Positions 1-64,000 of a stretch of DNA of 64,000 bases are shown here, one piece after another. The DNA is from Armatimonadota bacterium (GTDB lineage Bacteria > Armatimonadota > Fimbriimonadia > Fimbriimonadales > ATM1). Position numbers and translations under genes: made by a program. Every line of letters starts with the position of its first letter. Positions within the stretch are counted from its first letter, which is position 1. Location: positions 1-64,000 of the forward strand of contig QEUM01000003.1 of the NCBI GenBank assembly GCA_003577165.1. Reading direction: 5' to 3'. The notes beneath the pieces are model-generated. The model worked only from the letters and a program-made list of their open reading frames with translations. It was not told the origin of the DNA and did not search any database.

Positions 1-5
1 TCCAA

Positions 6-125
6 CCCAGGCCGCTGACCTGGGCTATAGGATTGCGGGCCCGTTGGGCCTGGGTGAGCATCGCAATTCACCGCCGAGCCCCGAAGGGGCGAGATTCAGA
101 TGGGCGCCGCGCCCTCCAAAGGGCG
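6..125. repeat. Cluster of four short palindromes (REP-like intergenic repeat)
   Basis: Four consecutive perfect hairpins lie in this non-coding stretch: 6-24 (CCCAGG/CCTGGG, 7-nt loop), 38-50 (GGCCC/GGGCC, GTT loop), 78-90 (GCCCC/GGGGC, GAA loop) and 110-125 (CGCCCT/AGGGCG, 4-nt loop). The first is followed by the tract GGGCTATAGG. A hairpin followed by GGGGCTAA also occurs at 16541-16560, so this may be one family of palindromic intergenic units. No gene is visible between 1 and 343. Confidence 0.5.
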
Positions 126-151
126 AAATGTTGTGTCGCTTTGCCGGTGTG

Positions 152-282
152 TCGCCCCAATCCTGCACACAGATGATGGGTGCTGCACCAAACTCGCGGA
201 ACACAATCCTGCTACCGTGATCTCGCCCCACAGATCCCGGGGCTGGTGCGGCACATCACCCACGCTTAGGAAACCTTTCGAG
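152..282. repeat. Diverged ~135 bp repeat, copy A
   Basis: This stretch aligns by eye with 1375-1511 in the same orientation. Shared blocks include TGCACCAAA at 183-191 against TTGCACCAAA at 1408-1417, TCCTGCTACC at 207-216 against 1431-1440, CGCCCCACA at 224-232 against 1455-1463, and GCGGCAC at 248-254 against 1480-1486. GGAAACCTTTCGA at 269-281 matches GGGAACCTTCCGA at 1497-1509. It sits directly upstream of the repeat-protein gene at 344. Identity is partial with small indels, so the duplication is old. Confidence 0.5.
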
Positions 283-343
283 CATCGATTAGAAGGAACA
301 CCCGCCGGCCGACGGGTGGCGACGTGCAATTGGGGAGACCAAG

Positions 344-1069
344 ATGAACATTGAAGACCGAATCGCTCACCTTGAAACCGAATTGGCTTACCTACGGAAG
401 CGGGCCCGCAACATGACCGCGCTCGCACTTCTGGCGGCCACCGTCCCTGTCCTCCTAGCGCTCGGCAAGCCCCAAGATCGGATCGTTCGTGCAGAGGGCT
501 TTGAGGTTGTCAAGGACGGGAAGGTGCTCGCGCAGCTGGATGCTGTTGGCGGTGGCCGAGTGGCCATTTACAACAAGGATGGGAAACTCGTCGGGACTCT
601 CTGGGATTGGGGCGGTGGCGGGATGCTGGGCATCTGGAAGGATGATGGCAAGTCGGCCGGATTCTTCGGAGCTACCGCCGACGGGGGCGCGCTCAGCATC
701 GACAACATGGATGGAAAACAGGCAGGGAGGTTCGTAGCTCACCCCGAGGGCGGACGGATCGAAATCTCAAGCGAGACTGGGAGCCTGGTCGGATTCCTTG
801 GGGCGGACGCAGATGGCGGGCTGCTCGCCATCTGGAGAGAGAACGGGAAATTTGCTGGTAGCATGAAGGCCGTGCCCTCCGGTGGGCAGCTTCGCATTGG
901 GAACAAGGACGGCGAAGAGGTCGCAAGTCTTTGGGCAAGCACCGACGGCGGATTTCTGTCCATGTTTAACAAGGATGGGAAACCGGCCGGAGCCCTGGCA
1001 GCCACGACGAAGGGCGGCGCGATAGAACTCTTCACCCCCGACGGAAGGGTCCGGTTCCGAGCTCCGTGA
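344..1069 (+). CDS. Membrane-anchored protein with eight ~22-residue Gly-Asp repeats (hypothetical)
   Basis: 241 aa. ATG at 344 is supported by GGGGAG at 332-337. Residues 2-20 look like a short amphipathic or coiled-coil helix. Residues about 22-40 form one hydrophobic segment (signal anchor or uncleaved signal). From about residue 65 to the end the chain consists of eight tandem units of about 22 residues with the pattern D-G-G-x-L-x-I-x-N-x-D-G-K-x-x-G. This is expected to form a beta-solenoid or stacked hairpins outside the membrane. I do not recognise a named family and assign no function. The gene stands alone: the next gene is on the other strand and diverged 135-bp repeats lie on both sides. 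The ORF ends cleanly with R-F-R-A-P and a TGA. The coding call is firm because of the regular protein-level repeat and the ribosome binding site. Confidence 0.8.
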   Translation: MNIEDRIAHLETELAYLRKRARNMTALALLAATVPVLLALGKPQDRIVRAEGFEVVKDGKVLAQLDAVGGGRVAIYNKDGKLVGTLWDWGGGGMLGIWKDDGKSAGFFGATADGGALSIDNMDGKQAGRFVAHPEGGRIEISSETGSLVGFLGADADGGLLAIWRENGKFAGSMKAVPSGGQLRIGNKDGEEVASLWASTDGGFLSMFNKDGKPAGALAATTKGGAIELFTPDGRVRFRAP

Positions 1070-1114
1070 CGAATATAGTCGGTCGAGCCTAGTCAGGTCG
1101 GCGTAATCACCCGA

Positions 1115-1345
1115 ATGTCATCTCATCATCTCGCTTTGCCCTCAAGCATTCTGGGTCGGGTTGCGCGAAGATCGCTCACGAGGGAGTTAGAGCTGGAGAT
1201 CTGCCGGAAGGTGGTCACCGGCCCGACGAGTGGGGGCCAGATCAAGAGGGAGTGTAGGCTTGAGAGTACGACCCTTGATCGCTGGCTGGAAGCAGTTCAT
1301 GGCCCGGGGAGCCGAGGCAGTTCAGGGAGACGGGCGGCTCCAACG
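1115..1345 (+). pseudogene. Frameshifted remnant of an IS3-type transposase OrfA-like N-terminus
   Basis: The frame opened by ATG at 1115 encodes, at 1172-1298, a helix-turn-helix-like segment with L-E-I-C-R-K-V and I-K-R-E-C-R-L-E-S-T-T-L-D-R-W-L. This resembles the N-terminus of OrfA-type transposases. The continuation expected for that family (F-M-A-R-G-A-E-A-V-Q-G) is found in the +1 frame starting at 1299, so the reading frame is broken there. No DDE catalytic part or terminal inverted repeats were seen downstream. I read it as a decayed fragment. It is short, and chance similarity cannot be excluded. Confidence 0.4.
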
Positions 1346-1374
1346 GTTGAATTGTCGTGGCCCTATGCTTGCGT

Positions 1375-1511
1375 GCGGCCCCGATCCTTCAAACAGTCGC
1401 TGGATGTTGCACCAAATTCGTTCGGGGCAGTCCTGCTACCAAGATCTTGCCTTTCGCCCCACACCCACCGAGTCGGCGGCGCGGCACTCACTTTTTGGGA
1501 ACCTTCCGAAC
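1375..1511. repeat. Diverged ~135 bp repeat, copy B
   Basis: Second copy of the sequence at 152-282, same orientation, with the shared blocks listed there. It lies between the transposase remnant and the 3' end of the minus-strand gene at 1589. Together the two copies bracket the repeat-protein gene and the remnant. Otherwise 1346-1588 holds nothing I can call. Confidence 0.5.
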
Positions 1512-1588
1512 GTGAATTTGGAGCGCCACCAGCAGAGCCGGTCAGCCAGAGGATCGTTGCGTAATCGTCCGACATGCCCTGCGGCTGA

Positions 1589-2023
1589 TCAGAAGAGCCC
1601 TGAGTCAGCGGGCGCGGTTCTCACTGCTTCCAGCAATTCCACAAACCAGTTGCGGGAGAGCTTCAGTATGTATTCCGGAGCACCACCAGCACGGACGCTG
1701 ACGCCGCCTTGTCCATCGTCCGGCGTAAACTCGATGTCGATTGGCACTCCTCCCTCGTGCACAAGCTCGCATCGGAGCCATTTATAGAAGACGTGCTGTA
1801 TGGAGTGAAGCTCGCCCCGATACTCGACGCCTTGGATCTTCTGGAACAGCCGGCGACGTCCGAGAAAAGTTTCGAAAGCGCGCTTGTCGGAAATGGCTTT
1901 GCGGTCAGGAAATGTCCGCCGCGAAGTAGCCGCAACAGCTACCAGGGCCGACAAGAAGGCACCTTCTAAACGCCCGCTATCCCATAGGAACATCGCATCA
2001 TCGACTCGCCGAACCACGCTCAC
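1589..2023 (-). CDS. Hypothetical 144-aa protein
   Basis: GTG at 2023 is chosen as start. It overlaps the stop of a tiny upstream frame by 4 bp (GTGA), and the sequence before it in the same frame is arginine-rich and non-protein-like. From the start (V-S-V-V-R-R-V-D-D-A) the protein has a balanced composition. It contains the segment F-L-W-D-S-G-R-L-E-G-A-F, then aromatic/charged stretches such as H-V-F-Y-K-W-L-R-C-E. No signal peptide, membrane segment or catalytic motif is evident. I do not recognise the family. An in-frame ATG at 1993 is a possible later start. It stands alone in the accessory region and ends 77 bp after the repeat copy at 1375-1511. Confidence 0.55.
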   Translation of the reverse strand: MSVVRRVDDAMFLWDSGRLEGAFLSALVAVAATSRRTFPDRKAISDKRAFETFLGRRRLFQKIQGVEYRGELHSIQHVFYKWLRCELVHEGGVPIDIEFTPDDGQGGVSVRAGGAPEYILKLSRNWFVELLEAVRTAPADSGLF

Positions 2024-2097
2024 GACTCGATTATGTTTGATCCCAGGCTGGTGAGAAGCTCGTCCAGTTGGTCGAGCACCTCGGGCGGCGCGTCCAT
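2020..2097 (-). pseudogene. Possible end of a decayed gene (25-codon frame)
   Basis: ATG at 2097 opens a 25-residue frame rich in Leu, Asp and Glu (V-L-D-Q-L-D-E-L-L) that ends in a TGA overlapping the GTG start at 2023. The same frame upstream, across an in-frame TAG, stays protein-like (T-V-T-L-E-G-D-G-G-S-T). I suspect the C-terminus of a gene interrupted by a stop, translationally coupled to the next gene. The remaining 157 bp up to the tRNA at 2255 holds nothing else I can support. Confidence 0.25.
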
Positions 2098-2254
2098 CGA
2101 TCCGGACTCCTACGCTTTCGAGGGACAGCGATCGTGCACGGTCATCACCGTACTGCCTCCGTCTCCTTCGAGAGTCACCGTTGTGACGGTCTGGCGGGCG
2201 CCCCCTTAATCGTTGGTCCAAACGAGGCGCGAGTGCGTCGGATCTACTTGAAGG

Positions 2255-2329
2255 TGGTGGGCGGTACTGGACTTGAACCAGTGACCCCTACAGTGTCATT
2301 GTAGTGCTCTACCACTGAGCTAACCGCCC
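2255..2329 (-). tRNA. tRNA-Val (anticodon GAC), CCA encoded
   Basis: Reading the minus strand, the acceptor GGGCGGT (2329-2323) pairs with ACCGCCC (2265-2259), followed by discriminator A and an encoded CCA (2257-2255). The D arm GCTC-AGTGGTA-GAGC is standard. The anticodon arm CTACA-ATGACAC-TGTAG gives anticodon GAC, which reads GUC/GUU valine codons. The T arm contains GGTTCAAGTCC. The length is 75 nt with no intron or mismatch in the acceptor stem. It is transcribed away from rex. Confidence 0.97.
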
Positions 2330-2344
2330 CAGGGAGGTGGCGAG

Positions 2345-2372
2345 TTTACCCAAGCCCCTGGAGGGGTAGAAT
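2345..2372 (+). promoter_or_regulatory. Candidate sigma-70-type promoter of rex-nadB
   Basis: TTTACC at 2345-2350 and TAGAAT at 2367-2372 are separated by 16 bp. The ATG of rex is 28 bp further on, giving a leader of about 20 nt. No clear Shine-Dalgarno precedes rex. No Rex-type inverted repeat (TTGTGA...TCACAA) is visible here, so autoregulation is not supported by the sequence. Confidence 0.45.
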
Positions 2373-2400
2373 TCCCCCCTTCCCAGAAGCCGAGCCGTTC

Positions 2401-3030
2401 ATGGCGAACGATAACAGCATCCCGTCGGCCACACTCTCCCGGCTCGCGATCCTCTACCAAGCCCTCCTCGACGCGAAGACCCGGGACGTGGACTGCCTCA
2501 GCAGCGCCCAGATCGGCGCCCTCACCGGCATCCCTGCCGCCCAGGTCCGGAAGGACCTCAGTTCCTTCGGAGAGCACGGAGTCCCCGGCGTCGGATACAG
2601 GGTGGACGACCTGCTCGCCAGCATTGCCCGATGCCTCAAGATCGATCAGACGCGGCGGTTCGCCCTCGTCGGAGCGGGCCGCCTCGGCCAGGCCCTCGCC
2701 TCCTACACGGGCCTTGCGAAGATGAATTTCGAACTGGTGATGGCATTCGACAACGACCCCGCTAAGATCGGGAAGCACGCAGGCGACGCACTCATCGAGC
2801 CAGTCACCGAGATGCCTGCTCGCCTGAAGCAGGAGGCGATCAAGGTTATCGTGCTCACCGTGCCGGCGTCCGCTGCGCAAGCGACCGCCGAAGCAGCGAT
2901 CTCCGGGGGGGCGCGCTGGATCCTGAACTTCACGCCCGCGATCCTCAAAGTGCCCGATGACTGCATCGTGCGCGACGTCTCGTTCACCAACGAGTTCGCC
3001 GTCCTCGCACACTACATGGAAGAAGGATGA
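2401..3030 (+). CDS. rex: Redox-sensing transcriptional repressor Rex
   Basis: 209 aa, the usual length for Rex. Residues about 8-80 form the winged-helix DNA-binding domain (A-A-Q-V-R-K-D-L-S-S-F-G, residues 46-57, is the family's recognition-helix signature). Residues about 85-180 form a Rossmann NAD(H)-binding fold with G91-A-G-R-L-G96. The C-terminal helix (F-T-N-E-F-A-V-L-A-H-Y) is the domain-swapped dimer arm. Rex proteins sense the NADH/NAD+ ratio and repress fermentative and respiratory genes when NADH is low. The gene overlaps nadB by 4 bp (ATGA), so it is translationally coupled to an NAD biosynthesis enzyme, which links redox sensing to cofactor supply. Its targets cannot be read from this window. 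Confidence 0.95.
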   Translation: MANDNSIPSATLSRLAILYQALLDAKTRDVDCLSSAQIGALTGIPAAQVRKDLSSFGEHGVPGVGYRVDDLLASIARCLKIDQTRRFALVGAGRLGQALASYTGLAKMNFELVMAFDNDPAKIGKHAGDALIEPVTEMPARLKQEAIKVIVLTVPASAAQATAEAAISGGARWILNFTPAILKVPDDCIVRDVSFTNEFAVLAHYMEEG

Positions 3031-4568
3031 AAACGAAGGAATACGACTTTGTCGTCATAGGGAGCGGAATCGCGGGACTTTCCTTTGCTCTGCGCTGCGC
3101 CGATCACGGCAGGGTACTCATTGTCACGAAGTCTTCGATCGCCGACACGAACACGCAGTGGGCGCAGGGCGGAGTCGCGGCCGCCGTCGGCGAGGACGAC
3201 TCGTGGGAGCTTCACGAAGAGGACACTCTCAAAGCCGGCGCAGGTCTCTGCGATGTCGAAGCGGTTCGCTTCCTCGTGAAAAACGCGAGGCCGAGCCTGG
3301 AGTGGCTCATCTCCGTCGGCGCGCAATTCGATATGGACCGAGCGAACGGCCTGCCCAAACTGAAACTTGGCCTGGAGGGGGGGCACAGCAGGCACAGAAT
3401 CGTGCACAGCGCCGACCGCTCAGGATGGGAGATCGAACGCGCGCTCTCGGAAGCCCTGGTCAAACATCCTTCCATTCAGATCCAAGAATTCGCCTTCGCG
3501 GACGCGCTCTGCATCTCTAACGATCGGTGCGTTGGCGCGCTCCTGCGACCGAAAGATCGAGAGCCCTACATCGCCGCCGCAGGATCCACGATGCTCGCCA
3601 CGGGCAGCTGCTGCCAGGTTTATCGGTTCACGACGAACCCGGAAATCGCGACGGGTGACGGCGTCGCCCTCGCAAACGCCGTCGGAGCGAAGATCGAGAA
3701 CATGGAGTTCATACAGTTCCACCCGACGACTCTCTACAGCCGCAGACACCGCGGCTTCTTAATCACGGAGGCGATTCGCGGCGAGGGAGCGATCCTGCGA
3801 ACGATACATGGGCGACGGTTCATGTTCGACTACCATCCCGACGCGGAACTCGCGCCGAGAGACGTCGTCGCTCGCGCGATTCATGCGGAAATCCTGAAGG
3901 AAGGCGTGCCGTTCGTCCACCTCGACATGACTCACATGCCGAAGGATCACGTCGACAAAAGATTCCCTACGGTCACGCGGAAACTCAAGGAACTCGGCAT
4001 CGACGTGCACCGCGACCCGATCCCGGTCGTTCCCGCAGCCCACTATCAGTGTGGCGGCGTCGTCACGAATCTCGACGGAGAAGCCTCGATTCCCGGCCTC
4101 TACGCCGCGGGAGAAGTGGCCTGCACAGGCGTGCACGGAGCGAACCGCCTTGCCAGCAACAGCCTCCTCGAAGCCCTGGTTTTCGGCCTGTCCGCCGCAG
4201 ACCATGCGACGACCCACAAGCGAGACCCACAGAGGGGAGAGCCACATCCTTCGAGCGTTCCCGTCGTCTCTCGGCTCGAAGTGTCAGGAGTGGTGCGTCG
4301 CCTTAAGCGGCTAATGTGGGAGAACGTCGGAATCGTGCGCCGCAATCGCGGCCTCCGTTTCGCGGTCGAGGAGATCGAGGATTTGCGTGACTCCGTTCAG
4401 CCGGAAAGCGATTTCTACGTCACGGGCGCCCAGGCGCGCAACCTTCTCATCTGCGGTTCGATCATCGCGCGATCAGCAAGAGACCGGAAGGAGAACGTCG
4501 GCCTTCACTATAACGAGGACCTCGCGCGGCCTTCGGCACCGCCCCCCCGGGCGCGAGCCGGATCCTGA
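3027..4568 (+). CDS. nadB: L-aspartate oxidase (de novo NAD biosynthesis)
   Basis: 513 aa. NadB oxidises L-aspartate to iminoaspartate for quinolinate synthase. The N-terminus carries the FAD-binding motif V-I-G-S-G-I-A-G-L-S (residues 10-19), then T-Q-W-A-Q-G-G-V-A-A typical of the succinate dehydrogenase/NadB flavoprotein family. Other conserved parts are G-G-H-S-R-H-R near residue 120, H-Y-Q-C-G-G-V and G-L-Y-A-A-G-E-V near the end of the FAD domain. The end R-K-E-N-V-G-L-H-Y-N-E-D is the usual NadB C-terminus, followed by about 15 extra Pro/Arg-rich residues. Those extra codons overlap the convergent gene 4462-6195 by 107 bp. nadA and nadC are not in the window. Confidence 0.95.
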   Translation: MKTKEYDFVVIGSGIAGLSFALRCADHGRVLIVTKSSIADTNTQWAQGGVAAAVGEDDSWELHEEDTLKAGAGLCDVEAVRFLVKNARPSLEWLISVGAQFDMDRANGLPKLKLGLEGGHSRHRIVHSADRSGWEIERALSEALVKHPSIQIQEFAFADALCISNDRCVGALLRPKDREPYIAAAGSTMLATGSCCQVYRFTTNPEIATGDGVALANAVGAKIENMEFIQFHPTTLYSRRHRGFLITEAIRGEGAILRTIHGRRFMFDYHPDAELAPRDVVARAIHAEILKEGVPFVHLDMTHMPKDHVDKRFPTVTRKLKELGIDVHRDPIPVVPAAHYQCGGVVTNLDGEASIPGLYAAGEVACTGVHGANRLASNSLLEALVFGLSAADHATTHKRDPQRGEPHPSSVPVVSRLEVSGVVRRLKRLMWENVGIVRRNRGLRFAVEEIEDLRDSVQPESDFYVTGAQARNLLICGSIIARSARDRKENVGLHYNEDLARPSAPPPRARAGS

Positions 4569-6195
4569 GTTTCCACATCCCCGCCTCGACAGGCGACACT
4601 TTCCAAGTCGCGATTCGCACATCCCCTTCGGCTGCGATGCGCTCCACAGACGCGATGTTCGAAATCGGCGACACGGTCGCGCCATCCGGCAGCACGAGAC
4701 GAACCACGCTCTCCTTGCCGAACGGGCTCAACCCCGACAGTTCCGCTCCGTCGGCGAGGGGAACGAAGGTCGCGTCGGGCGAGAGCAAGCGCACGGGTGA
4801 AGCGATGCTGGCCCACCACTCCGGCGGCTTCGCCTGAAGCGTCGCCAGCCTCGGATAAACCCAACTTCGCAACTCGCCCAAAACGTCTGCAGCCCCTGCG
4901 GCGTTCGCCATCGCAGCGAGAAGGCGACTCTGCTCGTCGCCGCTGATCGCGCCGGCAATTGCGAGGATCGCAGCTGTCTGTTTGCGCTCCGCGTCGTCTT
5001 TGCCGATCGGCAACCAAGACACCCAGTCTATGGACGCCAGCAATCCGGCCAACTCGCCGTCACTTCCCTCGCGAGCCATGGATCCGAGCGCGTGGGAAGC
5101 CGCGAGCGACGCGCCGCTCCCGTCCCGCGCGCAGAACAACGTGAGTTTCGTGACGGGCTCCTGTGTGCGCGGGGCATCTGACAGAAATTCATCGTGCGCG
5201 TCTGTAAGGGCGCGGATCGTCAAATCGTCGGCCTGTCCCAGCAAAACGGAAAGCGCGGCATCGCACACGGACTCCGCGTCGGCATAGGCCACGGTTCCAG
5301 GTCGAAACGGATCTTCGCCGTTCCAGACGAGAGCAAGTCCGGGGTACAGAGGCCTGCACAGAAATCGCAGCGTCAGTTTCTTCTCAAGGCTCATCCGCAA
5401 CCCAGTGCCCCCCCCAAGTGTCGCCCGCTTGTAAGGCGAAGCGACCTTGAGCAGGCCGGACGATGAAGCGCGGAACGCAACCTCCGGGATGACGGCGAAT
5501 TCGGTGTCGAAAGTCCAGGTCGCGGTGATGCCGTTCGAGTCCACGACCGTCTCGACGCTCTGCACTTTCGGCGCGGGCCTCAGGAGTCGTTCTGCGATGG
5601 ACGAAACCTGCTGCGCCACTTGGCCAAGCGCCGCCGCACCGTTCACCGACAGGGAGTCGTTTCCGTAGGGCGTCCGAATTCGCGCCCAGCCTACGTAGGG
5701 CTTCGTCGTCTTCACGCGAAATCCGCCGTCGGTCCTCTCCGCGATCAGCCCGCACGGCCGGGTGGCGAATCCGACGAAGATCGGAGGGCGCTTGTCTGGC
5801 CAGGTGAGCACGACCCACTTCACGTCCGGCGTCGGCAACCCCGGACGCACGCTCGCATCCGCCCAGGTCAGAGTCGGCGGTCCGACTCCCGAACCAGTCA
5901 ATGTGAGCCCGTCTCGGCACTCCACGGAGAAGCCGAGTCCGGTGGCTTCGTAGGCGAGTCGAATGGGCGAACCGGGCGCCGGGCGCATCGAGATCGCTTT
6001 GAAATAGCGCGACACGCCCTGGAAACTGACGTCCTTCGTCTCCGTGCCGAACCGAATGGCCACCCCCCCCTCGGCGAATGGCCGGAAGTAAGTCGGCCCA
6101 ACTTCCATCGTGTGGAGATTGTGGACGTGTGTAAACGCGAACTGTCCGAACCCGCCGGCCGCGCTCGCAGCCGCGAGGCTAACGGATAGGAACAT
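4462..6195 (-). CDS. Secreted 577-aa protein, last gene of the exoprotein operon (unknown function)
   Basis: The start overlaps the end of the upstream barrel gene by 17 bp, so it is probably translationally coupled to it. Residues 1-15 are a short hydrophobic leader (M-F-L-S-V-S-L-A-A-A-S-A-A). The first half is beta-rich and may hold carbohydrate- or protein-binding sandwich folds. Residues about 310-430 look helical (T-I-R-A-L-T-D-A-H-D-E-F-L) and the end returns to a beta-like segment. No catalytic motif or known family is recognised. Its 3' end runs 107 bp into nadB on the opposite strand. Two C8 tracts (5408-5415, 6063-6070) lie in the gene but do not break it. As the distal gene of a six-gene exported-protein operon it likely acts in the envelope or outside, but this is inference from context. 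Confidence 0.75.
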   Translation of the reverse strand: MFLSVSLAAASAAGGFGQFAFTHVHNLHTMEVGPTYFRPFAEGGVAIRFGTETKDVSFQGVSRYFKAISMRPAPGSPIRLAYEATGLGFSVECRDGLTLTGSGVGPPTLTWADASVRPGLPTPDVKWVVLTWPDKRPPIFVGFATRPCGLIAERTDGGFRVKTTKPYVGWARIRTPYGNDSLSVNGAAALGQVAQQVSSIAERLLRPAPKVQSVETVVDSNGITATWTFDTEFAVIPEVAFRASSSGLLKVASPYKRATLGGGTGLRMSLEKKLTLRFLCRPLYPGLALVWNGEDPFRPGTVAYADAESVCDAALSVLLGQADDLTIRALTDAHDEFLSDAPRTQEPVTKLTLFCARDGSGASLAASHALGSMAREGSDGELAGLLASIDWVSWLPIGKDDAERKQTAAILAIAGAISGDEQSRLLAAMANAAGAADVLGELRSWVYPRLATLQAKPPEWWASIASPVRLLSPDATFVPLADGAELSGLSPFGKESVVRLVLPDGATVSPISNIASVERIAAEGDVRIATWKVSPVEAGMWKLRIRLAPGGAVPKAARGPRYSEGRRSPSGLLLIAR

Positions 6196-8107
6196 TCAAC
6201 AACTGGAACCCGAACTTCTGTCGGTCGAGGGAGTAAGTAACTCCGATTTCTCGAGTGCCGAGCCTGTAGCCGAGGAACATGGTGGTGTCGCGATACTGAA
6301 TTCCCAAGTACTCATCGAGCGTGAAAGAGCCGCCCACTCGCCATAAGGAACTGATTCGCCAGTATCCGTCCACAAACGCAGTCGTGCTGTCAATGTCCAG
6401 GCTCGTGCCGCCAAAGAGGCTCAGGCTGACATTACCAGCATCGAGGTAGTAAGTCCCCGAGACTCGGTGCTTGCCCATGAAGGAAGACATGAAGCTGTCA
6501 TCCGTGTAGTCGTACGACACTCGAAGGCTGCTGTTGGGGCCGAGTGGCGTCGCAACACCAAGCGTTCCGATGACGCCGATGTCATCACCGGCGTTTTTGC
6601 CCCAGAGCCTCGACAGCGTAGCCGACGCGGTCAAGTTCGCGCCAGTCCAGAGTGGCTGCGGCGTGAGGACGAACTGCGTGCGAAGTCCCGCGCCTTCCTG
6701 ATCGCTCGTCGTGGGCCCGTAAACGACATGCGACGAGTTCGCGGTGAGTCCAACCGTGTAACTCAGGGGCAGATCGCCGAGTCTCTGCATGTTGGTCGTG
6801 ACGCTGAAGTCGAGTCGCTGGGTTTCATACGGCGTCCCGCGAAGGGATCGGCTGCTCGTCCCGCTTAGCGCCATGTTGAACCCTTCGAAGGCGCGGCTCA
6901 AAGTCAGCGCTCCATACAACGTTCTGAAACCTGGAAAATCAATGCTCGCATTTGCAGATGTTCGATCATCGAAGCGTTGCGTGTGGCGCCAATTGATCCC
7001 CATGTCGTCCCGGCCGATGCCGGTGAGAGTGAAACTCCCCTCCATGGTGTCGCCCTTCATGTAACTGTTCTCCCACTCCATGAAGAGACCCGAACTCGCC
7101 GTCGCCCCCCTCCCGTAATCCTGACCGCTTCGAAGCCTCAACACGCTTTTGAAACTCGGCGAAAGGCGCACGTAGTAGGGGTAGTTCAGAACGAGTGCGT
7201 CGTTCTGAAAACTGACGATCTGGTCGCCGATGATCCCGGAATCGGAGTGAGGGCGAATCGCGTAGAGCGGCATACCCAACACCTTCGTGTCCCCAACGTA
7301 CAGTTCCGCTTGATGGAACTGCACTTCGCGATGCGGGAAGATAACGGCTCGGTTGGCGTGCACGCTCGACGAGGCGACGCCGATGTCTGCAAACTCGTAC
7401 TCGTTTGCCGGCATGCCGTTATCCGACAGAGTTCCTTCTGCTGCGGTGAGCACGTAGTATCCAGCGCGGCCGTCTATGACTGCAATCGCGCTGCCTCGCC
7501 GCCGGTTGAGCAAGTACCGGAGCCGTCTGCATTCGAGAGTCTTCTCGCCCACTCGGAGGTTCGCATCGGTTGCGATCACCACCATCGTGGAGACGTTCAC
7601 TTGGAGGTCCTTCGCTTCGATCGTGATGTCTTTGAATCGGATCTTTGGAAGTTCCGTCTCGCCGGATGCCGACAGAGTGTCGATCTCAGGGAAATACGCG
7701 AGGTACTCGGGGCTGTCGATTTCGATGTACTGATTAAGTGATGCGAGCGTCGCTCGGTCCTTGACGAATTCGATGTCGATGGAATTGATGATCCCGACGC
7801 CTGTCGCGGAAGCCGTGACTTTCGCTACGCCCGGAATCGTCGGCGCGACGAGCACTGCACGCGCGGTACCCGAAGTCGTCTGCACGTCCTGTTGGCGAAA
7901 GGTGCCGGCGCTGGTCGTGAAGCGCACGAGCGTTCCGTCCGAGGGCACCTGACCGCTTGAGGTTCGCACGTCCGCCGTGATGGTGACGGTCGAGTAGCCG
8001 TCCGCGATCGAGATCGCCGGGTGGGCCGTCAACTTAATCGAGCCTGCGCAGAATGCGAGCGCGCTTGCGGACATGCAGATCGCCAGCGTCCAGAACCGGA
8101 GCAACAT
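6179..8107 (-). CDS. LptD/OstA-like outer-membrane beta-barrel protein with N-terminal Ig-like domain
   Basis: 642 aa. Residues 1-21 are a signal peptide. Residues about 22-115 look like a bacterial Ig-like (invasin Big_1-type) domain, with V-P-S-D-G-T-L-V-R-F-T-T and V-A-K-V-T-A-S-A. Residues about 150-320 resemble the OstA/LptA beta-jellyroll (I-R-F-K-D-I-T-I-E-A-K-D-L and R-A-V-I-F-P-H-R-E). From about 325 to the end, alternating aromatic/polar strands suggest an outer-membrane barrel, ending in strand-like segments. It resembles organic-solvent-tolerance proteins but is shorter than typical LptD, and the Ig-like N-terminus is unusual. It could be an LPS-type transporter or a dedicated export pore for this operon; the latter is speculation. 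The ATG follows GGAGGTAAC and overlaps the upstream stop as TGATG. Confidence 0.75.
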   Translation of the reverse strand: MLLRFWTLAICMSASALAFCAGSIKLTAHPAISIADGYSTVTITADVRTSSGQVPSDGTLVRFTTSAGTFRQQDVQTTSGTARAVLVAPTIPGVAKVTASATGVGIINSIDIEFVKDRATLASLNQYIEIDSPEYLAYFPEIDTLSASGETELPKIRFKDITIEAKDLQVNVSTMVVIATDANLRVGEKTLECRRLRYLLNRRRGSAIAVIDGRAGYYVLTAAEGTLSDNGMPANEYEFADIGVASSSVHANRAVIFPHREVQFHQAELYVGDTKVLGMPLYAIRPHSDSGIIGDQIVSFQNDALVLNYPYYVRLSPSFKSVLRLRSGQDYGRGATASSGLFMEWENSYMKGDTMEGSFTLTGIGRDDMGINWRHTQRFDDRTSANASIDFPGFRTLYGALTLSRAFEGFNMALSGTSSRSLRGTPYETQRLDFSVTTNMQRLGDLPLSYTVGLTANSSHVVYGPTTSDQEGAGLRTQFVLTPQPLWTGANLTASATLSRLWGKNAGDDIGVIGTLGVATPLGPNSSLRVSYDYTDDSFMSSFMGKHRVSGTYYLDAGNVSLSLFGGTSLDIDSTTAFVDGYWRISSLWRVGGSFTLDEYLGIQYRDTTMFLGYRLGTREIGVTYSLDRQKFGFQLLNVPIR

Positions 8108-8730
8108 CAGTTACCTCCAGACGGCGGCTTTGGGGGGGCCATCAGTTTTTCGACGGCTTGAGGGAACGAAAAGTCGACAAATTTCTTCCAGGCTGCCGCG
8201 GCAGCGGCGGACTCGTTCTCTCCGGCCGCCTCGACGCTTGTTGCAAAGGAGCCCACGAGCCGGGCGCCCTTCACGTCATAGGCCTCGAGCATCGCCGACA
8301 GCTTCACGGTCTTCGATTCCGCGTCGTAGCGGTACGAGTCTACAGCGGCGGCGACGGCGAAGTCGGCTCGCAAGAGCGAGCCAAGCACCACGGAGCGATA
8401 ACGGTTGTTGACCTTCCCCGTGAACGGCGGCAATAGCATTGCCGCCTGGATGGTGCCCTCTGCGAGTGCACGCTTGATTCCCGCGTGTGTGCGGGAGTAC
8501 GAGATCAGATAGAACTTTTCGGTTGCGTTCGCGGCTGCGAGAAGAGCCGTCGTCCCAGTCGTTTCGAAGTTGTAGGCATCCGTGCTGAGCGCGGCTTCAC
8601 CCAACCCGACGGGGAAGATCACCAGGCTCTTCTTCGTTTGCGCGGGTAGCGGCAAAAGGGCAACGGCCAGGGCAAGGATCGAAAGCACCTTGCCCAGGCC
8701 GTTTGCTCGCGTGCCGACGTTGCGGCGCAT
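8107..8730 (-). CDS. Secreted 207-aa hypothetical protein
   Basis: A 31-residue N-terminus with an Arg-rich start and the hydrophobic run V-L-S-I-L-A-L-A-V-A-L-L, ending P-L-P-A-Q, is a good signal peptide. The mature part has alternating beta strands and helices, including I-S-Y-S-R-T-H-A-G-I-K-R-A-L and A-A-A-A-A-W-K-K-F-V. This is reminiscent of the periplasmic N-terminal domains of TolB or CsgG-like lipoproteins that handle named variables. That resemblance is weak, and I do not assign a family. The C-terminus is Pro-rich (A-P-P-K-P-P-S-G-G-N). The stop overlaps the start of the barrel gene by 1 bp (TGATG), so it is probably co-translated with it and may work as its periplasmic partner. 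Confidence 0.7.
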   Translation of the reverse strand: MRRNVGTRANGLGKVLSILALAVALLPLPAQTKKSLVIFPVGLGEAALSTDAYNFETTGTTALLAAANATEKFYLISYSRTHAGIKRALAEGTIQAAMLLPPFTGKVNNRYRSVVLGSLLRADFAVAAAVDSYRYDAESKTVKLSAMLEAYDVKGARLVGSFATSVEAAGENESAAAAAAWKKFVDFSFPQAVEKLMAPPKPPSGGN

Positions 8731-8741
8731 ACGAGTCCTGA

Positions 8742-11465
8742 TTACCGGACGACCACCACCGGCCGGGTCACGCGAACGCGTTGACCCTCAGCCGTCTGCG
8801 CCACGATTTCCACCATGTAGTTGCCGGGGGCGACTGCGCGCCCCTGATTGTCGCGCTTCAGCCAGGTCGCGGTATTGACGCCCGGGTTCTCAGCCCTTCC
8901 GCGCGAGATGGTGTACACCTCGCGTCCGTTGGTGCCGAGAATGCGCACCGACACTTCCGCCGCGGCCGACAGGCCGTACTGGATCGTGATGGGCGCGTTG
9001 CGATCTCTGGTCGGCGACGTAATTGTGACGTTGCCGATCACGGGTCGGGATACCGAACCCGGTTCGATGATGACGTCGAAGTTGCGGGCGATGGGCTCCG
9101 TCACCGTGAAGGTGTAAGCCGAGTTCTGCCTCATGTCTCGCGTCTGCCCGTTCTGCTTGTCGACCAAGCGGACTCGGACGTTTCGCGGCAATTGCGAAAT
9201 GTTCGGCCACGTGATCGAGTACGTTCCGGGCTTCGTGGACATGAACTGGGCGTTGAACGTGAGCGTCGGTCTCGCCTCGCGAATGTCCTGCGTCCAGTTG
9301 ATCGGATCGTCGCCGTTCGGTTGGCGGACGAGTCCGAATCTCATCGCGCTTCCCGGACGAGCCGGCGGTTCCGGAGCGGACAGGTTATCGGCTTCGCCGA
9401 CGGACGGCGCAACACCAACGTAGTTGCTCACGTCCTGTTCGCCTTCACCGCGAACCACCAACTGAAGTCTCCACTTCCTGTCGGTCGTCACGCGCCAATC
9501 GTCAGCAGATCTTGGGGACCCGGGCAGGCCGCGAAGGAAGATCGGGGGCCAGTAGAGAGTCATCGGCTGCGAGATGTTCGCGTAGATCCAGTACCCAACG
9601 CCGGGCGGAATCAACTGAGAGGAGTCCGACGAGAACGTGTAGTCGGACAAGTTCGTGTCGTATCGGAACACGGTGCCTCGAATCCACCCACGTTGCGTGA
9701 GTTCCGTCCAAGTCAGGACTTCCGTCGGGTCGCCGCTGCTGATCGCGTTCAGCGTGTTCAACTGGACGCTATACAGATACGGGTTTGCGACGAGGTTCCA
9801 GCCGCGCCGAATTAGGAACGGGAAGTTTCCGTTGATCTCGCCGCCCGCGCTCGTAGCGCCTGTGAGCGGCTGAGCCGGGAAGTCGTTCGTGGCGAGAATC
9901 CAAGTTCCTCGACCGCGAGCCGCAGTCGTAGACGTCACGTAACTTTGCGTGACGACGTCCCAGTTGAAGGCCGTGAAGTCCGCCGGGGTCGACAGCCCGA
10001 GAGCAACCGCCCAGTTCGCATTCGCGAGTTGCCACGGCATCCCGATTAGTTGCGGGCCGGTGACCAGGCTCACCTGCGGGCTCGCCGCGATGTGCAGTAT
10101 CGACTCGATCGTCTTCGTCCGTCCTGGGTTCGGTGTCACTGTGACGCGTATCGGCACAGGGCCGGCGACAGTTCCATCCGTCTCACAGAACCACGATAAC
10201 CGGTGCACGCCACGAGGCGGAATGCTCGCGATGACTTTCGTGACCTGCTCGCCCGGGATGAGTTCGACGCCTGGCGGCAGCTGAATCGTGCAGTTGACGT
10301 TCGTGACTTCCTGCTCCTCGTTGATGCGGCCGTACTGGTTGTCGACCCAGAGGACGACTTCGAACGGGTTCGGATCGAGCGAGTTGGAAGGGTTGTCCCA
10401 CGCGATCATTGGCGGCGTTTCGAGCGCGATTGCCGTGTCGCCGTCAACACCGAGGTTCAGGTCGTGCTCTGCCCAGGGGACCGAGACGTAGTAGACGATT
10501 CGCCGCGTGCCACCGGCTGCGACACTCACAGGATTGTAGAACAGACAGAACGCCGTGTTATTGATCAAGGCGTCGGGCAGAACTGTCGAAGTCCATGTTC
10601 CACCCATCGCGAAGTTAAATTCGCCGACGACAAGCTCATCCGACTGCGTCTGGTCCGGAAGCCGGAGTGGGTCCGGCCCCGTCGGAATTCGCAATCCCGG
10701 ATAGGGCAGCGATTGTCGGAAACTAATGTCGATGAACTTGGGATACGTCAGGGGGTTGGTGGCGCGAGTGTAGCGGCTCTGTATGACGATCGGGCGCCCG
10801 GTCGGCGTCTGGACGTAGGCATTACCGTTCCAACCGGATGCTCCGCCGACGAAATTCAGCATTCCAAGCCATGACGCGTGCCTCAGTCCGACCTGGACGG
10901 GGGTCGCATTCGTGTTCGTAAGGTCCCATTGGAATCGAATCGCATCTCCGACCGACTGTGCGAGCAGCGTCGCGGTGACGCCGCCCCCCCCGTCGGCAAT
11001 CGCTGTGAGCCTGCGGAAGGACGCGTTGACGACGACGAGGTCAAAGCCGTCCGCTCCCCACTTCGTATCCTCGGTGTCGCCCTGGTCGTCGATCACCCGG
11101 ATCGTGGCGTAACTCCAGTTGTTCCCTGCCCAGGGCGCGCCCATCGTGATCGCGCAGTTCTGGTCGCTGCCATCGAGGGCGGATCCGGTCGATCCGTTTC
11201 GGATCATCAGGTAGCCGGGGACGTTCTGAGCGTCGTTTCCCGGCGGGACGCCGCACGGACTCGTAGGCCCCCATGTGACGGTTCCTGCCACACCCAAGCC
11301 GAACACCAGAATGGCGTTTCCAACCGCCGCCATATTCCAGTCGACCGAGATCGGCTGCGTGTTCGTGGGGTCGAAACAGACGTCCCAACCTGGCTGCGCC
11401 TTTGCCGCGGAAACAAGCCCAAGGGCCCCGACCGCAGCGACAACTGTGCCGAATCTTCTCACCAT
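8742..11465 (-). CDS. Large secreted protein with FlgD-like C-terminal domain (907 aa)
   Basis: Signal peptide at residues 1-23 (V-V-A-A-V-G-A-L-G-L-V-S-A-A-K-A). The N-terminal about 450 residues are beta-rich with a Cys-containing start (W-D-V-C-F-D-P) and several PapD/Ig-like stretches. The C-terminal half shares blocks with the neighbouring subtilase: R-G-W-N-L-V-A-N-P against P-G-W-N-Q-V-G-D-P, and V-F-R-Y-D-T-N-L against I-F-R-Y-E-L-T-L. Both end in a FlgD-like Ig fold with G-R-A-V-A-P-G-N-Y and a terminal T-A-E-G-Q-R-V-R-V-T-R-P. The shared module suggests common sorting, attachment or processing. No enzymatic motif is seen. It follows the subtilase gene by 19 bp with a purine-rich ribosome site (AGGAAG). 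It may be a surface or matrix protein and a substrate of the protease; both are inference. Confidence 0.8.
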   Translation of the reverse strand: MVRRFGTVVAAVGALGLVSAAKAQPGWDVCFDPTNTQPISVDWNMAAVGNAILVFGLGVAGTVTWGPTSPCGVPPGNDAQNVPGYLMIRNGSTGSALDGSDQNCAITMGAPWAGNNWSYATIRVIDDQGDTEDTKWGADGFDLVVVNASFRRLTAIADGGGGVTATLLAQSVGDAIRFQWDLTNTNATPVQVGLRHASWLGMLNFVGGASGWNGNAYVQTPTGRPIVIQSRYTRATNPLTYPKFIDISFRQSLPYPGLRIPTGPDPLRLPDQTQSDELVVGEFNFAMGGTWTSTVLPDALINNTAFCLFYNPVSVAAGGTRRIVYYVSVPWAEHDLNLGVDGDTAIALETPPMIAWDNPSNSLDPNPFEVVLWVDNQYGRINEEQEVTNVNCTIQLPPGVELIPGEQVTKVIASIPPRGVHRLSWFCETDGTVAGPVPIRVTVTPNPGRTKTIESILHIAASPQVSLVTGPQLIGMPWQLANANWAVALGLSTPADFTAFNWDVVTQSYVTSTTAARGRGTWILATNDFPAQPLTGATSAGGEINGNFPFLIRRGWNLVANPYLYSVQLNTLNAISSGDPTEVLTWTELTQRGWIRGTVFRYDTNLSDYTFSSDSSQLIPPGVGYWIYANISQPMTLYWPPIFLRGLPGSPRSADDWRVTTDRKWRLQLVVRGEGEQDVSNYVGVAPSVGEADNLSAPEPPARPGSAMRFGLVRQPNGDDPINWTQDIREARPTLTFNAQFMSTKPGTYSITWPNISQLPRNVRVRLVDKQNGQTRDMRQNSAYTFTVTEPIARNFDVIIEPGSVSRPVIGNVTITSPTRDRNAPITIQYGLSAAAEVSVRILGTNGREVYTISRGRAENPGVNTATWLKRDNQGRAVAPGNYMVEIVAQTAEGQRVRVTRPVVVVR

Positions 11466-11484
11466 TGTCTTTACACCTACTTCC

Positions 11485-14400
11485 TTATCGCGTTACCGTA
11501 ATCGGCGACGTGGTTCTCGCCCTTTGACCATCCGTGGTTTCTGCCGTAATTTGGAGCATATAAACTCCCGGAGCCACCGCGGCTCCACGGCTGTCGCGCC
11601 CGTTCCACGTAACCGACTGAGTTCCGGGACTCCGCGAAGCGGAGCCGAGGTCCGCAATCACCTTTCCACCGGCGCCGACGATGCGCAGGCTGACCGTGGA
11701 TTCAACGTTTACGCTGTAGTTGATGGTGAACTGTCCGCCCGCGCGGCTGCCGCCCGCAATCCGAACGCCGCTGACGACCAGCCTTCCGACTGCGTCAGGG
11801 AGAACCGTAACCGTGAACGATCGCGGCGTCATCTGTTCGTCCGCCGTGAACCGGTAACTCCCGTTCGTCTGCATGGACACAGTCCGTCCCGTTGCCATAT
11901 CGCGAAGCGTCATCCGGAGACGACGGTTCGGCGACTGGACCTCCCTCCATGTGACGGTTACGTCCTCGTTCGGTTTCGGCGGTCGGACCGAGAATGTCCA
12001 AACTTCTTTGCCGCCGCTCAACTCTCGGAGTTCCTGGGTCAGCGCCTGCTCGGTTGTGCGGGCTGTGAACCAGAGGGAGACGGAGCCGAGCGCCGCCGGG
12101 GGCTCCGGAACCACGTCGAAGAGTTCGTTCAGGCCCCGAGTGGTTCCGAACACGTTGTTGGAGTCGCTCGTTCCACCGGATGTGGCCGTCAGAGAGTACG
12201 CCCAGCCATCGCCTCGAATGTGCGTGCTGTTGTTGGCACGGCTCCTCTCTGGCGCTTCGGTTGGCGGCACAGAGACCCAGCACTCTTCGATCGCGTAGAT
12301 CCAGTGCGACTCGAACGGCACGAACTGTCCGCCCGGCGCGCTTCGCCAGGTGTATTCCTTGGAGCCGCCAAGCGTGAGTTCATATCGGAAGATCTGAGGC
12401 TTGACGATTCGCTCCGAGATCGCTTGGGCCAGCGTCAGAACGCGACCGCTCGGAATCTCGGTGATCAGACACGCGTTCCAGTCCACGAAAAACTCGAACG
12501 GATCGCCGACCTGGTTCCAGCCCGGCTTCAACTTGATCTTGTAGCCCTCGACCCCAGGTTCTGGACCGAGTTCAACGTCGAGCACGGCATCCGACGGCGC
12601 CTTAAGCCACCAGCCGACCCCGTAGGGTCCGTTCAGAGGCACGTCTACGCCTCCAGGCAACTGCTGGAACGACTCGAAGGAGGACGGCGTGAAGCCCGCG
12701 TCCTGCGTGTTCGCCCCGAATTCGCTGTATTGAGCGTAGCTACCGGTCGGGTTGCCGAGGAGATCGATGCTCGGAATCCATCGGAACAGTTCGAATCCAA
12801 CCGGGAAGATCGTCTCAGGCTTGCGGCCGCCCGGAGGCGACGACTCGCCGTCAATGCTGTACGGAAGCGAGATCATGTTCACTCCCGCTGGGACCACGTG
12901 GTGACGGATGGTGACGAGGATCTCACCCGAGATTTCGACGCCATCGGTCGGACCAGTCGCTTCGCCGGTGCAGATGATCTTCCAGTCGCCCTCGCTGATG
13001 CCGCCGCCGTCGATTAATCTCGCGTAGCCGCGGAGCCAGCTGACGTTCGGCAGAATCGGATCCGGGGTGATTGTCCAGTTCGAGGACGGGATCGCGACGG
13101 GGCCGTAACTTCCGTCGGCGCGAGCAATCTCCACGACCGGAGCCGGCGCAGCGACGCTTACCTTGAACAGGCGGAATTCGAAGTTGACGGTCTGATACGG
13201 GAACGTCGAGTTCTGATTGGGCTTGATGCCCTTCACGCTCGGAACGATGAACGTCATCGCAGATGCGACGTCGATCTCTCCGTAGCCTGTGTCCAGGTTC
13301 GGCACCGGGTCTCCCGGCGCGACCACCGCGGTCAACTTAAGCGTGGGGACGATCTCAAAACTGGCCATGCCCGCTGAATGCAGAAGCGCCGCTGCGCCGA
13401 CTGCCGTCGGACAGGCATACGAGGTGCCGCCTCCGTTCGGATCGTAGAGCAACGGGTCGTAGATGAGTTCCCATACTCCGATCGTGTCCGCGCTCGGAGC
13501 GGCGATGTCCACCTTCCGGAGGCCGTCGGGGCTGCCCGGCGAACTGTAACTGGTCGGGAATCCCTTCTCAAGCGCGGCGGACACCCATTTCGTGGCCGCG
13601 ACGGACGTGACCTGTGCGAAACTCGCCGGCCAGCCCGCCGGGAACGGCCGACTGTTGCCCGAAGCCGCGAAAAGCACGACGCCGCGGTCCGCGATCTTCT
13701 GCAGCAGCAGGTCCGACGTGTCGTCCGGGAAGCCCGCGCCATAGCTCATGTTCTGCGCAATGATCCGCGGGTTGGAGGGCTCATCGAGCCAGTCGATGAC
13801 CCACTGGTAGCCATCATAGATTAGAGCGAAGGGGAGCGACCCCGACGGAGTTGCGATTCGTACCGGGATAAGTTTGACCCCCTCCCACGTCACGCCCGCC
13901 ATTCCAATTCCGTTATCAGTTCCGGCGATGATGACGCTCGCGGTCATGGTGCCGTGCGAGAACCCCGTGCCGATCGGAAAGTCGGGCCGCGGGTCGTCGC
14001 TGCCGTCATAGGCGTTGTATCCGCTGAAGAACCGTGAGTTGTTTGCCGCATCCCGAAAGTCCGGGTGCTCCATGTAGAAGTTGTCGTCCAAGTCCACGAC
14101 GAAGACGCCGTCCAGCCCCTTGTGGACGGCCCACGCGCCCGAAGGCCCAGGAAGGCCGATCTGGCGCAGGTTCCACTGCCCTTCTGACAGTTCCGCAGTG
14201 GTCGACCAGAGCGGGTCGTTCGGAACCTGATACTTCTGGGCGTAGTGGTTAAGGATCGCGTGCTGCACGCGCACGTCGCCGCGAAGCGCGTCGAGACGCT
14301 CTTGTGAAAGCGTCCGTTCGTTCGCGACGTTCGGATCCGGAAGCCGCAGCAGATACATGCCGGGCGTTCGCAGAGGCCGCACGATGACCAAACCGTATTG

Positions 14401-14565
14401 GTTGGCCAGCGCCTGCGCCTGCGGGAGCGTCGTACCGGGCGACATCCGTACGATGATTTCGCCCTTTACATAGGGGAAGTCGGTGTCCGCGGCGAAGGCG
14501 CCGACTGCCATCGACACGGCCAACGCGATTCCCGCGAGCCACAGTTTCAACGCTCTCATCATCAT
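11485..14565 (-). CDS. Secreted subtilisin-like serine protease (S8) with FlgD-like C-terminus
   Basis: 1026 aa from the first of three in-frame ATGs. GAGGAGG abuts the first ATG, so the third ATG at 14559 has the best spacing. Signal peptide 1-26, then an inhibitor-I9-like propeptide (Y-V-K-G-E-I-I-V-R-M near 32-41). The peptidase S8 domain spans about 125-440. The catalytic Asp is in V-V-D158-L-D-D-N, the His in S-H204-G-T, oxyanion Asn in A-S-G-N304, and the Ser in G-T-S382-Y-A-C-P. The stretch 440-700 is beta-rich, and from about 560 to the end it is homologous to the 907-aa neighbour. The last ~70 residues are a FlgD-like Ig domain (G-A-A-V-A-P-G-V-Y-M-L-Q-I). All catalytic residues are present, so it should be active outside the cytoplasm. 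It is the second gene of the exoprotein operon. Confidence 0.92.
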   Translation of the reverse strand: MMMRALKLWLAGIALAVSMAVGAFAADTDFPYVKGEIIVRMSPGTTLPQAQALANQYGLVIVRPLRTPGMYLLRLPDPNVANERTLSQERLDALRGDVRVQHAILNHYAQKYQVPNDPLWSTTAELSEGQWNLRQIGLPGPSGAWAVHKGLDGVFVVDLDDNFYMEHPDFRDAANNSRFFSGYNAYDGSDDPRPDFPIGTGFSHGTMTASVIIAGTDNGIGMAGVTWEGVKLIPVRIATPSGSLPFALIYDGYQWVIDWLDEPSNPRIIAQNMSYGAGFPDDTSDLLLQKIADRGVVLFAASGNSRPFPAGWPASFAQVTSVAATKWVSAALEKGFPTSYSSPGSPDGLRKVDIAAPSADTIGVWELIYDPLLYDPNGGGTSYACPTAVGAAALLHSAGMASFEIVPTLKLTAVVAPGDPVPNLDTGYGEIDVASAMTFIVPSVKGIKPNQNSTFPYQTVNFEFRLFKVSVAAPAPVVEIARADGSYGPVAIPSSNWTITPDPILPNVSWLRGYARLIDGGGISEGDWKIICTGEATGPTDGVEISGEILVTIRHHVVPAGVNMISLPYSIDGESSPPGGRKPETIFPVGFELFRWIPSIDLLGNPTGSYAQYSEFGANTQDAGFTPSSFESFQQLPGGVDVPLNGPYGVGWWLKAPSDAVLDVELGPEPGVEGYKIKLKPGWNQVGDPFEFFVDWNACLITEIPSGRVLTLAQAISERIVKPQIFRYELTLGGSKEYTWRSAPGGQFVPFESHWIYAIEECWVSVPPTEAPERSRANNSTHIRGDGWAYSLTATSGGTSDSNNVFGTTRGLNELFDVVPEPPAALGSVSLWFTARTTEQALTQELRELSGGKEVWTFSVRPPKPNEDVTVTWREVQSPNRRLRMTLRDMATGRTVSMQTNGSYRFTADEQMTPRSFTVTVLPDAVGRLVVSGVRIAGGSRAGGQFTINYSVNVESTVSLRIVGAGGKVIADLGSASRSPGTQSVTWNGRDSRGAAVAPGVYMLQITAETTDGQRARTTSPITVTR

Positions 14566-14607
14566 CCTCCTCTACACCTAAAAGTGGTTCCCCGCTCAGC
14601 GCCTGCC

Positions 14608-16374
14608 TTAATTAGAAGGCGGAGGCGGCGGCGGAGTTACGCGATCGAACTGATTCGGAAGGCTCTGCACGTATCTCAGACCCAAGATGTCCTTGACCGG
14701 ACCGGGGATGTCCGCACTGTTCCGGGCGCCCACGCGCCAATACAGGCGCTGTGACGCGGGGAAGACTCCGGAGATGTCGATCGGGTCGGTGCTGACTGAG
14801 CCAGGCAGGATGCTCTCGACGGTCGCAATGAGACGGACGTTGTTCGCATTCGAGAACGTCGGCGACGTCGAGATTTCGACTGCGTACTGGTTCGCGCCTG
14901 GAACTGCGGTCCACGAGAACTGCACCGTGTTGTTCACGTCCGTCGCGCCGTTGGGCGGCGAAATCAGAGTCGCCTGATCGAGCGGCGTTGACGGGCCCTT
15001 CGCGGGCTCGCGAGTGGTCGTGAAGAAGCAGTCGGTGATCTCACCGCCGGTTTCGGCGCCGGGCACGTCGAGCGAACTCAACTTGTAGACCAAGCTCAAC
15101 GTGTACATGTAAGTCGTTCCTGGGATGATCCCGGGCGCCGGGTTCTCGAAAGCCTCTTGGCCCGGGTCTTCGACGCAGGCGGGACCGCCAACGATGGATC
15201 CCATGTCTCGCCAGTTGCGCGTTCGCGCAGCCACGCGGTCATAGACCGAGTTAAAGGAACCGGGCACGACTTCCACGGGCGTATCCGCGTAGTCGGTGCG
15301 CCAGACCTGCCACTCGACTCGATTCTGCGTGCCGAGATTGAAGATGTTGGGATGCCAACTGCACTTTACGACGGGGCTAACTCCGTCCTCGGCCAGCGCG
15401 GCCTCGGTCCAGAACTCGCCGGGCGAGTTGCCCTGGCCTTTGTTCATCGTGAGGGCGATGAGGCCGACCACGAGCACCGCAAGCAGCGCGCCGGTCGTAT
15501 CGCCGCGCCGCACGGTTCGCGTTCGCGGACCTCGCGCAGTCAACTGAATTTCAGGAAGTTTGTCGTAGAGAACTCGAGCCTTGTCGCCAGGCGCGACGCC
15601 CTTAATGGAGCTTCGGACAGTTGCCTCTGCTTCCTGCGTGCTGACGTCTGAGATGTGAATCGTAGCGACTTGTTCGCGGCCGCGCGTCACGACCATGTCC
15701 ATGCCGACTTTGATTCCGTCGCGGCTTCCCTTGTTGATCTTCACGAACTTGGACGTCGGAGTCGCGAGGACCGTGGCGACCCCAATCTGCTGCTGAATGA
15801 TCGTCGTTACACTCTTCTGTGCAGCGAAGTTAATCGCTTCGTTGAGAACCGCATCGTCCGACACGTCGCCCGGACGCTCCGAAGACTGTCCGAACTCGGC
15901 CGTGCCCAGAACAGAAAGGCCGGAGGCCACGTCGATGCCGCGAACGAGCAGCACGACGTCAGCCGACTTGCCGTTGGCGCCCTTGTTGATGCGCGCCTTC
16001 TGCACTTCGCCGGTGATCACGACTTCGGCGCCGATCGCCTGACCCAGGCGAAGCAACTCCAGTTTGTTCGTGATCGGCTTGCTCAGTTGCAGTTCATCGA
16101 TCACGCGGTCCACGGATTCCTTCTCGATCAGGTCCGCGCGGTTGGAACCGATGAGCAGCGTGGTCACGGCGTCCGATGCGACGCCACCGAGCGCATCTCC
16201 GCCAACGCCGGACTTGTTCACGAAGTCCACGACCGCCCACTGCGATCGTGTCGTCGAAAACTGAGCCTCGGCTCTGCTTACCGGAAATGCAATGACGAGA
16301 ATGTTGACGAGCAGCGAAGCGATAACCGATTGGCTCGTTGCTCGTGCAAATTTGGATTTGAGAAAGGTCCTCAT
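14608..16374 (-). CDS. CsgG/FlgT-like exported protein with C-terminal FN3-like domain
   Basis: 588 aa, first gene of the six-gene operon. Signal peptide 1-38. Residues about 44-198 resemble CsgG (W-A-V-V-D-F-V-N-K-S-G, then L-I-E-K-E-S-V-D-R-V-I-D-E and L-G-Q-A-I-G-A-E-V-V-I-T-G-E). CsgG forms the curli export pore in Proteobacteria, and the fold also occurs in FlgT. Residues about 205-275 resemble the FlgT C-terminal domain (K-I-N-K-G-S-R-D-G-I-K-V-G-M). A hydrophobic segment, A-L-L-A-V-L-V-V-G-L-I-A-L-T-M, lies near 295. Residues about 480-570 read as a fibronectin-type-III-like domain (A-N-Q-Y-A-V-E-I-S-T-S-P-T-F). No lipobox is present, unlike CsgG. AAGGAGG lies 12 bp before the ATG. The architecture suggests an envelope assembly or secretion component. 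Confidence 0.75.
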   Translation of the reverse strand: MRTFLKSKFARATSQSVIASLLVNILVIAFPVSRAEAQFSTTRSQWAVVDFVNKSGVGGDALGGVASDAVTTLLIGSNRADLIEKESVDRVIDELQLSKPITNKLELLRLGQAIGAEVVITGEVQKARINKGANGKSADVVLLVRGIDVASGLSVLGTAEFGQSSERPGDVSDDAVLNEAINFAAQKSVTTIIQQQIGVATVLATPTSKFVKINKGSRDGIKVGMDMVVTRGREQVATIHISDVSTQEAEATVRSSIKGVAPGDKARVLYDKLPEIQLTARGPRTRTVRRGDTTGALLAVLVVGLIALTMNKGQGNSPGEFWTEAALAEDGVSPVVKCSWHPNIFNLGTQNRVEWQVWRTDYADTPVEVVPGSFNSVYDRVAARTRNWRDMGSIVGGPACVEDPGQEAFENPAPGIIPGTTYMYTLSLVYKLSSLDVPGAETGGEITDCFFTTTREPAKGPSTPLDQATLISPPNGATDVNNTVQFSWTAVPGANQYAVEISTSPTFSNANNVRLIATVESILPGSVSTDPIDISGVFPASQRLYWRVGARNSADIPGPVKDILGLRYVQSLPNQFDRVTPPPPPPSN

Positions 16375-16395
16375 GGTACGACGCGTCCTCCTTGG

Positions 16396-16623
16396 TTACA
16401 ACTCGGGATGTGCACTCCTGACGGGCTGACCCTTCGTCCTGCCTCTTGTTGTTCTGGAGTCACACTTGATCCTTTCGCTAATGCCTGACTGGCAACCATA
16501 GCCCGCTGGATGGAGAGGGTTCGACGCATAGGCAGGGGCTCCCGCTGGAAGCGGGGCTAATCTAAAGCCCAATCCACCCTGTGCGCCGATCAATCCTGAC
16601 CGCCTTTGAACTCCGACGTCCAT
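16396..16623 (-). other. Possible 75-codon leader frame upstream of the exoprotein operon
   Basis: An ATG at 16623 opens 75 codons inside the roughly 270-nt leader predicted from the promoter at 16653-16661. It ends 22 nt before the next gene. The product is rich in Gly, Pro, Arg and Ala, and shows no family. It also crosses palindromic-repeat sequence, which argues that the region is an untranslated leader rather than a gene. Confidence 0.15.
16541..16570. repeat. Palindromic repeat unit in the operon leader
   Basis: CCCGC-TGGAA-GCGGG (16541-16555) is a perfect 5-bp hairpin that runs into GGGCT-AATCTAA-AGCCC (16554-16570). The hairpin followed by GGGGCTAA recalls the first hairpin and GGGCTATAGG at 19-31. 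The rest of the 310-bp gap between 16375 and 16684 holds the promoter at 16653-16661 and nothing else I can name. Confidence 0.4.
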
Positions 16624-16652
16624 GCCGAGCAGCCCGTTGCGAAGGTCAGCCG

Positions 16653-16661
16653 AGTATAGCA
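16653..16661 (-). promoter_or_regulatory. Extended -10 promoter of the exoprotein operon
   Basis: On the minus strand the sequence reads TGCTATACT: an extended -10 TGn followed by TATACT (16658-16653). No good -35 element is visible, as is usual for extended -10 promoters. Transcription from about 16646 would give a 5' leader of roughly 270 nt before the ATG at 16374. Confidence 0.4.
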
Positions 16662-16684
16662 CAGCACTTCCCGGGCTACCTGAG

Positions 16685-17257
16685 CTACCGGGCGAGGCTG
16701 GACGCGAGTTGAATTGCCAGTAACTTAACGGCCGGCATCGGCTGATTGGTTCGGAGGATTCGGTCGGCGAAGGCAGCCTTGACTTCGGTAGGGAGTTGAA
16801 CCTGGAGGGCGAGGTCCACAGACCGGGCGTCCCCATCGTGCCTTTCCAAGAGCCTTCGCCTCCTCTCCTCCTCGCCCGCATCGCACACCCAGACCTCATC
16901 GAACGACCCCTGGCAGGAGGTCTCGATGAGGAGCGGCACCTCTGCGAAGGCCGGCGAAGAGGCGTCCGCCAGGCGATCGAGGAGCGCGTCCAGGGCCGCT
17001 CGGTGCGTGATTCGGTTGAGCGCCCGCCTCAACGACGGGTCCGTGAGGATCTGTCCTCGGACGAAGTCGCGGTTCAACGACCCGCCCGCCGTGGCCTGCG
17101 GCCCGAAGACCTCCCCGACGGTTCGTAGGTAATCGGCTGACGCCTGGATTTCGCGAACGACGTCGTCCGCGCTGACGCAGGCGTACCCGCGCTCTGAGAG
17201 AGCGGAGAGGACTGTGGACTTGCCGTCAGCGGGGCCTCCCGTGATCGCGATCCTCAC
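16685..17257 (-). CDS. coaE: Dephospho-CoA kinase
   Basis: 190 aa, typical for CoaE, which phosphorylates the 3'-hydroxyl of dephospho-CoA, the last step of coenzyme A synthesis. The N-terminus holds the P-loop G-G-P-A-D-G-K-S-T (residues 7-15), then the family's S-A-D-D-V-V-R-E, where most members have D-A-D. The segment F-A-E-V-P-L-L-I-E-T matches the conserved V-P-L-L-F-E of CoaE. D-E-V-W-V-C-D-A and a following Arg-rich lid (E-E-E-R-R-R-R-L-L-E-R) complete the kinase. The P-loop has Pro-Ala-Asp where Gly-Ser-Gly is usual, but the G-x4-G-K-S/T spacing is kept. It follows rpsA by 33 bp on the same strand, a likely two-gene unit. Confidence 0.93.
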   Translation of the reverse strand: MRIAITGGPADGKSTVLSALSERGYACVSADDVVREIQASADYLRTVGEVFGPQATAGGSLNRDFVRGQILTDPSLRRALNRITHRAALDALLDRLADASSPAFAEVPLLIETSCQGSFDEVWVCDAGEEERRRRLLERHDGDARSVDLALQVQLPTEVKAAFADRILRTNQPMPAVKLLAIQLASSLAR

Positions 17258-17290
17258 GGAATTCTTGACGGCCCTGCGACCCCCGAAGCC

Positions 17291-18928
17291 TTAGGCGTCT
17301 TCGGTCTTCGCCTCGGCCGTATCGGCGCTCTCTGCGCTGTCGGCGCCTCCGGCATTTTCGGCGCTTTCGCCGCTCGTGGCTTCGGCAACGGGCTCCGCGG
17401 ATGCTTCGGCGGCGGGCTCAGGAGCTGCGGCCTGCTGCTCCTCTTCCTCCGCTTCTTCGCCGGATCCGGCCGTTGCGAGACCCCGGAGCGCGCCCAGGCG
17501 CTCGCCGATCGTCGCTCCTCCGGTGTCGGTGGGATCCTGCCTTCCGCCGCGTCCGCGCTGGCCTCCGCCGCGTTGCGGCCGGCGGGAGTCGTCGTGGTGC
17601 CGCGGCGCGCGCTCCTCGTACGGGAGAAGCGCCCGAATCGAAAGGACCATCCTCCGCTCATCCGGCCGAAGGTCGATGATCTGGACTTCGACTTCTTGAC
17701 CTGGCTGAACCACATCAGAGGGCTTCACGCCCCTCCTGCTGGACATTTCGCTCGCCGGGATGAACGCCTCGGCCTCCTCGGGAAGTTTGACGAACGCGCC
17801 GCTCTGAACCACCCTCGAAACCGGCAGCGTCAGCCTCTGGCCTACGCTGTACCGCTCGCGGATGTCCGCCCACGGATCGGGGAGTACTTGGCGGCGACCC
17901 AGGCTGATTCGACCCTTTTCAGGGTCCAGGCGAAGCACCATGACACGCACTTCGTCGCCCACCTTGAGGACCTCTCGCGGGTGGTCGACCCGCGACCAGC
18001 CGATTTCGCTGATGTGCAGCAGGCCGTCGACCCCGCCGAGGTCGATGAAAGCGCCGTAGTCCACCAGCCTGCGGACCGTTCCCTCGAGGATCTCGCCCGG
18101 CCTGACCTTGGTAAAGAGCTCCTGCTTCCGGTGCTGCCTCTCCTCTTCCTCCGCCTGGCGGTTGGAGAGTACGACCTTCTTTCGGTCGCGGTCGACGTCG
18201 ATGATCTTCAGTTTGAGGCTCTGACCAACGTATCGCTCAAGGTTGCGGACATGGCCGGAACTCACGTGCGAAGCGGGCACGAACCCGCGCACACCGAGGT
18301 CCACCTCGAGCCCGCCCTTGACCCGGTCGGTCACGAGAGCCGTCACATAACGGCCCGCTTCAAAGTCCGCGATGATGCGATCCCAGGCCTCCTCAAAGTC
18401 AGCCTGGCGCTTGCTGACGATCGGGTTGCCTTCCTTCGATTCAGGCTTGACGACGACGACGTTGATCTGGTCTCCGACCTTGACGACCTGATCCGCCGAC
18501 TCGATGGGAACGCTCGAAAGTTCGTGGAGAGGAATGACCCCTTCCGCCTTGGCGCCGAGGTCCACGAAGGCCTTATCACGGTCCACTTGGATCACGGTCG
18601 CCGTGAGCATCTCGCCAGCGTGCAAGGGCTTCTGGCCGTCATAAACGGTTCCAGTCGCCGAGCCTGAAAACGCTTCCAGCGCGGCTTCGAACTCGGCCGC
18701 GTCGTCCGTCTTTTCGGGCGCGGGTTGAGGCATCGGCGCTGCCGGCACCTCGGCCGCCGGAGCGGGAGGCGCCTGAGGCTCCTCCGAGGCGTGACTGGGC
18801 GTTCCGTTGGCGTCGCTAGCCTTCGTGTCGTGAGCCGCTTCTTCCCGCGGCTCGGATTGGTCGGTCGCCTCAGGCGTGGAACCTGGCTCAGCCGGTCCCG
18901 CTGCCTGGGGGAATTCGTGGTCGGTCAT
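17291..18928 (-). CDS. rpsA: 30S ribosomal protein S1 with four S1 repeats
   Basis: 545 aa from ATG at 18928, which has GGAGAG ten bases upstream; longer in-frame extensions have no ribosome site. Residues 1 to about 75 are an acidic, Pro/Ala-rich disordered tail. Four S1 RNA-binding folds follow: T-A-T-V-I-Q-V-D, T-A-L-V-T-D-R-V-K-G-G, E-G-T-V-R-R-L-V-D-Y-G-A-F-I-D-L and T-L-P-V-S-R-V-V-Q-S-G-A-F. The last ~100 residues are Arg/Gly-rich, then a low-complexity Ala/Glu/Ser tail. E. coli S1 has six repeats; four is common outside Proteobacteria. The protein recruits mRNA to the 30S subunit. It is divergent from the phosphorylase gene with 102 bp between starts. A TATTCT at about 18950 on the minus strand may be its -10. 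Confidence 0.93.
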   Translation of the reverse strand: MTDHEFPQAAGPAEPGSTPEATDQSEPREEAAHDTKASDANGTPSHASEEPQAPPAPAAEVPAAPMPQPAPEKTDDAAEFEAALEAFSGSATGTVYDGQKPLHAGEMLTATVIQVDRDKAFVDLGAKAEGVIPLHELSSVPIESADQVVKVGDQINVVVVKPESKEGNPIVSKRQADFEEAWDRIIADFEAGRYVTALVTDRVKGGLEVDLGVRGFVPASHVSSGHVRNLERYVGQSLKLKIIDVDRDRKKVVLSNRQAEEEERQHRKQELFTKVRPGEILEGTVRRLVDYGAFIDLGGVDGLLHISEIGWSRVDHPREVLKVGDEVRVMVLRLDPEKGRISLGRRQVLPDPWADIRERYSVGQRLTLPVSRVVQSGAFVKLPEEAEAFIPASEMSSRRGVKPSDVVQPGQEVEVQIIDLRPDERRMVLSIRALLPYEERAPRHHDDSRRPQRGGGQRGRGGRQDPTDTGGATIGERLGALRGLATAGSGEEAEEEEQQAAAPEPAAEASAEPVAEATSGESAENAGGADSAESADTAEAKTEDA

Positions 18929-19030
18929 CGAACAAGCACTCTCCAAAGAATACAAAGGGGCCCGAGTCGAACTCGGGGCATGTGAAAGTATTGCATACTT
19001 CCCTCTCAACGGAGCCTCCCGAAAACCCGG

Positions 19031-20329
19031 ATGACGTTCTCGATGACGCAGTTGATCGCGGAGAAGCGGGACGGCCGCGCTCACTCTCCGGATCAGATTC
19101 AAGAGTTCATCCGACGGCTCTCACGGAAGGAACTCCCGGACTATCAGGTGGCCGCCTGGCTGATGGCTGCCTACCTCAACGGACTCTCCCCTGAAGAGAC
19201 GCACGCGCTTGCCGTCGCCACGAGCCAGTCGGGAAGGGCGCCCGACGTTTCCGGCTTACCGAGACCCTTGATAGACAAGCACAGCACGGGCGGGGTCGGA
19301 GACACGGTGACACCTCTGTTCCTTCCGATCGTCGCCGCGATGGGCCTGACGGCGATCAAGACGTCCGGACGTGGCCTGGGCTTCACCGGCGGCACAGTGG
19401 ACAAGTTGTCCGCGATTCCCGGCTTCCGCATCCAACTCTCGCCGGAGGAACTCGGCGACATCGCGCGAGAGGTCGGATGCGCCGTCGCAGCCCAAAGCGC
19501 GGACCTGGCCCCGGCGGACGGGATTCTCTACCACCTGCGCGACGCGACCGAAACCGTGGGCTCATTGCCACTCATCGCGGCAAGCGTGATGGGCAAGAAA
19601 CTGGCAGGCGGAGCCGACATCATCCTTCTCGATGTCAAATCGGGTTCCGGCGCACTGATGAAAACGCCGGAAGATGCGGCCGCATTGGCGAACGCGATGC
19701 TGCAAATCGGCCGCGCTTCTCAAAAGAAGTGCGCTGCGGTGATCACAGACATGAGCCAGCCTCTCGGAGCATCGGTGGGCAACGCGCTCGAGATCCGGCA
19801 AGCGATCCAAGACTTGAAGTTGGGAATGCAATCCCGACTCGGTCGTCTCACCGTGGAATTGTGCAGGATTGCCGGACGGCTCGCCGGATGCCCGGTGCAG
19901 CCGGAAAGCGTCGTCCAAGACGGCTCCGCTTTGGGAAAGATGAAAGAGTGGATCGCGGCTCAGGGGGGGGACGCGCGAGTGGTGGACGATGATGCGCTTC
20001 TGGGCGCCGCGCCCGTCATTCATGTCGTGCGGGCTCGCGCGTCAGGCTTTCTTCACGAGATCGCCTGCAGCCATGTCGGCGAAGTCGTGAGGAGCCTCGG
20101 AGGAGGAAGGAAACGGAAGGAGGACGCGATCGATCCGCTCGTCGGCGTGCGAGTGCACGCCTCCATCGGAGACCGAATCCAATCGGGCGACGCGCTTTTC
20201 GAAATTCACGCCAACTCCGATTCCGATGCCCTTCGTGCGGAGGAGGAACTTCTCACAGCCGTGCACATCGAAGACACGGGTTGCGAGCCGCCGACACTGA
20301 TCCACAATGTGATCGGCCTCGAAGGCTAA
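19031..20329 (+). CDS. Pyrimidine-nucleoside (thymidine) phosphorylase
   Basis: 432 aa. This enzyme splits thymidine/uridine with phosphate to base plus (deoxy)ribose-1-phosphate in pyrimidine salvage. The family signature is clear: K-H-S-T-G-G-V-G-D-T at about residues 81-90 (phosphate site), K-T-S-G-R-G-L-G-F-T-G-G-T-V-D-K, and S-K-K-type residues in L-L-D-V-K-S-G-S-G-A. The C-terminal domain has V-G-V-R-V-H-A-S-I-G-D. Whether it is DeoA or a broad-specificity Pdp cannot be told by eye. ATG 19031 is used; an in-frame ATG at 19043 is a second option. The gene overlaps the convergent membrane-protein gene by 4 bp. A G8 tract at 19963-19970 sits within it. Confidence 0.93.
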   Translation: MTFSMTQLIAEKRDGRAHSPDQIQEFIRRLSRKELPDYQVAAWLMAAYLNGLSPEETHALAVATSQSGRAPDVSGLPRPLIDKHSTGGVGDTVTPLFLPIVAAMGLTAIKTSGRGLGFTGGTVDKLSAIPGFRIQLSPEELGDIAREVGCAVAAQSADLAPADGILYHLRDATETVGSLPLIAASVMGKKLAGGADIILLDVKSGSGALMKTPEDAAALANAMLQIGRASQKKCAAVITDMSQPLGASVGNALEIRQAIQDLKLGMQSRLGRLTVELCRIAGRLAGCPVQPESVVQDGSALGKMKEWIAAQGGDARVVDDDALLGAAPVIHVVRARASGFLHEIACSHVGEVVRSLGGGRKRKEDAIDPLVGVRVHASIGDRIQSGDALFEIHANSDSDALRAEEELLTAVHIEDTGCEPPTLIHNVIGLEG

Positions 20330-21942
20330 TCCTCGCCGCTCTTGTCGAGCGACAGCCATATTCGCAGAGACATCGCGATCGCTCCCACAAACGCGCCGAA
20401 GCCTACTCCCCTCTGCACTGCATCGTTGATCACGGTTAGCGCCCACGTTCTCGCTTGGCCCGCGACCGCATCGACGTCAGCTCCAACTAGTACCGCTTCG
20501 TTCGAGATAAGTGACCCCACAAACTGGCCGGTCGGGACTTGAGTCAAGACGACCAACGCAGCCATCGCCGTCAGGACCGCCGCCTCGATCGATCGAATTC
20601 GAAACGCGCGATAGGCAGCGGAAACCAGGAATGCGGCCAGCAACCCGAACATCATCGAACCCAAGGGAAAGTTCATGTTGAAGAACAGCAAGGTGTTGAG
20701 TTGTTTCCAGTAATCGCTCTCAGGATTTTGCTGGTACCCGAACTGCGTGTACACCATCGCGATCAGCGCGAGCACTAATGCCAGCGAGAAGAAACTCCCC
20801 TCTGCGCGGCGGACCACGCGCCGCCCATGGATCCCGATCAGGCTGATCAGGCCCATGCCGAATCCGAAGTTGAGCAGGATCGGCACAAAGTCTGAGGCCT
20901 GCGCAGCAAGCCGATGAAAATGCGTGTCGATCGCAGGTGAGCCAAGCGCCACCACCGACCCGTCTGGTTGAGAGTTGCGCGCGAGCGCGAGGTCTTCGAG
21001 GCTCGCCCCTTCATAGAGCGCGACGCGAAGACGGCCATCCGCTTCGGGGGAATCATCGCCGCCGACAATCAGCAATCGCAGCGCCTCTCCGTCGCGCACC
21101 GCGTGTACGTCCGTGACGCGTTTTGCGAAGTCGGGGGCGACGATGGCCGCGCCAGCTTCCATTCCCATCTCTCGCGCCGCTGACGCGGAGCCTCCGAGGA
21201 ATTGTCGCAATCCCACAAGGCGGCCGTTCTCTACGCGCGCCGTCCACAGCACGGGGTCTCCCGTGCCGATCTGGCTGAGCACGATCCATCGAGGTCCGTC
21301 GAATGCGACAGCCATCACGGACTCAGGCGAAGGGAGCGAAAGCGCGGGCTCTTCTTCGAGCGAAAGGCGAGTCGCGTCAGGCCCGCTCGCACGGCGAACG
21401 ATGAGCCGCCCTTCGCTCTGCGCCAGGAAAAGGACCTCCATGCCGCCTGGCGTTTGCCGCGCGGTCATCCACGCAGGCCCGTCGGGCGACACGGATGCGG
21501 GAACTTCAAACGCAGGTCGTTCACTCGGCGTCCAATCCGTGCCGTTGCTGCTCGTCGCTACGCAGATTCTTCGCTTGTCGTCTCGCCCGATCCCCAGGTA
21601 GAGAGCGATGTATCGGTCACGGACTCGAAAGACATGGGGCCGTTTCGCGCCGTAGTAGTCGTGCTGCCGAAACGGCGACGGAACGATCATCTCGCGCCGG
21701 ATCGAAGTGTTGTCCAGGTCCAGCATCGCGATGAATGCGCCGACCGTGTGCTCGCTGAGATTCCCGGGCCCCTGTCTGGAACCGGATGTGTAGAAGAGCC
21801 GCGTTCCGACAAGTTCCGGTGCGTACATCCCATGTCGGTCCAGTCCGCCGCCGACCTCGCTGGGGAGAAAGAAGGCAAGCACCCAAATCAGGCCGAAGCC
21901 GAAGGTGAATGACCAAACGACAGCGCGCTTCCAACGGTTCAC
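20326..21942 (-). CDS. Membrane protein with N-terminal extracytoplasmic beta domain (hypothetical)
   Basis: 538 aa. Residues about 8-27 form a transmembrane helix (W-S-F-T-F-G-F-G-L-I-W-V-L-A-F-F). Residues about 35-340 are soluble and beta-rich with blade-like segments (G-T-D-W-T-P-S-E-R-P, A-V-A-F-D-G-P-R-W-I-V-L-S). This could be a propeller of the sialidase/BNR type. The C-terminal about 200 residues contain four to five hydrophobic helices (V-P-I-L-L-N-F-G-F-G-M-G-L-I, F-G-L-L-A-A-F-L-V-S-A-A-Y). Its start overlaps the previous gene by 4 bp, so the two are translated together and probably form one complex. I do not recognise a named family. The first helix plus outer domain suggests a sensor or receptor module, but nothing shows the ligand. 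Confidence 0.75.
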   Translation of the reverse strand: MNRWKRAVVWSFTFGFGLIWVLAFFLPSEVGGGLDRHGMYAPELVGTRLFYTSGSRQGPGNLSEHTVGAFIAMLDLDNTSIRREMIVPSPFRQHDYYGAKRPHVFRVRDRYIALYLGIGRDDKRRICVATSSNGTDWTPSERPAFEVPASVSPDGPAWMTARQTPGGMEVLFLAQSEGRLIVRRASGPDATRLSLEEEPALSLPSPESVMAVAFDGPRWIVLSQIGTGDPVLWTARVENGRLVGLRQFLGGSASAAREMGMEAGAAIVAPDFAKRVTDVHAVRDGEALRLLIVGGDDSPEADGRLRVALYEGASLEDLALARNSQPDGSVVALGSPAIDTHFHRLAAQASDFVPILLNFGFGMGLISLIGIHGRRVVRRAEGSFFSLALVLALIAMVYTQFGYQQNPESDYWKQLNTLLFFNMNFPLGSMMFGLLAAFLVSAAYRAFRIRSIEAAVLTAMAALVVLTQVPTGQFVGSLISNEAVLVGADVDAVAGQARTWALTVINDAVQRGVGFGAFVGAIAMSLRIWLSLDKSGED

Positions 21943-22775
21943 TTGCCGAGCAGACCTTCAATCGGATTGAGATTGCCCTGGGACCACACAGCGAACGCGC
22001 TTCCGACTGCAAGGATCAAGAGGATCATGAGCTTGCCCAAGTCTTGGCCGACGAGAGAGCCAACTTGAACGGGTTCGCGTGTCAGATACGCTCCTGCAGC
22101 ATACAGTTCTTCTCCGATGAGCGTGTAGTCGCACGCGCAGATGAAAAACGGAATCTGGAAGTAGTCGGCAGTCGCGGCGATCTGAATTGCTCCGATGCGG
22201 TTGCCCGTTTCCGCAAGCAGCAAGGACTCGAAGCCAAACCCACCGATGTAGAACGCTGCGGCAACCTCGTTGCGCACCATGAACCCGATCGTGCCGGCCG
22301 CGTAGGCGTTTTGATCCGTCGAGAGAAAAGGCACGTCAGCCGGGTCGAACATCTCTTCGCGCCCTTCGGCGCGGAACGACTCGCGAAGGATGTCTGCGGT
22401 CGCAGATACGACGACCGGCTGGCAAACCGGAACGATGATCCGCACCATCATCCGTGCGCATTGACGCGCTACCCACGAGAGCACGGCCAATCCGGCCAGA
22501 GTCTGCATGTTGTCGAAACTGTTAATGCCCGTCGTGTAGATGATGGGACGACCCATCTCGGTGGCTCTTCCCATCGCCTCTTCGATCGCGTCGATGCCGG
22601 GGATTCTCCGGATGAAGTACTGCCTGCCCTTCTTGGCGAAGATCATGCGAGCCAACAACACCCCGCAGAGTATCGCCGCGAGAATCCGTAGGCTCCAGGG
22701 CGCGTCCACGGGTTGCGAGTTCGCCGCAGTCGGGCGCTTTCCTGCCCCCACGGCATGTCCCGCCCCGTGCCACAC
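21939..22775 (-). CDS. Membrane protein, DUF6754-like (hypothetical)
   Basis: About 278 aa if GTG at 22775 is used. GTG at 22751, preceded by GGGGCGGG, is a plausible alternative because the 22775 start leaves only 8 bp to the divergent FmdB gene. A transmembrane helix sits at residues about 29-46, followed by R-R-I-P-G-I-D-A-I-E-E-A-M-G-R-A and M-G-R-P-I-I-Y-T-T-G. The C-terminus has a second helix, L-M-I-L-L-I-L-A-V-G-S-A-F-A-V. The long central soluble part contains F-G-F-E-S-L-L-L-A-E-T-G-N. From memory this matches proteins annotated DUF6754, whose role is unknown. It is coupled to the next gene by a 4-bp overlap. Confidence 0.7.
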   Translation of the reverse strand: MWHGAGHAVGAGKRPTAANSQPVDAPWSLRILAAILCGVLLARMIFAKKGRQYFIRRIPGIDAIEEAMGRATEMGRPIIYTTGINSFDNMQTLAGLAVLSWVARQCARMMVRIIVPVCQPVVVSATADILRESFRAEGREEMFDPADVPFLSTDQNAYAAGTIGFMVRNEVAAAFYIGGFGFESLLLAETGNRIGAIQIAATADYFQIPFFICACDYTLIGEELYAAGAYLTREPVQVGSLVGQDLGKLMILLILAVGSAFAVWSQGNLNPIEGLLGK

Positions 22776-22783
22776 TCCCTACT

Positions 22784-23107
22784 GTGCCGTTGAGGGATTA
22801 CCGGTGTCTCGACTGCAGAAGGGTGTTCACGGTGCTCACCGGCATGACGGCATCCGACGACCCTCCGGTCTGCGACCAATGCGGGAGTTCCAACGCCGAG
22901 CGCCTCGTCGGGCGGGTCGCCCGCCTTCGGGGAGAGGATCAGCGCATCGACGAATTCGCCGGTTCCCTGTCCTCGATGGGCGAACCTTCCGACCACGCAC
23001 AGATCCGTCGCCTCGCAAAGGAAATGGGCAGCGCGCTCGACGACAGTGTGTCGGACGAGATGGAGCAGATGTTCGAGGACGACATGGACAACCCTGGTAC
23101 AGGATGA
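22784..23107 (+). CDS. FmdB-family zinc ribbon protein
   Basis: 107 aa. GTG at 22784 gives M-P-L-R-D-Y-R-C-L-D-C, the standard FmdB start (M-P-x-Y-x-Y-x-C-x-x-C). The second Cys pair is C-D-Q-C-G, making a four-Cys zinc ribbon in the first 35 residues. The remaining 70 residues are acidic and helical (D-S-V-S-D-E-M-E-Q-M-F-E-D-D). FmdB was first named as a putative regulator of formamidase/amidase genes, but the function of most members is unproven. There is no Shine-Dalgarno upstream. CACACT at 22771-22776, seven bases before the start, could be a -10, so a leaderless message is possible. Confidence 0.85.
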   Translation: MPLRDYRCLDCRRVFTVLTGMTASDDPPVCDQCGSSNAERLVGRVARLRGEDQRIDEFAGSLSSMGEPSDHAQIRRLAKEMGSALDDSVSDEMEQMFEDDMDNPGTG

Positions 23108-23116
23108 CAGCCATCA

Positions 23117-23145
23117 TGTACATGGGCCCGGAAACGCAGTAAACT
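23117..23145 (+). promoter_or_regulatory. Promoter of glutamate dehydrogenase; predicts leaderless mRNA
   Basis: TGTACA (23117-23122) and TAAACT (23140-23145) are 17 bp apart. The ATG begins only 8 bp after the -10, and no Shine-Dalgarno lies between. Transcription would start at or within a base or two of the start codon. Confidence 0.5.
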
Positions 23146-23153
23146 AAAATTCG

Positions 23154-24494
23154 ATGCTAAACCCCTTCCAAATCTCCCAGGCCCAGATCGACGAGGCTGC
23201 CGAGCGATTGGGTCTGCCTGATGACGTTCATCAGTTAGTTCGGGAGCCGATGCGCGAGGTCCACGTTCGAATACCAGTTAAGATGGATGACGGGACTATT
23301 CGCATATTTACTGGATTTCGCGTTCAGCACAACTGGGCGCGCGGGCCCGCAAAGGGGGGGATACGATTTCACCCCGAAGAAACCGTTGACACGGTGCGAG
23401 CGCTCGCAACGTGGATGACGCTGAAGACGGCCGTCGTGGATCTGCCGCTGGGTGGGGGAAAGGGCGGCGTCATCTGTGATCCACGCGCTCTGAGCGCGGG
23501 CGAACTGGAGCGATTAAGCCGCGGCTATATGCGGGCGATCGCAAGCGTGATCGGACCGGAGTTCGACGTTCCTGCACCCGATGTCTACACGAATCCGCAA
23601 ATCATGGCCTGGATGATGGACGAGTACGAAACCATCGTTCAGCGACGCGTGCCGGGGATCATCACGGGCAAGCCGATTGATCTCGGCGGAAGCTACGGGC
23701 GCGAAGACGCAACCGCGCGCGGCGCGATGTTCACAATCCGCGAAGCGGCGAAGGCCATCGGCATCGACCTTTCAAGCGCGACTGCCGCGATCCAAGGATA
23801 CGGCAACGCCGGCGCGTTCGCCCATCACTTAGTCACCACGATGTTCGGGACTCGCGTGGTCGCTGTGAGCGACAGCAAGGGCGGCGTCTACCATCCAGAC
23901 GGATTGGACTTCAACAAACTGCACCGCCATAAAGAGAAGACGGGAAGCGTTGTTGGTTTCCCCGGAGCAAAACCGATTACGAATGAGAAACTTCTCGAGG
24001 CTTCGGTGGACATTCTCATGCCGTCCGCTCTCGAAGGAGTGCTGACCCAACAAAACGCCGGCAAGGTACGGGCGAAGATGGTCGCCGAGTTGGCGAACGG
24101 GCCAACGACGCCGGAAGCCGACAAGATCTTCCACAAGAACGGCATCTTCGTGATTCCCGACATCCTCTGCAACGCTGGAGGCGTCACGGTCAGTTACTTC
24201 GAGCAGGTGCAGAACGCATCGAACGATCGCTGGACAACCGAGTACGTCCACGAGCGCCTCGACGGAGTGATGACGAATGCGTTCCGAGATGTGTTCGGGA
24301 TGGCGGCCAAAGAGGGCGTGCATATGAGGCTCGCCGCTCAGATGGTGGCCGTGTCGCGGATCGCGGCGGCGTGCATCGCCCGAGGATGGGTCACTGGATC
24401 GGTGACGAAGGCGCCCAAGTCGAACGGAACGTCACGTGCTTCAGCGAAGCCCAAGGGGCGTTCGCCGAAGCGCAAGGCGCGTGCCGGACGCTGA
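23154..24494 (+). CDS. gdhA: Glutamate dehydrogenase (Glu/Leu/Phe/Val dehydrogenase family)
   Basis: 446 aa. Oxidative deamination of L-glutamate to 2-oxoglutarate, or the reverse. Family motifs are complete. [11 protein letters not shown] lies near residues 64-74, and the catalytic-Lys segment P-L-G-G-G-K-G-G follows near 100. [10 protein letters not shown] comes next. The Rossmann fold has I-Q-G-Y-G-N-A-G in place of the usual [15 protein letters not shown] and S-Y-F-E complete the set. The C-terminus has a 40-residue Lys/Arg/Ser/Pro-rich tail ([16 protein letters not shown]) absent from most relatives. Cofactor preference cannot be read reliably. The gene stands alone with its own promoter. 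Confidence 0.93.
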
Positions 24495-24500
24495 TCTGCC

Positions 24501-24887
24501 TTAGGGGCGGTGGTCTGTCGTGGCGATGAGTGAATCGTCTCTCTGACGATCCCGCTCCGCCATCAGGAAGTCGTAGTACCCGCATCGCGCGGTGCCCGGA
24601 TACCTTCTGCAGGCGAGGGGCCTCGCGTGATAGACCTTGCACATGCGCGTCTTCTTGTCCAGGAACTTGCACGCATGATCGAAGTAGTCGTCACGCCTCT
24701 GTCTCAGAAGAAACCGACCTGACTCCGAGTCCTTCCGCAAGTGCTTCTTGATGGTCGCCGAACGCGACAGGCCGAAAAAGGCTGCGAGTCGCTCGATGTC
24801 GGGATCGTTCACTTCCACGCGCGGGTAAGTGCAGCACCACGCCGGACAATTCGAACAGTTGTAGAGGACTCGCAGTTTCTTCCGCAT
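24501..24887 (-). CDS. YkgJ-type cysteine-cluster (putative zinc/iron chelatase) protein
   Basis: 128 aa. Cysteines are arranged as in the YkgJ/CxxCxxCC family: C-S-N-C-P-A-W-C-C near residues 11-19, then C-K-F-L-D-K-K-T-R-M-C-K-V-Y-H-A-R-P-L-A-C-R near 73-94. The family is predicted to bind Zn or an Fe-S cluster; the function is not established. No signal peptide is present, so it is cytosolic. Its 3' end is 6 bp from the end of the glutamate dehydrogenase gene on the opposite strand. Upstream, 40 bp separate it from the PaaK-like gene on the same strand, so it may be the last gene of the tyrA-aroA-cmk unit. Confidence 0.85.
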   Translation of the reverse strand: MRKKLRVLYNCSNCPAWCCTYPRVEVNDPDIERLAAFFGLSRSATIKKHLRKDSESGRFLLRQRRDDYFDHACKFLDKKTRMCKVYHARPLACRRYPGTARCGYYDFLMAERDRQRDDSLIATTDHRP

Positions 24888-24927
24888 CGGCGCATTATGG
24901 CCGCAAGTGTGCGCCGCGTTGGAGGGA

Positions 24928-26283
24928 TCAGCACTCCACGAACACCTTTTCTCGCTTTCCCGATGGATGAGGCTTGATGTTGTCCACCCGTTCGACTCGC
25001 AAGCTGGCCGGCTCGCCGATCAGTTTTGAGATAGCAGTCTGGACTTTCATCCCATCTTCTTCCGTCCACTCGCGGTCCATCACAACAGTCAGCACGAACT
25101 CCGACAATGATGTCTGACGGAGGCGGAACAGTTGGAGTCCGGCAAGGCGATGAATCGTCTGCACGACGGACGCGGCGACCCGCGGCCCTTCTTCCGTCTT
25201 CAGCCTTGCGATTTCTCGTCCTTCGATTCTCTCGAGCGCAGAAAGCCCCCGTCCGCATGTGCAGGCCCCACGCACTGCTATGTCTCCGATTTCGTACCGG
25301 ATGAAAGGAGTCACGAAGTTGCGCAGGTCCGTGAGAAGCACTCTCCCGGGCTCGCCGACGTCGCTCGGCTCACCATCTTCGCGAACGACCTCCACGAGAA
25401 CGCATTCGTCGATGCAGTGGTGAACCGTCCCTTCCGGGCAACTCGTTGCGATGTGGCCGACTTCATTGGTTCCATACACATCCCAAGTGTAGTCCGCCAC
25501 GAATTGGAGGTTGCACGCATCGATCTCCGGATAGACGACCTCACCCCGGTACTGCAAGTTCTTCCATCTGTTGGGCCCCAATCTGTTTCTCATTGTCCAC
25601 GCGTAGGTCGGAGTCGTCATGACCTGTTCGACACCGTGCTTTCGGAGCCGTTCCGCGACCGAACCGAGATCGTCACTCGTGTCGAACTTGAACATCGAAC
25701 CCGTTCTCAAAAGGCCGCGAATCATCGGCCCGCCCCAACCCTTCAAAATGAGGCCTCCGTCGAACGGCTGCCATGCATCGGGGTTCCCCGTGGAAGGACC
25801 CGTGAGCTCTGCGATCGGCGACCTCGGGTCCACGCTGTGCCACTGAAGTTCGCGGATTCGATTCGCCATGCCGATCCGAAGCATCCGACTGGTTACTGCA
25901 GATCGCACGACTCGTCCGCTCGTGCCTGAGGTGCTGGCCCAGTGGTGGATCGCATCTTCCGGAACAGCGGCTGGCGCAAGGTGAGCTTCCTGCGACAACT
26001 TGGCGACGGAATCCCTCGGCATCACGGGTAGAGCGAAGAAGTCATCCCAGTCTCCGATTCGCCGTTCGCCGCCGTAAAGTGACGCACACAGACTGCTGTG
26101 TTTGCTCGCATGCCTGACGACTCGGCGCACCTTTTCAAGTTGCCTCTCACGGATCTCATCTCGAGACAGCCATTGACTTTCGCCGAACGATAAGACTTCG
26201 CGCCTGAGTGCGCTCGCTCCCGGATCGACGCTTCCGGTGTCGAATTCCCGCAGGAACTCCTCTACGTTTGCCGCGCGGACCAT
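24928..26283 (-). CDS. PaaK-like AMP-forming acyl-CoA ligase / CapK-type adenylate enzyme
   Basis: 451 aa. It belongs to the phenylacetate-CoA ligase-like branch of adenylate-forming enzymes. The P-loop-like A8-type signature is S-T-S-G-T-S-G-R near residue 117. Y-G-T-N-E-V-G-H (the A5-type Y-G-x-T/N-E) lies near 272, and F-V-T-P-F-I-R-Y-E-I-G-D with the conserved R-Y-x-x-G-D near 325. The C-terminal lid has S-G-K-R-E-K-V-F-V-E, carrying a likely catalytic Lys. Relatives activate aromatic or fatty acids, or serve polysaccharide assembly (CapK); the substrate here is unknown. It overlaps cmk by 22 bp and is thereby tied to the tyrA-aroA-cmk unit, which hints at an aromatic substrate without proving it. 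Confidence 0.82.
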   Translation of the reverse strand: MVRAANVEEFLREFDTGSVDPGASALRREVLSFGESQWLSRDEIRERQLEKVRRVVRHASKHSSLCASLYGGERRIGDWDDFFALPVMPRDSVAKLSQEAHLAPAAVPEDAIHHWASTSGTSGRVVRSAVTSRMLRIGMANRIRELQWHSVDPRSPIAELTGPSTGNPDAWQPFDGGLILKGWGGPMIRGLLRTGSMFKFDTSDDLGSVAERLRKHGVEQVMTTPTYAWTMRNRLGPNRWKNLQYRGEVVYPEIDACNLQFVADYTWDVYGTNEVGHIATSCPEGTVHHCIDECVLVEVVREDGEPSDVGEPGRVLLTDLRNFVTPFIRYEIGDIAVRGACTCGRGLSALERIEGREIARLKTEEGPRVAASVVQTIHRLAGLQLFRLRQTSLSEFVLTVVMDREWTEEDGMKVQTAISKLIGEPASLRVERVDNIKPHPSGKREKVFVEC

Positions 26284-26933
26284 TCGGACAAAACCCTCTC
26301 GACGACTTGATCGATGCTCATGCCATCGGTGTCCAGCACGACCGCGTCCTTGCTCACCCGAAGTGGACTGTCGGGACGAGTGCTGTCACGGTGATCCCTT
26401 TCCCTTATCTGGTGTTTGAGTTCTTCAAGGTCAGCGTCCACTCCGCGCTGCTTGAGTTCGAGCCATCTCCTGCGCGCTCGCTCATCTTCTGAAGCGGTCA
26501 TGAAGATCTTCAGTCTTGCTTCAGGACAGACCACAGTTGTCGTGTCTCTGCCCTCCATCACGACTCTTCCGACACTGCACATCTCTTGTTGACTTCTCAC
26601 CAGCACCTGTCTCACTGCGGAATGAACGCTGAGTTGGCTCGCCAAATCCCCGATTGGGGGTTGACGAATCTCCTGCGTGACATTTTCGCCGTTCAACATG
26701 ACGACCTGAGGGTCGCCCGGACGGAATTCGATCTTCGCCTGCTGCGCCAGTCGCGCGGCGGCTTCACCGACGTTTGGACCGAGGCCTGCGCGAGTCGCGA
26801 GGAGTGCAACGCACCGATACATCGCCCCCGTGTCGAGAAACAGGAAACCTAGTTGCTTCGCGACGGCCTTGGCGACCGTGCTCTTACCCGCGCCGGCCGG
26901 TCCGTCGATGGCGATGACCTCCTTAGTTTGCAA
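26262..26933 (-). CDS. cmk: Cytidylate kinase
   Basis: 223 aa from TTG at 26933. This start places M-Q-T-K-E-V-I-A-I-D-G-P-A-G-A-G-K-S-T at the N-terminus, as in other Cmk proteins. GGAG lies ten bases upstream, and it overlaps aroA by 11 bp. Longer in-frame extensions run through aroA and are not credible. Cmk phosphorylates CMP/dCMP. Motifs are the P-loop G-P-A-G-A-G-K-S-T, Y-R-C-V-A-L-L near 35, V-V-M-E-G-R-D-T-T-T-V-V near 130 (G-R-D-I-G-T in most members) and R-A-R-R-R-W lid arginines. The gene order tyrA-aroA-cmk is seen in several bacterial groups (aroA-cmk in particular). Confidence 0.92.
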   Translation of the reverse strand: MQTKEVIAIDGPAGAGKSTVAKAVAKQLGFLFLDTGAMYRCVALLATRAGLGPNVGEAAARLAQQAKIEFRPGDPQVVMLNGENVTQEIRQPPIGDLASQLSVHSAVRQVLVRSQQEMCSVGRVVMEGRDTTTVVCPEARLKIFMTASEDERARRRWLELKQRGVDADLEELKHQIRERDHRDSTRPDSPLRVSKDAVVLDTDGMSIDQVVERVLSEWSARQT

Positions 26934-28188
26934 GACGACGCAACTCCTGCTCGAAGTCTGGAAAACTCGTGCGAATCGTCTCTGCGCCGAGGATTCTCGT
27001 TTCACCTTCCGCCTTAAGCCCGGCGACAGCGAACGACATGGCGATTCGATGATCTCCTTTTGCTTCGATAGTCGTTCCGTGCAGCTTGGTGGGTCCGGCG
27101 ACGGAAAAACCATCCTCCCAAACTTCTACGTTTGCTCCCATCTTCCGCAGTCCGGACGCGATCGCCTCGATCCTGTCGCTCTCTTTCACTCTCAATTCTC
27201 GCGCGTCTCGAAATTCGGAAGTTCCGTTGCATTGAGTTGCCAAAACAGCGAGCACGGGAATCTCGTCGATGAGCCTGGGAATCAGGGCCCCTCCGACTCT
27301 AAACGGTTTAAGATCTTCGGGCTTTGTCTCGACGCAAATATCCGCGATGGGCTCTGAGTCCGTACCCTCCGAGCGTACGAGCGTGAAGCTGACTCCGGCC
27401 TCCGCGAGCACATCGAGGATTCCGCTGCGCGTAGGGTTTACGCACACGGACTTCGCAGTGAGCGGCCCACCGAGCATCGCCGCTGCGACGAGAAAGAAGG
27501 CTGCGGAAGACGGGTCCGCAGGAATGTCAACTTCCAGATGTTCCGGTCGCCCGGGTGAAATCGTGACGGTCAGTCCTTCGACGCGCACGGAGACTCCGCT
27601 CGAACCGAGCATGCGTTCCGTGTGGTCGCGGCTGTGCGACGGTTCCGATACAGAAGTGTCACCTTCTGCTCCCAATCCCGCCAAGAGAACGCAAGATTTG
27701 ATCTGCGCGCTCGCGATGGGCGAGGCGTACTCGATGCCGTGCAGATTCGACGCCTGAATCGTGACGGGGGGGGTGTCGCCCTGGATGTCCGCTCCCATCT
27801 CCCGAAGCGGCTCGACGATTCGACGCATCGGTCTCTTGCTTAGCGATTCATCGCCGGTCAGAACGGCGGAGAGCCCTTGGCCTGCGATCAGCCCGGCAGC
27901 GAGCCTTAGAGTGGTGCCGCTGTTGCCGCACCAAAGCGGCGCGGCCGTAGAGGACAACTTTGAGGGCCGAATCCTAACGCTGTCGTCTCCTGCTTCGACG
28001 ATCGCTCCCAACGCCTTGACGAGTTCGAGCGTGTCCTCACAATCCTGTCCGCGAAGCGGCTTGCGGATGAGCGCGCCTCGGGCTGCCAGCGCACCAATCA
28101 GGTACGCGCGGTGGGTGATACTCTTGTCGCTCGGGGGGCGAAGTTCCCCCCAGAATCGGGAGGCCGGACTTGCGACTAATTCCTCCAC
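26923..28188 (-). CDS. aroA: 3-phosphoshikimate 1-carboxyvinyltransferase (EPSP synthase)
   Basis: 421 aa from GTG at 28188, which overlaps the tyrA stop by 13 bp and has GAGGG upstream. The alternative long frame is tyrA antisense-phase noise. It catalyses PEP plus shikimate-3-phosphate to EPSP. Motifs are P-S-D-K-S-I-T-H-R-A near residue 19, C-G-N-S-G-T-T-L-R-L near 95, L-T-G-D-E-S-L-S-K-R-P-M, R-E-L-R-V-K-E-S-D-R-I near 330, and D-H-R-I-A-M-S near 370. The Gly-Asn-Ser-Gly-Thr in the second motif (not Gly-Asn-Ala-Gly) is the pattern of class II-like, more glyphosate-tolerant enzymes in the literature. That is a family-level inference only. It carries a C8 tract (27766-27773) coding Pro-Pro. 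Confidence 0.95.
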   Translation of the reverse strand: MEELVASPASRFWGELRPPSDKSITHRAYLIGALAARGALIRKPLRGQDCEDTLELVKALGAIVEAGDDSVRIRPSKLSSTAAPLWCGNSGTTLRLAAGLIAGQGLSAVLTGDESLSKRPMRRIVEPLREMGADIQGDTPPVTIQASNLHGIEYASPIASAQIKSCVLLAGLGAEGDTSVSEPSHSRDHTERMLGSSGVSVRVEGLTVTISPGRPEHLEVDIPADPSSAAFFLVAAAMLGGPLTAKSVCVNPTRSGILDVLAEAGVSFTLVRSEGTDSEPIADICVETKPEDLKPFRVGGALIPRLIDEIPVLAVLATQCNGTSEFRDARELRVKESDRIEAIASGLRKMGANVEVWEDGFSVAGPTKLHGTTIEAKGDHRIAMSFAVAGLKAEGETRILGAETIRTSFPDFEQELRRLAN

Positions 28189-29030
28189 GCGGTCTTGGCC
28201 CTCGCTGCAGCTTGGAAGAACTCCAAAAGCGTCTGATGCTGTTCTGCGTCGACCGCCTTCTTCAATTCGCTCAGCATAAACTCGAAGTCTTCCAGCGCGG
28301 AGGCTACCTCGTGACGGTTCGTCGTGAAGATGTTTGCCCAAAGATCGGGATTCGATCCGGCGACGCGGGTCAAGTCGTTCCAACTCGCGCCAGCCACCTC
28401 GGGATGCACGAGGTTCGCTCCCATCTGTGCGAGGATGGCCGCGATCGCGTGCGGTAAGTGCGAGAGAATCGCCGCGTGCCGATCATGCTCCTCGGGTGTC
28501 AGAGTCAAGGGCTTCGCCCCAAGCGTGAGCACAAGCGAATGAACGGCCTCGTATGCGCTCTTGTCCGTCGCTTGTGTCGGCGTGAGCACCCAACTCCTCC
28601 CTTCGAATAGGTCCGCCTTCGCATCGGCGGCCCCCCGGCCTTCGTTTCCGGCCATGGGATGCCCGCCGACAAAACGCGGTCCAAAACGGAGCGGATACGT
28701 CTTCAGCCACTCGAGCACGTAACCCTTCACGCTGCTCGTGTCCGTGACGATGGAGTTGACCTTGCAGAACACGTCGGCCTCGATGAGGCACGGAATGAGC
28801 GCGTCAGGCGGAACCGCGAGCACCAGGATGTCCGCATCGCCCAAGTGGTTGAGCGTCTCGTAACTGGCGTCGACTGCTCCCATCCGAACGGCGTCCGCTC
28901 GGGCAGAGGGGGAGACGTCGAAGCCGATCACGCGCTTGGCAGCCCCCACTCCACGGAGACGGAGGCCGATGGAGGCACCGATCAGGCCCAGCCCGACGAT
29001 GCCGACAGTGCCGTAACTAACCCGACGCAC
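28176..29030 (-). CDS. tyrA: Prephenate dehydrogenase
   Basis: 284 aa, the monofunctional TyrA length. It oxidises prephenate to 4-hydroxyphenylpyruvate for tyrosine. The N-terminal NAD(P) Rossmann motif is G-I-V-G-L-G-L-I-G-A-S-I-G (residues 9-21). The conserved V-G-G-H-P-M-A-G-N-E-G (about 118-128) carries the catalytic His. L-S-H-L-P-H-A-I-A and the helical C-terminal dimer domain complete it. No ACT domain follows, so feedback control by tyrosine, if any, is not through ACT. First gene of the overlapping tyrA-aroA-cmk-PaaK-like set. The promoter was not identified in the 66 bp that separate it from the TfoX-like gene's 3' end. Confidence 0.94.
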   Translation of the reverse strand: MRRVSYGTVGIVGLGLIGASIGLRLRGVGAAKRVIGFDVSPSARADAVRMGAVDASYETLNHLGDADILVLAVPPDALIPCLIEADVFCKVNSIVTDTSSVKGYVLEWLKTYPLRFGPRFVGGHPMAGNEGRGAADAKADLFEGRSWVLTPTQATDKSAYEAVHSLVLTLGAKPLTLTPEEHDRHAAILSHLPHAIAAILAQMGANLVHPEVAGASWNDLTRVAGSNPDLWANIFTTNRHEVASALEDFEFMLSELKKAVDAEQHQTLLEFFQAAARAKTAWRN

Positions 29031-29096
29031 GCAGACGGTCCCTCCCGATATCGATTATCGGCACGCAATCGCAGCGACGCCTCTGGAAAGGCAAGC

Positions 29097-29432
29097 CTAA
29101 TGGATCGCTTTGCTTTTCGACTGAGCGTACCGTGCGCTCTTGAGGAGCCATTCCTTGAACGAGTTCTCGTCGTTGAGCACGCTGTTCGGCATAACCACGT
29201 ACTCGCTCATCTGGGGTCCATCGGGTGGCTGGAAGAGGGTCGCGCCGTCGAGGCTGAGCGCTTGCTCACGGTCCTCCGGCGAGAGTTTCAGGCTTACTTC
29301 ATCCTCATAGAGGATGGCGAACATCTTCTCGCCCGTATAGACTCCCATTCCGCCGAACATCTTTCGGGCCCGGGCGTCCAGACCCTCCGATGCCTTCATG
29401 ACTTGCTCGTAACGACTGGGTCGGTATGCCAT
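29097..29432 (-). CDS. TfoX/Sxy N-terminal domain protein
   Basis: 111 aa from ATG at 29432, which has AAGGAG just upstream; an in-frame GTG at 29444 would put the ribosome site inside the gene. The segment R-K-M-F-G-G-M-G-V-Y near residues 29-38 and the later L-K-L-S-P-E-D-R match the TfoX N-terminal domain. The C-terminal half of full-length TfoX is absent, as in many stand-alone members. In gamma-proteobacteria TfoX/Sxy activates competence genes, but short relatives are of unknown role. It is monocistronic, with unrelated genes on both sides. The region 29445-29611 upstream holds a TACAAT at about 29574-29579 (minus strand) that may be its -10. Confidence 0.82.
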   Translation of the reverse strand: MAYRPSRYEQVMKASEGLDARARKMFGGMGVYTGEKMFAILYEDEVSLKLSPEDREQALSLDGATLFQPPDGPQMSEYVVMPNSVLNDENSFKEWLLKSARYAQSKSKAIH

Positions 29433-29611
29433 AAGCTCCTTCACGTAGCGGCACCGCCGCTGGCGCGGTTCGTCCCCGCGTTAGGGAGTGCGATTCCCAA
29501 TCCAATCGGCCGATAGGCTCAGACTTATGGACAGGGCGGCTTTCGACTTCCCTGAGGACCCCCGCGGCGATACTATTGTACCCCGCGGCCCCCAGGGCCG
29601 ACCGGGAGCCC

Positions 29612-31609
29612 CTACCGTCGCTTCGCCCGGCCCTCGGTGGCTGCGAGCAGAGCCGCGGCCTTGCTTCGGATCGCTTCGGTCGGGCCTTCTGCGGCGAGAT
29701 AACGAAGGGCGTCGATCGGCCTCCTCGTTTGGTAGGACTCGCACACCTGAAGGGCTGCCGCCTTCTCGCCTGCGTCCCCAGTGTAGAGACTCATCCGCAG
29801 GTCGCCGACCTGGTCCTTTAGCGAGGCTGCAGGAGACTGGAGGCGGTTCAGGAAGCTGATCGCACCCATTCTCGCATCCGCATCCGAAGACGACAAGATT
29901 GACTTGAACAGCCGCTGGACGTGCTTCCTATCAATCTCCTGCGCCGACGGCGCCATTAGGTCTCTCAGTTCTTGCGGACGCTTCTCGAACCACCCTCGGA
30001 CATCGGGCCCGAAGTTGTTCGCGATGTGAGTTGCGAACCAGAGGAACGCATCGTCGCGCGCACCTGCGGCGAGCAGAAGCTTGGGATCGAAGATCTTCTT
30101 GTCCTTCAGTTCGGACTCTCCGTAGCCTCCACGACTCACGATGTCCCAGAGGTTGTTCACGTACTGCCCAGGCCCCACCCCCGGCATCATCCGCTTGTTG
30201 ATCTCGTCCATGGACGCTTTGCCGGTGTATTGCCATGTGCGCGCTTGGTCCCAAGGGCCCCGAATCCTGCTGTTCCCAGCGATCTGAGCAAGCGCGCCAA
30301 TCAACGGGTCCGGAGAAGAATATGGGTAATAGCGAATGCCGTCAGCCGGCTCTTTCAGATTCATGTTCAGACAGTGAGTTCTCATCTCCACGAACAGCGT
30401 TCGTCCGTCGACGGACAGACCGTTCTCCGGCTCGAACTGATATCGCAGAGGTGTGATGTTTGTCATGGTCTGATATCCGGATCTGTCCGGAATCCAACAG
30501 GTGCCTGGAGGAAAGTTGATCGATGAACCGCACTGTGGCTCGCCAAGGCCTTCCGGATCGCCCGGGAACCTCAGCACATTCATGTTGCTTCCCTGCGCGG
30601 CTGCGCCCTGCACCATGCCGTACAATTGAGGCATCGAGAGTCCCGACTTGCCAACAAGTCCGGTGACATACTCCGCGCCCAAGGATAACCCCACGTCCTG
30701 CACATACTGCGTGGACGAAGTTGTGAACGACTCTTTCGGATTGATGAAACTGCCCAAGGGCGGCGCCGGGAGTCTTGAGGTGGTGGACTCTTGTCGGTCG
30801 GGCGGCGGGGTTACATTGGGTTTCTCCCCGATTCTGGAGGTAATTGAGAACCGCGGGAGCGGCAACCCAGTCGTCCCGAGTTTCTCGGCGTATTCCTCCG
30901 TAAATTCGATCCCACCGAGCCATTCCATGTAGTTGTATCCAGACGACCCCCAGCCTCCGGTGTCTCGGAAGTGTTCGACCTTGGGTTCCTCCGCGTGAAG
31001 ATATGTGCCCGCGAGGAACGATGTCTTGCCGAGCAGGTCGAGACGTGGCTGCTGATGGCCCTCCAGTTTTACGGAGTTGTAGATCGTAGTGTCCGCCCAA
31101 ATGGTGCGATACTGACACGACAGTTTTAGGTCGGTCCATGCGTTATCGATCGCGAACGAATTGGGATTGATAATCGCTGAGCCGCCACCGAACAGTTCCG
31201 ACTTTGCCTTCTTCGTTGCATTGATCACCGCGCCGTAGACGTGGTTGCCGTAAGTGGGGCTACCGCTCGTCAGAACATCGATCGAGTTGATCACATCGAA
31301 TCCTTCGAACGTCTTGGACGAGTCGAACCAACCATCACGTGATTCGTTCCTCATCTCGGTCGTTGGCATCCCCTTGCGGAGGACTACGTTCAGATCGATC
31401 CGTGACGTCGGGATGCTCTCGATATCGGCAGATGCGACCCGCGTGGATACGTTGACCACGGTTTCGACGTCTGCGTGGACGAGACGGCCGCCGTGGCAAG
31501 GGTCCGGCACGAGGACTCCCTTCTTCGTGAACAAAGTCACTGTGGCGGTACCTCCGGGGATGTACGTTCCGAAGATTGCGACGGCTGGGGCGATAGTCGA
31601 AATCAGCAT
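29612..31609 (-). CDS. Large protein of unknown function (665 aa)
   Basis: ATG at 31609 is chosen because AGGTGAG lies six bases upstream; the longer frame runs through the tRNA-Sec gene and is rejected. Residues 1 to about 120 are beta-rich (A-V-A-I-F-G-T-Y-I-P-G-G-T-A-T-V-T-L-F) with no clear cleavable signal peptide. The middle has aromatic and Gly-rich loops and a few Cys. The last ~170 residues are alpha-helical, with a HEAT-like rhythm (A-R-M-G-A-I-S-F-L-N-R-L and K-A-A-A-L-Q-V-C-E-S-Y). I do not recognise a family. It could be a structural or cell-surface protein; there is no evidence beyond composition. It stands alone just downstream of tRNA-Sec, with its own promoter. Confidence 0.7.
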   Translation of the reverse strand: MLISTIAPAVAIFGTYIPGGTATVTLFTKKGVLVPDPCHGGRLVHADVETVVNVSTRVASADIESIPTSRIDLNVVLRKGMPTTEMRNESRDGWFDSSKTFEGFDVINSIDVLTSGSPTYGNHVYGAVINATKKAKSELFGGGSAIINPNSFAIDNAWTDLKLSCQYRTIWADTTIYNSVKLEGHQQPRLDLLGKTSFLAGTYLHAEEPKVEHFRDTGGWGSSGYNYMEWLGGIEFTEEYAEKLGTTGLPLPRFSITSRIGEKPNVTPPPDRQESTTSRLPAPPLGSFINPKESFTTSSTQYVQDVGLSLGAEYVTGLVGKSGLSMPQLYGMVQGAAAQGSNMNVLRFPGDPEGLGEPQCGSSINFPPGTCWIPDRSGYQTMTNITPLRYQFEPENGLSVDGRTLFVEMRTHCLNMNLKEPADGIRYYPYSSPDPLIGALAQIAGNSRIRGPWDQARTWQYTGKASMDEINKRMMPGVGPGQYVNNLWDIVSRGGYGESELKDKKIFDPKLLLAAGARDDAFLWFATHIANNFGPDVRGWFEKRPQELRDLMAPSAQEIDRKHVQRLFKSILSSSDADARMGAISFLNRLQSPAASLKDQVGDLRMSLYTGDAGEKAAALQVCESYQTRRPIDALRYLAAEGPTEAIRSKAAALLAATEGRAKRR

Positions 31610-31642
31610 TGTGCTCACCTGGGCTCTCGGTTGCCCGAGAAT

Positions 31643-31671
31643 ATTGTACGGGATTCTTGGTCCGACGCCAA
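31643..31671 (-). promoter_or_regulatory. Promoter of the 665-aa gene
   Basis: On the minus strand, TTGGCG (31671-31666) and TACAAT (31648-31643) are 17 bp apart. The start codon at 31609 is 33 bp further on, after AGGTGAG. The -35 lies 18 bp past the 3' end of tRNA-Sec, so the gene has its own promoter. Confidence 0.5.
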
Positions 31672-31688
31672 CTTTCCTTTCAGAGGAT

Positions 31689-31783
31689 TGGCGGGAGCGT
31701 GTGGGAATCGAACCCACCCAACGCCGTTGAGACGTCGCACTGGTTTTGAAGACCAGAAGGCACACCAGCACCCATCCGCCCCC
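31689..31783 (-). tRNA. selC: Selenocysteine tRNA (anticodon UCA)
   Basis: 95 nt, as in E. coli. Minus-strand reading: acceptor GGGGGCGG (31783-31776) faces ACGCTCCC (31700-31693), with seven pairs (one G-T) and a G-A at the eighth position. Then come discriminator G and an encoded CCA (31691-31689). The anticodon arm CTGGT-CTTCAAA-ACCAG has anticodon TCA, which reads UGA. A long variable arm with an inner palindrome (GACGTC) and the T arm GTGGG-TTCGATT-CCCAC follow. The extended acceptor/T stack and long variable arm are diagnostic of tRNA-Sec and separate it from a UGA suppressor. Its presence implies SelA, SelB, SelD and selenoproteins elsewhere; none is in this window. Confidence 0.96.
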
Positions 31784-31891
31784 GCTTGGGCATCTCGGAG
31801 CGCGCGATACGCCTGGTTCCTGGGTTCACCGGTCTACCTCGTCGCATGGCGCCTAATCCCAATATAGCCCCAACTGGCCCTCCGAGTTCCC

Positions 31892-31911
31892 CCGCCGCTC
31901 GGGCCCGGCGG
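31892..31911 (-). terminator. Hairpin just after the D-lyxose isomerase-like gene
   Basis: CCGCCG/CGGCGG stem (31892-31897 with 31906-31911) and an 8-nt loop, 5 bp past the stop codon at 31916. There is no T tract on the minus strand, so it is at best a weak or factor-assisted terminator separating the arg operon from tRNA-Sec. Confidence 0.3.
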
Positions 31912-31915
31912 TCGC

Positions 31916-32464
<549 letters not shown>

Positions 32465-33070
32465 TTATCTCAACTCGCTCTTCTCAATCACGCGTCCATC
32501 CGCATCGAGACGATACACGTAGGGCACTCCCGTATCCAAATTCAGATTCAGCACTTCATCCGTGGAAAGCCCGTCCAACTTCATCACGATGGCTCGGTTG
32601 CTGTTGCCGTGCGCGGAGACGAGCACGTTCTTGCCCTGGCGCACGTCTCCGAGAATCGCTCTTTCGAAGAACGGAAGCGTCCTCGCGGCTGTGTCCTTGA
32701 GCGATTCCCCACCCGGAGGCGAGATGTCGTAACTGCGCCTCCAGAGATGCACGATCTCCGCGCCATACTTCTCTCTCGTGTCCTGCTTGTTCAGTCCCTG
32801 CAGGTCGCCATACATCCTTTCGTTGAGCGCAGCATCACGAATGACCGGAACGTCCACACCCATCGTGTCGAGCATGATGGTGAGCGTGTCCTGCGCGCGC
32901 CTCAATGCTGATGTGTAGGCGACCTGAAAATCGAAACCGGACAATAACTCGCCCGCCCTTCTTGCCTCTTCCCTTCCCACCTCGCTGAGCGGGACATCCA
33001 CCCAACCTGTGAATCGGTCTTCGGCATTCCAAATGGACTGTCCATGACGGACGAGGACGAGCATCGGCAT
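32465..33070 (-). CDS. gpmA: 2,3-bisphosphoglycerate-dependent phosphoglycerate mutase
   Basis: 201 aa. Catalyses interconversion of 3- and 2-phosphoglycerate in glycolysis. The catalytic phosphohistidine is in L-V-R-H-G-Q-S-I-W-N (residues 6-15). R-F-T-G-W-V-D-V-P-L-S follows, the acid/base segment is L-N-E-R-M-Y-G-D-L-Q-G-L-N-K near 83-96, and V-S-A-H-G-N-S-N-R near 151 supplies the second His. At 201 residues it is shorter than E. coli GpmA (250) and lacks part of the C-terminal insertion, as in several other bacteria. ATG 33070 or 33064 may start the protein. The 4-bp gap to argH indicates co-transcription with the arginine genes. Confidence 0.92.
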   Translation of the reverse strand: MPMLVLVRHGQSIWNAEDRFTGWVDVPLSEVGREEARRAGELLSGFDFQVAYTSALRRAQDTLTIMLDTMGVDVPVIRDAALNERMYGDLQGLNKQDTREKYGAEIVHLWRRSYDISPPGGESLKDTAARTLPFFERAILGDVRQGKNVLVSAHGNSNRAIVMKLDGLSTDEVLNLNLDTGVPYVYRLDADGRVIEKSELR

Positions 33071-33074
33071 GCGG

Positions 33075-34478
33075 TCACTTTACCGAGTCGCGCTGCGATC
33101 CCCGCTCACTTTCGCCAAGAATCTCCCGCGCCCTCTTGAGTTGTTGCCTCACCTCCCCCGTGCCGCCGTAGGTCTGTCGCGCGGCCACCTGAGCGCTCGG
33201 GTCGAGCACGGATTGGAGGTCAAGATCCCAATCCGGAAGCAATTCTCGCAACGCGTCTCTTTCGAGGTCTTGAAGGGCAAGCCCCTTCTCCTCGCACTGC
33301 CGAATGAGCCCGCCGACAATCTCATGCGCCTCACGAAACGGAACGCCGCGAGCGGCAAGAGCGTCGGCAAGCGCAGTCGCGCCTGTGAATCCGCCCTCAC
33401 AAGCAGCTTTCATCTTGGCCAGATTCCAGACGGCCGTGGTCACCATTCCCTCCATCAACCTTAAGCACTCAAACGCCAACTCCATGGACTCGAATAACGG
33501 CGGCTTGTCGTCCTGCTGGTCGCGGTTGTATCCAAGCGGCAGGCCCTTCATCGTCGCCATCAACTGCGTCCAGTTCGCGATCGCGCGAGACGCCCTTCCT
33601 CGGATCAGTTCCGCGAAGTCTGGGTTGCGCTTCTGCGGCATGATGCTGCTGCCCGTCGAATAGGCTTCGTCAAGCGTCACGAAACCGTACTCTTGTGTGG
33701 ACCACAGAACGAATTCGTGCGCCAATCGAGACAAGTGCTGCAGGAGCATCGCGCAAGCGTGAATCGCGTCTGCGACGAAGTCGCGGTTGCTGACCGTGTC
33801 GAGCGCGTTCTGCGTCGGTGCGTCAAAGCCCAGTTCCGATGCAACGAACTGTCTGTCGAGCGGGAACGAAGTGCCAGCAAGAGCGGCGGAGCCGAGCGGA
33901 CAGGCCGAACACGCATCCTTCACGAACCGCATTCGGTCCACATCCCTCTGCAGCATCCAGAAGTGTGCGAGCAGATGAAAGCCGAGGGTGATCGGCTGCG
34001 CACGCTGCATGTGCGTGTATCCGGGAAGCAGATCGTCGAGGTGGCTTTCCGCTCGATCGAGGAGCGCACGCTGAAGCGCGTTGATGTCGGTGATTAACTC
34101 GTCACATCGCCGTCGCAGCCACAGACAGGTAGAGGCGGCGATGAGGTCGTTCCGACTGCGGCCGGTGTGAAGTTTCCCGGCGATCGCGCCGACCCGATCG
34201 TACAGCGCGCGTTCGACAAGGTCATGAATGTCTTCGCACTGCTGCGCTAATTCGTCGACCGCTTCGGGGCCCGCCGCGCGAATGTCGGTCAGAGCCCTCG
34301 TGATGTCCGTGGCCTCGTCCGAAGAGAGAGTTCCCACGCGGCCGAGCATTTGCGCATGAACAATAGAGACCTCGATCTCTTCTTCCCAGAGAGTGAGATC
34401 GCCGGCGACGGAGCGTCCGAACTCCCACGCTATTTCATCCGTCGCCTTCCGAAAGGCCCCTCCCCAAAGTTTGCGCAT
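33075..34478 (-). CDS. argH: Argininosuccinate lyase
   Basis: 467 aa. Splits argininosuccinate to arginine and fumarate, the last step of arginine synthesis. The N-terminus K-L-W-G-G-A-F is typical. Residues T-G-R-S-R-N-D near 107-113 and T-H-M-Q-R-A-Q-P-I near 156-164 carry substrate-binding residues. The mobile-loop signature G-S-S-I-M-P-Q-K-R-N-P-D near 277-288 contains the catalytic Ser. Everything expected of an active ArgH is present. It lies 55 bp after argG, and gpmA follows after 4 bp, so the order is argF-argG-argH-gpmA-lyxose isomerase. Confidence 0.96.
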   Translation of the reverse strand: MRKLWGGAFRKATDEIAWEFGRSVAGDLTLWEEEIEVSIVHAQMLGRVGTLSSDEATDITRALTDIRAAGPEAVDELAQQCEDIHDLVERALYDRVGAIAGKLHTGRSRNDLIAASTCLWLRRRCDELITDINALQRALLDRAESHLDDLLPGYTHMQRAQPITLGFHLLAHFWMLQRDVDRMRFVKDACSACPLGSAALAGTSFPLDRQFVASELGFDAPTQNALDTVSNRDFVADAIHACAMLLQHLSRLAHEFVLWSTQEYGFVTLDEAYSTGSSIMPQKRNPDFAELIRGRASRAIANWTQLMATMKGLPLGYNRDQQDDKPPLFESMELAFECLRLMEGMVTTAVWNLAKMKAACEGGFTGATALADALAARGVPFREAHEIVGGLIRQCEEKGLALQDLERDALRELLPDWDLDLQSVLDPSAQVAARQTYGGTGEVRQQLKRAREILGESERGSQRDSVK

Positions 34479-34533
34479 TGTTGCTGTGCCTCGGGCGAAC
34501 CGCCCCAGGGCCTGAGTTTACGCCGGGAGCGCG

Positions 34534-35730
34534 CTACCCATCCAACTTCTGCTGGATGCGGGAGTAAAGCAGGCTCGACATGCCGTGAGTTTGCACCATG
34601 CCCGTCATCGCGTTCTGATCGAACGACGAGTCGTCGAAACTGGCGTCCGCTTCGCTGTAGAGAGCCCAGGGACTCGTGCGCCCCACGACCGTAAGACTGC
34701 CCTTGAACAGTTTCAGCGTGACAATGCCTTCGACGCGCTTTTGAATCTGGGCTGCGAACGCGGCGAGGTCTTCGAACAACGGATCCCCCCAGAGGCCCTT
34801 GTAGACCAAATCAGCCCACTCGGCGTCAACGAGGTTTTTAAAGCGTCTTTCGTGCGGCGCGCAAACGAGCGACTCGAGCGCTTTGTGTGCGGCGATGAGC
34901 AGCACAGCGCCGGGGCACTCGTAGTTCTCCCTCACCTTGAGGCCGATCATTCGATCCTCCATGATGTCGATTCTCCCGACGCCATGAAGGCCCGCAAGCC
35001 GATTCGCCTCCTGAATGAGTGACAGAGCGTCCATCCGCCTGCCGTCCAGGCTCACGGCCCGACCACACTCGAACCCGATCTCCACGACTTGCGGCGAATC
35101 CGGCGCATCCAAAGCGGAACGCGTCCACTGAAAGATCTCCTCCGGCGGCTCGTAGTTCGGATCTTCGAGTCTTCCCCCCTCGATGGAACGCCCCCAGAGG
35201 TTCTCGTCGATGCTCCAAATCTTGTCCTTCGATTGCGCAATTGGAGCGCCGACGCGCTCTGCGTACTCGATCTCCTCGGAACGCGTCCAATTCCTTTCGC
35301 GAATGAGGGCTCGAATTGGAACGTCAGGCGCGTGAAGGCGCAGACCGTACTCGATCCGGAACTGGTCGTTGCCCTTCCCTGTGCACCCGTGAACGATGCA
35401 GTCGAATGGCCCGCCCTTTTCGACGACCTCCGCTGCGCGCTTCGCGATGAGCGGGCGCGCGATCGCCGTCGAAAGCGGGTATCCGAAGTAGTCTGCGTTG
35501 AACGCGAGGGCCGTCATGCAGTAGTCCGAAGCGAACTCCATCTTCGCGTCGACGACGTGGTGCTGAGTTTTGAGAATCTCAGCGCGCTGAGTCGCCTGCT
35601 CGATGTCCTCGCTCGGCTGGCCGACATCCACCGTCACCGTGTGGATCTCATCGAACCCCTCTTCCCGAAGGGCCGGGATGCACACCGTTGTGTCGAGTCC
35701 TCCGCTATAAACGACGAGGGCCTTCTTCAC
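34534..35730 (-). CDS. argG: Argininosuccinate synthase
   Basis: 398 aa. Condenses citrulline and aspartate with ATP. The PP-loop is V-V-Y-S-G-G-L-D-T-T (residues 6-15). Further conserved parts are I-V-H-G-C-T-G-K-G-N-D-Q-x-R near 113 and Y-E-C-P-G-A near 274. A slightly unusual N-terminal domain reads I-P-A-L-R-E-E-G-F-D-E-I-H. Length and motifs match the standard family. Its ATG overlaps the argF stop by 4 bp (35727-35730), so translation is coupled. Aspartate is also the substrate of the nadB product in this window, but no link is implied. Confidence 0.96.
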   Translation of the reverse strand: MKKALVVYSGGLDTTVCIPALREEGFDEIHTVTVDVGQPSEDIEQATQRAEILKTQHHVVDAKMEFASDYCMTALAFNADYFGYPLSTAIARPLIAKRAAEVVEKGGPFDCIVHGCTGKGNDQFRIEYGLRLHAPDVPIRALIRERNWTRSEEIEYAERVGAPIAQSKDKIWSIDENLWGRSIEGGRLEDPNYEPPEEIFQWTRSALDAPDSPQVVEIGFECGRAVSLDGRRMDALSLIQEANRLAGLHGVGRIDIMEDRMIGLKVRENYECPGAVLLIAAHKALESLVCAPHERRFKNLVDAEWADLVYKGLWGDPLFEDLAAFAAQIQKRVEGIVTLKLFKGSLTVVGRTSPWALYSEADASFDDSSFDQNAMTGMVQTHGMSSLLYSRIQQKLDG

Positions 35731-36698
35731 TCGAGTACACCGTCCAGCAGCAGTTTCATCAGAGCCTTCTGGGCGTGCAGGCGGTTCTCCGCTTGATCAT
35801 AGATCACCGACTGTGGCCCGTCGATCACTTCCTCAGTAACCTCCAAGCCCCGGCGCGCAGGAAGACAGTGAAGGAAGATCGCGCCTGGCTTCGCCTTCGA
35901 CATCAGCTTCCCGTTGACTTGGTAGTTGGCGAAGCGCTGGAGCCTCTCCTGCTCTTCATCCTCTTGCCCCATGCTGACCCAGACGTCCGTGTACACCGCG
36001 TCCGCGCCGGTGACCGCTGCCACTGGGTCGTACGACTGATTCACGTTCGGATAGTCATACACGGGATCTTCGCACTCGTAGCCGGGAGGGCTGCAGATGA
36101 CGACTTCGTGGCCGAGTTTTGCCGCCGTGACCGCAAAACTGTTCGCGACGTTGTTGCCATCACCAATGTAGGTGAGTTTCTTCTTGCCGGGTCCGAGTTT
36201 CTCTTCGATGGTCTGAAGATCGGCCAATGCCTGGCATGGGTGCTCCCCGTCGGTCAGAGCGTTAATCACCGGAACGCCCGAATGCTCCGCCAACTCGAGA
36301 AGCGTCGAGTGCCGGTTCAGCCGCGCGACGATCAGGCTGCACCACCTGGAGAGATTGGCCGCCACATCGGCGACAGATTCCCGATTTCCCATGTCGATGT
36401 CGCTCTTCGTCAAGTAGATCGCATGACCGCCCAACTCGACCATGGCGGTCTCGAAGGTGACCCGGGTTCTGAGCGACTGCTTCTCGAAGATCATCGCCAG
36501 CACGCGATTCTCGACGAGAGTGACCGGCTTCGGGGCGAACTTGCGGGCCCGCTTCAGAAGTTTGGCCGTGTCCAACGTCAGGCGCACGTCGGACGGACTG
36601 AGGTCGGAACTTGCGAGAACGTGCTTCGGCTTGCCGACTCCGGGCGAACCGAAGAGAGGTTTCTGAACAGTATCGTAATTCGTTTGTAAGTAGTGCAT
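35727..36698 (-). CDS. argF: Ornithine carbamoyltransferase
   Basis: 323 aa from ATG at 36698, with CAGGGAG upstream; the extension to 36839 has no ribosome site and includes palindromic leader DNA. Transfers a carbamoyl group to ornithine, giving citrulline. The carbamoyl-phosphate loop is E-K-Q-S-L-R-T-R-V-T-F-E near residue 65 (S-T-R-T-R in most enzymes; S-L-R-T-R is a known variant). The ornithine-loop S-M-G is in V-W-V-S-M-G-Q-E, and H-C-L-P-A-R-R-G carries the catalytic Cys. First gene of the arginine operon. The upstream 11-bp inverted repeat at 36759-36806 is a regulatory candidate. Confidence 0.95.
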   Translation of the reverse strand: MHYLQTNYDTVQKPLFGSPGVGKPKHVLASSDLSPSDVRLTLDTAKLLKRARKFAPKPVTLVENRVLAMIFEKQSLRTRVTFETAMVELGGHAIYLTKSDIDMGNRESVADVAANLSRWCSLIVARLNRHSTLLELAEHSGVPVINALTDGEHPCQALADLQTIEEKLGPGKKKLTYIGDGNNVANSFAVTAAKLGHEVVICSPPGYECEDPVYDYPNVNQSYDPVAAVTGADAVYTDVWVSMGQEDEEQERLQRFANYQVNGKLMSKAKPGAIFLHCLPARRGLEVTEEVIDGPQSVIYDQAENRLHAQKALMKLLLDGVLE

Positions 36699-36758
36699 TG
36701 AGTTCGACTCCCTGATGGACAGGCGCCAAAGGCGCAAGAGGACGGATGGTTCTCTGGC

Positions 36759-36806
36759 AGGGGATTCGCGGGATCCGAGTGGCGATCTTCCTAAGGCGAA
36801 TCCCCT
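36759..36806. promoter_or_regulatory. Perfect 11-bp inverted repeat between argF and the S15 hydrolase
   Basis: AGGGGATTCGC at 36759-36769 is the exact reverse complement of GCGAATCCCCT at 36796-36806, with 26 bp between. It lies 61 bp upstream of the argF start in the divergent intergenic region (279 bp) shared with the hydrolase at 36978. Such a repeat can be a two-half-site operator or fold into an RNA hairpin in the argF leader (attenuation). It does not resemble a canonical ARG box. An additional short palindrome, AGGCGCCAAAGGCGC, lies at 36721-36735. Confidence 0.5.
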
Positions 36807-36977
36807 AGGCTCGCACTCGTCGAACTCGTCGCAGCGCAAGGCTTCGGCCCGCCGGGCCGGCCTTCCTCAGAATATGAGCGCTGCCGCTTGGAATCACGAG
36901 TCGAAGATTATACCCCTGCCCCTCCTCCCCGTCAACGGGCTGGCAGGAACCCCCGCGCCGGTAGAGAACCTGGCCGC

Positions 36978-38858
36978 ATGCTCCGCTCGCGTCGCACCAC
37001 CGCTGGCCTCTGGGTTGCCGCCTTCCTCCTGACCGCCTCGAGCCCCACGCTCTCCGCCCCTCAACAGGGGGTCCGGGACGCCTACGAGAAGCGAGAGGTG
37101 AACATCGAGATGAGGGACGGGATCAAACTCTTCACCTCCATCTACATCCCGAGGGACAAGTCCAAGAAGTACCCCTTCCTGATGATCCGAACGCCGTACA
37201 GCGTCGGGCCCTACGGACCGGACGTGTATCGCGGCTCACTCGGTCCCGCGCCCGAGTTTATGCAGAGGGGATACATCTTCGTTTACCAGGACGTGCGTGG
37301 TCGCTACATGTCCGAAGGGGAGTTTCAATGGATGACCCCCTATAAACCGACGAAGGGGCCGAGAGACACTGACGAGAGCACCGACACGCGCGACACCATT
37401 GACTGGCTTCTCAAAAACGTCGAAAACAACAGCGGCCGCGTTGGGATGTGGGGCATCAGTTTTCCGGGCCACTACGCAGCTCAGGCGCTGATCGATCCTC
37501 ACCCGGCTCTCAAAGCGGTCAGCCCGCAGGCGCCGATGGCGGACAACTGGCTTGGAGATGACATGCACCACAACGGTGCGTTTTTCCTTCCCCATGCGAT
37601 GAACTTCATTTCAGGATTCGGAAAGGCGCGCACCGGCCCAACTCAGAATTACGGCCCGCGCGCATTTCAACACGGCACGCCGGATGGGTACCGCTTCTTC
37701 CTCGAGATGGGCGCGATACAGAACTCCTTGACGAAATACAACATGGAGCAGATCGCGATCTGGAAGGAGTGGCTTGCGCACGGCGACTACGACGACTATT
37801 GGCAAAAGCAGAACGTCCCCCAGCACCTCAAGAGAGTCACGCCCGCAGTGCTCACTGTCGGCGGATGGTTCGACGCGGAGGACTTGTACGGCCCTTTGGC
37901 GATCTACGCCGCAATCGAGAAGAACAACCCGACCGCGACAAGCACGATCTGCATGGGCCCGTGGTATCACGGCTCATGGTCGGGAGGGCCCGGAAACGCC
38001 CTTCACGACATCGTGTTCGAAGTGAACACGGGCGAAGACTTCAGGAATAGGCTGCAACTCCCGTTCTTCGAGCACTATCTGAAGGACGAGCCTGCAGCGA
38101 ACATCCCGGAAGCGCTGATGTTCGACACAGGAGCGCACCGATGGAAGGAGTTCACACAGTGGCCGCCTGCGTCAAGATCCGTTAGCCTTTACCTCGACGC
38201 GAACGACCGGCTTTCTTTTTCCGCTCCCACGTCCACCTCGACGACCGCGTTTGACGAGTACATCAGCGATCCAAAGCGACCGGTTCCATCGAGCGCCGAG
38301 ATCAGCGTCGGCATGCCCAGGCGATACATGATCGAAGATCAGCGATTCGTTTGGTGCCGGCCGGACGTGCTCTCCTATGAAACCGAACCGCTGAAAGAAG
38401 ACATCACGCTCGCCGGACCGATCCGAGCGACGCTTTGGATTTCCTCGACCGGCACGGACTCCGACTTCGTCGTGAAGTTGATCGACGTGTTCCCCAACGA
38501 TGCCCCGAACAACTCCCCCAATGGTTCGGACGTTCGCATGGGCGGATATCAGATGCTGATTCGCGGCGAGCCGATGCGCGCGAAGTACCGCAACAGTTGG
38601 TCGAAACCCGAACCGCTTCGCCCCGGACAAGTGACGAGGGTGGAGTTTGTGCTGCCCGACGTGCTGCACACTTTCAAGACGGGACACAAGATCATGGTGC
38701 AAATCCACAGTTCCTGGTTCCCGGTCGTGGATCGAAATCCGCAGGTCTTCACGGACATCTATCGGGCGAAGGACTCGGACTTCAAGAAGGCAACGCAACG
38801 TGTGTACCGTTCCCGCGAGGCGGCGACGAGAATCACAGTCGGCAGAATTCCGGGCTAA
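36978..38858 (+). CDS. Secreted CocE/NonD-type hydrolase (X-Pro dipeptidyl-peptidase S15 family)
   Basis: 626 aa from ATG at 36978, chosen because it begins a proper signal peptide (M-L-R-S-R-R, then L-W-V-A-A-F-L-L-T-A, cleavage after L-S-A near 27). The longer frame is Pro/Arg-rich and not protein-like. The alpha/beta-hydrolase nucleophile is in W-G-I-S161-F-P-G-H. The Asp is in G-G-W-F-D-A-E-D-L-Y-G and the His in G-P-W-Y-H-G-S-W, and the C-terminal jelly-roll (V-T-R-V-E-F-V-L-P-D-V-L-H-T-F) is typical. Members are glutaryl-7-ACA acylases, cocaine esterases or dipeptidyl-peptidases; the substrate is undetermined. It acts in the periplasm or outside. It is divergent from argF with its own promoter region. 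Confidence 0.88.
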   Translation: MLRSRRTTAGLWVAAFLLTASSPTLSAPQQGVRDAYEKREVNIEMRDGIKLFTSIYIPRDKSKKYPFLMIRTPYSVGPYGPDVYRGSLGPAPEFMQRGYIFVYQDVRGRYMSEGEFQWMTPYKPTKGPRDTDESTDTRDTIDWLLKNVENNSGRVGMWGISFPGHYAAQALIDPHPALKAVSPQAPMADNWLGDDMHHNGAFFLPHAMNFISGFGKARTGPTQNYGPRAFQHGTPDGYRFFLEMGAIQNSLTKYNMEQIAIWKEWLAHGDYDDYWQKQNVPQHLKRVTPAVLTVGGWFDAEDLYGPLAIYAAIEKNNPTATSTICMGPWYHGSWSGGPGNALHDIVFEVNTGEDFRNRLQLPFFEHYLKDEPAANIPEALMFDTGAHRWKEFTQWPPASRSVSLYLDANDRLSFSAPTSTSTTAFDEYISDPKRPVPSSAEISVGMPRRYMIEDQRFVWCRPDVLSYETEPLKEDITLAGPIRATLWISSTGTDSDFVVKLIDVFPNDAPNNSPNGSDVRMGGYQMLIRGEPMRAKYRNSWSKPEPLRPGQVTRVEFVLPDVLHTFKTGHKIMVQIHSSWFPVVDRNPQVFTDIYRAKDSDFKKATQRVYRSREAATRITVGRIPG

Positions 38859-38940
38859 GCGCGAGAATATCTCTCAAAGACAACCTCCACTTCTTCGATT
38901 CGTGACGTTGCGGACCCGGTGATTGGACAACCGGTTCCGC

Positions 38941-38946
38941 CATAAT
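38941..38946 (+). promoter_or_regulatory. -10 element six bases from the UspA start codon
   Basis: CATAAT at 38941-38946 is followed by six bases and the ATG at 38953, with no Shine-Dalgarno between. A -35 at the usual spacing is not evident. Together with the glutamate dehydrogenase and Ppx/GppA genes it predicts leaderless transcription in this organism. Confidence 0.4.
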
Positions 38947-38952
38947 CGGAGC

Positions 38953-39837
38953 ATGAAAGCGCTCGTCGGAGTTGATTCGGGGGACGGGTACGTTGCGGCC
39001 GTCCAGTGGCTCATCCGGCTGGACTTTCAAGAGTGCACCGCCGTCGCGTGCCACGCGATCGAACCCGTCACTGCCCTCGGACCCGCCATCGCGCCCGACT
39101 TCGGCGCTACCTACGGACTGGACATCGCGAGGATCGAGCGCGCGGAGAAGGAGAGAGGGGAGGAAGTACTCACGCACGCCAAACTCCTGCTCGACGAGGG
39201 CGGAATCCCAGCCGAGACGACGCTCGTCTACGGCCATCCCGACGACGAACTCATCCGGTGCGATGCCGAGCATTGCGCCGACCTGATCGCGATCGGCTGC
39301 GAGCAGAAGGGCGAGTTTGGTTCCGCCGTGTTCGGCAGCGTATCGAGAAGCCTCACCTCGCACGCTCAGAGTTCTCTCATCGTGGCGAAGACCCGGCCGA
39401 GCGAAGGCCCGATCCGAGCCGTCTTCGCAACGGATCACTCCGAATACGCGAATCGTTGCCTCGACGAGTTGATCCGCCTCGCGCCGAAGGGCATCACGGA
39501 GTACGTGGTCGCATCCGCCTACCAGATCGAGGGCGGAAGGTCGCGGGTCGCGATTCCTGGGCTCACAGCCGCGGTCATCGATGAGGCGGAGCGGCAGATC
39601 ACCGAGAGGAACGAGGCCATTTGCGAGCGACTCTCCTCACTGGGGGCCTCCGCGAGTTCGAAAGTCGTCCAGGCTCAGCCGGTCGAGGGCCTTCGCAAAG
39701 TTATGGAGGAGTCCGGCGCTAACCTGCTCATCGTGGGCGCCAAGGGGCACACGGCCCTCGAGCGGTTCTTCGTCGGCAGCGTCACTTATCGGCTCGTCGC
39801 GGAATCCAAGCAAACGATGCTCGTCCTTCGCCCTTAA
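38953..39837 (+). CDS. Tandem universal stress protein (UspA family)
   Basis: 294 aa from ATG 38953 (the longer frame extends into the promoter). Two UspA folds in tandem. The first ends I-G-C-E-Q-K-G-E-F-G-S-A-V-F-G-S, and the second has V-G-A-K-G-H-T-A-L-E-R-F-F-V-G-S-V. The latter fits the G-x2-G-x9-G-S/T ATP-binding pattern, so the second half may bind ATP, whereas the first half is less canonical. Universal stress proteins are cytosolic and upregulated by starvation or oxidants; individual functions are rarely known. It is upstream of uvrB by 40 bp and could be co-transcribed with it, though a promoter-like TATGAG also occurs just before uvrB. Confidence 0.9.
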   Translation: MKALVGVDSGDGYVAAVQWLIRLDFQECTAVACHAIEPVTALGPAIAPDFGATYGLDIARIERAEKERGEEVLTHAKLLLDEGGIPAETTLVYGHPDDELIRCDAEHCADLIAIGCEQKGEFGSAVFGSVSRSLTSHAQSSLIVAKTRPSEGPIRAVFATDHSEYANRCLDELIRLAPKGITEYVVASAYQIEGGRSRVAIPGLTAAVIDEAERQITERNEAICERLSSLGASASSKVVQAQPVEGLRKVMEESGANLLIVGAKGHTALERFFVGSVTYRLVAESKQTMLVLRP

Positions 39838-39877
39838 CGAGAACGAAATCGATGTGCGAGCGTATGAGTGAGATTGG

Positions 39878-41962
39878 ATGCTGCTGAAGAATCATGCGGA
39901 CTTCGCCCTAAACCCTGAGTTCGAACCAAAGGGTGACCAGCCGGAAGCGATCGACTCACTCGTAAAAGGCCTAAACTCCGGCCTGCGATTCCAGACGCTT
40001 CTCGGAGCGACAGGCACGGGCAAAACCTACACCATGGCCAGCGTGATCGCGCGAGCGAAACGACCTGCGCTCGTCATCGCGCACAACAAGACCCTTGCCG
40101 CTCAGTTGTGCCAGGAGTTCCGCGCGTTCTTCCCCGAAAACTCGGTCAACTACTTCATCAGTTATTACGACTACTATCAGCCGGAAGCGTACGTGCCCCA
40201 AAACGATCTCTACATCGAGAAGGACGCGAGCGTGAATGAGGAGATCGATCGCTTGCGCCACGCAGCCACGCAAGCCGTGCTCGAGCGGAGAGATGTCGTG
40301 GTGGTCGCCTCCGTGTCCTGCATCTACGGTCTGGGAGATCCGGAGGCCTACCGAGAGCGCGTGCTCACCTTCGAAACCGGCCAGCCCTTCCACCGAGACG
40401 ACGTGCTGCGCGCGTTGGTGCAGATGCAGTTCAGCCGCAACGACCTCGTTCTGAGCCGGGGCACATTCCGCGTGCGCGGAGATGTCTTGGAGATTCAGCC
40501 GAAAGACGAGGAGATCACGACTCGAATCGAGTTTTTCGGCGACGAGATCGAGAGGATTCGCCTCGTCGACCCGTTGACTCAAGAGGTCCTCGACGAGCCG
40601 CAGCGCGTAAGCATCTTCCCCGCAACTCACTATGTGACCCCGTACGAGAAGATTGAGGCGGTCATATCCGACATTCGATTCGAACTCGAGGCGCAGTGCG
40701 CGAAGTTCAAACAGGAGGGCAAGTTGCTGGAAGAACAGCGCCTCCGGCAAAGAACCGAGTTCGACATCGAGATGATTCAAGAACTTGGGTACTGCAACGG
40801 AATTGAGAACTACTCTCGCTTCTTCGAAGGCAGGGAGCCCGGCACGCCACCCTACACGCTGCTCGACTTCATGCCAAGCGACACGATTGTGTTCATAGAC
40901 GAGAGCCACCAGACGGTTCCTCAGTTGAACGCCATGTACAACGGCGACGTACAGCGGAAGGGAACGCTCGTAGACTACGGATTCCGGTTGCCGAGCGCGC
41001 TCGACAACAGGCCGCTCAAGTTCGACGAGTTCCTTTCGCGAGTCGGCCAGGTGGTTTTCGTCAGCGCGACGCCGGGGCCGTTCGAAAAGGAGAACAGTTC
41101 GGCCGTCGTGCAGCAGATCATTCGGCCCACCTATCTGGTTGACCCGGAGGTAGAGATTCGTCCGACAAAGGGACAGATCGACGACCTCATCTCGGAGATT
41201 CAGGCCCGAGTCGGTCGGAAAGAGCGGACGCTGGTCACAACGCTCACGAAGAAGATGGCCGAGGACCTCACGGGCTACCTCCAGGACCTCGGCGTCAAGG
41301 TGCAGTACATTCACAGCGACATCCATTCCCTCGAAAGACCGGAGATTCTCCGCGATCTGAGGCTCGGTGTCTATGATGTGGTGGTTGGAGTGAACCTCCT
41401 CCGAGAAGGGCTCGATCTGCCGGAGGTCACGCTCGTGGCGATCCTCGACGCCGACAAAGAGGGATTCTTGCGTTCGGAAACGTCGTTGGTGCAAACGATT
41501 GGTCGCGCCGCGAGGAATATCAACGGGAAAGTCATCATGTACGCGGACATGGTGACGGGTTCCATGCAGCGCGCGATTGACGAGACGGAGCGCCGCCGCA
41601 AGATTCAGATGGATTACAACGAGAAGTACGGAGTCGCGCCGCGCACCGTGACGAAGGCCGTTCGCGAGACCGTCAGGAGCTACGAAGCCATCGCGGAGCC
41701 TGCAGAGACGGAGTCGCGTGCTCCCCGGCGCGTCGGAGACGGAGAACTCCTCCTTGAGGACATCCCGGTGGAAATCGCGCGGCTTGAGAAGGAGATGCGC
41801 GCGCACGCGAAGGAGATGCGATTCGAGGAAGCAGCAAAGATCCGCGATGAGATTTTCGAACTGCGCAAGATCGGCGGCCTTGCAGATCAGGCCGCTCGAA
41901 TGATCCACCGTCCTCAGCGGGGCAAGGACCTGAAGTACTCGGGGCGGCGACCAAGAAGGTGA
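39878..41962 (+). CDS. uvrB: Excinuclease ABC subunit B (nucleotide excision repair)
   Basis: 694 aa. Damage-binding helicase-like subunit that loads on DNA with UvrA and is joined by UvrC. Walker A is [11 protein letters not shown] (residues 43-53). The beta-hairpin region [10 protein letters not shown] follows near 93, then D-E-S-H-Q-T (helicase motif II) and motif [11 protein letters not shown]. The C-terminal UVR domain ([12 protein letters not shown]) ends near residue 670. All helicase motifs are intact. The next gene, an amidohydrolase, overlaps it by 4 bp (GTGA). uvrA and uvrC are not in the window. Confidence 0.97.
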
Positions 41963-43467
41963 GCAGCCGCGCTTTTGTCGGTGGCCGTTGGTGGCGGGAC
42001 GGCGCCGCGTTCTCATTCCTCGTCGAGAACCGTCGAATCGTCGCCCATGGAGTCGATCCATCGTTTGCCGATGAGATCGTGAATCTGGACGGCGCATTTG
42101 TCATGCCCGGTTTCATTGACTGCCACATGCACGTGTTGCCTGCGGGCCTCCAAGCGCTCCAACTCGATCTGTCCGGCGCGTCTTCTCGCGAAGAGGTCTT
42201 GCGCAGAGTCAGGGAGCGCGCTGCCGATTTGGCGCCGACCGACTGGGTCCTCGCCGTTCAGTACGATGCGAATCGTTTCGAAGATGGCATCGACGTCGGC
42301 GCGGATGAGTTGGATGCCGCCTCTGGTGGACGGAAGACGATCCTTCGCCATTCGAGCGGGCACGCGTGTGTGGCCAGCAGGTCGGCTCTCTTGGAGGCGC
42401 GTGTCAGGGCCGATACGGAAGACCCGCGGGGGGGGACGATCGTCCGGAACCGGAGCGGCGAGCCGACCGGTTTGCTCCTTGAAAACGCAATGGAGTTTGT
42501 CTATCGCAAGGCGCCGGACCTACCGCCCGATCAGTGGCCGGACGCGATCGACGCCGTCTCCGCAACGCTCCTGTCCAAGGGCATCACGTGCGCATCCGAC
42601 ATGATGACCGGTCAGCGGGGACTCGCGGCCGAGCTTGCGGCATACCGAAACGCCCAATCCAAACTCCGCATCCGATTGTTCGTTCAATGGAACCGCATGT
42701 TCGGTAAGCACGCTGAACCGGATGCGCAGCTTCCAGACGACGATCGGCTTCGGTTCTTGGGCGTCAAACTTTTCGCAGACGGTGCGATTGGAAGCGGTAC
42801 GGCAGCGATCTATGGAAGTTACACGTCGGGCGGAGACGGAACTCTCATCTATCCTCCCGAGGAACTCAAGCGGCGCGTGCTTGCAGCCGACGAAGCCGGA
42901 TACCGAATCACGATTCACTCAATCGGCGACAGGAGCACCGATTTGGTTCTGGATGCCTACGAAGCCTGCGCCGACCCGTCCAAGCACCGCCTGGAGCACG
43001 CGATGCTCCTGAGTGACGAGCAGATTCAGCGCATTCGCCGCAGTTCGATTCGCGTGACGATGCAGCCGGAGTTCCTCCTGGCATTCGGGCCCGCCTACAT
43101 GCGAAGGTTGGGGCCGGAGCGAGCAGCCAACCTGAAGCGCATCCGCTCCCTACTCGATGCAGGCATCATCGTCGGCCTGTCGAGCGACAACCCGATCGTC
43201 CCTGGCGACCCGTGGACCGGCATTCGCGCGGCGGCCATGAGGCCGGACGGATTCAATCAGGCGGAAGCGATCAGCCTTCGTGAAGCGGCGATTCTCTACA
43301 CACAAGGCGCAGCGGCGGCGAATTTCGAGGAAACCGAAATGGGATCGCTGGATCCCGGCCAACTCGCTGATTTCCAACTCTACGACTCAGATCCGATCGA
43401 AGGAGACGGAAGGCTCATCGCGACCTTCGTCGGAGGCGAGCAAGCCTGGCCGAAATCGGAGGAATAG
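41959..43467 (+). CDS. Amidohydrolase family protein (YtcJ-like)
   Basis: 502 aa from GTG 41959, which overlaps the uvrB stop. TIM-barrel metal-dependent hydrolase: F-I-D-C-H-M-H-V near residue 50 holds the His-x-His metal site. R-H-S-S-G-H-A-C follows near 133, then I-H-S-I-G-D-R-S near 315 and L-S-S-D-N-P-I near 410. The mid-barrel sequence [12 protein letters not shown] fits the YtcJ/AepA branch, whose substrates are mostly unknown. The beta-sandwich composite domain is at both ends (residues 1-45 and ~455-502). No signal peptide, so cytosolic. A G8 tract at 42428-42435 codes Gly and Arg. It ends 15 bp from the convergent HIT gene. Confidence 0.88.
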
Positions 43468-43482
43468 CGCTCTCCGAGGCCT

Positions 43483-43818
43483 CTATCCGGGAGGCCAAGC
43501 CATCGGCCGCCCACCCAACACGTGAACGTGAAGGTGATCTACCGTCTGCCCGCCGTGCTGGCCGCTGTTAATCACTAGGCGATATCCAGATCTCTCCACG
43601 CCTTCGATTCTCGCCACCTCAGCCGCGGCGAGCAGAAGCGATTGAAGGTCATCTTCGCTCGTCGCCGACTCGATCCCCTTCACCCACTTCTTGGGGACGA
43701 CGAGCACGTGGACGGGCGCCTGCGGATTGATGTCTCGAAACGCAACGACTTGATCCGTCTCGTACATGATGTCAGCCGGGACTTCCCTGCTGATAATCTT
43801 CGCAAATATCGTATCCAT
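43483..43818 (-). CDS. HIT-family nucleotide hydrolase
   Basis: 111 aa from ATG 43818. The longer frame begins inside mtaB. M-D-T-I-F-A-K-I-I-S-R-E-V-P-A is the standard HIT N-terminus. The His triad is T-V-D-H-L-H-V-H-V-L-G-G-R near residues 95-107, and I-N-S-G-Q-H-G-G-Q also matches. Members hydrolyse nucleoside phosphoramidates such as adenosine 5'-monophosphoramidate (HinT-like). It is separated from mtaB by 2 bp on the same strand, and together they form a two-gene unit. Confidence 0.93.
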   Translation of the reverse strand: MDTIFAKIISREVPADIMYETDQVVAFRDINPQAPVHVLVVPKKWVKGIESATSEDDLQSLLLAAAEVARIEGVERSGYRLVINSGQHGGQTVDHLHVHVLGGRPMAWPPG

Positions 43819-43820
43819 TT

Positions 43821-45152
43821 TTAGTTCACTACCCTCAATTCGGTTCGGTCCTCTGCAATGCACAAGTTCGCTACCGCCTCACCGAGCGCGACCGAGCGTC
43901 GCTCCTCATCCAGCCGCACGTCAACGAATTTGCCGATCATCGCCTCCGGACCTGGAAACAGCGCTTCGATGTAATTCGGCGTGTGACCCTTCAAAAGGCC
44001 CGTAGATCTATCTTTCGTTTCGACCAGCACCGGCAGAGTCCTCCCGAGATGGCGTCGCACGAATTCTCTCCGAGTCCGCTCTGTGACCTCCATCAGGCGG
44101 ATGCTGCGCGCCTGCTTCTCGGCCGGAGCGACTGGATCCCCGAGGGCCTCGGCGCGCGTGCCCGGCCGCTCGCTAAACCTGAAGATGTGCGCACGCGCGA
44201 ATCGAACGGCCTCGCAGACTTTCACTGTTTGTTCGAACTCTTCGAGCGTCTCCGTCGGGAAGCCGACCATGATGTCCGTCGTGATCGCCACGTCCATCAC
44301 TCTGCGCTGCACCTCGTCGCACAGGCGAATGTAATCCTCCTGCGTGTAAGGACGATTCATGTCGGACAGCACTTTCGTGCTTCCCGACTGCAGCGGGATG
44401 TGCAGGTGCGGCGCGATCTTCGAGCCATCTCTCGACATCAGTTCGATCAATCGCGGTGAGACCTGCCGCATCTCGATGCTCGATATGCGGAGTTGATCGA
44501 TGCAGTCCTGTGCGCAGAGCAATTCCACCAGTTCTTCGAAGTCCGGGCCGCCGCTTCCCGTTTCGGGCCCGTACGCGCCGATCAGAACGCCAGTCAAAAC
44601 GATCTCGCGGAACCCTCGTCGCGCGTAGGCTCGACACTCCTCAATCACCTCCTCGAAATCTCGGCTGGTCATCACCGGCCTCGTCTTCGGGATCGAGCAG
44701 TAACTGCAGTGCACGCTGCAGCCGTCTTGAATCTTCACCGTTGCGCGCGTTCGGCCCGAAAACCCCGGCGCGGAAACCTCGCTGCTAGGGACGAGCCCCG
44801 TTGCGAATCCTGGATACGCTTTCAAGAACCGCTTGAGTGTCTCAAGTTTCTTCGGGTTGGGGACGACGAGGTCTGCCTCCTCGAACTCGCGACCATGATT
44901 GAGCGCCATCTGGCCGGCGCACCCGGTAACGATCACCTTCGCCTCAGGGTTCTGGCGGGCCGCACGGCGGACCGTTTGCCGGCTCTTGCTTTCAGCCTGG
45001 CCCGTAACGCTGCACGTGTTGATCACGTAGACGTCGGCTTCTGCGTCGAACGGCACGATGTCGAACCCTGCTCGCTCGAAATCCTCGAGGATCTTCTGGG
45101 TTTCGTACTGGTTGACCTTGCAGCCCAGCGTCGTGAAGGCGGCCTTGCGCAC
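43821..45152 (-). CDS. mtaB: tRNA (t6A37) methylthiotransferase MtaB
   Basis: 443 aa. Radical-SAM enzyme adding a methylthio group to t6A at position 37 of tRNAs decoding ANN codons. The N-terminal MTTase domain contributes Cys in L-G-C-K-V-N-Q-Y-E (residues 9-17), N-T-C-S-V-T near 46, and T-G-C-A-G-Q near 75. These three Cys bind the auxiliary cluster. The radical-SAM motif C-S-V-H-C-S-Y-C-S-I-P (Cys-x3-Cys-x2-Cys) lies near residue 144. The C-terminal TRAM-like part spans about 375-443. The N-terminus G-C-K-V-N-Q-Y-E separates MtaB from RimO and MiaB. Translated with HIT; its start is 47 bp from the divergent M48 gene. Confidence 0.93.
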   Translation of the reverse strand: MRKAAFTTLGCKVNQYETQKILEDFERAGFDIVPFDAEADVYVINTCSVTGQAESKSRQTVRRAARQNPEAKVIVTGCAGQMALNHGREFEEADLVVPNPKKLETLKRFLKAYPGFATGLVPSSEVSAPGFSGRTRATVKIQDGCSVHCSYCSIPKTRPVMTSRDFEEVIEECRAYARRGFREIVLTGVLIGAYGPETGSGGPDFEELVELLCAQDCIDQLRISSIEMRQVSPRLIELMSRDGSKIAPHLHIPLQSGSTKVLSDMNRPYTQEDYIRLCDEVQRRVMDVAITTDIMVGFPTETLEEFEQTVKVCEAVRFARAHIFRFSERPGTRAEALGDPVAPAEKQARSIRLMEVTERTRREFVRRHLGRTLPVLVETKDRSTGLLKGHTPNYIEALFPGPEAMIGKFVDVRLDEERRSVALGEAVANLCIAEDRTELRVVN

Positions 45153-45199
45153 GCCCTATTTTCCCGCAACTCGCCGGCGCCCGGCGCCGTATCTCCAGC

Positions 45200-46051
45200 G
45201 TGGAGGAGCGGAAGCGAGTCCTATTCCCTGACCTGTCGGCGAACGCGTTCGTCACCGATGCCGACCGGAAGGCGCTCGCCGCGCTCGAAGCCGTGCCCCT
45301 GCTCCCGCAGGTTCTGAGGAAGTTCTCAGAGTTGGGTCTCGACCGTTGGTACTACTGCCTCAACATGTCGATGAGCGTCCGTTGCGGGCCGCGGCAGTAT
45401 CCGACGGTGTATGGCATCTTCCAAGAGGCCACTCGAATCCTCGACATGCCTGAGCCCGAACTGTACATCAGTTCAAACCCGTTCCCCAACGCCTTCGCAG
45501 GAGGCGTGGAGCGTCCATACGTCACATTGCGAAACTCGATGTTGGACACTCTCACCGATGAGCAGCTCTACCATCTCATCGGGCACGAACTCGGTCACGT
45601 CAAAGCCGGGCACATGCTCTACAGGATGGTGGGCCGGCTTCTGCTTCCGCTTCTGCAGGCGCTCGGGAGAAGGCTCCCCATCCTCGGAGACGCCGCGGCC
45701 ATTTCTCTCGCTTTGGCTTTTTACGAGTGGTTCCGGCAATCGGAGTTCTCATGCGATCGCGCTGGCTTGCTCGTTAGCCAGAATCTCGAAGACTCCCTTC
45801 GCGCAAACCTCGCGCTCACCGCAGGCCCGAATCGCTTCTCGAACGAAGAGTCGTTCGAAGTGTTCATGGAGCAAGCGCGCATCTATCAAGAGGCGACGCC
45901 GCTCGACCAACTGGGCAAGATCATTCTCTTCTTCGCAGGCAACTGGGCCTTCACTCACCCGATGCCGGTCGCGCGCGCTCAAGCGCTCGAAAAGTGGGCG
46001 GAGTCAGGAGACTACGCCAAGATTCTCCACGGCATTTACCCGCGAAACTAG
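45200..46051 (+). CDS. M48-family zinc metallopeptidase
   Basis: 283 aa from GTG 45200. The zinc motif is I-G-H-E-L-G-H-V-K near residues 127-135, and the third ligand is the Glu in S-E-F-S-C-D-R-A near 182-189. The M48 family includes HtpX and Ste24-type proteases. There is a hydrophobic stretch (M-V-G-R-L-L-L-P-L-L-Q-A-L-G) between these motifs that could be membrane-associated, but no clear N-terminal helices as in HtpX. It may be a soluble or peripheral protease acting in protein quality control. Its 3' end overlaps the histidine-kinase gene by 4 bp tail to tail. Confidence 0.85.
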   Translation: MEERKRVLFPDLSANAFVTDADRKALAALEAVPLLPQVLRKFSELGLDRWYYCLNMSMSVRCGPRQYPTVYGIFQEATRILDMPEPELYISSNPFPNAFAGGVERPYVTLRNSMLDTLTDEQLYHLIGHELGHVKAGHMLYRMVGRLLLPLLQALGRRLPILGDAAAISLALAFYEWFRQSEFSCDRAGLLVSQNLEDSLRANLALTAGPNRFSNEESFEVFMEQARIYQEATPLDQLGKIILFFAGNWAFTHPMPVARAQALEKWAESGDYAKILHGIYPRN

Positions 46052-47790
46052 CGCGCCGTCTCTTTCGCAGGTTTCGGAAGCCTCATCGGCAGCAGGATGA
46101 CGAAGTGCGCGCCAGCGCCGACCTCTCCGTTTTCGTAAACGATTCCTCCGTGCGCTTCGGCAACGCCTTTCACGATGGACAACCCAAGTCCCATTCCCTT
46201 CGCACGCGACGAATGGTACGCGTCGAAGATGCGGCTCTTCGCACCGACGGGAATTCCGGGTCCCGTGTCCTCGACTTCGATGCGCACGTGCGAAGCCTGC
46301 TTCGCGCTCCAGCCAGCCTCGGCGAAGTCCTCTGCCGTCGCCCTTCGAGTCCGGACCGTAATGGAGCCGTGATCCACGAAGTGCAGGGAGTTTTCGACCA
46401 ACTCGCCAACCGCTCTCTCGAGTTTGGAGGAATCGGCTTCGAACGGCTCCAGCGACTCATCCAACTCCAAATTGATTTGCACGCTGGGCGAGGTGAGTTT
46501 GAATCCCTCTACCGTTTCCCGGATGAGCGCGTTGACGTCCGTGAGGCTTTTCGAGAGTTTCGTCGCCGTGACGAAGTCACGGAAGTCCTGCAGGATCTCT
46601 TCGATTCTCCGCAGCCCGGACTGCAGATCGTCCACAACTCGCTTTGCCGCCTCGCGATCGAACGGCTCATCACCCACGAGGTGCCGGAGTTCGTTCACGT
46701 CGCCCGCCAAGGCGAACACTCGGTTCCCGATCATGTGCGAGGACCGCGCGCTCAACTCGCCCCACGCGGCCATGCGTTCACTCGTGAGCAGCCGTTCAAG
46801 AGATCGAATCTTCTCGATTCCGGTTCCGAGTTGTTCCGCAATCGCCATGAGCAGGTTCTCTTCGTCCTGCGTGAAGCGGTTGTCCACAAACCTGTTCTTC
46901 GGCAACTTTCGAATTGCGCGCATGCAGCCCATGCTTCGCCCGCGACTCAGAATCGGCACCGCGATGTACGCCTTGATCTCCTCGATCGGAAACTCGAGGT
47001 ACTTTCCTCGCCAGCGCGGATCGGAAGAAGGATCCTCCAGGCGAATCGGCTCGCCGTGCTGACAAACCCACCCGGTCGCCCCCTCCCCGGGCTTGTACTT
47101 CGCATCCGGAGAAAGCGTCGAGGAGCCAACCGTGTCCTTGAGGACAAACGCCTGCTCGACTTCGTCCCAGAGAAAAATCGAATAAGCGTTAACGCGGATC
47201 ACGTGCTGAGTCACTTCAGCCACTCGCTCAAGAAGTTCCTCTTCAGTTTTCGCAACGTCGAGAGCGGTGCCGACTTTCAAGAGCGCTTCTTCGCGAACGC
47301 GCGCCATCTCCCGGTCCTCGGCAACCCCTGCGATCATCGCGAGCAGCTCGAGAACTTCGCGATGTTCATCTAAGAAGTAATCTTCTTTCGGCGACTCGAC
47401 GTTCACCACGCCGCGCACTCGCCCATAACTGTCCACGATCGGTGAAGCGAGTTCGCTCACGCTCGTTTCGATCAATCGCTTGTAATGTGTGTCCTTTCGT
47501 ACGTCACCTGTGACATAACTCTTTCCAGTTGCAGCAACGAAAGCCGTGATTCCCTCTCCCTCGTCCTCGCCGACATTGATCCTCTCCCCGAGCATGGAAG
47601 GCATCCACTCCTTCCCGAAGCCCGCGCGCAGCGTCATGTACCCAAGGCCCTCGTTGTACAGCGCGACCATCGCGTTTCTTCCACCCGTCAGTTCGACCGC
47701 CTTCGCACAGATTTCATAAAGAACAGGCACGGGATCGCGGCTGAACAGCGCTTGCGACAATAGGTTGCGGACGATGGCCGGCGTGACCAC
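46048..47790 (-). CDS. Cytosolic histidine kinase with two GAF domains
   Basis: 580 aa. GAF domain 1 at about 20-165 and GAF domain 2 at about 175-330, each with a ligand-pocket-like core. The kinase core starts near 340. The candidate phosphoacceptor is H352 in S-S-H352-M-I-G-N, an H-box lacking the usual Glu and Pro after His. The N-box is E-L-V-E-N-S-L-H, the G1 box is E-D-T-G-P-G-I-P, and the G2 box is G-M-G-L-G-L-S-I-V-K-G, so ATP binding should be intact. No membrane segment is seen. It is an orphan: no response regulator is adjacent. GAF domains sense small molecules (cyclic nucleotides, 2-oxoglutarate and others); the ligand here is unknown. Confidence 0.87.
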   Translation of the reverse strand: MVTPAIVRNLLSQALFSRDPVPVLYEICAKAVELTGGRNAMVALYNEGLGYMTLRAGFGKEWMPSMLGERINVGEDEGEGITAFVAATGKSYVTGDVRKDTHYKRLIETSVSELASPIVDSYGRVRGVVNVESPKEDYFLDEHREVLELLAMIAGVAEDREMARVREEALLKVGTALDVAKTEEELLERVAEVTQHVIRVNAYSIFLWDEVEQAFVLKDTVGSSTLSPDAKYKPGEGATGWVCQHGEPIRLEDPSSDPRWRGKYLEFPIEEIKAYIAVPILSRGRSMGCMRAIRKLPKNRFVDNRFTQDEENLLMAIAEQLGTGIEKIRSLERLLTSERMAAWGELSARSSHMIGNRVFALAGDVNELRHLVGDEPFDREAAKRVVDDLQSGLRRIEEILQDFRDFVTATKLSKSLTDVNALIRETVEGFKLTSPSVQINLELDESLEPFEADSSKLERAVGELVENSLHFVDHGSITVRTRRATAEDFAEAGWSAKQASHVRIEVEDTGPGIPVGAKSRIFDAYHSSRAKGMGLGLSIVKGVAEAHGGIVYENGEVGAGAHFVILLPMRLPKPAKETAR

Positions 47791-47810
47791 GACCCGATTA
47801 TGACGGCTGG

Positions 47811-47816
47811 TATCCT
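47811..47816 (+). promoter_or_regulatory. -10 element six bases from the Ppx/GppA start codon
   Basis: TATCCT at 47811-47816 is followed by CGAAGC and the GTG at 47823. No Shine-Dalgarno and no clear -35 are visible. The geometry equals that of the UspA and glutamate dehydrogenase genes, so a leaderless mRNA is predicted. Confidence 0.35.
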
Positions 47817-47822
47817 CGAAGC

Positions 47823-48752
47823 GTGCGCCGAGGGATCGCAGACGTTGGCTCGAACTCTCTGCTCCTCGTCGTCGCCGAGCGCGTGGGAGAAACGTGGCAG
47901 GAGATCACCGAAACGAGCGTGGTGACGGGACTCGGCGCGGGCACGAAACAAACGCGTCTGCTCTCGCAAGATGCGATCAAGCGAACCTTGGAGGCTCTTG
48001 CCGCAGCCAAGCGCGATGCCGACTCACTCGGCGCTGAGTTGTTCTCGTTCGGCACCATGGCCCTGCGAATCGCGGACAATCGCGACGAATTCCTCTGCCG
48101 CGCGAGGGAGCAAAACACGCCGGTCACCGTGCTGAGCGGCGAAGAAGAAGCGACGCTTGGCGCCCTTGCCGTCCTCGAAGACCCTGCCTTTGCGGGCGAG
48201 ACTTCGATCACCGTGCTCGACATCGGCGGTCACAGCACGGAGGTCTCGTGTCACGAACTTCGGGGGGGCCGCTGGGAATGCCTCTCATCGGCGAGCATTC
48301 CGATCGGCACTCTTGCGCTGCGTTACGGCGCCCTCTCCGATGAGTCGCCCGACGCCGGCGAACTTCTCCGAGCGAGCCGAGAAATCGACGCTGAAGTCGA
48401 GCGATTCGTCCCCAACGGATTCCAGGGAAAGGCCGTCGCGCTCGGCGCATCCGCCACGAATCTGGTCACGGTCCGAGACTCCATCGTCCCCTGGGACGCC
48501 TCTCGGGTCCATCTCGCTGACCTCTCCTTCGAGGAGGTCAGCCGCTTCGCGGGAGGCCTGTCTCGCCTCGGCGACGCGGGGCGACGGGCCCTCGTCGGCA
48601 TAGAGCCCGGCCGCGAGACGACCCTCCATATCGGTGCGCTCCTCCTCGAACGCCTCCTCTACGCCCTGCGCGTCGAGCGGTGCACCGTCAGCACGAAAGG
48701 CTGGCGCCACGCCATGTTGGGAAGAGTCGAGGAGCACTTTGGCGGGCCATAG
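47823..48752 (+). CDS. Ppx/GppA exopolyphosphatase/guanosine pentaphosphatase-family protein
   Basis: 309 aa from GTG 47823. Starts G-I-A-D-V-G-S-N-S-L-L-L-V-V, the phosphate-1 loop of the actin-like ATPase fold (D-x-G-S-N-S/T). The second phosphate loop is T-V-L-D-I-G-G-H-S-T-E near residue 130, and V-L-S-G-E-E-E-A near 98 fits the conserved E-E-E of the family. It degrades polyphosphate or pppGpp; the two cannot be distinguished by eye. The short length (E. coli GppA has about 490) shows that the C-terminal HD-like domain is absent. Divergent from the histidine kinase with 32 bp between the two start codons. Confidence 0.88.
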   Translation: MRRGIADVGSNSLLLVVAERVGETWQEITETSVVTGLGAGTKQTRLLSQDAIKRTLEALAAAKRDADSLGAELFSFGTMALRIADNRDEFLCRAREQNTPVTVLSGEEEATLGALAVLEDPAFAGETSITVLDIGGHSTEVSCHELRGGRWECLSSASIPIGTLALRYGALSDESPDAGELLRASREIDAEVERFVPNGFQGKAVALGASATNLVTVRDSIVPWDASRVHLADLSFEEVSRFAGGLSRLGDAGRRALVGIEPGRETTLHIGALLLERLLYALRVERCTVSTKGWRHAMLGRVEEHFGGP

Positions 48753-48772
48753 GGTCAGTGGCCAGCCCGCCG

Positions 48773-48790
48773 CTCGACTCACGAGTCGAG
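48773..48790. terminator. Hairpin after the Ppx/GppA gene
   Basis: CTCGACT/AGTCGAG, a perfect 7-bp stem with a 4-nt loop, starts 20 bp past the stop codon. No T tract follows. It may be a weak terminator. Confidence 0.3.
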
Positions 48791-48878
48791 TCAAACGGCC
48801 CGTGGCATAGCCCAGAAGGCCCAGTGTGGGCGCCAAGATGAAATCCCGGGCACTCCATTGCGTCTAAGAAGGTGGACT

Positions 48879-49502
48879 ATGCGCGAGATGAGGAGACGCC
48901 TCAGTTCGATGATCGCCCTCGGATTGACCGTGGGCGCGTTCCTGTACATCTCCGCCCTCGGCCCAGACCCGGGTGCAGGCGACCTCCCGTCCGACGCAAA
49001 GCCCATTCGAGTCACACCAGTGAACCAAGCCGGAGCAAAGGCCCCCGAAAGTGAGTGGTTGGGCACGATGTCGCGCGCGGAGTTCCCCGCGACCGTCGTG
49101 GTTCGCTCCGAAGGCGCCTGGAAGGCGTTCTGGCGGCGATGCCACCCCGGAGATCCGCCGCAGGTGGACTTCCGCAAGAACTTCATCCTCGGCGCCTACG
49201 CAGGGAGGCAGACGACTGGCGGATACTCCATCCACGTCGTGGCCATCGAAGAAACGCCGACCGAGTTGGTCGTTCGCTTCGAAGTCACGGTGCCGGGGCC
49301 GAACGACATGGTGACCCAGGTGCTCACATCGCCCTATCACCTCAAGGTCGTCCCCCGATCGAATAAGAAGATCCGGTTCGAAGGCAAGGTGCTGGAGCCT
49401 GCGGGTCTGAGCCCGTCTGAGCGCAGGCGCTTCACCGAGTCTGCCGCTTCCTACTTGCGCAGTTTCTGGAAGCTGGACCTCGGCGGCGAAGCGGCCATCT
49501 GA
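48879..49502 (+). CDS. PrcB-C-terminal-domain secreted protein
   Basis: 207 aa from ATG 48879 (AGGTGG six bases upstream). Residues about 10-27 are a hydrophobic signal (M-I-A-L-G-L-T-V-G-A-F-L-Y-I-S-A-L). In the mature part the motif Q-T-T-G-G-Y-S-I-H-V-V-A-I-E-E near residue 110 matches the PrcB C-terminal domain of the protease-complex subunit in spirochetes, where the usual pattern is P-T-G-G-Y-x-I-x-I. The preceding V-D-F-R-K-N-F-I-L-G-A-Y fits too. PrcB helps PrcA/PrtP in Treponema, but stand-alone members are common and uncharacterised. No partner protease is next to it; the subtilase at 11.5 kb is remote. Confidence 0.75.
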   Translation: MREMRRRLSSMIALGLTVGAFLYISALGPDPGAGDLPSDAKPIRVTPVNQAGAKAPESEWLGTMSRAEFPATVVVRSEGAWKAFWRRCHPGDPPQVDFRKNFILGAYAGRQTTGGYSIHVVAIEETPTELVVRFEVTVPGPNDMVTQVLTSPYHLKVVPRSNKKIRFEGKVLEPAGLSPSERRRFTESAASYLRSFWKLDLGGEAAI

Positions 49503-49521
49503 GGCAATCGGCCGTCCAGTC

Positions 49522-49538
49522 GTCGGGAGAATCCCGAC
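49522..49538 (+). promoter_or_regulatory. GTCGGGA/TCCCGAC hairpin at the flippase gene start
   Basis: A 7-bp perfect stem with a 3-nt loop lies 19 bp after the PrcB-like stop and ends 4 bp before the TTG start at 49543. It buries the only GGGAG. It could act as a translational switch, or as a terminator for the upstream gene; both are speculative. Confidence 0.3.
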
Positions 49539-49542
49539 GAAC

Positions 49543-50952
49543 TTGAAGTCACAGGCGCTTTGGAACCTCTTCTGGGTCGGTCTTAAGCCCGCAGCCCAGT
49601 TCTTGGTTGGCGCGGTTCTCCTCGGCTTCGACGCGGCCCTGTCGGGAGAGTACTACTCGGCCCTTCTCGTCTGGACGGTCGGATTCGCTCTCTGTGCCCC
49701 GATCATCGAGCGGCACGTCGTCAGCCTCGCGCACCGGCAGAACGCGCCGGTCGGCGTCGCATGCAGGGCGCTGTTCTGGCGAATTCTGATGCTTGGCGGC
49801 GCAGCGGCGCCGGTCGCTGCGATCGCGATCTCTTGGGCGACTTCGATGTCCGTCCCACAGGCGCTCGCTCTGCTTGCGCCAGGAGTCGTGAGCGGCACAT
49901 CGGAAGCGATCCTCTGGGCGATCCATGCCGAAAACGGCGACTACAAGAAGTTGGCGGCAACGCGCGGCATCTCCGTCGTTGCGTTCACTCTTCTCGTCGC
50001 TTGCTTCGCGATATATGGCAACACGATCCTGATTCTTGCGGCCCTTGGTGTCGAGAGTTTGATCGTCGCCAGCGCGACCGTTCGCGAACTTTCAAAAGTA
50101 AAAGCCCAGCCATTCGCCACCGAATTCAAAAGGCTCTTCGGCTTCTGGACTCTCAAGATCGTGTCTTACGCCAATCAGCAGAATGAGGCATGGCTGATTC
50201 TCGGCGCGCTATCTGCTCCCTTGCTGGCAACCTACCGCGTCGGCTCAACTCCCAAGACGATCGCAATGCTGCTCGGAGGCGCGATCTTGCAGCCGATCCT
50301 CTTCCGCGTCGGCTCGCAGAGTTGGGAGGGGGGGCGGCATGCGGGTCAACTGCAGGCTCAACTCGCAACTGCCGTTCTCATCGCGGGCAACAGTGTAGTC
50401 TGCTTACTCATCCTCTTGGCCGTGGGCCTCTTCCCTCAGTTGCGTGCCCCCTACGGAGAGGCGATGCAGATCGCGGTCGTCCTGGGAAGCGTGTTCTCGG
50501 GATTCAGTTGGTCGTCTCTGTTGGGAGCGTCCATCGTGACGAATGCGGGCCTCATTCGACTCCCGATTTACGCGCACTTGTCGTCCATCGCGATTCGGTG
50601 CGCTCTATACGCTTACCTGATCGCGAACCAAACGACTTCAGTGCTCCTGGTCGTGCTCATCTCCGAGTCCGCGTCCTTCATCTGCACCGCAATCTTCTGG
50701 CGGCCGATCCTTGCGCGCAAGCTCTGGTCTCTCTCTCCAACTGATCTCTCCCGGTGGGTGCTTCGCGGCGCATTGGGCGCGCTCGCCTGCTACTTGGCCA
50801 TCGTTGGGTGGGGCACTACTCTTTGGGTCGCCGCTGCAGCAGCCCTGCACTCACTGCTCATTCTGGAAGCGCTGGTTTCGGCCCATGGAAACAGGATCGC
50901 TTTACGGGGAAACCTCCAGCCAATCGTCCCACACAGTGGCGCCGCTGAGTGA
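49543..50952 (+). CDS. Polytopic membrane protein, flippase-like (MOP superfamily)
   Basis: 469 aa from TTG 49543. About 12 hydrophobic helices are spread evenly over the chain (for example P-A-A-Q-F-L-V-G-A-V-L-L-G and V-L-I-A-G-N-S-V-V-C-L-L-I-L-L-A-V-G-L-F). Helix number and spacing resemble polysaccharide flippases (Wzx/MATE-type, MOP superfamily), with V-G-S-T-P-K-T-I-A-M-L-L-G-G-A in the middle. No polysaccharide cluster is adjacent, so the substrate is unknown. The start codon is unusual, and the hairpin before it covers the ribosome site. The 3' end overlaps the convergent clostripain-like gene by 51 bp. Confidence 0.72.
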   Translation: MKSQALWNLFWVGLKPAAQFLVGAVLLGFDAALSGEYYSALLVWTVGFALCAPIIERHVVSLAHRQNAPVGVACRALFWRILMLGGAAAPVAAIAISWATSMSVPQALALLAPGVVSGTSEAILWAIHAENGDYKKLAATRGISVVAFTLLVACFAIYGNTILILAALGVESLIVASATVRELSKVKAQPFATEFKRLFGFWTLKIVSYANQQNEAWLILGALSAPLLATYRVGSTPKTIAMLLGGAILQPILFRVGSQSWEGGRHAGQLQAQLATAVLIAGNSVVCLLILLAVGLFPQLRAPYGEAMQIAVVLGSVFSGFSWSSLLGASIVTNAGLIRLPIYAHLSSIAIRCALYAYLIANQTTSVLLVVLISESASFICTAIFWRPILARKLWSLSPTDLSRWVLRGALGALACYLAIVGWGTTLWVAAAAALHSLLILEALVSAHGNRIALRGNLQPIVPHSGAAE

Positions 50953-52668
50953 GAGAAGCCCATACTCCGTCCAATAGGGCTGCGTTCCGGGCCCAAACTC
51001 CACCGACAGCCCGAAACTGTTCGGCGAAAGCGAGTTGTGCACGTTGTGCACGATTGCTGCATCGAACGCGCTGATGACGTTCGTGCAAGCGTTGTCGATC
51101 TCCGCGTTGTTGATGAGACCGCTCAGAATTGTTGTGAGATGCCGCAGGTCGCGATAGACGCGGAGCGACGTCGGGCTATAGGATTGCGCTTGCTGGCGCG
51201 CTGCGATGATTTCGTTGTTGTACGTGCCCTGGTTGTTGAGCAACGCCTGACCCAACCCACTCAGCGCTGTCGCAAGCCCCGGCAGCGCGCTTGTTCTGAC
51301 TGAGCTCTGCGTGATCTTGCGCGTCTCACCGTAGAACTGCAGCATCCCCGTCCCGAAGTGCTCCAACATGCTCTCCGTCGATTGGTCAGGATCTGTGCGC
51401 AGCGGGCCGAATACGAGATCGTAAGGCAGCCCCTCCCCGGGGGGACTCTCTTCGGAACCCACTACATAGTCGCAACGATCCTTGATCTCATATGCGACTT
51501 CGATCATCTGCATCAAACTCGCATCCCAAGACACGACATCGAGTCGGTCCGGCGTGTCGAGGGCCTGCGCGAGTTCATATGTTCGAATATAGGTGAAGAA
51601 CTCGTCGTCGAAACTGACGCCACGCGTTCCGCCGATGTTCGGATCACGAAGCCGCCATCCCGAACCATGATTCCAAATCACAAGCACGTACCGCTGCGCC
51701 GGATAATATGTTTGGACCCAACTCGCGAACTGACGCAAAGTGTCCTTGTTGCCCATGTCGACGGAGGTACCCATGTCCTGGATCAGTTCGCTTCGCACGT
51801 CATTCCACCCGTTGCCGCTCGAGTTGTCGTACTCGACGAGGTAACGTCGCGTGCCCGTCCATGGCGCGCCGAAGCCCAATGCCTGAACCCTCTTCCACTG
51901 CACCACGAACCTCACATCGGGGTTGTTCGCGACCCGCTCCATTTGGTTCACGTTTAAGTCACTGAACTGATCGAGGTCGTTCGCGGCGTTCATGAACACC
52001 ATGATCGTCCACTTGGTCGTCGTCGTGTTCGCCGCCTCGACCGTAATCACCGCGCTGTTGAACTGCCCCGAAGTCGTCTCCGTCGCTCGGACAATGCCCG
52101 TCCCTTGAAGTTGGCCCACCACGATGCCATCCGAGTTCACCGAGACTCGGTCGTTCAGCGCCTGCCACACGAACGAGCCTGGCGGCGTAAACGTCGCCAC
52201 ATCGGCCGCCGTCCTGGCCGTCGCGTAGAGCTGGATGCTCCGCTGCACCTGGATCGTCGCCGTCGCCGGGACGACGCGCACATGGTCCACGGCCCCCTGG
52301 GCGACCGTCTGGTAGGAGTTCGAGGTCCGTGAGACCTGGGCTTGGTCCCGCAGGACGCCCAGGACGGCCCCCTGGCCCCCAGGCTGTGAATACTGCGTGA
52401 CCTGGATCTCGTACACGCCGGAGGGAACGGAGTTGAAAGTGACCTGGGCGACCCCGCCGTTGTTGTCCATGCTCCGGAGGAGCACATCGCCCCCGCTGGG
52501 ATTGATGAGCCGAACGACCTGGCTTTGGGGGGTCGTGGCTCCCGTCCAATCGGTCGAATACAGGAAATTCAGGAGCGAAGGGCCCCCTCCGCCAGAGGTG
52601 CAGGACCCAACAAGAAGCAGAATGGGCGCGGCAAGGAGCGCTACGGTGAACCGGGGCATCGGCGGCAC
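50902..52668 (-). CDS. Clostripain-family (C11) lipoprotein with Ser in place of catalytic Cys
   Basis: 588 aa. Lipobox L-L-V-G-S-C near residue 23 and a Gly-rich linker indicate a membrane-anchored exported lipoprotein. Residues about 35-215 are Ig-like beta domains. The C11 peptidase domain spans about 215-480. It has K-W-T-I-M-V-F-M-N-A-A-N-D-L-D near its start and the catalytic His in V-I-W-N-H334-G-S-G-W. The second catalytic block reads V-S-W-D-A-S384-L-M-Q-M, where active relatives have D-A-C-L-M. The Cys codon is AGT (Ser) at 51517-51519. Other family features are intact, so the fold is conserved while the nucleophile is changed. It is divergent from rplU with 106 bp between. Confidence 0.85.
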   Translation of the reverse strand: MPPMPRFTVALLAAPILLLVGSCTSGGGGPSLLNFLYSTDWTGATTPQSQVVRLINPSGGDVLLRSMDNNGGVAQVTFNSVPSGVYEIQVTQYSQPGGQGAVLGVLRDQAQVSRTSNSYQTVAQGAVDHVRVVPATATIQVQRSIQLYATARTAADVATFTPPGSFVWQALNDRVSVNSDGIVVGQLQGTGIVRATETTSGQFNSAVITVEAANTTTTKWTIMVFMNAANDLDQFSDLNVNQMERVANNPDVRFVVQWKRVQALGFGAPWTGTRRYLVEYDNSSGNGWNDVRSELIQDMGTSVDMGNKDTLRQFASWVQTYYPAQRYVLVIWNHGSGWRLRDPNIGGTRGVSFDDEFFTYIRTYELAQALDTPDRLDVVSWDASLMQMIEVAYEIKDRCDYVVGSEESPPGEGLPYDLVFGPLRTDPDQSTESMLEHFGTGMLQFYGETRKITQSSVRTSALPGLATALSGLGQALLNNQGTYNNEIIAARQQAQSYSPTSLRVYRDLRHLTTILSGLINNAEIDNACTNVISAFDAAIVHNVHNSLSPNSFGLSVEFGPGTQPYWTEYGLLSLSGATVWDDWLEVSP

Positions 52669-52715
52669 ACTACCTTAGACGGTCAGACGACTCGGAATCC
52701 TCGGATGTTCCGGCC

Positions 52716-52745
52716 TTGACTTCAGCCCGCCCCGGCCGCCATAAT
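52716..52745 (+). promoter_or_regulatory. Strong sigma-70-type promoter for rplU-rpmA
   Basis: TTGACT at 52716-52721 and CATAAT at 52740-52745 are 18 bp apart. The ATG of rplU lies 29 bp further on. It is the best promoter match in the window. Confidence 0.6.
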
Positions 52746-52774
52746 TCGCCCTCGCGTCTTCGCGCGCACCCCTT

Positions 52775-53092
52775 ATGTACGCCGTAGTCAAGACTGGTGG
52801 CCAGCAGTTCAAGGTGACCGAAAATCAGGTCATCACGATCAACCGCCTGTCCGGCGAGGAGGGCGACAGCGTGGAGATTTCCGAGGTCCTCCTCGTCGCC
52901 TCTGACAAGGAGACTAAAGTGGGCACCCCGTACGTCCCAGGCGCGAAAGTCGAGGCCCAGATCGTACGCCACAAGTTGGGCAAGAAGATCGACGCCTTCA
53001 ACTACAAGGCGAAGAAGAACGTGCGGAAGCAGTGGGGCCATCGGGCGGCGCTCACCGAACTCAAGATCACCAAGATCGCAGCCGGGAAGTAG
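52775..53092 (+). CDS. rplU: 50S ribosomal protein L21
   Basis: 105 aa, standard length. [14 protein letters not shown] is the family start. [11 protein letters not shown] near the middle and [11 protein letters not shown] near the end are typical; the latter replaces the usual K-K-R-x-G-H-R-Q. The protein sits at the base of the 50S subunit, in contact with 23S rRNA. It precedes rpmA by 2 bp, the near-universal order rplU-rpmA. obgE, often next, is absent. Confidence 0.96.
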
Positions 53093-53094
53093 AC

Positions 53095-53349
53095 ATGGCA
53101 CACAAGAAGGGAGTCGGTTCATCTCGTAACGGGCGCGAAAGCCAGTCGAAGAGACTTGGCGTCAAGCGCTTCGCGGGCGAAAAGGTGCGCGCAGGCAGCA
53201 TCCTGGTCCGGCAGCGCGGCACGAAGTTCCACCGCGGCGTGAACGTGGGCATCGGCAACGACCACACCCTGTTCGCCCTCGTGGACGGAGTCGTCAAGTT
53301 CGAAGGCCCGGAAGACAAGCGCCGCGTCGCCGTCTACCCTGCCGAGTAG
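53095..53349 (+). CDS. rpmA: 50S ribosomal protein L27
   Basis: 84 aa from ATG 53095, 2 bp after rplU stop. [16 protein letters not shown] is the family start, with the flexible N-terminus that reaches the peptidyl-transferase centre. It has no N-terminal cleavable extension as in Firmicutes. [14 protein letters not shown] matches L27. Co-transcribed with rplU. Confidence 0.97.
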
Positions 53350-53365
53350 TCAGCCCTCGGCTCTC

Positions 53366-53394
53366 GCCCAGCTCTGTGGGCAGGTATCTTTTCT
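53366..53394 (+). terminator. Weak terminator after rpmA
   Basis: GCCCA/TGGGC stem with a 6-nt loop (53366-53381), then the T-rich tract TATCTTTTCT. The short stem makes it weak. The same tract could be the -10 (TATCTT at 53385-53390) of the downstream serine hydrolase. Confidence 0.35.
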
Positions 53395-53400
53395 ACCAAC

Positions 53401-54483
53401 GTGATGACGCGGGTCCTTCCCGTTTTGCTCGCTATGGCCGCCCAGGCCCCCATTCCGCAACTTCAAGAGCAGATCGAGCGAATCCGGAGTGAGGCGAATC
53501 TGCCCGCTCTCGCCGTGGGCGTGATTGCCGACGGCCGGGTTGCACAAGTCGAGGTCTGCGGTGTCCGCAAGTGGGGCGACGCGACCAAGGCCACCCTCTC
53601 CGACCGCTTCCATCTGGGTTCGGTGACGAAGTCCATGACGGCCGCGGTCATTGGCCGCCTCGTGGACAAGGGGAAGCTCCGATGGCAGCAGACCCTTGCG
53701 GAGTCCTTCCCCGGAGTCGAGATGCACAGCGGATATCGGTCGGTGACGCTTGCAGATCTTCTCGCGCATCGATCCGGAATGACCGATGCCACGTTTCCTG
53801 AAGGCGGCGACTGGCGCCGAGCCGCATCCGATCTCCGGGCCTTGCGCTACGAGTATGTCCAGGCAGCGCTGAAGACGCCGCCGATCAACACCCCTCGCAC
53901 CGAGAACCACTACTCGAATCGTAACTTCGTCATCGCCGCCGTCATCGCGGAGCGCTCGGAAGGCGCGCCGTGGGAACAGTTGATCACGCGGGAGCTCTTT
54001 AAACCGCTTGGCATCGAGTCCGCCGGCTTCGGCGCGCCGGGCACGCCCGACAAGGTGGAGCAGCCTTGGCCCCACTCCTGGAAGAAAGACCAACCGTCAC
54101 CCGGACCGTACGTCGACAATCCCCCAGTCATCGGCCCCGCTGGGACGGTGCACATGAACATCCGTGACTTCGCGAAATTCGGCGCATTCCTCGTTTCCAA
54201 CCGCCCGGAGCTGTTCTCGAAGAAGACGTTTGATTTCATGTACGCCCCCCCGGCTTCCGGGGACTACTCGATGGGACTCGTCTATCTCGAACGAGAATGG
54301 GCGGGCGGAAACGCCATCTTCCACAACGGCAGCAACACGTTGAACTTCGCCGTCATGTGGCTGTCGCCGAAGAAGAGGTTCGGCGTCGTCGCAGCAACAA
54401 ACTGCGGAGGAACTGTCGCGGAGCGGGCCCTCGACGATGTCGCTGCTCTCGTCATCCGAGAACTGACTAAGGGCGATAGATAA
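53401..54483 (+). CDS. Beta-lactamase-fold serine hydrolase (class C / esterase type)
   Basis: 360 aa from GTG 53401 (ATG 53404 is equally good). A short hydrophobic leader (V-L-P-V-L-L-A-M-A-A-Q-A) suggests export. The S-x-x-K motif is G-S74-V-T-K77, Y-x-N is H-Y-S-N-R-N-F, and the third motif is F-H-N-G-S-N, as in the family's H-x-G triad. L-A-H-R-S-G-M matches the pattern of class C beta-lactamase-like esterases and D-alanyl-D-alanine carboxypeptidases. Whether it cuts peptidoglycan, esters or amides is not decidable by eye; nothing marks it as an antibiotic resistance gene. Its 3' end overlaps ribE by 17 bp tail to tail. Confidence 0.87.
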   Translation: MMTRVLPVLLAMAAQAPIPQLQEQIERIRSEANLPALAVGVIADGRVAQVEVCGVRKWGDATKATLSDRFHLGSVTKSMTAAVIGRLVDKGKLRWQQTLAESFPGVEMHSGYRSVTLADLLAHRSGMTDATFPEGGDWRRAASDLRALRYEYVQAALKTPPINTPRTENHYSNRNFVIAAVIAERSEGAPWEQLITRELFKPLGIESAGFGAPGTPDKVEQPWPHSWKKDQPSPGPYVDNPPVIGPAGTVHMNIRDFAKFGAFLVSNRPELFSKKTFDFMYAPPASGDYSMGLVYLEREWAGGNAIFHNGSNTLNFAVMWLSPKKRFGVVAATNCGGTVAERALDDVAALVIRELTKGDR

Positions 54484-55036
54484 GAATCCGCTCGACGTAT
54501 CTCGCGAGCAGATCGAATTCCAGGTTGACCTCCGAGCCCTCTCGCATCTGCCCCAATGTCGTGGATTCGAGAGTGTGAGGAATGAGCCACACATGGAAGT
54601 CGTTCGCGTTCGGCTCGACGACTGTCAGGCTGACGCCATCGACCGTGATGCTGCCCTTATCCACAAGGTACTTCGCGAATTCGTCGGGCGCGCGAAACGT
54701 GAATCGCTCGCCAGCCGCCCCTGATTCCCGCCTCAACAGGGCTCCGACACAGTCCACATGCCCGGACACGAAGTGTCCTCCCATCGGGTCGCCCACGCGC
54801 AGCGCGAGTTCTACATTCACCGCCGTGTTCTGAGAAAGCCGTCCGAATGTCGTGCGCGCCAGCGTCTCGTCGGACAATTCGAACGTGAGCGCATCGCCTC
54901 CGATGTGAGTGAGGCAGCAGCCGTTAATCGCAACACTGTCGCCTACCGAAGGCACTCTTGGAAGCGCGGCGGCAACTTCCAACCGGTGGCCAACGCTCAG
55001 CGTGCGGCCAACAGCCTGCACGATTCCCGTAAACAT
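54467..55036 (-). CDS. ribE: Riboflavin synthase, alpha chain
   Basis: 189 aa from ATG 55036. M-F-T-G-I-V-Q-A-V-G is the conserved start. The enzyme joins two molecules of 6,7-dimethyl-8-ribityllumazine into riboflavin. It has two similar lumazine-binding barrels: S-V-A-I-N-G-C-C-L-T-H near 44 and S-I-T-V-D-G-V-S-L-T-V-V near 140. M-G-G-H-F-V-S-G-H-V-D is the typical central motif near 94. Last gene of the eight-gene operon; its start overlaps the ribD stop by 1 bp. ribBA and ribH are absent, so lumazine synthase must be elsewhere. No FMN riboswitch precedes it. Confidence 0.95.
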   Translation of the reverse strand: MFTGIVQAVGRTLSVGHRLEVAAALPRVPSVGDSVAINGCCLTHIGGDALTFELSDETLARTTFGRLSQNTAVNVELALRVGDPMGGHFVSGHVDCVGALLRRESGAAGERFTFRAPDEFAKYLVDKGSITVDGVSLTVVEPNANDFHVWLIPHTLESTTLGQMREGSEVNLEFDLLARYVERILIYRP

Positions 55037-56106
55037 CAGTTCACCACTCTCGCGCGCACAAGCAGGTCTTCCCCGATCGCGCGCGTCTCGATCCACTCCA
55101 CCTGGATCGCTTCATCCAGTTGAAATCCTGATCCCTGCAGCCACTGCGTCCCCCTCCCCAGAACCTTTGGAGCGACGTGCAGCTCGATCTCATCGACAAG
55201 CCCCGCTTCAAGGAACTGCGCCGCCGTCACTGCCCCGCCCTCCACAAGCACTCCAATCACCCCCTTCGAAGCGAGTTCAGAGAGAATCGCAGCCGGCGCG
55301 ACCTTCCCATCCTCTTCCGGCAGGCTCACGGCCGACACATGCGGACCGGGAGGCTTCGCGTCGGGAGGCGAGAACCAAACAGTCGGAGCCGACGAATCCG
55401 TGAAGAGCGTGAGGGTCGGCCGGAGGTGACTGTGAGGTGCAACGATCACGCGCAGCGGCTGGTGTCGCTTTGGAAACGCGCGCACTGTGAGTTGAGGGTT
55501 GTCCCACTCAGCGGTCCTCGCGCCGACGAGCACGCAACCCATCTTCGCCCTCAGTTCATGTGCGCGATGCCTTGCCTGCTCTCCCGTGATCCAACGATTT
55601 GCGCCGCGCGAGTCCGCGATTAGGCCATCGAGAGTCACGCCCATCTTCAGGAGCACGAACGGTCGCCCAGTCCTGAACCGAAATGAATACACAGGGTTCG
55701 CCTGCTCCGCATCTTCCCTCAAGACGCCTTCAGCGACTTCGACGCCCTCCGCTCGCAGCCTCTCAGCCCCCCCCTGCGCGATTGGGTTCGGATCGGGAGC
55801 CGCGATGACCACCCTTTGCACGCCGCTCGCGAGAATCGCTTGCGTGCAGGGAGGAGTTCTGCCGTGATGGTTGCAAGGTTCGAGCGTCGCGTAGAGCGTG
55901 GAGCCACGCGCATTCGGCCCGGCTTGCTCCAGCGCGACGGCCTCCGCATGCGCGCAGCCCGCCTCCTCGTGATGGCCGCGCCCGATGACCGCTCCGTCTC
56001 GCACGACTACGCAGCCGACATTTGGATTCGGCGCAGGAAAGCCCTTCCTCGACTCTTCGATGGCAGCCGCCATCCAACGTTCGTCGTCGCTACTTCTCGT
56101 TGTCAT
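55036..56106 (-). CDS. ribD: Bifunctional riboflavin deaminase-reductase RibD
   Basis: 356 aa. N-terminal deaminase domain (about 1-145) with the zinc motif H-A-E-A-V-A-L near 53 and L-E-P-C-N-H-H-G-R-T-P-P-C near 75. C-terminal reductase domain (about 150-356) with R-P-F-V-L-L-K-M-G-V-T-L-D-G near 146 and L-V-E-G-G-A near 304. It converts the pyrimidinone from RibA to 5-amino-6-ribitylaminouracil phosphate, upstream of RibE. A C8 tract at 55767-55774 codes Gly residues. The start overlaps the small membrane protein gene by 17 bp. Confidence 0.95.
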   Translation of the reverse strand: MTTRSSDDERWMAAAIEESRKGFPAPNPNVGCVVVRDGAVIGRGHHEEAGCAHAEAVALEQAGPNARGSTLYATLEPCNHHGRTPPCTQAILASGVQRVVIAAPDPNPIAQGGAERLRAEGVEVAEGVLREDAEQANPVYSFRFRTGRPFVLLKMGVTLDGLIADSRGANRWITGEQARHRAHELRAKMGCVLVGARTAEWDNPQLTVRAFPKRHQPLRVIVAPHSHLRPTLTLFTDSSAPTVWFSPPDAKPPGPHVSAVSLPEEDGKVAPAAILSELASKGVIGVLVEGGAVTAAQFLEAGLVDEIELHVAPKVLGRGTQWLQGSGFQLDEAIQVEWIETRAIGEDLLVRARVVN

Positions 56107-56392
56107 CCGACTTCTTGGTGGGCATCGTCGCGACGAGGTCGACGAGGTTCTTCAATTGCTCTTCTGAGTACTCCGTGCGAATCTTCCTGAACATGAGCAA
56201 TGCGCACGTGGCCGATGTCGTCAGCGATGCGAGGATGCCGACGATGTGGTACGCCATCTTTCTGGCATGCGCCTTCAGTTCAGCCCTCGGCGCGCTCGCT
56301 GGCGGACGCTGCACCATCAGGACTCCCAGACTGACCATGAGGCCCAACCCGATCAGCAGCGAGACTGTCGTTAGGATTCGAAGCGTTCGCAT
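56090..56392 (-). CDS. Small two-helix membrane protein (100 aa)
   Basis: Two hydrophobic segments: L-T-T-V-S-L-L-I-G-L-G-L-M-V-S-L-G-V-L (residues 7-26) and H-I-V-G-I-L-A-S-L-T-T-S-A-T-C-A-L-L-M (about 49-68). A positively charged loop lies between and a Lys/Asp-rich cytosolic tail follows. No family is recognised. The gene overlaps rpe by 22 bp upstream and ribD by 17 bp downstream, so it is embedded in the operon and is translated with both. A role in membrane recruitment is possible but unsupported. Confidence 0.75.
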   Translation of the reverse strand: MRTLRILTTVSLLIGLGLMVSLGVLMVQRPPASAPRAELKAHARKMAYHIVGILASLTTSATCALLMFRKIRTEYSEEQLKNLVDLVATMPTKKSDDNEK

Positions 56393-57027
56393 GCTGCGCT
56401 CCTGAGCGTCGCCAGTCGCTCTTTCGGATTGCCGCGGAACGTGAAACTGCCGGCGACCAAGACGTTCGCGCCCGACGCGACGGCCGCGGCCGCGGTCGTG
56501 TCGTCAATGCCGCCGTCTACCTCGATGTACGCACTTGGCGCCATCGCCCTCACTTCGCGGACCTTGGTCAGGCACTCATGGAGGAACGGCTGACCGCCCC
56601 ACCCAGGGTTCACGGTCATGACCAACACTAAATCAACGAGTGGCAGCGCGTCGCGCACCATCTCCACCGGCGTCGCCGGGTTAATCGCAACACCTGCGGC
56701 GATTCCCTCCGCCCGAATGGACTGAAGCACACGGTGAAGGTGCTTGCAGGCCTCGACGTGCACTGTGATTCGGTTCGCTCCCGCCTCAACGAACGGTCGC
56801 ACTTGCGTTTCAGGATGGTCCACCATCAAGTGGCAATCGAACGGCTTCTGGGTCAATCCGCGCAGCGAGGCGGCCATCTGGGCGCCGAAAGTGATCGGCG
56901 GCACGAAGCTACCGTCCATCACGTCGAGGTGAATCCAATCGCAGTCCGCCTCATCGAGCGCCTGCACCGCTTCGGCCATGCGCCCGAAGTCGGCGGACAG
57001 GATGGAAGGAGCCAGGAGGACGCTCAT
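56371..57027 (-). CDS. rpe: Ribulose-phosphate 3-epimerase
   Basis: 218 aa. Interconverts ribulose-5-phosphate and xylulose-5-phosphate in the pentose phosphate pathway, a source of the ribulose-5-phosphate used in riboflavin synthesis. L-A-P-S-I-L-S-A-D-F near residues 5-14, H-L-D-V-M-D-G-S-F-V-P near 33-43, H-L-M-V near 66, M-T-V-N-P-G-W-G-G-Q-P near 136 and E-V-D-G-G-I near 172 are the standard metal- and phosphate-binding motifs. The order kinase-rpe is shared with Firmicutes, where prkC and rpe are often separated by rsgA. Its start overlaps the kinase stop by 4 bp. Confidence 0.96.
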   Translation of the reverse strand: MSVLLAPSILSADFGRMAEAVQALDEADCDWIHLDVMDGSFVPPITFGAQMAASLRGLTQKPFDCHLMVDHPETQVRPFVEAGANRITVHVEACKHLHRVLQSIRAEGIAAGVAINPATPVEMVRDALPLVDLVLVMTVNPGWGGQPFLHECLTKVREVRAMAPSAYIEVDGGIDDTTAAAAVASGANVLVAGSFTFRGNPKERLATLRSAACERFES

Positions 57028-58808
57028 CCTTCGGTTCCCTTCCTGCGCACCGTCGTGTCGAGGTAGTCGTTGAAATAGATTCGGAAGATCGCTTCCTTGC
57101 CGTAGCCGCGAATCTGATTCAATACCACCTCATCGCCTCCCTGCTTCTCTTCCTCATAGATTACTTCGGTCTCGTTGCGCGCGTCCGTCATCTCGACGCG
57201 CACCATCACCGCGCCCGACCCCGCGACCTTGAAACTGAGCGACCAGGTGTTCGGAATCAACTCCTCGGCTCGCACGCCTTCATCGCGCGGACGCCTTCGC
57301 CCCGTGCTGACCGTGAGGGTGATCGCCGTCCCGCGCTCGACTCGCTCAGCCGGGCCCGGCTCCGTGTTGAGAACCAAGCCCTCCGGAATGTCGTCATCGG
57401 ACTTCTGGCGCACGGTCGGGTCCATCTCCAATCCGGCCGCTTCGATCCGCGTCTTCGCTTCGTAAACGCTTAATCCTCGCAAGTCCGGTACTTCCACGAC
57501 CCGGCTCCCAAGGCTTAGTACCACGCGGATGTACTGACCCTCCTTGATCGGGGTCTCAGCCCAGGGATCCATCGAGAGCACGGTTTGTGGGATCGGATAC
57601 TGTTCGCTGTACTTCTCCCCGATGATCGAGAGTTTCAAGTTGAGTTTCTGCAGCGTCGACTTCGCTTCGTTTAGGTTCAGCCCAACGAGATTGGGCGCCT
57701 TGTGGACCTTCGCATGACTCAGGTTGGTGAAGATGTAGAAGGCGACGGCGAGGATCGCCATGCCCGCAAACATGAACACGAGCGCACGAAACCACAGAGG
57801 CACGTCGTCAGGTTCGCGATCAATCGCTTTGATCTGCTTCCTGGGCGCGACCTTTTTCTCGCCCTTGTATGTAGCGGCGTGAACCGCTGGGCCGAGTTTC
57901 TGCTCCTGCTTCTGCTCACCAAAGGTCTTCGGGCCCGTCACCGCATCGCCCCCACCCGAGAGGGGCCATGACAACTGCTTCCCAAATCGCAGGGCGTCGA
58001 GGAGTTTTCGCAAATCCGACACCAGCGAACCGCAGTGCGAATATCGTGTCAAGGGTTCTTTCGAAAGCGCCTTCATGACGATCTGGCTCAGCACTTCCGG
58101 AACAGCGGCGTTCAGTTCCTTGACGACGGGAACGGGAGAGTTCACGTGCTTCGCAAGAACCGCCGCCGCAGTCGGCCCGGGGAACGGCAATCGGCCCGTG
58201 AGGAGTTCGAACAAAATGACGCCGACTGCGTACACGTCGGTCGCGTAGGTCGGAAGTTCGCCCTCGATGATCTCGGGGGCAAGATACGGCGCCATCCGAG
58301 ACAGCACGATCCCCCCCGCCGACTTGCTTGCGCCGTAACTCTGCCAAAGGCCAAAGTCAATCACCGCAACGCGGCCATCGAGGGTCGTCAAGACATGGTC
58401 AGAGCAGAGATCGCCGTGCGGCAGGCCCTGAGCGCGCGCGTGTTCGAGGGCCTCACAAATGCCGATCGCCATCTCGACAGCGACGGAAGGAGAAAAAGGG
58501 GCGACGCGCGCGATCCTCTCTGCAAGCGAGGCGCCCCGGATCAACTCACACGCAACAAACGGAGCGCCCTCGTGTTCATCGAGTTCGTAGACGTGTGCGA
58601 TGTTGGGATGATCGAGCGTGCGAGTTTGATGCACCACCTGCTCCAAAGCCTTGACAAACTCAGGCTCCGTAGCAAAGGGCATTCGCACGACGCGGATGCA
58701 CACCTCTGCGCCGCGCGTTCTATCTACCGCAGCATAGTTGTCGAAGACGGGGGACGACGAGAGCAGTTCGGTGATCTCGTAGCGCCCGCGAATCAGAGTT
58801 CCGATCAA
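57024..58808 (-). CDS. PASTA-domain serine/threonine kinase-like protein, probable pseudokinase
   Basis: 594 aa from TTG 58808, with GGAG eight bases upstream and 2 bp after the preceding stop. Kinase fold 8-290, a Lys/Arg-rich linker, one membrane helix near 340-362, and two PASTA domains (starting at N-L-V-G-L-N-L-N-E-A-K and V-P-D-L-R-G-L-S-V-Y-E-A-K), which bind muropeptides in PknB/PrkC. The usual Lys of strand 3 is Arg (V-C-I-R39). The catalytic loop reads H-G-D133-L-C-S-D-H138 in place of H-R-D-L-K-P-E-N, so Lys and Asn are lost. The glycine-rich loop has no glycines, while D151-F-G is kept. Loss of Lys, Lys and Asn makes catalysis doubtful. A final ~80-residue beta-like domain follows. 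Confidence 0.88.
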   Translation of the reverse strand: MIGTLIRGRYEITELLSSSPVFDNYAAVDRTRGAEVCIRVVRMPFATEPEFVKALEQVVHQTRTLDHPNIAHVYELDEHEGAPFVACELIRGASLAERIARVAPFSPSVAVEMAIGICEALEHARAQGLPHGDLCSDHVLTTLDGRVAVIDFGLWQSYGASKSAGGIVLSRMAPYLAPEIIEGELPTYATDVYAVGVILFELLTGRLPFPGPTAAAVLAKHVNSPVPVVKELNAAVPEVLSQIVMKALSKEPLTRYSHCGSLVSDLRKLLDALRFGKQLSWPLSGGGDAVTGPKTFGEQKQEQKLGPAVHAATYKGEKKVAPRKQIKAIDREPDDVPLWFRALVFMFAGMAILAVAFYIFTNLSHAKVHKAPNLVGLNLNEAKSTLQKLNLKLSIIGEKYSEQYPIPQTVLSMDPWAETPIKEGQYIRVVLSLGSRVVEVPDLRGLSVYEAKTRIEAAGLEMDPTVRQKSDDDIPEGLVLNTEPGPAERVERGTAITLTVSTGRRRPRDEGVRAEELIPNTWSLSFKVAGSGAVMVRVEMTDARNETEVIYEEEKQGGDEVVLNQIRGYGKEAIFRIYFNDYLDTTVRRKGTEG

Positions 58809-58810
58809 GC

Positions 58811-59026
58811 CTAAGACTCCGCCTCCGTGTCGCGACCGAAGAACCAGTAGGCCAACGAGAGCACGAGAACCACCCAGCCAAACGCAAGGTTGGCTCCTGA
58901 GATCTGCTCCGTCCACTGGGCAAGTCGCCCCGTGAGCAGGAAGTACTGGTGCGCGGCGTAGCCGCCGAAAAGCGCCAGCCAGAGGAGCGACGCGACGAAG
59001 GCACGAGAGGAAGAACTCTTGTTCAC
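58811..59026 (-). CDS. Small two-helix membrane protein (71 aa)
   Basis: Two hydrophobic helices (F-V-A-S-L-L-W-L-A-L-F-G-G-Y-A-A, residues 10-25; A-F-G-W-V-V-L-V-L-S-L-A-Y-W-F, residues about 49-63), with a Ser-rich N-terminus. No family is recognised. It overlaps aroB by 4 bp upstream and ends 2 bp before the kinase start, so it is translated in between. A partner for the membrane-bound kinase is conceivable but not shown. Confidence 0.7.
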   Translation of the reverse strand: MNKSSSSRAFVASLLWLALFGGYAAHQYFLLTGRLAQWTEQISGANLAFGWVVLVLSLAYWFFGRDTEAES

Positions 59027-60081
59027 TGTTCAGTCACCACCTTATGAAGAATGTCCGCCGGGACATTTTGAACGACTCCGAACTCCCCTATACTGGGAAC
59101 GAGGGCCAGGGAGACCCCCCCGACAACATTTTTCTTGTCCGCCTCCATCGCTCGCTCGAGGTCGGCGATTTGGATTTCTCTCGGCAGTTCCGCTGGCAGG
59201 CCCGCCGCGCGAACCGCTTCCCGGATCCTATCGGACGTTCCAGGCTGGGTGAAGCCAATTGCCTCGCCGATCTGAGCCTCCAAGACCATCCCTACGGCAA
59301 CGGCCTCGCCGTGAAGCATGCCCTGATAGCCCAGAGCGGCTTCGATGGCATGCCCTACCGTGTGCCCGAGGTTGAGCATCGCCCGCTGGCCCCTGCGGTC
59401 GAGCGGGTCCCCCCCGACGATGGAGGCCTTCGACTTGATCGAGAAGGCGATGATCTCCTCGAGAGTGTCTTCGTCCCGCGACATTGCCCCTGAGATCCAG
59501 GACTCCAGGCCCTCAAATCTCTTTGCGTCCAACAGCACGGTGTACTTAATCACCTCGGCAAGGCCACTTTTCAAATCGCGATCGGACAGAGTTGACAGCC
59601 ATCGAGGGTTGATGACCACAGATGCGGGATCGTGAAAACTCCCCACCAGGTTCTTCCCCTCGGGCAAGTCGATTCCGGTCTTTCCGCCGAGCGAAGAATC
59701 AACCATGGCGATGAGGCTCGTCGCGCAATTCACCCAGGCGACTCCCCTCATGTACACTGCCGCTGCGAACCCCGCGAGGTCTCCGACGACCCCCCCTCCG
59801 ATCGCGACCACTACGCTCTGACGATTCGCCCTCTGCTGCGCTAACCACCGTTCGAGTTCAAAGAGCCGTTCGTGGGATTTCGAAGACTCGCCTGGCTCGC
59901 AAACGAACACGGGACAAGTCACGCCATCATCGAGAACGGAACTCTGAACGTTCGAGTCGGTGACGACGAACGCGCCCTCATATCCATGCTCGAGAAGGCC
60001 GTTGACAACTTCCGCGACAGTATTGTTGCGGACCCAGACAGGGTAGGTGCCTGAAATCCCCGGAAATGCGAATTCACTCAT
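59023..60081 (-). CDS. aroB: 3-dehydroquinate synthase
   Basis: 352 aa. Second step of the shikimate pathway (DAHP to dehydroquinate). G-G-G-V-V-G-D-L-A-G-F near residues 96-106, S-L-I-A-M-V-D-S-S-L-G-G-K-T-G near 124, and N-L-G-H-T-V-G-H-A-I-E near 230 carry the NAD- and zinc-binding residues (His in H-T-V-G-H and H-G-E-A-V). The H-G-E-A-V-A-V-G-M motif is also present. Overlaps aroK by 8 bp and the small membrane gene by 4 bp. With tyrA and aroA at 27-29 kb it forms part of a split aromatic pathway. Confidence 0.96.
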   Translation of the reverse strand: MSEFAFPGISGTYPVWVRNNTVAEVVNGLLEHGYEGAFVVTDSNVQSSVLDDGVTCPVFVCEPGESSKSHERLFELERWLAQQRANRQSVVVAIGGGVVGDLAGFAAAVYMRGVAWVNCATSLIAMVDSSLGGKTGIDLPEGKNLVGSFHDPASVVINPRWLSTLSDRDLKSGLAEVIKYTVLLDAKRFEGLESWISGAMSRDEDTLEEIIAFSIKSKASIVGGDPLDRRGQRAMLNLGHTVGHAIEAALGYQGMLHGEAVAVGMVLEAQIGEAIGFTQPGTSDRIREAVRAAGLPAELPREIQIADLERAMEADKKNVVGGVSLALVPSIGEFGVVQNVPADILHKVVTEQ

Positions 60082-60592
60082 GGGCCGCCACCCCGACCGC
60101 GCGAATCACCTGCGCGGCGACGTCTTCCACTTCGCCGTCCGCATTGACGGTGAAGTGAGCCTTCCTATACGCCGGCTCGCGCTCGCGCAACAGTTGCTCC
60201 ACTCGTTCTCGGAGTCCACCGCTCAACAGCGGCCGGTGTGCGGTCTCGCCTTCGAGTCTCGCAATGAGCGGGGGCGGCTCTGCGCGCAAGTACACCACTT
60301 TGCCTAATTGCTGAAGCAGTTCGAAATTCCGTTCGCGCATAGGCGTCCCCCCCCCTGTCGCGAGCACCGCCGGCGCGTCTCCAGCCAGGAGGCTCTCGAG
60401 GGCCTCGCTCTCGAGTTCTCGGAAGCACTCCTCCCCCGATTCGTCGAACACCTCGGAGATGGAGCGCTGAGCGCGGTTCGTGATGACCTCGTCCAAGTCA
60501 ATGAACTCCCAGGCCAGTCGGCGGGCGACCGCCTTGCCAACGGCCGTCTTGCCGCTTCCCATCATGCCGATGAGCACGATGCCGTTACGCAT
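60074..60592 (-). CDS. aroK: Shikimate kinase
   Basis: 172 aa. Phosphorylates shikimate with ATP. P-loop G-M-M-G-S-G-K-T-A-V-G near residues 8-18, the shikimate-binding D-L-D-E in F-I-D-L-D-E near 33, and L-A-T-G-G-G-T-P near 77 are conserved. The last glycines are encoded by a C9 tract (plus strand 60347-60355), the longest in the window. First gene of the eight-gene operon. The probable promoter (CATACT about 12 nt from the ATG) lies in the 3' arm of the terminator of the secretin gene upstream. No feedback or attenuator signal is visible. Confidence 0.95.
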   Translation of the reverse strand: MRNGIVLIGMMGSGKTAVGKAVARRLAWEFIDLDEVITNRAQRSISEVFDESGEECFRELESEALESLLAGDAPAVLATGGGTPMRERNFELLQQLGKVVYLRAEPPPLIARLEGETAHRPLLSGGLRERVEQLLREREPAYRKAHFTVNADGEVEDVAAQVIRAVGVAAHE

Positions 60593-60608
60593 TTCGATCT
60601 CTAAAGTA

Positions 60609-60640
60609 TGAAGCGACCCCGGGTCTTCGGGGTCGCTTCA
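60609..60640 (-). terminator. Strong intrinsic terminator after the secretin gene
   Basis: TGAAGCGACCCC/GGGGTCGCTTCA, a perfect 12-bp GC-rich stem with an 8-nt loop, 27 bp past the secretin stop codon (minus-strand direction). It is followed on the minus strand by TACTTTAG, a weak U tract. The hairpin is nearly symmetrical and could act in both directions. The 3' side also overlaps the promoter region of aroK. Confidence 0.75.
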
Positions 60641-60666
60641 TTACAAGGAGGTAGGAAGGTCGACGT

Positions 60667-62361
60667 CTACGGCGCGCCGATCCCTCCACCGGTGGATTCG
60701 TCCTCGACGATCGTCGGCGTGATGAACACCAGGAGTTCCTGATTGTTCAGTTTCTTGGAGGTGGACCTAAATAGGCCGCCGATCAGAGGAAGGTCGCTGA
60801 GGATTGGGTACCTCTGCACCGTGAAGGATTCCTGCTTGCGCGTGAGGCCGCCGAGCACGATGGTCTCGCCGTTCTTGACCCTCGCGGTCACGAAGATCGT
60901 CTGCGAAAGCACGTCCGGGACTTCCGTTCCGTCCGGCGCTCGCCGGATTTCGCCGAATTCCGCGACCTGCGGGCTGATCGTCATGACGATCGTGCCGTCG
61001 CGGTTAATTCGCGGCTGAACGGAAAGTCCGCTCTGAACCGTGATGTTCTGGAGCGTGGGGGCAGAGATAACTTGCCCGTTGCCCACGGCGATCACCTGGT
61101 TCAGGATGATAAAGGTCGAGATCTGCTGAAGGATGAAGGCCGGTTGGTTGTTCAGCGTTCGAACGAACGGAGCGTTCACCACCGTGCCGTTGCCTTCGAG
61201 GAGCAGCGTGCGAAGACGGGTCGTCAGGTTGCCGGTCGCCCAGTTCACGAAGAACGGGTCGCCCGCCCTGGCTTGCGTTCCCGGCGTGTTGCCGAGGAAC
61301 ACCTGTCCTCGCTGGAACAGCCAGTCAATGCCGAAGTTCCTTTCTTGCGACTGCGACGTCGTGATGAACTCGACTTTGATGATGACCTGCTGCGGGGCGA
61401 CGTCCAACTGGCGGATCAAGCGCTCGAGTTGCTGAATCGCGTCATCCGTTCCCTGGACGATCAGGCTGTTGTCGGTCGGATCGAACGTGACCCGATCGAT
61501 GCCCTGCGGGACGAAACCTACGCCGCCCTGCAGGTTCACCTGACCACCTTGACCGAAGCCACCGCCTCCGCCCTGGCCGAATCCGCCACCGCCGAAGCCA
61601 CCGCCGCCGCCGAACTGGCCACCGCCACCAAACTGGCCGCCACCACCCAACTGACCGCCACCACCCACGAGGCCGCCCTGATCAGAGCCGCCGGGGATCG
61701 TGATGCCGTTGTTGTTCGAGCCGGTTGCTGTCGGCGTCGGATTGAAGTTGGGGTTCGCTCCCGGGTTCGTCAGGTTCGTGTAAGACGCAGGCGAGTCGGC
61801 GATGACAACCGGATTCCCGGCGTCCTTGCCGATGTACGTCGCAGCGTGCATCTGCCGGAACCGAAGAAGGGCCTTCCACTCACCGAGACGATCCACTTCC
61901 TGCGCGAACAGCAGTTGAAGCATCTCGTGAGGATGGTAGTGCGTCAGAACGATCTTCTGAACGATCTTCGGCGCCTCAGGCACCACCACCGTTCCGCCGC
62001 TGTTGGCCGGCTCGACGGGCTTGGGGCCCTTCGGCATGATGACGTACACGCCGCCCGGGTCCTTGCGGAACTCGGCGCCCGCGGCTTCGCAGATGTACTT
62101 CATCGCGTCGTCGACTGTTACGCCGGTGAGGCTGAGCGTTATACGCTTGTATTCTTTGTCAGTTGGCGCAAACACGAACTGCAGGTTGAGCCCTGACACA
62201 GTCGCAAGCGTTTGCGTCGCGTAGTGAAGGTCCGCGTCGGCGAGTGCCACATCGAATCGCTTCACTTCCTGTTGGTAGGCGTCTTGCGTGTGCGCAGGGG
62301 CAACCATGACGAATGCCATGGCTGCCACCGCAACGCAGTTCAAGAGCAGACGCTTTTGCAT
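60667..62361 (-). CDS. Secretin of type IV pilus / type II-like system (PilQ family)
   Basis: 564 aa. Signal peptide 1-25. An STN-like domain lies at about 30-115 (V-A-L-A-D-A-D-L-H-Y-A-T-Q-T-L). A second N-domain near 130-160 (Q-K-I-V-L-T-H-Y-H-P-H-E-M) is followed by a glycine-rich linker of about 70 residues (205-275) with G-G-G-G-Q/F/G repeats. The secretin core (about 320-555) has G-L-S-V-Q-P-R-I near 455, N-G-E-T-I-V-L-G-G-L and P-I-L-S-D-L-P-L-I-G-G-L-F-R. The Gly-rich linker inside the periplasmic part is unusual. It is the outer-membrane channel for pilus extrusion or secretion. Last gene of the pilus block, preceded by GGAGGACGGAGG; a strong terminator follows. Confidence 0.9.
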   Translation of the reverse strand: MQKRLLLNCVAVAAMAFVMVAPAHTQDAYQQEVKRFDVALADADLHYATQTLATVSGLNLQFVFAPTDKEYKRITLSLTGVTVDDAMKYICEAAGAEFRKDPGGVYVIMPKGPKPVEPANSGGTVVVPEAPKIVQKIVLTHYHPHEMLQLLFAQEVDRLGEWKALLRFRQMHAATYIGKDAGNPVVIADSPASYTNLTNPGANPNFNPTPTATGSNNNGITIPGGSDQGGLVGGGGQLGGGGQFGGGGQFGGGGGFGGGGFGQGGGGGFGQGGQVNLQGGVGFVPQGIDRVTFDPTDNSLIVQGTDDAIQQLERLIRQLDVAPQQVIIKVEFITTSQSQERNFGIDWLFQRGQVFLGNTPGTQARAGDPFFVNWATGNLTTRLRTLLLEGNGTVVNAPFVRTLNNQPAFILQQISTFIILNQVIAVGNGQVISAPTLQNITVQSGLSVQPRINRDGTIVMTISPQVAEFGEIRRAPDGTEVPDVLSQTIFVTARVKNGETIVLGGLTRKQESFTVQRYPILSDLPLIGGLFRSTSKKLNNQELLVFITPTIVEDESTGGGIGAP

Positions 62362-62409
62362 GTCCTCCGTCCTCCTTGTACTTGTCTAAACGTGGCTGAC
62401 GTCCGGCAA

Positions 62410-63108
62410 TTAGCCGCCGCCGCCACCGCCGCCTTGGCCGCCGCGCGGACCGCCGCCGAAGCCACCGCCTCGACCGAATCCGCCGCCGCCGAAACCGCCG
62501 CCGCCGAAGCCGCCGCCACCGCGGCCGAAGCCGCCTTGGCCGAAGCCACCGCCGCCCTGGCCGAAGCCACCGCCGCCCTGGCCGAAGCCGCCGCCGCCGA
62601 AGCCTCCAGAGAAGCCACCTGCGAGCGTGCTCAACTCAGTCGGAATTCCGAATGAGGATTGCCCGGACAGCAGCACCGCGATCAGCATTGGGTCGGCGTG
62701 CTGGATGTAGATCTTCCTTGTAACTGAGCCGCTCGGGGGGGCCGTGCCCTGGTCGCTTCCGCCGCCAGCCGGTGCCGGCTCTTCGCGTCGGACGATCTGG
62801 TACACCCCGCCCTCCACGCGCCACGTCGCCTGAACCTGGTTCAGGATGTTCCGCAGTGCGGTTTCGAACGCGACGTTGGTCAGTTTCACTGTGACCGTGC
62901 CCTGAACGTCGTTGGCGATCGTGTAGTTCGTCACGCCTACGACTCCGAAGAGCATCCTCAAAGCGTCTCTGACATCAGCGTCCTGCAACTCGAGCGATGG
63001 AACGATCTGGTTGCGAGGGTCATTCTGCTGGGCAATCGAGGACGCGGGAGCCAAGAGCAGTACGCCCAGGGCCAAAGCGCCGATGATTGCCATGATACGG
63101 GTCTTCAT
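62410..63108 (-). CDS. STN-domain protein with glycine-rich C-terminus (pilus accessory)
   Basis: 232 aa from ATG 63108 (GGAGGTG upstream; the GTG three codons earlier lies within that ribosome site). Signal peptide 1-26. Residues about 35-105 are an STN-like (secretin/TonB N-terminal) domain (L-E-L-Q-D-A-D-V-R-D-A-L-R-M-L and V-A-F-E-T-A-L-R-N-I-L). An N-domain follows (R-K-I-Y-I-Q-H-A-D-P-M-L-I). From about 165 the chain is almost only Gly with Phe, Gln and Arg. Secretins normally carry STN in the same polypeptide. Here a separate gene sits just before the secretin, so this may be a docking partner or a split N-terminal part. The Gly-rich end resembles the linker in the secretin and may contact it. 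Confidence 0.8.
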   Translation of the reverse strand: MKTRIMAIIGALALGVLLLAPASSIAQQNDPRNQIVPSLELQDADVRDALRMLFGVVGVTNYTIANDVQGTVTVKLTNVAFETALRNILNQVQATWRVEGGVYQIVRREEPAPAGGGSDQGTAPPSGSVTRKIYIQHADPMLIAVLLSGQSSFGIPTELSTLAGGFSGGFGGGGFGQGGGGFGQGGGGFGQGGFGRGGGGFGGGGFGGGGFGRGGGFGGGPRGGQGGGGGGG

Positions 63109-63165
63109 ATGGGTCACCTCCGATTCTTCAAACGCAAAACCTGTCTTATCGTTTCTCCAATTGTA

Positions 63166-63867
63166 TCAGTCAATTGACGGACTGCCCACTCCGCCGCCGC
63201 CAACGCCGCCCGGCTGACCGCCGGTTCCGCCTCCGCCGCCGCCCGTGCCGCCGCCACCGCCGCCGGGAATCGAGGGCCTGGATTCCAGTCTCACGATGAT
63301 GCGGTCAGGCCGCTTTCGCGGGTCCCGACGCAGAATCGCCTTCTCGGTGTCCACCGATTCCACGATCCATTCCGAGCCTGGGATCTGCTGACCGGGAGCC
63401 ACGACGTACGTCCTGCCGTCCTCCATCTCGATGATGGCGGCCACAGTGTCTCCGAAGTAGATGCCGGCGATGCGCCGATAAGGCTGCGGCTCGACCGGGC
63501 GCAATTCCTCTGGGATCTCTTCGACGGGCGGGTCGAATTCTGTCGCGTAGGTGGGCGTGTGCTTCCCGAGGATGATCCGGGTGCGAATCGCCGTCTCAAA
63601 GCCCAACTCCTCGCCGAACATCGCGAACGGGTTCTTGCGGGTCAGGAACGACAGGCCCGCGGACTCGACGATTTGCGGGATCGTGTGGGGCTTGAGGTCA
63701 CGCTTGACGCCCGCATCCGGGGGCTCAGGGGCTTTCGCTTTGAACTCAGCCTCGAGTTGGGTCGTCAGGTCGGGGACCGGCTGCACGGCGATGGGCTCGC
63801 GGGACTGGCAGCCCACGAGGGCGCCGAACCCGGCGAGTCCAACCAGAACCATCTTCCTACGATTCAT
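63166..63867 (-). CDS. PilP-like pilus lipoprotein
   Basis: 233 aa from ATG 63867 (AGGAG upstream). Lipobox L-V-G-C at residues 17-20 puts it in the envelope. Residues about 125-190 (R-R-I-A-G-I-Y-F-G-D-T, G-R-T-Y-V-V-A-P-G-Q) match the beta-sandwich of PilP, which links the PilNO inner-membrane complex to the PilQ secretin. The C-terminal 45 residues are Gly-rich (G-G-G-G-G-G-T-G-G). The central N-P-F segment (R-K-N-P-F-A-M-F) fits the PilP region that contacts PilO. It comes just before the STN protein. The order partial gene (PilO position)-PilP-STN-secretin resembles pilMNOPQ with one inserted gene. Confidence 0.82.
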   Translation of the reverse strand: MNRRKMVLVGLAGFGALVGCQSREPIAVQPVPDLTTQLEAEFKAKAPEPPDAGVKRDLKPHTIPQIVESAGLSFLTRKNPFAMFGEELGFETAIRTRIILGKHTPTYATEFDPPVEEIPEELRPVEPQPYRRIAGIYFGDTVAAIIEMEDGRTYVVAPGQQIPGSEWIVESVDTEKAILRRDPRKRPDRIIVRLESRPSIPGGGGGGTGGGGGGTGGQPGGVGGGGVGSPSID

Positions 63868-63894
63868 CGCGTCTCCTAAAGTCATTGTCGGGCC

Positions 63895-64000
63895 TTACTC
63901 CGCCGCACCGCCGCCGACACCGCCGCCGGCCGGGGCTCCACCGCCCACAGGTCCGCCGCCGGTTCCGCCGCTCGTTCTCGGGCGAGGCCGCTCACCGGTA
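63895..64000 (-). CDS. 3' end of a gene with Gly-rich C-terminus (PilO position)
   Basis: Only the last 35 codons are in the window. They read from T-G-E-R-P-R-P-R into a Gly/Pro/Ala-rich tail ending A-A-E and TAA at 63895. The tail style matches the PilP-like, STN and secretin proteins. The stop is 27 bp before the PilP-like ATG. PilO normally precedes PilP, so this is inferred to be the pilO-type gene; nothing in the visible part proves it. Confidence 0.55.
   Translation of the reverse strand, partial: TGERPRPRTSGGTGGGPVGGGAPAGGGVGGGAAE

Follow-up and report, generated by a model that had tools for sequence, protein, structure and literature searches.

We describe an operon of the Armatimonadota whose constant core is an exoprotein, a ring-type protein and an LptD-type barrel. 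With a probability of roughly 0.4, we read it as a module of the outer membrane dedicated to the assembly or export of the large exoproteins encoded beside its LptD-type barrel.

Organization of the operon

The six genes (g1 to g6) lie on the minus strand of the window, the whole 64-kb stretch of DNA analyzed here, on contig 17 of its genome; all six ORFs were found where the initial annotation had placed them, at 4462-16374. Successive genes are separated by gaps of 42, 19 and 11 bp or overlap by 1 and 17 bp, in agreement with the earlier limit of 42 bp, and by eye we likewise read an N-terminal hydrophobic leader on all six proteins. The flanks are a coaE-like (dephospho-CoA kinase) gene upstream (16685..17257, minus strand) and a convergent nadB-like gene (3027..4568, plus strand) whose 3' end overlaps g6; both names come from reading the sequence, without a family search. 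No lpt gene occurs within the operon or in its coaE-, rpsA- and nadB-like flanks, and lptF/G of this genome are on contigs 7 and 22. Sites in a promoter and terminator scan were no commoner than in shuffled sequence (2 versus 2.2; 7 versus 9.7), making the scan uninformative.

A predicted LptD-family barrel with an Ig domain

The 642-residue g5 protein (6179..8107, minus strand) is, as modeled, a barrel of the LptD family preceded by an additional Ig domain at the N-terminus. The Ig domain is of invasin type (Pfam Invasin_D3/Big_1, residues 24-116; 7760..8038) and is N-terminal in 21/21 g5 family members. Behind it, the AlphaFold model (pLDDT 77, pTM 0.61) places an LptD/OstA-type beta-jellyroll (residues ~128-257; 7337..7726), also indicated by Foldseek and profiles, and a predicted outer-membrane beta-barrel of ~20-24 strands (residues ~261-637; 6197..7327), the jellyroll-then-barrel architecture of LptD. 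Foldseek rows 1-15 are all LptD (E 6.9e-15 to 8.3e-11), with poor full-length superposition (TM-scores 0.23-0.32, rmsd 14-25 Å); in VIA other outer-membrane barrels lead (best Z 14.9), with LptD at rank 12 (best Z 12.8). The Foldseek rows and the Pfam domain bear out the description in the initial annotation of an LptD/OstA-like barrel with an Ig-like N-terminus.

By profile comparison g5 is related to two further LptD-like families found in these genomes; against an LptD-like family of ~520 residues, hhalign gave Prob 96.4 and E 1.1e-9 over 392 columns. The curated LptD models PF04453, PF19838 and PF03968 match none of the 21 g5 members at E 0.01; in control genomes, too, PF04453 matches only 2/14 and PF19838 only 1/14. 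Among 12 E. coli proteins LptD was the best match to g5, at a weak E of 0.047, with reversed LptD at 0.065, the best of 60 shuffles at 0.081 and the next protein at 0.16. Three invariant or nearly invariant prolines of g5 (P280, P310, P317) keep register with those of the E. coli LptD sequence in an alignment that is itself weak (hhalign Prob 6, E 0.006), and a PDB sequence search with the g5 profile returned six matches at E up to 10, all in the Ig region and none to LptD.

Two proteins with a ring-type domain

The g1 protein (14608..16374, minus strand; 588 residues) has a signal peptide, a ring-type domain of the PelC/CsgG/FlgT fold and further domains. In VIA the ring-type domain (residues 43-198; 15781..16248) is closest to PelC (Z 13.8, rmsd 2.7 over 128 residues), followed by FlgT (Z 12.5-12.7) and CsgG (Z 12.3), and FlgT is closest in Foldseek (E 2.5e-12). 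The original assignment as CsgG/FlgT-like stands for FlgT and is refined by the lead of PelC in VIA, with CsgG close behind; because FlgT heads one search and PelC the other, we do not favor identifying g1 as a CsgG-type pore. The Pfam CsgG model matches 3/19 g1 members and the LptE model one of the 19 (E 0.007). The g4 protein (8107..8730, minus strand), earlier noted as a small secreted protein, is indeed secreted and has 207 residues in a single domain, and is more than that: by profile homology it is a second copy of the g1 ring-type domain (hhalign Prob 97.4, E 1.5e-11).

Beyond this domain g1 has a second, FlgT-C/OB-like domain (residues ~199-286), a hydrophobic helix (residues 294-309; 15448..15495) that is conserved in the g1 family and modeled at pLDDT <50, and a C-terminal beta-sandwich region. 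Gly/Thr-rich linkers are present in many g1 proteins. The leader of the family mostly ends with an A-x-A↓Q type site, and two cysteines co-occur in 15/19 Fimbriimonadales g1 proteins, both being missing from the other four. Among distant g1 proteins, that of locus L132 has the first cysteine only, and those of L123, L127 and L139 each carry one close to the second site that lacks an aligned partner. The cleavage-type site and the paired cysteines, a pattern of Fimbriimonadales that is not clean in distant g1, suggest that the helix may cross the outer membrane.

A protease and an exoprotein share a C-terminal module

The initial annotation had called g2 an S8 protease with an intact triad and g3 an exoprotein with the same C-terminal module, and both descriptions hold. 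The 1026-residue g2 protein (11485..14565, minus strand) has a signal peptide, a subtilase domain (Peptidase_S8, E 1.7e-23) and a C-terminal module ending in FlgD_ig (E 1.9e-8); the triad D158, H204 and S382 is intact and kept in 9/9 aligned g2 proteins. The 907-residue g3 exoprotein (8742..11465, minus strand) has no recognized N-terminal domain and carries the C-terminal module of g2, again with FlgD_ig at its end (E 1.3e-10). In most loci of the relatives, the C-terminal part of g3 is matched by the window's g2 and that of g2 by the window's g3 (22-34% identity, E 8e-5 to 5e-39), with no such cross-match in L031. The FlgD_ig end is missing from three g3 proteins (L029, L031, L035), so it cannot be an essential signal. 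FlgD_ig has four matches in the genome, only g2 and g3 being over the cut-off; the tail is thus not a general sorting tag, and we rejected a genome-wide role of that kind.

The last gene, g6 (4462..6195, minus strand), overlaps the end of g5 and encodes a secreted protein of 577 residues whose fold is unassigned; a Pfam scan gave no match, in line with its earlier listing as an unknown. Among the loci examined it lies beside g5 only in Fimbriimonadales.

Conservation in the order and the phylum

Judging from its relatives, the genome belongs to the order Fimbriimonadales. Conservation was assessed in 20 loci of this order and 20 distant loci, all chosen for g5. Within the order, g3 is beside g5 in 20/20 loci (one partial) and g1 is present in 19 (one partial), the contig of the 20th stopping short of the g1 position. 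Membership otherwise varies, with g2 at 9 loci, g4 at 11 and g6 at 14, and the order of the genes present is identical in all 20 (the L030 locus being only 3.8 kb long), which indicates that the arrangement is more than chance. Three further named loci, L047, L048 and L054, have g5-g6 without g1 or g3. The six-gene system first proposed is therefore too wide a definition, its exoprotein, ring-type protein and barrel being the constant part.

The linkage recurs in distant families: g4 directly precedes g5 at 16/20 distant loci, an upstream exoprotein gene matching the g2/g3 profiles is present at 16/20, and two further loci have an upstream ORF of 1720 or 2643 residues with no match to those profiles. 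There g4 usually follows exoproteins of 900-2800 residues; giants of 1700-2800 residues adjoin g4-g5 in many families, and three of the four long upstream proteins scanned have Ig-like or FlgD_ig domains. At L135 and L138 g5 stands alone, and in the L135 genome a g4 gene and a 1448-residue ORF lie ~16 kb from g5 on the same contig. A first search of genome contigs with g5 alone found no relative. Matches to g5 occur in at least 241 of 251 genomes of the phylum, the weakest of which may be to the Ig domain alone, and 58/61 relatives have a single g5 gene, rows with two matches being adjacent segments.

Protein export, glycolipid transport or anchoring

Arguing for the assembly or export of exoproteins are the conserved linkage, the spread of g5 through the phylum, the LptD-family barrel, the ring-fold partners, the module common to g2 and g3, the scarcity of FlgD_ig elsewhere in the genome, and the absence of g5, g3, g6 and part of g1 from two genomes without LpxC. 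Against it we count the VIA order, the low TM-scores, the loci where g5 is apart from g1 and g3 (L047, L048, L054, L135, L138), the variability of g2, g4 and g6, the three g3 proteins without a FlgD_ig end, and the fact that characterized LptD proteins move LPS, not protein. A close rival, possible if doubtful, is that g5 is a specialized LptD inserting a second LPS or other glycolipid, perhaps an anchor or coat for the exoproteins, with g4 as a plug or ring in the place of LptE. The LptD-family jellyroll and barrel, the prolines aligned with E. coli LptD in a weak match and the single LptE match in the g1 family suit such a role. LpxC is present in 21/21 genomes of the first sample, and the order's two near-complete genomes without g5, among the matches listed, are the two that lack LpxC; in these reduced genomes the operon site lacks g3 and g6, and all that it retains of g1 is the ring part, without the helix and the C-terminal region. 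This joint absence of g5 and LpxC is just as compatible with a lipid role, but it concerns a single lineage whose genome is much reduced, and eight other genomes without g5 among the matches listed do have LpxC, as does G001 (86% complete), which also lacks g5. The linkage of g5 with exoprotein genes and not lpt genes also speaks against this role, and the Ig domain would occupy the position at which LptD contacts LptA.

The genome encodes two LptD-like proteins besides g5, one of which, of ~800 residues, adjoins lptF/G, and the ~520-residue family is present in 39/41 genomes, as a single copy in all but one, with some members matching LptD_N (6/23 at E 0.01; five matches in another search). 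These other proteins count against the glycolipid role and make it improbable that g5 is the ordinary LptD of Armatimonadota with incidental neighbors, for all its LptD fold, its near-universality in the phylum sample and the absence of PF04453 matches from all 21 genomes of the first sample; the recurrence of the exoprotein linkage in distant families also disfavors that idea. Of the two outcomes that the initial annotation had named as refuting, neither was found: the genes are conserved together in relatives, and within the flanks read the barrel does not lie among lpt genes. The assembly or surface-display system proposed there is supported in part. We consider it unlikely that g5 and the rings form a structural complex that holds a surface layer, made of g3 or giant proteins, in place and tethers the outer membrane without transport: the giants with their Ig-like or FlgD_ig domains, the single g5 gene per genome and the linkers of g1 would fit, but a jellyroll with an LptD-type barrel is elaborate for an anchor and the protease has no obvious place. 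That g2 and g3 are type IX secretion cargo encoded among unrelated genes is very improbable; their ends match PorZ, PorU and Por_Secre_tail of NCBIfam weakly (E 0.0004-0.035), with g2 at 16.0 bits against a Por_Secre_tail cut-off of 23 and g3 not among the matches listed for that model, and the scarcity of FlgD_ig in the genome and its absence from three g3 proteins argue against it.

If the operon does assemble or export exoproteins, g3 (and g2) would reach the periplasm by Sec, where g4, joined by g1 where present, may assemble into a ring beneath the g5 barrel, much as PelC sits on PelB. The C-terminal module common to g2 and g3 would mark cargo, which g5 would hand to the cell surface or fix there, and g2, where present, would trim it. 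More tentatively, an LptD-family barrel may have turned from lipid to protein and, fed by a PelC/FlgT-like ring, serve almost all Armatimonadota in the assembly of large surface proteins, perhaps with the g1 helix crossing the outer membrane and its C-terminal domain outside. The operon is also carried by a complete genome (L044), apparently Fimbriimonas ginsengisoli, making these proposals testable in a cultured strain.

Comparison with known systems

The operon seems to be undescribed: in agreement with the initial annotation, we found no account of this gene set in the literature searched, mainly open-access and including the available parts of PMC4072686, PMC5007114, PMC5406399 and PMC12141448. 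Like FlgT, g1 joins two domains, and its ring-type domain has the CsgG fold; it differs from both in its extra hydrophobic helix and C-terminal region, and no flagellar or curli genes occur among the six genes or the named flanks. According to PMC12141448, twelve PelC subunits make up a ring in the periplasm, seated on the PelB barrel. PelC-type domains (g1, g4) are here too encoded with an outer-membrane barrel, but one of LptD type; the candidate cargo is protein, and none of the six proteins has a Pfam match for polysaccharide synthesis. In two-partner secretion a big exoprotein gene lies next to that of its own barrel, of Omp85 type. The large exoprotein gene adjoining a putative barrel gene recalls TpsA/TpsB, but the barrel is LptD-like, and a TPS domain was found neither in g3 nor in the four long upstream proteins scanned.

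LptD itself is known as the gate through which LPS enters the outer membrane, and its N-terminal part meets LptA. The likeness of g5 to LptD lies in its jellyroll followed by a barrel, its Foldseek rows and its profile ties to LptD-like families; it differs in its invasin-type Ig domain, the lack of an LptD Pfam match, the low full-length TM-scores, an operon holding exoproteins and ring-type proteins, and the coexistence of two other LptD-like proteins. In most sampled genomes of a diderm phylum there is an extra barrel of the LptD family whose gene is linked to those of ring-type proteins and large exoproteins. If g5 handles lipid, it would point to a further route for glycolipids in these bacteria, whose surface is little studied; should it handle proteins, LptD-type barrels would be added to the protein exporters, alongside Omp85 and SprA.

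Organization and conservation of the operon

The operon occupies window positions 16374 to 4462, where, as the initial annotation had claimed, six tightly spaced minus-strand ORFs are all present (gaps of 42, 19 and 11 bp; overlaps of 1 and 17 bp). In transcription order these are g1, a protein with ring-type domains; g2, an S8 protease; g3, an exoprotein; g4, a small ring-type-domain protein; g5, an LptD-like barrel with an N-terminal Ig domain; and g6, a secreted protein without fold assignment. The genome measures 2.75 Mb, the window being its contig 17. Judging from names read from sequence, coaE-like and ribosomal protein S1-like genes lie upstream, and a convergent nadB-like gene downstream overlaps g6 with its 3' end. 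A selenocysteine tRNA gene is predicted at 31689-31783 (minus strand).

Taken by itself, g5 was matched in 58 of 61 Fimbriimonadales genomes. Among 20 relatives' loci from this order, fetched because they bear g5, g3 adjoins g5 or is separated from it only by g4 in all 20 (one partial); g1 is found in 19 (one partial), and the contig of the remaining locus stops short of it. g6 occurs at 14 loci, once in partial form; g4 at 11, three of these assignments being based only on position and alignment; and g2 at nine, once broken into two ORFs. At L026:6828-9949 the two ORFs of the S8 protease gene reflect assembly error or decay. Family f4, Fimbriimonadaceae by title, has g1-g3-g5-g6 in eight of nine loci, with no g6 detected in the ninth. 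A g5 alignment of eight members found 31 named loci, at least five from genomes already in the order-level sample; g3 lies beside g5 in 26, two further contigs are cut inside g5, and the other three (L047, L048 and L054) have g5-g6 without g1 or g3. At L047:8298-11917, with no g1 or g3 adjoining, g5-g6 follow a MurJ-like gene (name read from sequence). L051 (JADZEW010000001.1), titled Methanoregulaceae archaeon, carries a Fimbriimonadaceae operon; the title looks wrong. Genome G037 has the operon (L044) on a single contig of 5,231,762 bp; the F. ginsengisoli chromosome is reported as 5.23 Mb.

Across the phylum, the g5 profile matched 241 of 251 Armatimonadota genomes, the weakest matches perhaps to the Ig domain alone. 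In 20 distant loci, likewise picked for g5, a g4 homologue directly precedes g5 in 16, an upstream exoprotein gene matches the g2/g3 profiles in 16, and two further loci have a very long upstream ORF without profile match; g1 is present in seven, and g6 lies beside g5 in none of the 20. L135 and L138 have g5 alone, the L135 genome carrying a g4 gene and a 1448 aa ORF about 16 kb from g5 on the same contig.

The S8 protease g2 has its triad in all nine aligned sequences. The N-terminal part of g3 matched no known domain; its C-terminal module is common to g2 and to longer upstream proteins in other families. Most g3 proteins end in FlgD_ig (three are without it), a domain with only four matches in the window's own genome.

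Kinship of the g5 barrel

The g5 model (mean pLDDT 77, pTM 0.61) has a predicted Ig domain, jellyroll and barrel of about 20-24 strands. LptD filled rows 1-15 of a Foldseek search against the PDB, with E from 6.9e-15 to 8.3e-11 and pilus ushers ranking below; full-length TM-scores were only 0.23-0.32 and rmsd 14-25 Å. VIA-align ranked other outer-membrane barrels (Z up to 14.9) above LptD (up to 12.8), and the barrel by itself therefore does not settle the matter. Profile comparison linked g5 to A7, the alignment of a ~520 aa LptD-like family (Prob 96.4, E 1.1e-9, 392 columns); without context pseudocounts E was 9.8e-9, over the jellyroll, and the g1, g3 and g6 profiles gave 0.045 or worse. 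Against 12 E. coli proteins, LptD was best for both g5 and A7. For g5 its E of 0.047, weak by itself, compares with 0.16 for the runner-up, 0.065 for the reversed LptD sequence and 0.081 for the best among 60 shuffles; for A7 the values, in the same order, are 0.0013, 0.08, 0.2 and 0.022. The ~520 aa family profile also matched the E. coli LptD jellyroll (Prob 42.5, E 0.00026). Matches of the g5 profile to PDB sequences were confined to the Ig region, and the stretch around P280, P310 and P317 matched the start of the E. coli LptD barrel weakly but in register (Prob 6, E 0.006). The probable kinship of g5 with LptD is therefore based on where LptD ranks in Foldseek and on the A7 link.

LptF/G was matched in 21 of 21 genomes, including the window's own (twice in 20 of these), as was LpxC; PF04453 and PF19838 matched in none of 21. 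The ~520 aa family occurs in 39 of 41 genomes, in single copy in all but one, and on contig 6 of the window's own genome. LptD_N (PF03968) was matched by six of 23 family members at E 0.01; five LptD_N matches fall in this family and the rest in other proteins, and one member matched DUF3769. A third LptD-like class, of ~800 aa, lies beside lptF/G in the own genome (contig 7) and in two reduced genomes. This brings the LptD-like proteins seen in the own genome to three, g5 included; the other two, one of them beside lptF/G, argue against g5 as the ordinary LptD. The lptF/G and ~800 aa genes adjoin at L172:10126-13618, L173:8187-11686 and L109:5347-8825. Two genomes without an LpxC match have retained this pair, whose role may therefore lie elsewhere than in LPS.

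The ring-type domain

Foldseek with the g1 model (mean pLDDT 82) placed FlgT first (E 2.5e-12), then among others CsgG, PelC and GNA1162; in VIA the leading match was PelC, with Z 13.8 and an rmsd of 2.7 across 128 residues, followed by FlgT, CsgG, TolB, GNA1162 and LpoB. g4 is homologous to the ring-type domain of g1 (profile comparison, Prob 97.4, E 1.5e-11). The two domains of g1 are followed by a hydrophobic helix that is conserved but modelled at low confidence, and then by a C-terminal region in which many members carry Gly/Thr-rich linkers. Two cysteines in this region are both present in 15 of 19 proteins and both absent in four, the losses confined to two families, a co-occurrence as expected for a disulphide; distant members do not cleanly keep the pattern. 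A cleaved leader and a disulphide after the helix would leave neither flank of the helix in the cytoplasm, and the helix might then span the outer membrane.

Loss in reduced genomes and proposed role

In the samples searched, G054 and G055, which share one genus (g30) and are 1.5 Mb in size and 97% complete, stand alone among the order's near-complete genomes in lacking g5; they are also the two LpxC misses in 40 genomes. After coaE they retain a g1 of 255-266 aa with ring-type domains only, and g3, g5 and g6 are missing at the operon site (g3 and g6 were sought at this site only). Of their A7 profile matches, those listed, which include one of the two in G055, all belong to the ~800 aa class whose genes adjoin lptF/G. 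These reduced genomes without an LpxC match suggest that LPS may have been lost within an order that carries it; core LPS genes are reported in Armatimonadetes (PMC5007114), and 19 LPS genes in F. ginsengisoli (PMC4072686).

We prefer the reading that the outer-membrane module assembles or exports the co-encoded exoproteins. A special glycolipid route is a close rival, supported equally well by the kinship with LptD and by the loss of g5 together with LpxC, a loss that represents one lineage with a reduced genome. The other eight g5-less genomes of the 251 sampled have LpxC, which speaks against a strict tie between g5 and LPS, though seven of the eight are fragmented or incomplete. G001 (86% complete, 480 contigs), from the order-level sample, likewise has LpxC without a g5 match.

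The initial annotation's dedicated assembly or surface-display system holds in part: the analysis bears out the gene linkage, the predicted folds, the C-terminal module common to g2 and g3 and the joint loss at the operon site, and complex formation, direction and cargo are inferred. We conclude that this is a real outer-membrane gene module with a putative role, widespread in the phylum and apparently undescribed; no account of such a set of genes turned up in the literature searched. In the preferred reading, a ring of g4 or g1 would lie beneath the g5 barrel, reminiscent of PelC, which is reported to sit on PelB (PMC12141448).

Follow-up and report, generated by a model that had tools for sequence, protein, structure and literature searches.

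The gene at positions 50902-52668 of the window (the whole 64,000-nucleotide stretch of DNA analysed here) encodes a homolog of clostripain (family C11) in which the catalytic Cys is replaced by Ser (Ser384). This replacement is common to much of the phylum Armatimonadota. We propose, at about even odds (probability ~0.5) and on the basis of sequence comparisons, that the protein is a surface lipoprotein peptidase with the clostripain fold, which uses Ser384 as its nucleophile and belongs to a serine branch of clan CD. Taken together with a coupled Ser-Pro change at positions 408-409, the swap speaks for a catalytic chemistry that has changed naturally, rather than for decay or error. Three aspects were beyond what the first-pass annotation of the window could see: the spread of the trait over the phylum, its reversibility and its coupling to Ser408-Pro409.

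The gene and its protein

The profile of Pfam Peptidase_C11 (PF03415) matches residues 224-546 with an E-value of 3.3e-39 (135.9 bits, cut-off 25.8). The AF2 model of the 588-aa protein (mean pLDDT 91.3, pTM 0.89) is poorly ordered only at residues 1-26 and in the loop ~331-350, and a Foldseek search of the PDB reported clostripain (9cip) and other C11 structures first (the top ten are all C11), followed by Ig-like domains matching the N-terminal part. The motifs of the protein read WNHGSGW ... SWDASLMQMIEVAYE, and the second block, WDASLMQM, carries Ser384 (Table 1).

Table 1. Features of the serine-type clostripain homolog, in window coordinates
Feature	Positions	Strand	Remarks
Serine-type clostripain homolog gene	50902..52668	-	588 aa, GTG start, stop 50902-50904
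Lipoprotein signal peptide, residues 1-23	52600..52668	-	lipobox VGSC with Cys23; predicted from sequence
N-terminal all-beta part, ~residues 31-213, Ig-like by fold	52030..52578	-	AF2 secondary structure; Foldseek: LigB and other Ig domains
C11/clostripain-fold domain, ~residues 216-588	50905..52023	-	Pfam; Foldseek top matches all C11
Catalytic His334 in WNHGSGW	51667..51669	-	invariant in 170/170
Presumed activation loop, residues 339-349	51622..51654	-	Arg339/Arg349 align with clostripain Arg181/Arg190
Asp382, S1-pocket acid	51523..51525	-	equivalent to PmC11 Asp177 and clostripain Asp229; invariant (PMC4850288, PMC11296011)
Ser384, nucleophile position	51517..51519	-	codon AGT (plus strand: ACT)
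Ser408-Pro409, coupled to Ser384	51442..51447	-	coupling counted over 170 C11 domains

The first-pass annotation had described an intact His motif and a Ser, codon AGT at 51517-51519, in place of the C11 Cys; both readings hold, with the gene on the minus strand, which that annotation did not give. Decay, against which it had cited the preserved fold and lipobox, is excluded by the confidence of the model and by purifying selection on the Ser-type genes (median dN/dS 0.13 over 71 close pairs). A lipobox-like motif occurs in 115 of 138 Ser-type relatives.

No second Peptidase_C11 gene was found in the 2.75-Mb genome of the window. The same genome contains four clustered Peptidase_C14 (caspase-like) matches (contig C22, 286641-302565, loci L277-L280); wherever their His motif was read, it is an intact SGHG. 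The C11 gene and a convergent ORF (49543-50952) share 51 bases at their 3' ends (50902-50952); this ORF by sequence encodes a membrane protein and has no Pfam match. At 48858-49502 on the plus strand, 1.4 kb from the C11 gene, lies a gene whose product looks secreted and contains a PrcB_C domain (Pfam E-value 1.6e-15), named for a protease-complex partner; no conserved linkage of this gene with the C11 gene was seen among relatives. Analysis of the gene neighborhood revealed no functional partner, only synteny with the rplU-rpmA region, which supports orthology and not function.

Serine and cysteine at the nucleophile position

Of 41 relatives, 34 carry C11 homologs, as do 94 of the 113 genomes examined in the order and 200 of the 255 that were sampled across the phylum; the matching loci belong to Armatimonadota, Fimbriimonadales and Chthonomonadales among them. 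In 170 distinct Armatimonadota C11 domains, position 384 is occupied by Ser (138) or Cys (32) and by nothing else (no Ala, Gly or Thr), and the occurrence of Ser at this position in the phylum is far beyond chance. His334-Gly335 and Asp382 are present in 100% of these domains, and Arg349, which matches a self-cleavage site of clostripain and falls within the flexible loop of the AF2 model, is kept in 94% of the Ser-type proteins. The first-pass annotation had allowed that orthologs might all have Cys, which these counts contradict.

In a scan of genome contigs, Ser was found at the nucleophile position in 75 of the best 80 loci, the five Cys loci coming from one member of Armatimonadetes and from four sources outside the phylum or unplaced: two MAGs (Thermoproteota and Deltaproteobacteria) and two ADurb.Bin243-like bacteria. 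Four C11 proteins from plasmid records (Bacillota, Actinomycetota, Cyanobacteriota and Pseudomonadota) all have Cys. The comparison outside Armatimonadota is a small sample, comprising four MAG loci, the four plasmid records and PDB chains.

The Ser384 codons of the 138 Ser domains fall into both classes, 78 AGY (AGC 65, AGT 13) and 60 TCN (TCG 39, TCC 9, TCA 8, TCT 4). Since Ser recurs with both AGY and TCN codons in relatives from many separate assemblies, a sequencing error is excluded; likewise, decay confined to the genome of the window is refuted by the 138 Ser-type relatives and by purifying selection. The sole point in favor of error or decay is that TGT and AGT differ by a single base, and we give this explanation practically no weight. 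According to the "two serines" idea, a mixture of AGY and TCN codons can be a sign of passage through Cys. We rejected this sign here: codon-class switches at position 384 number 8 overall and 6 within family f4, against 5-9 and 4-6, respectively, at the other conserved serines. Being no commoner at 384, they reflect constraint, not a Cys intermediate.

It had also been suggested that the true nucleophile may align elsewhere. The sole neighboring candidate is Cys383, directly preceding Ser384 (DCSLM) in several families (L010, L015, L016, L078 and others); it occurs in only 23 of the 138 Ser proteins and is therefore rejected as an alternative nucleophile.

Ser-Cys switching on the tree

A tree of 143 C11 domains, calculated with the nucleophile column left out, requires 8 Ser/Cys changes, and no fewer than 5 of them are imposed by well-supported branches; a tree rebuilt without columns 384, 408 and 409 again gave 8. 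Five Cys proteins (L020, L067, L036, L064 and L118) are nested within family f4, so on this topology Cys was most likely regained there. Three of them (L064, L067 and L118) lie next to rplU-rpmA in the divergent arrangement that Ser-type genes also show, which identifies them as orthologs, not imports.

One genome (G047) carries two tandem C11 lipoprotein genes (L118:3316-5079 and 5132-6892), one of the Cys type (L118; DACDMQM/SEELTP) and one of the Ser type (L061; DASLMQM/SEESPP), which form a natural matched pair. Two sister proteins on the tree, one with Cys and SPP (L172) and the other with Ser, SEP and a DASEM block (L189), may mark transition states.

The coupled Ser408-Pro409 motif

A further result of this analysis is that Ser384 is coupled to Ser408-Pro409 in a loop beside the S1 pocket. 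Ser408 is present in 138/138 Ser proteins vs. 4/32 Cys proteins, and Pro409 in 137/138 vs. 1/32 (the Ser form reads SEE-SPP-G); the five Cys proteins nested in f4 have NT, LT or LV at these positions and lack both residues. When 108 conserved columns were compared over 5 phylogenetically independent pairs, Pro409 and Ser408 ranked first and second, changing with the nucleophile in 4.8 and 3.85 of the 5 pairs, and the next column scored 2.56. With 5 supported pairs, too few for a sign test to reach 0.05, the coupling is strong but falls short of formal proof.

Residues 408-409 align with Glu203-Thr204 of PmC11 (numbering counted from Cys179) and adjoin in the alignment the residues of the PmC11 S1 pocket, which comprise Thr204, Met205 and Asp207 (PMC4850288). 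In the AF2 secondary structure, the nucleophile strand is succeeded by one further strand and then by this loop. We considered whether the active-site loop is much more acidic in the Ser form and rejected the idea: net acid over residues 405-413 differs only slightly (2.66 in the Ser type vs. 1.97 in the Cys type).

Catalysis or binding

In the mechanism that we favor, Ser384 instead of Cys would act as the nucleophile and His334 as the general base, while Asp382 would serve as the S1 acid and confer a P1 preference for Arg/Lys. The enzyme may activate itself by cleavage after Arg349, perhaps also after Arg339, as clostripain is cleaved at Arg190 and Arg181 and has Asp229 in its S1 pocket (PMC11296011). 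We infer that Ser408-Pro409 on the adjacent loop could reshape the active site in a way that makes a serine functional. In papain-like enzymes a Cys-to-Ser change can retain activity if the site becomes more negative (PMC10318531), and the clostripain pocket is electronegative (PMC11296011). In PNT1, an ordinary C11 peptidase, the C136S variant does not support viability (PMC4850289); a bare swap may thus not work, which would make the coupled Ser408-Pro409 matter. A classical third catalytic acid was not identified in the Ser-type protein.

The main rival reading is that of a conserved pseudoprotease, whose cleft would bind peptides or proteins at the cell surface, with a non-catalytic Ser384 that together with Ser408-Pro409 would shape the binding site; by analogy with known cases we regard it as possible, with perhaps a third of the likelihood. 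SERA5 provides a precedent, having a conserved Ser for Cys with the other catalytic residues intact, activity that is undetectable and a tolerated S596A substitution (PMC4671257), while T. brucei MCA4 is called a pseudopeptidase in a statement cited within PMC4850289, and pseudo-orthocaspases keep an acidic S1 pocket, although they usually lose the His as well (PMC6426788). In Armatimonadota, however, the His is invariant and the activation-site Arg is largely retained, and position 384 has remained restricted to Ser and Cys through several switches. Were this residue non-catalytic, such confinement to two nucleophilic side chains, with the His and the activation site kept, would be unexpected, hence our preference for a serine nucleophile; the ~8 switches would likewise suit an interchangeable nucleophile. 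The first-pass annotation left three options, a serine variant, a pseudoenzyme or an error, of which the last has been dismissed above, and between the other two the evidence tilts towards a functional serine nucleophile.

Transamidase-type members occur in clan CD. The Ser form might be an active enzyme with other than endopeptidase chemistry, for instance a transpeptidase, amidase or esterase with surface polymers as substrates. Several Cys relatives have glutamate at position 409, and its replacement by Pro suggests that the specificity may have shifted. We consider this improbable, as the S1 Asp and the activation Arg are kept as in endopeptidases and no partner genes were found in the gene neighborhoods.

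Returning to the serine nucleophile, we suggest more tentatively that clan CD, so far listed as cysteine-type, possesses a natural serine-peptidase branch spread throughout the phylum, with several nucleophile switches, at least some of them back to Cys, each accompanied by the Ser-Pro change in the S1 loop that maybe enables the serine, and with Ser408 as a possible additional catalytic residue. Our literature search found no paper describing a serine-type C11 protein, and none naming clostripain together with Armatimonadetes.

It has long been asked how an enzyme can exchange its nucleophile without losing function on the way, since cysteine proteases are often inactivated when Cys is simply replaced by Ser. 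In this family the swap has apparently been made repeatedly, with both forms found side by side (as in the tandem pair) and marked by two coupled residues, so that what a serine needs in order to function in a caspase-like fold becomes directly testable. Should the Ser form be inactive, it would represent a pseudoprotease family of unusual size and conservation; in both cases, a family match would label the Ser proteins as cysteine peptidases.

Comparison with known systems

The window protein shows the features of C11 members (score above the Pfam cut-off, clan CD alpha/beta/alpha fold, His-Gly, S1 Asp at nucleophile -2 and a basic residue at the self-cleavage site) with the exception of the defining Cys of the Ala-Cys motif, where it has Ser384. 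As every C11 feature tested except the Cys is present, we file it as a serine-type C11 homolog and not as a C11 cysteine peptidase. Its score against the NCBIfam equivalog TIGR02806 (clostripain) is 50.3 bits, below the cut-off of 550.

Clostripain from Hathewaya histolytica (MEROPS C11, 9cip) shares with it the fold (Foldseek E-value ~1e-19, probability 1.0), the His-Gly motif, the S1 Asp and, in the profile alignment, Arg at both self-cleavage positions, but has Cys231 in place of Ser and SSPVVWG in place of the SEESPPG loop; the window protein also differs from it by a lipoprotein anchor and extra N-terminal beta domains. PmC11 from Parabacteroides merdae (3uws, 4yec) is similar in the layout of the dyad, in its S1 Asp177 and in the position of the S1 loop, and differs in its Cys179 nucleophile and in having Glu203-Thr204 at the positions of the Ser-Pro pair.

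Pseudo-orthocaspases (C14B, mainly Tyr-Ser dyads) likewise combine the clan CD fold with Ser at the Cys position and an acidic S1 pocket; their His, however, is usually replaced too (YS, FS, YA), whereas that of Armatimonadota C11 is found in all 170 domains and the activation Arg is kept, and assignment to the YS type of this C14 group was therefore rejected. Plasmodium SERA5 and other papain-like Ser-for-Cys proteins resemble the Armatimonadota family in that a Cys-to-Ser change is conserved and the other catalytic residues are retained, but SERA5 has a papain-like fold, outside clan CD, and was assayed as non-enzymatic (PMC4671257).
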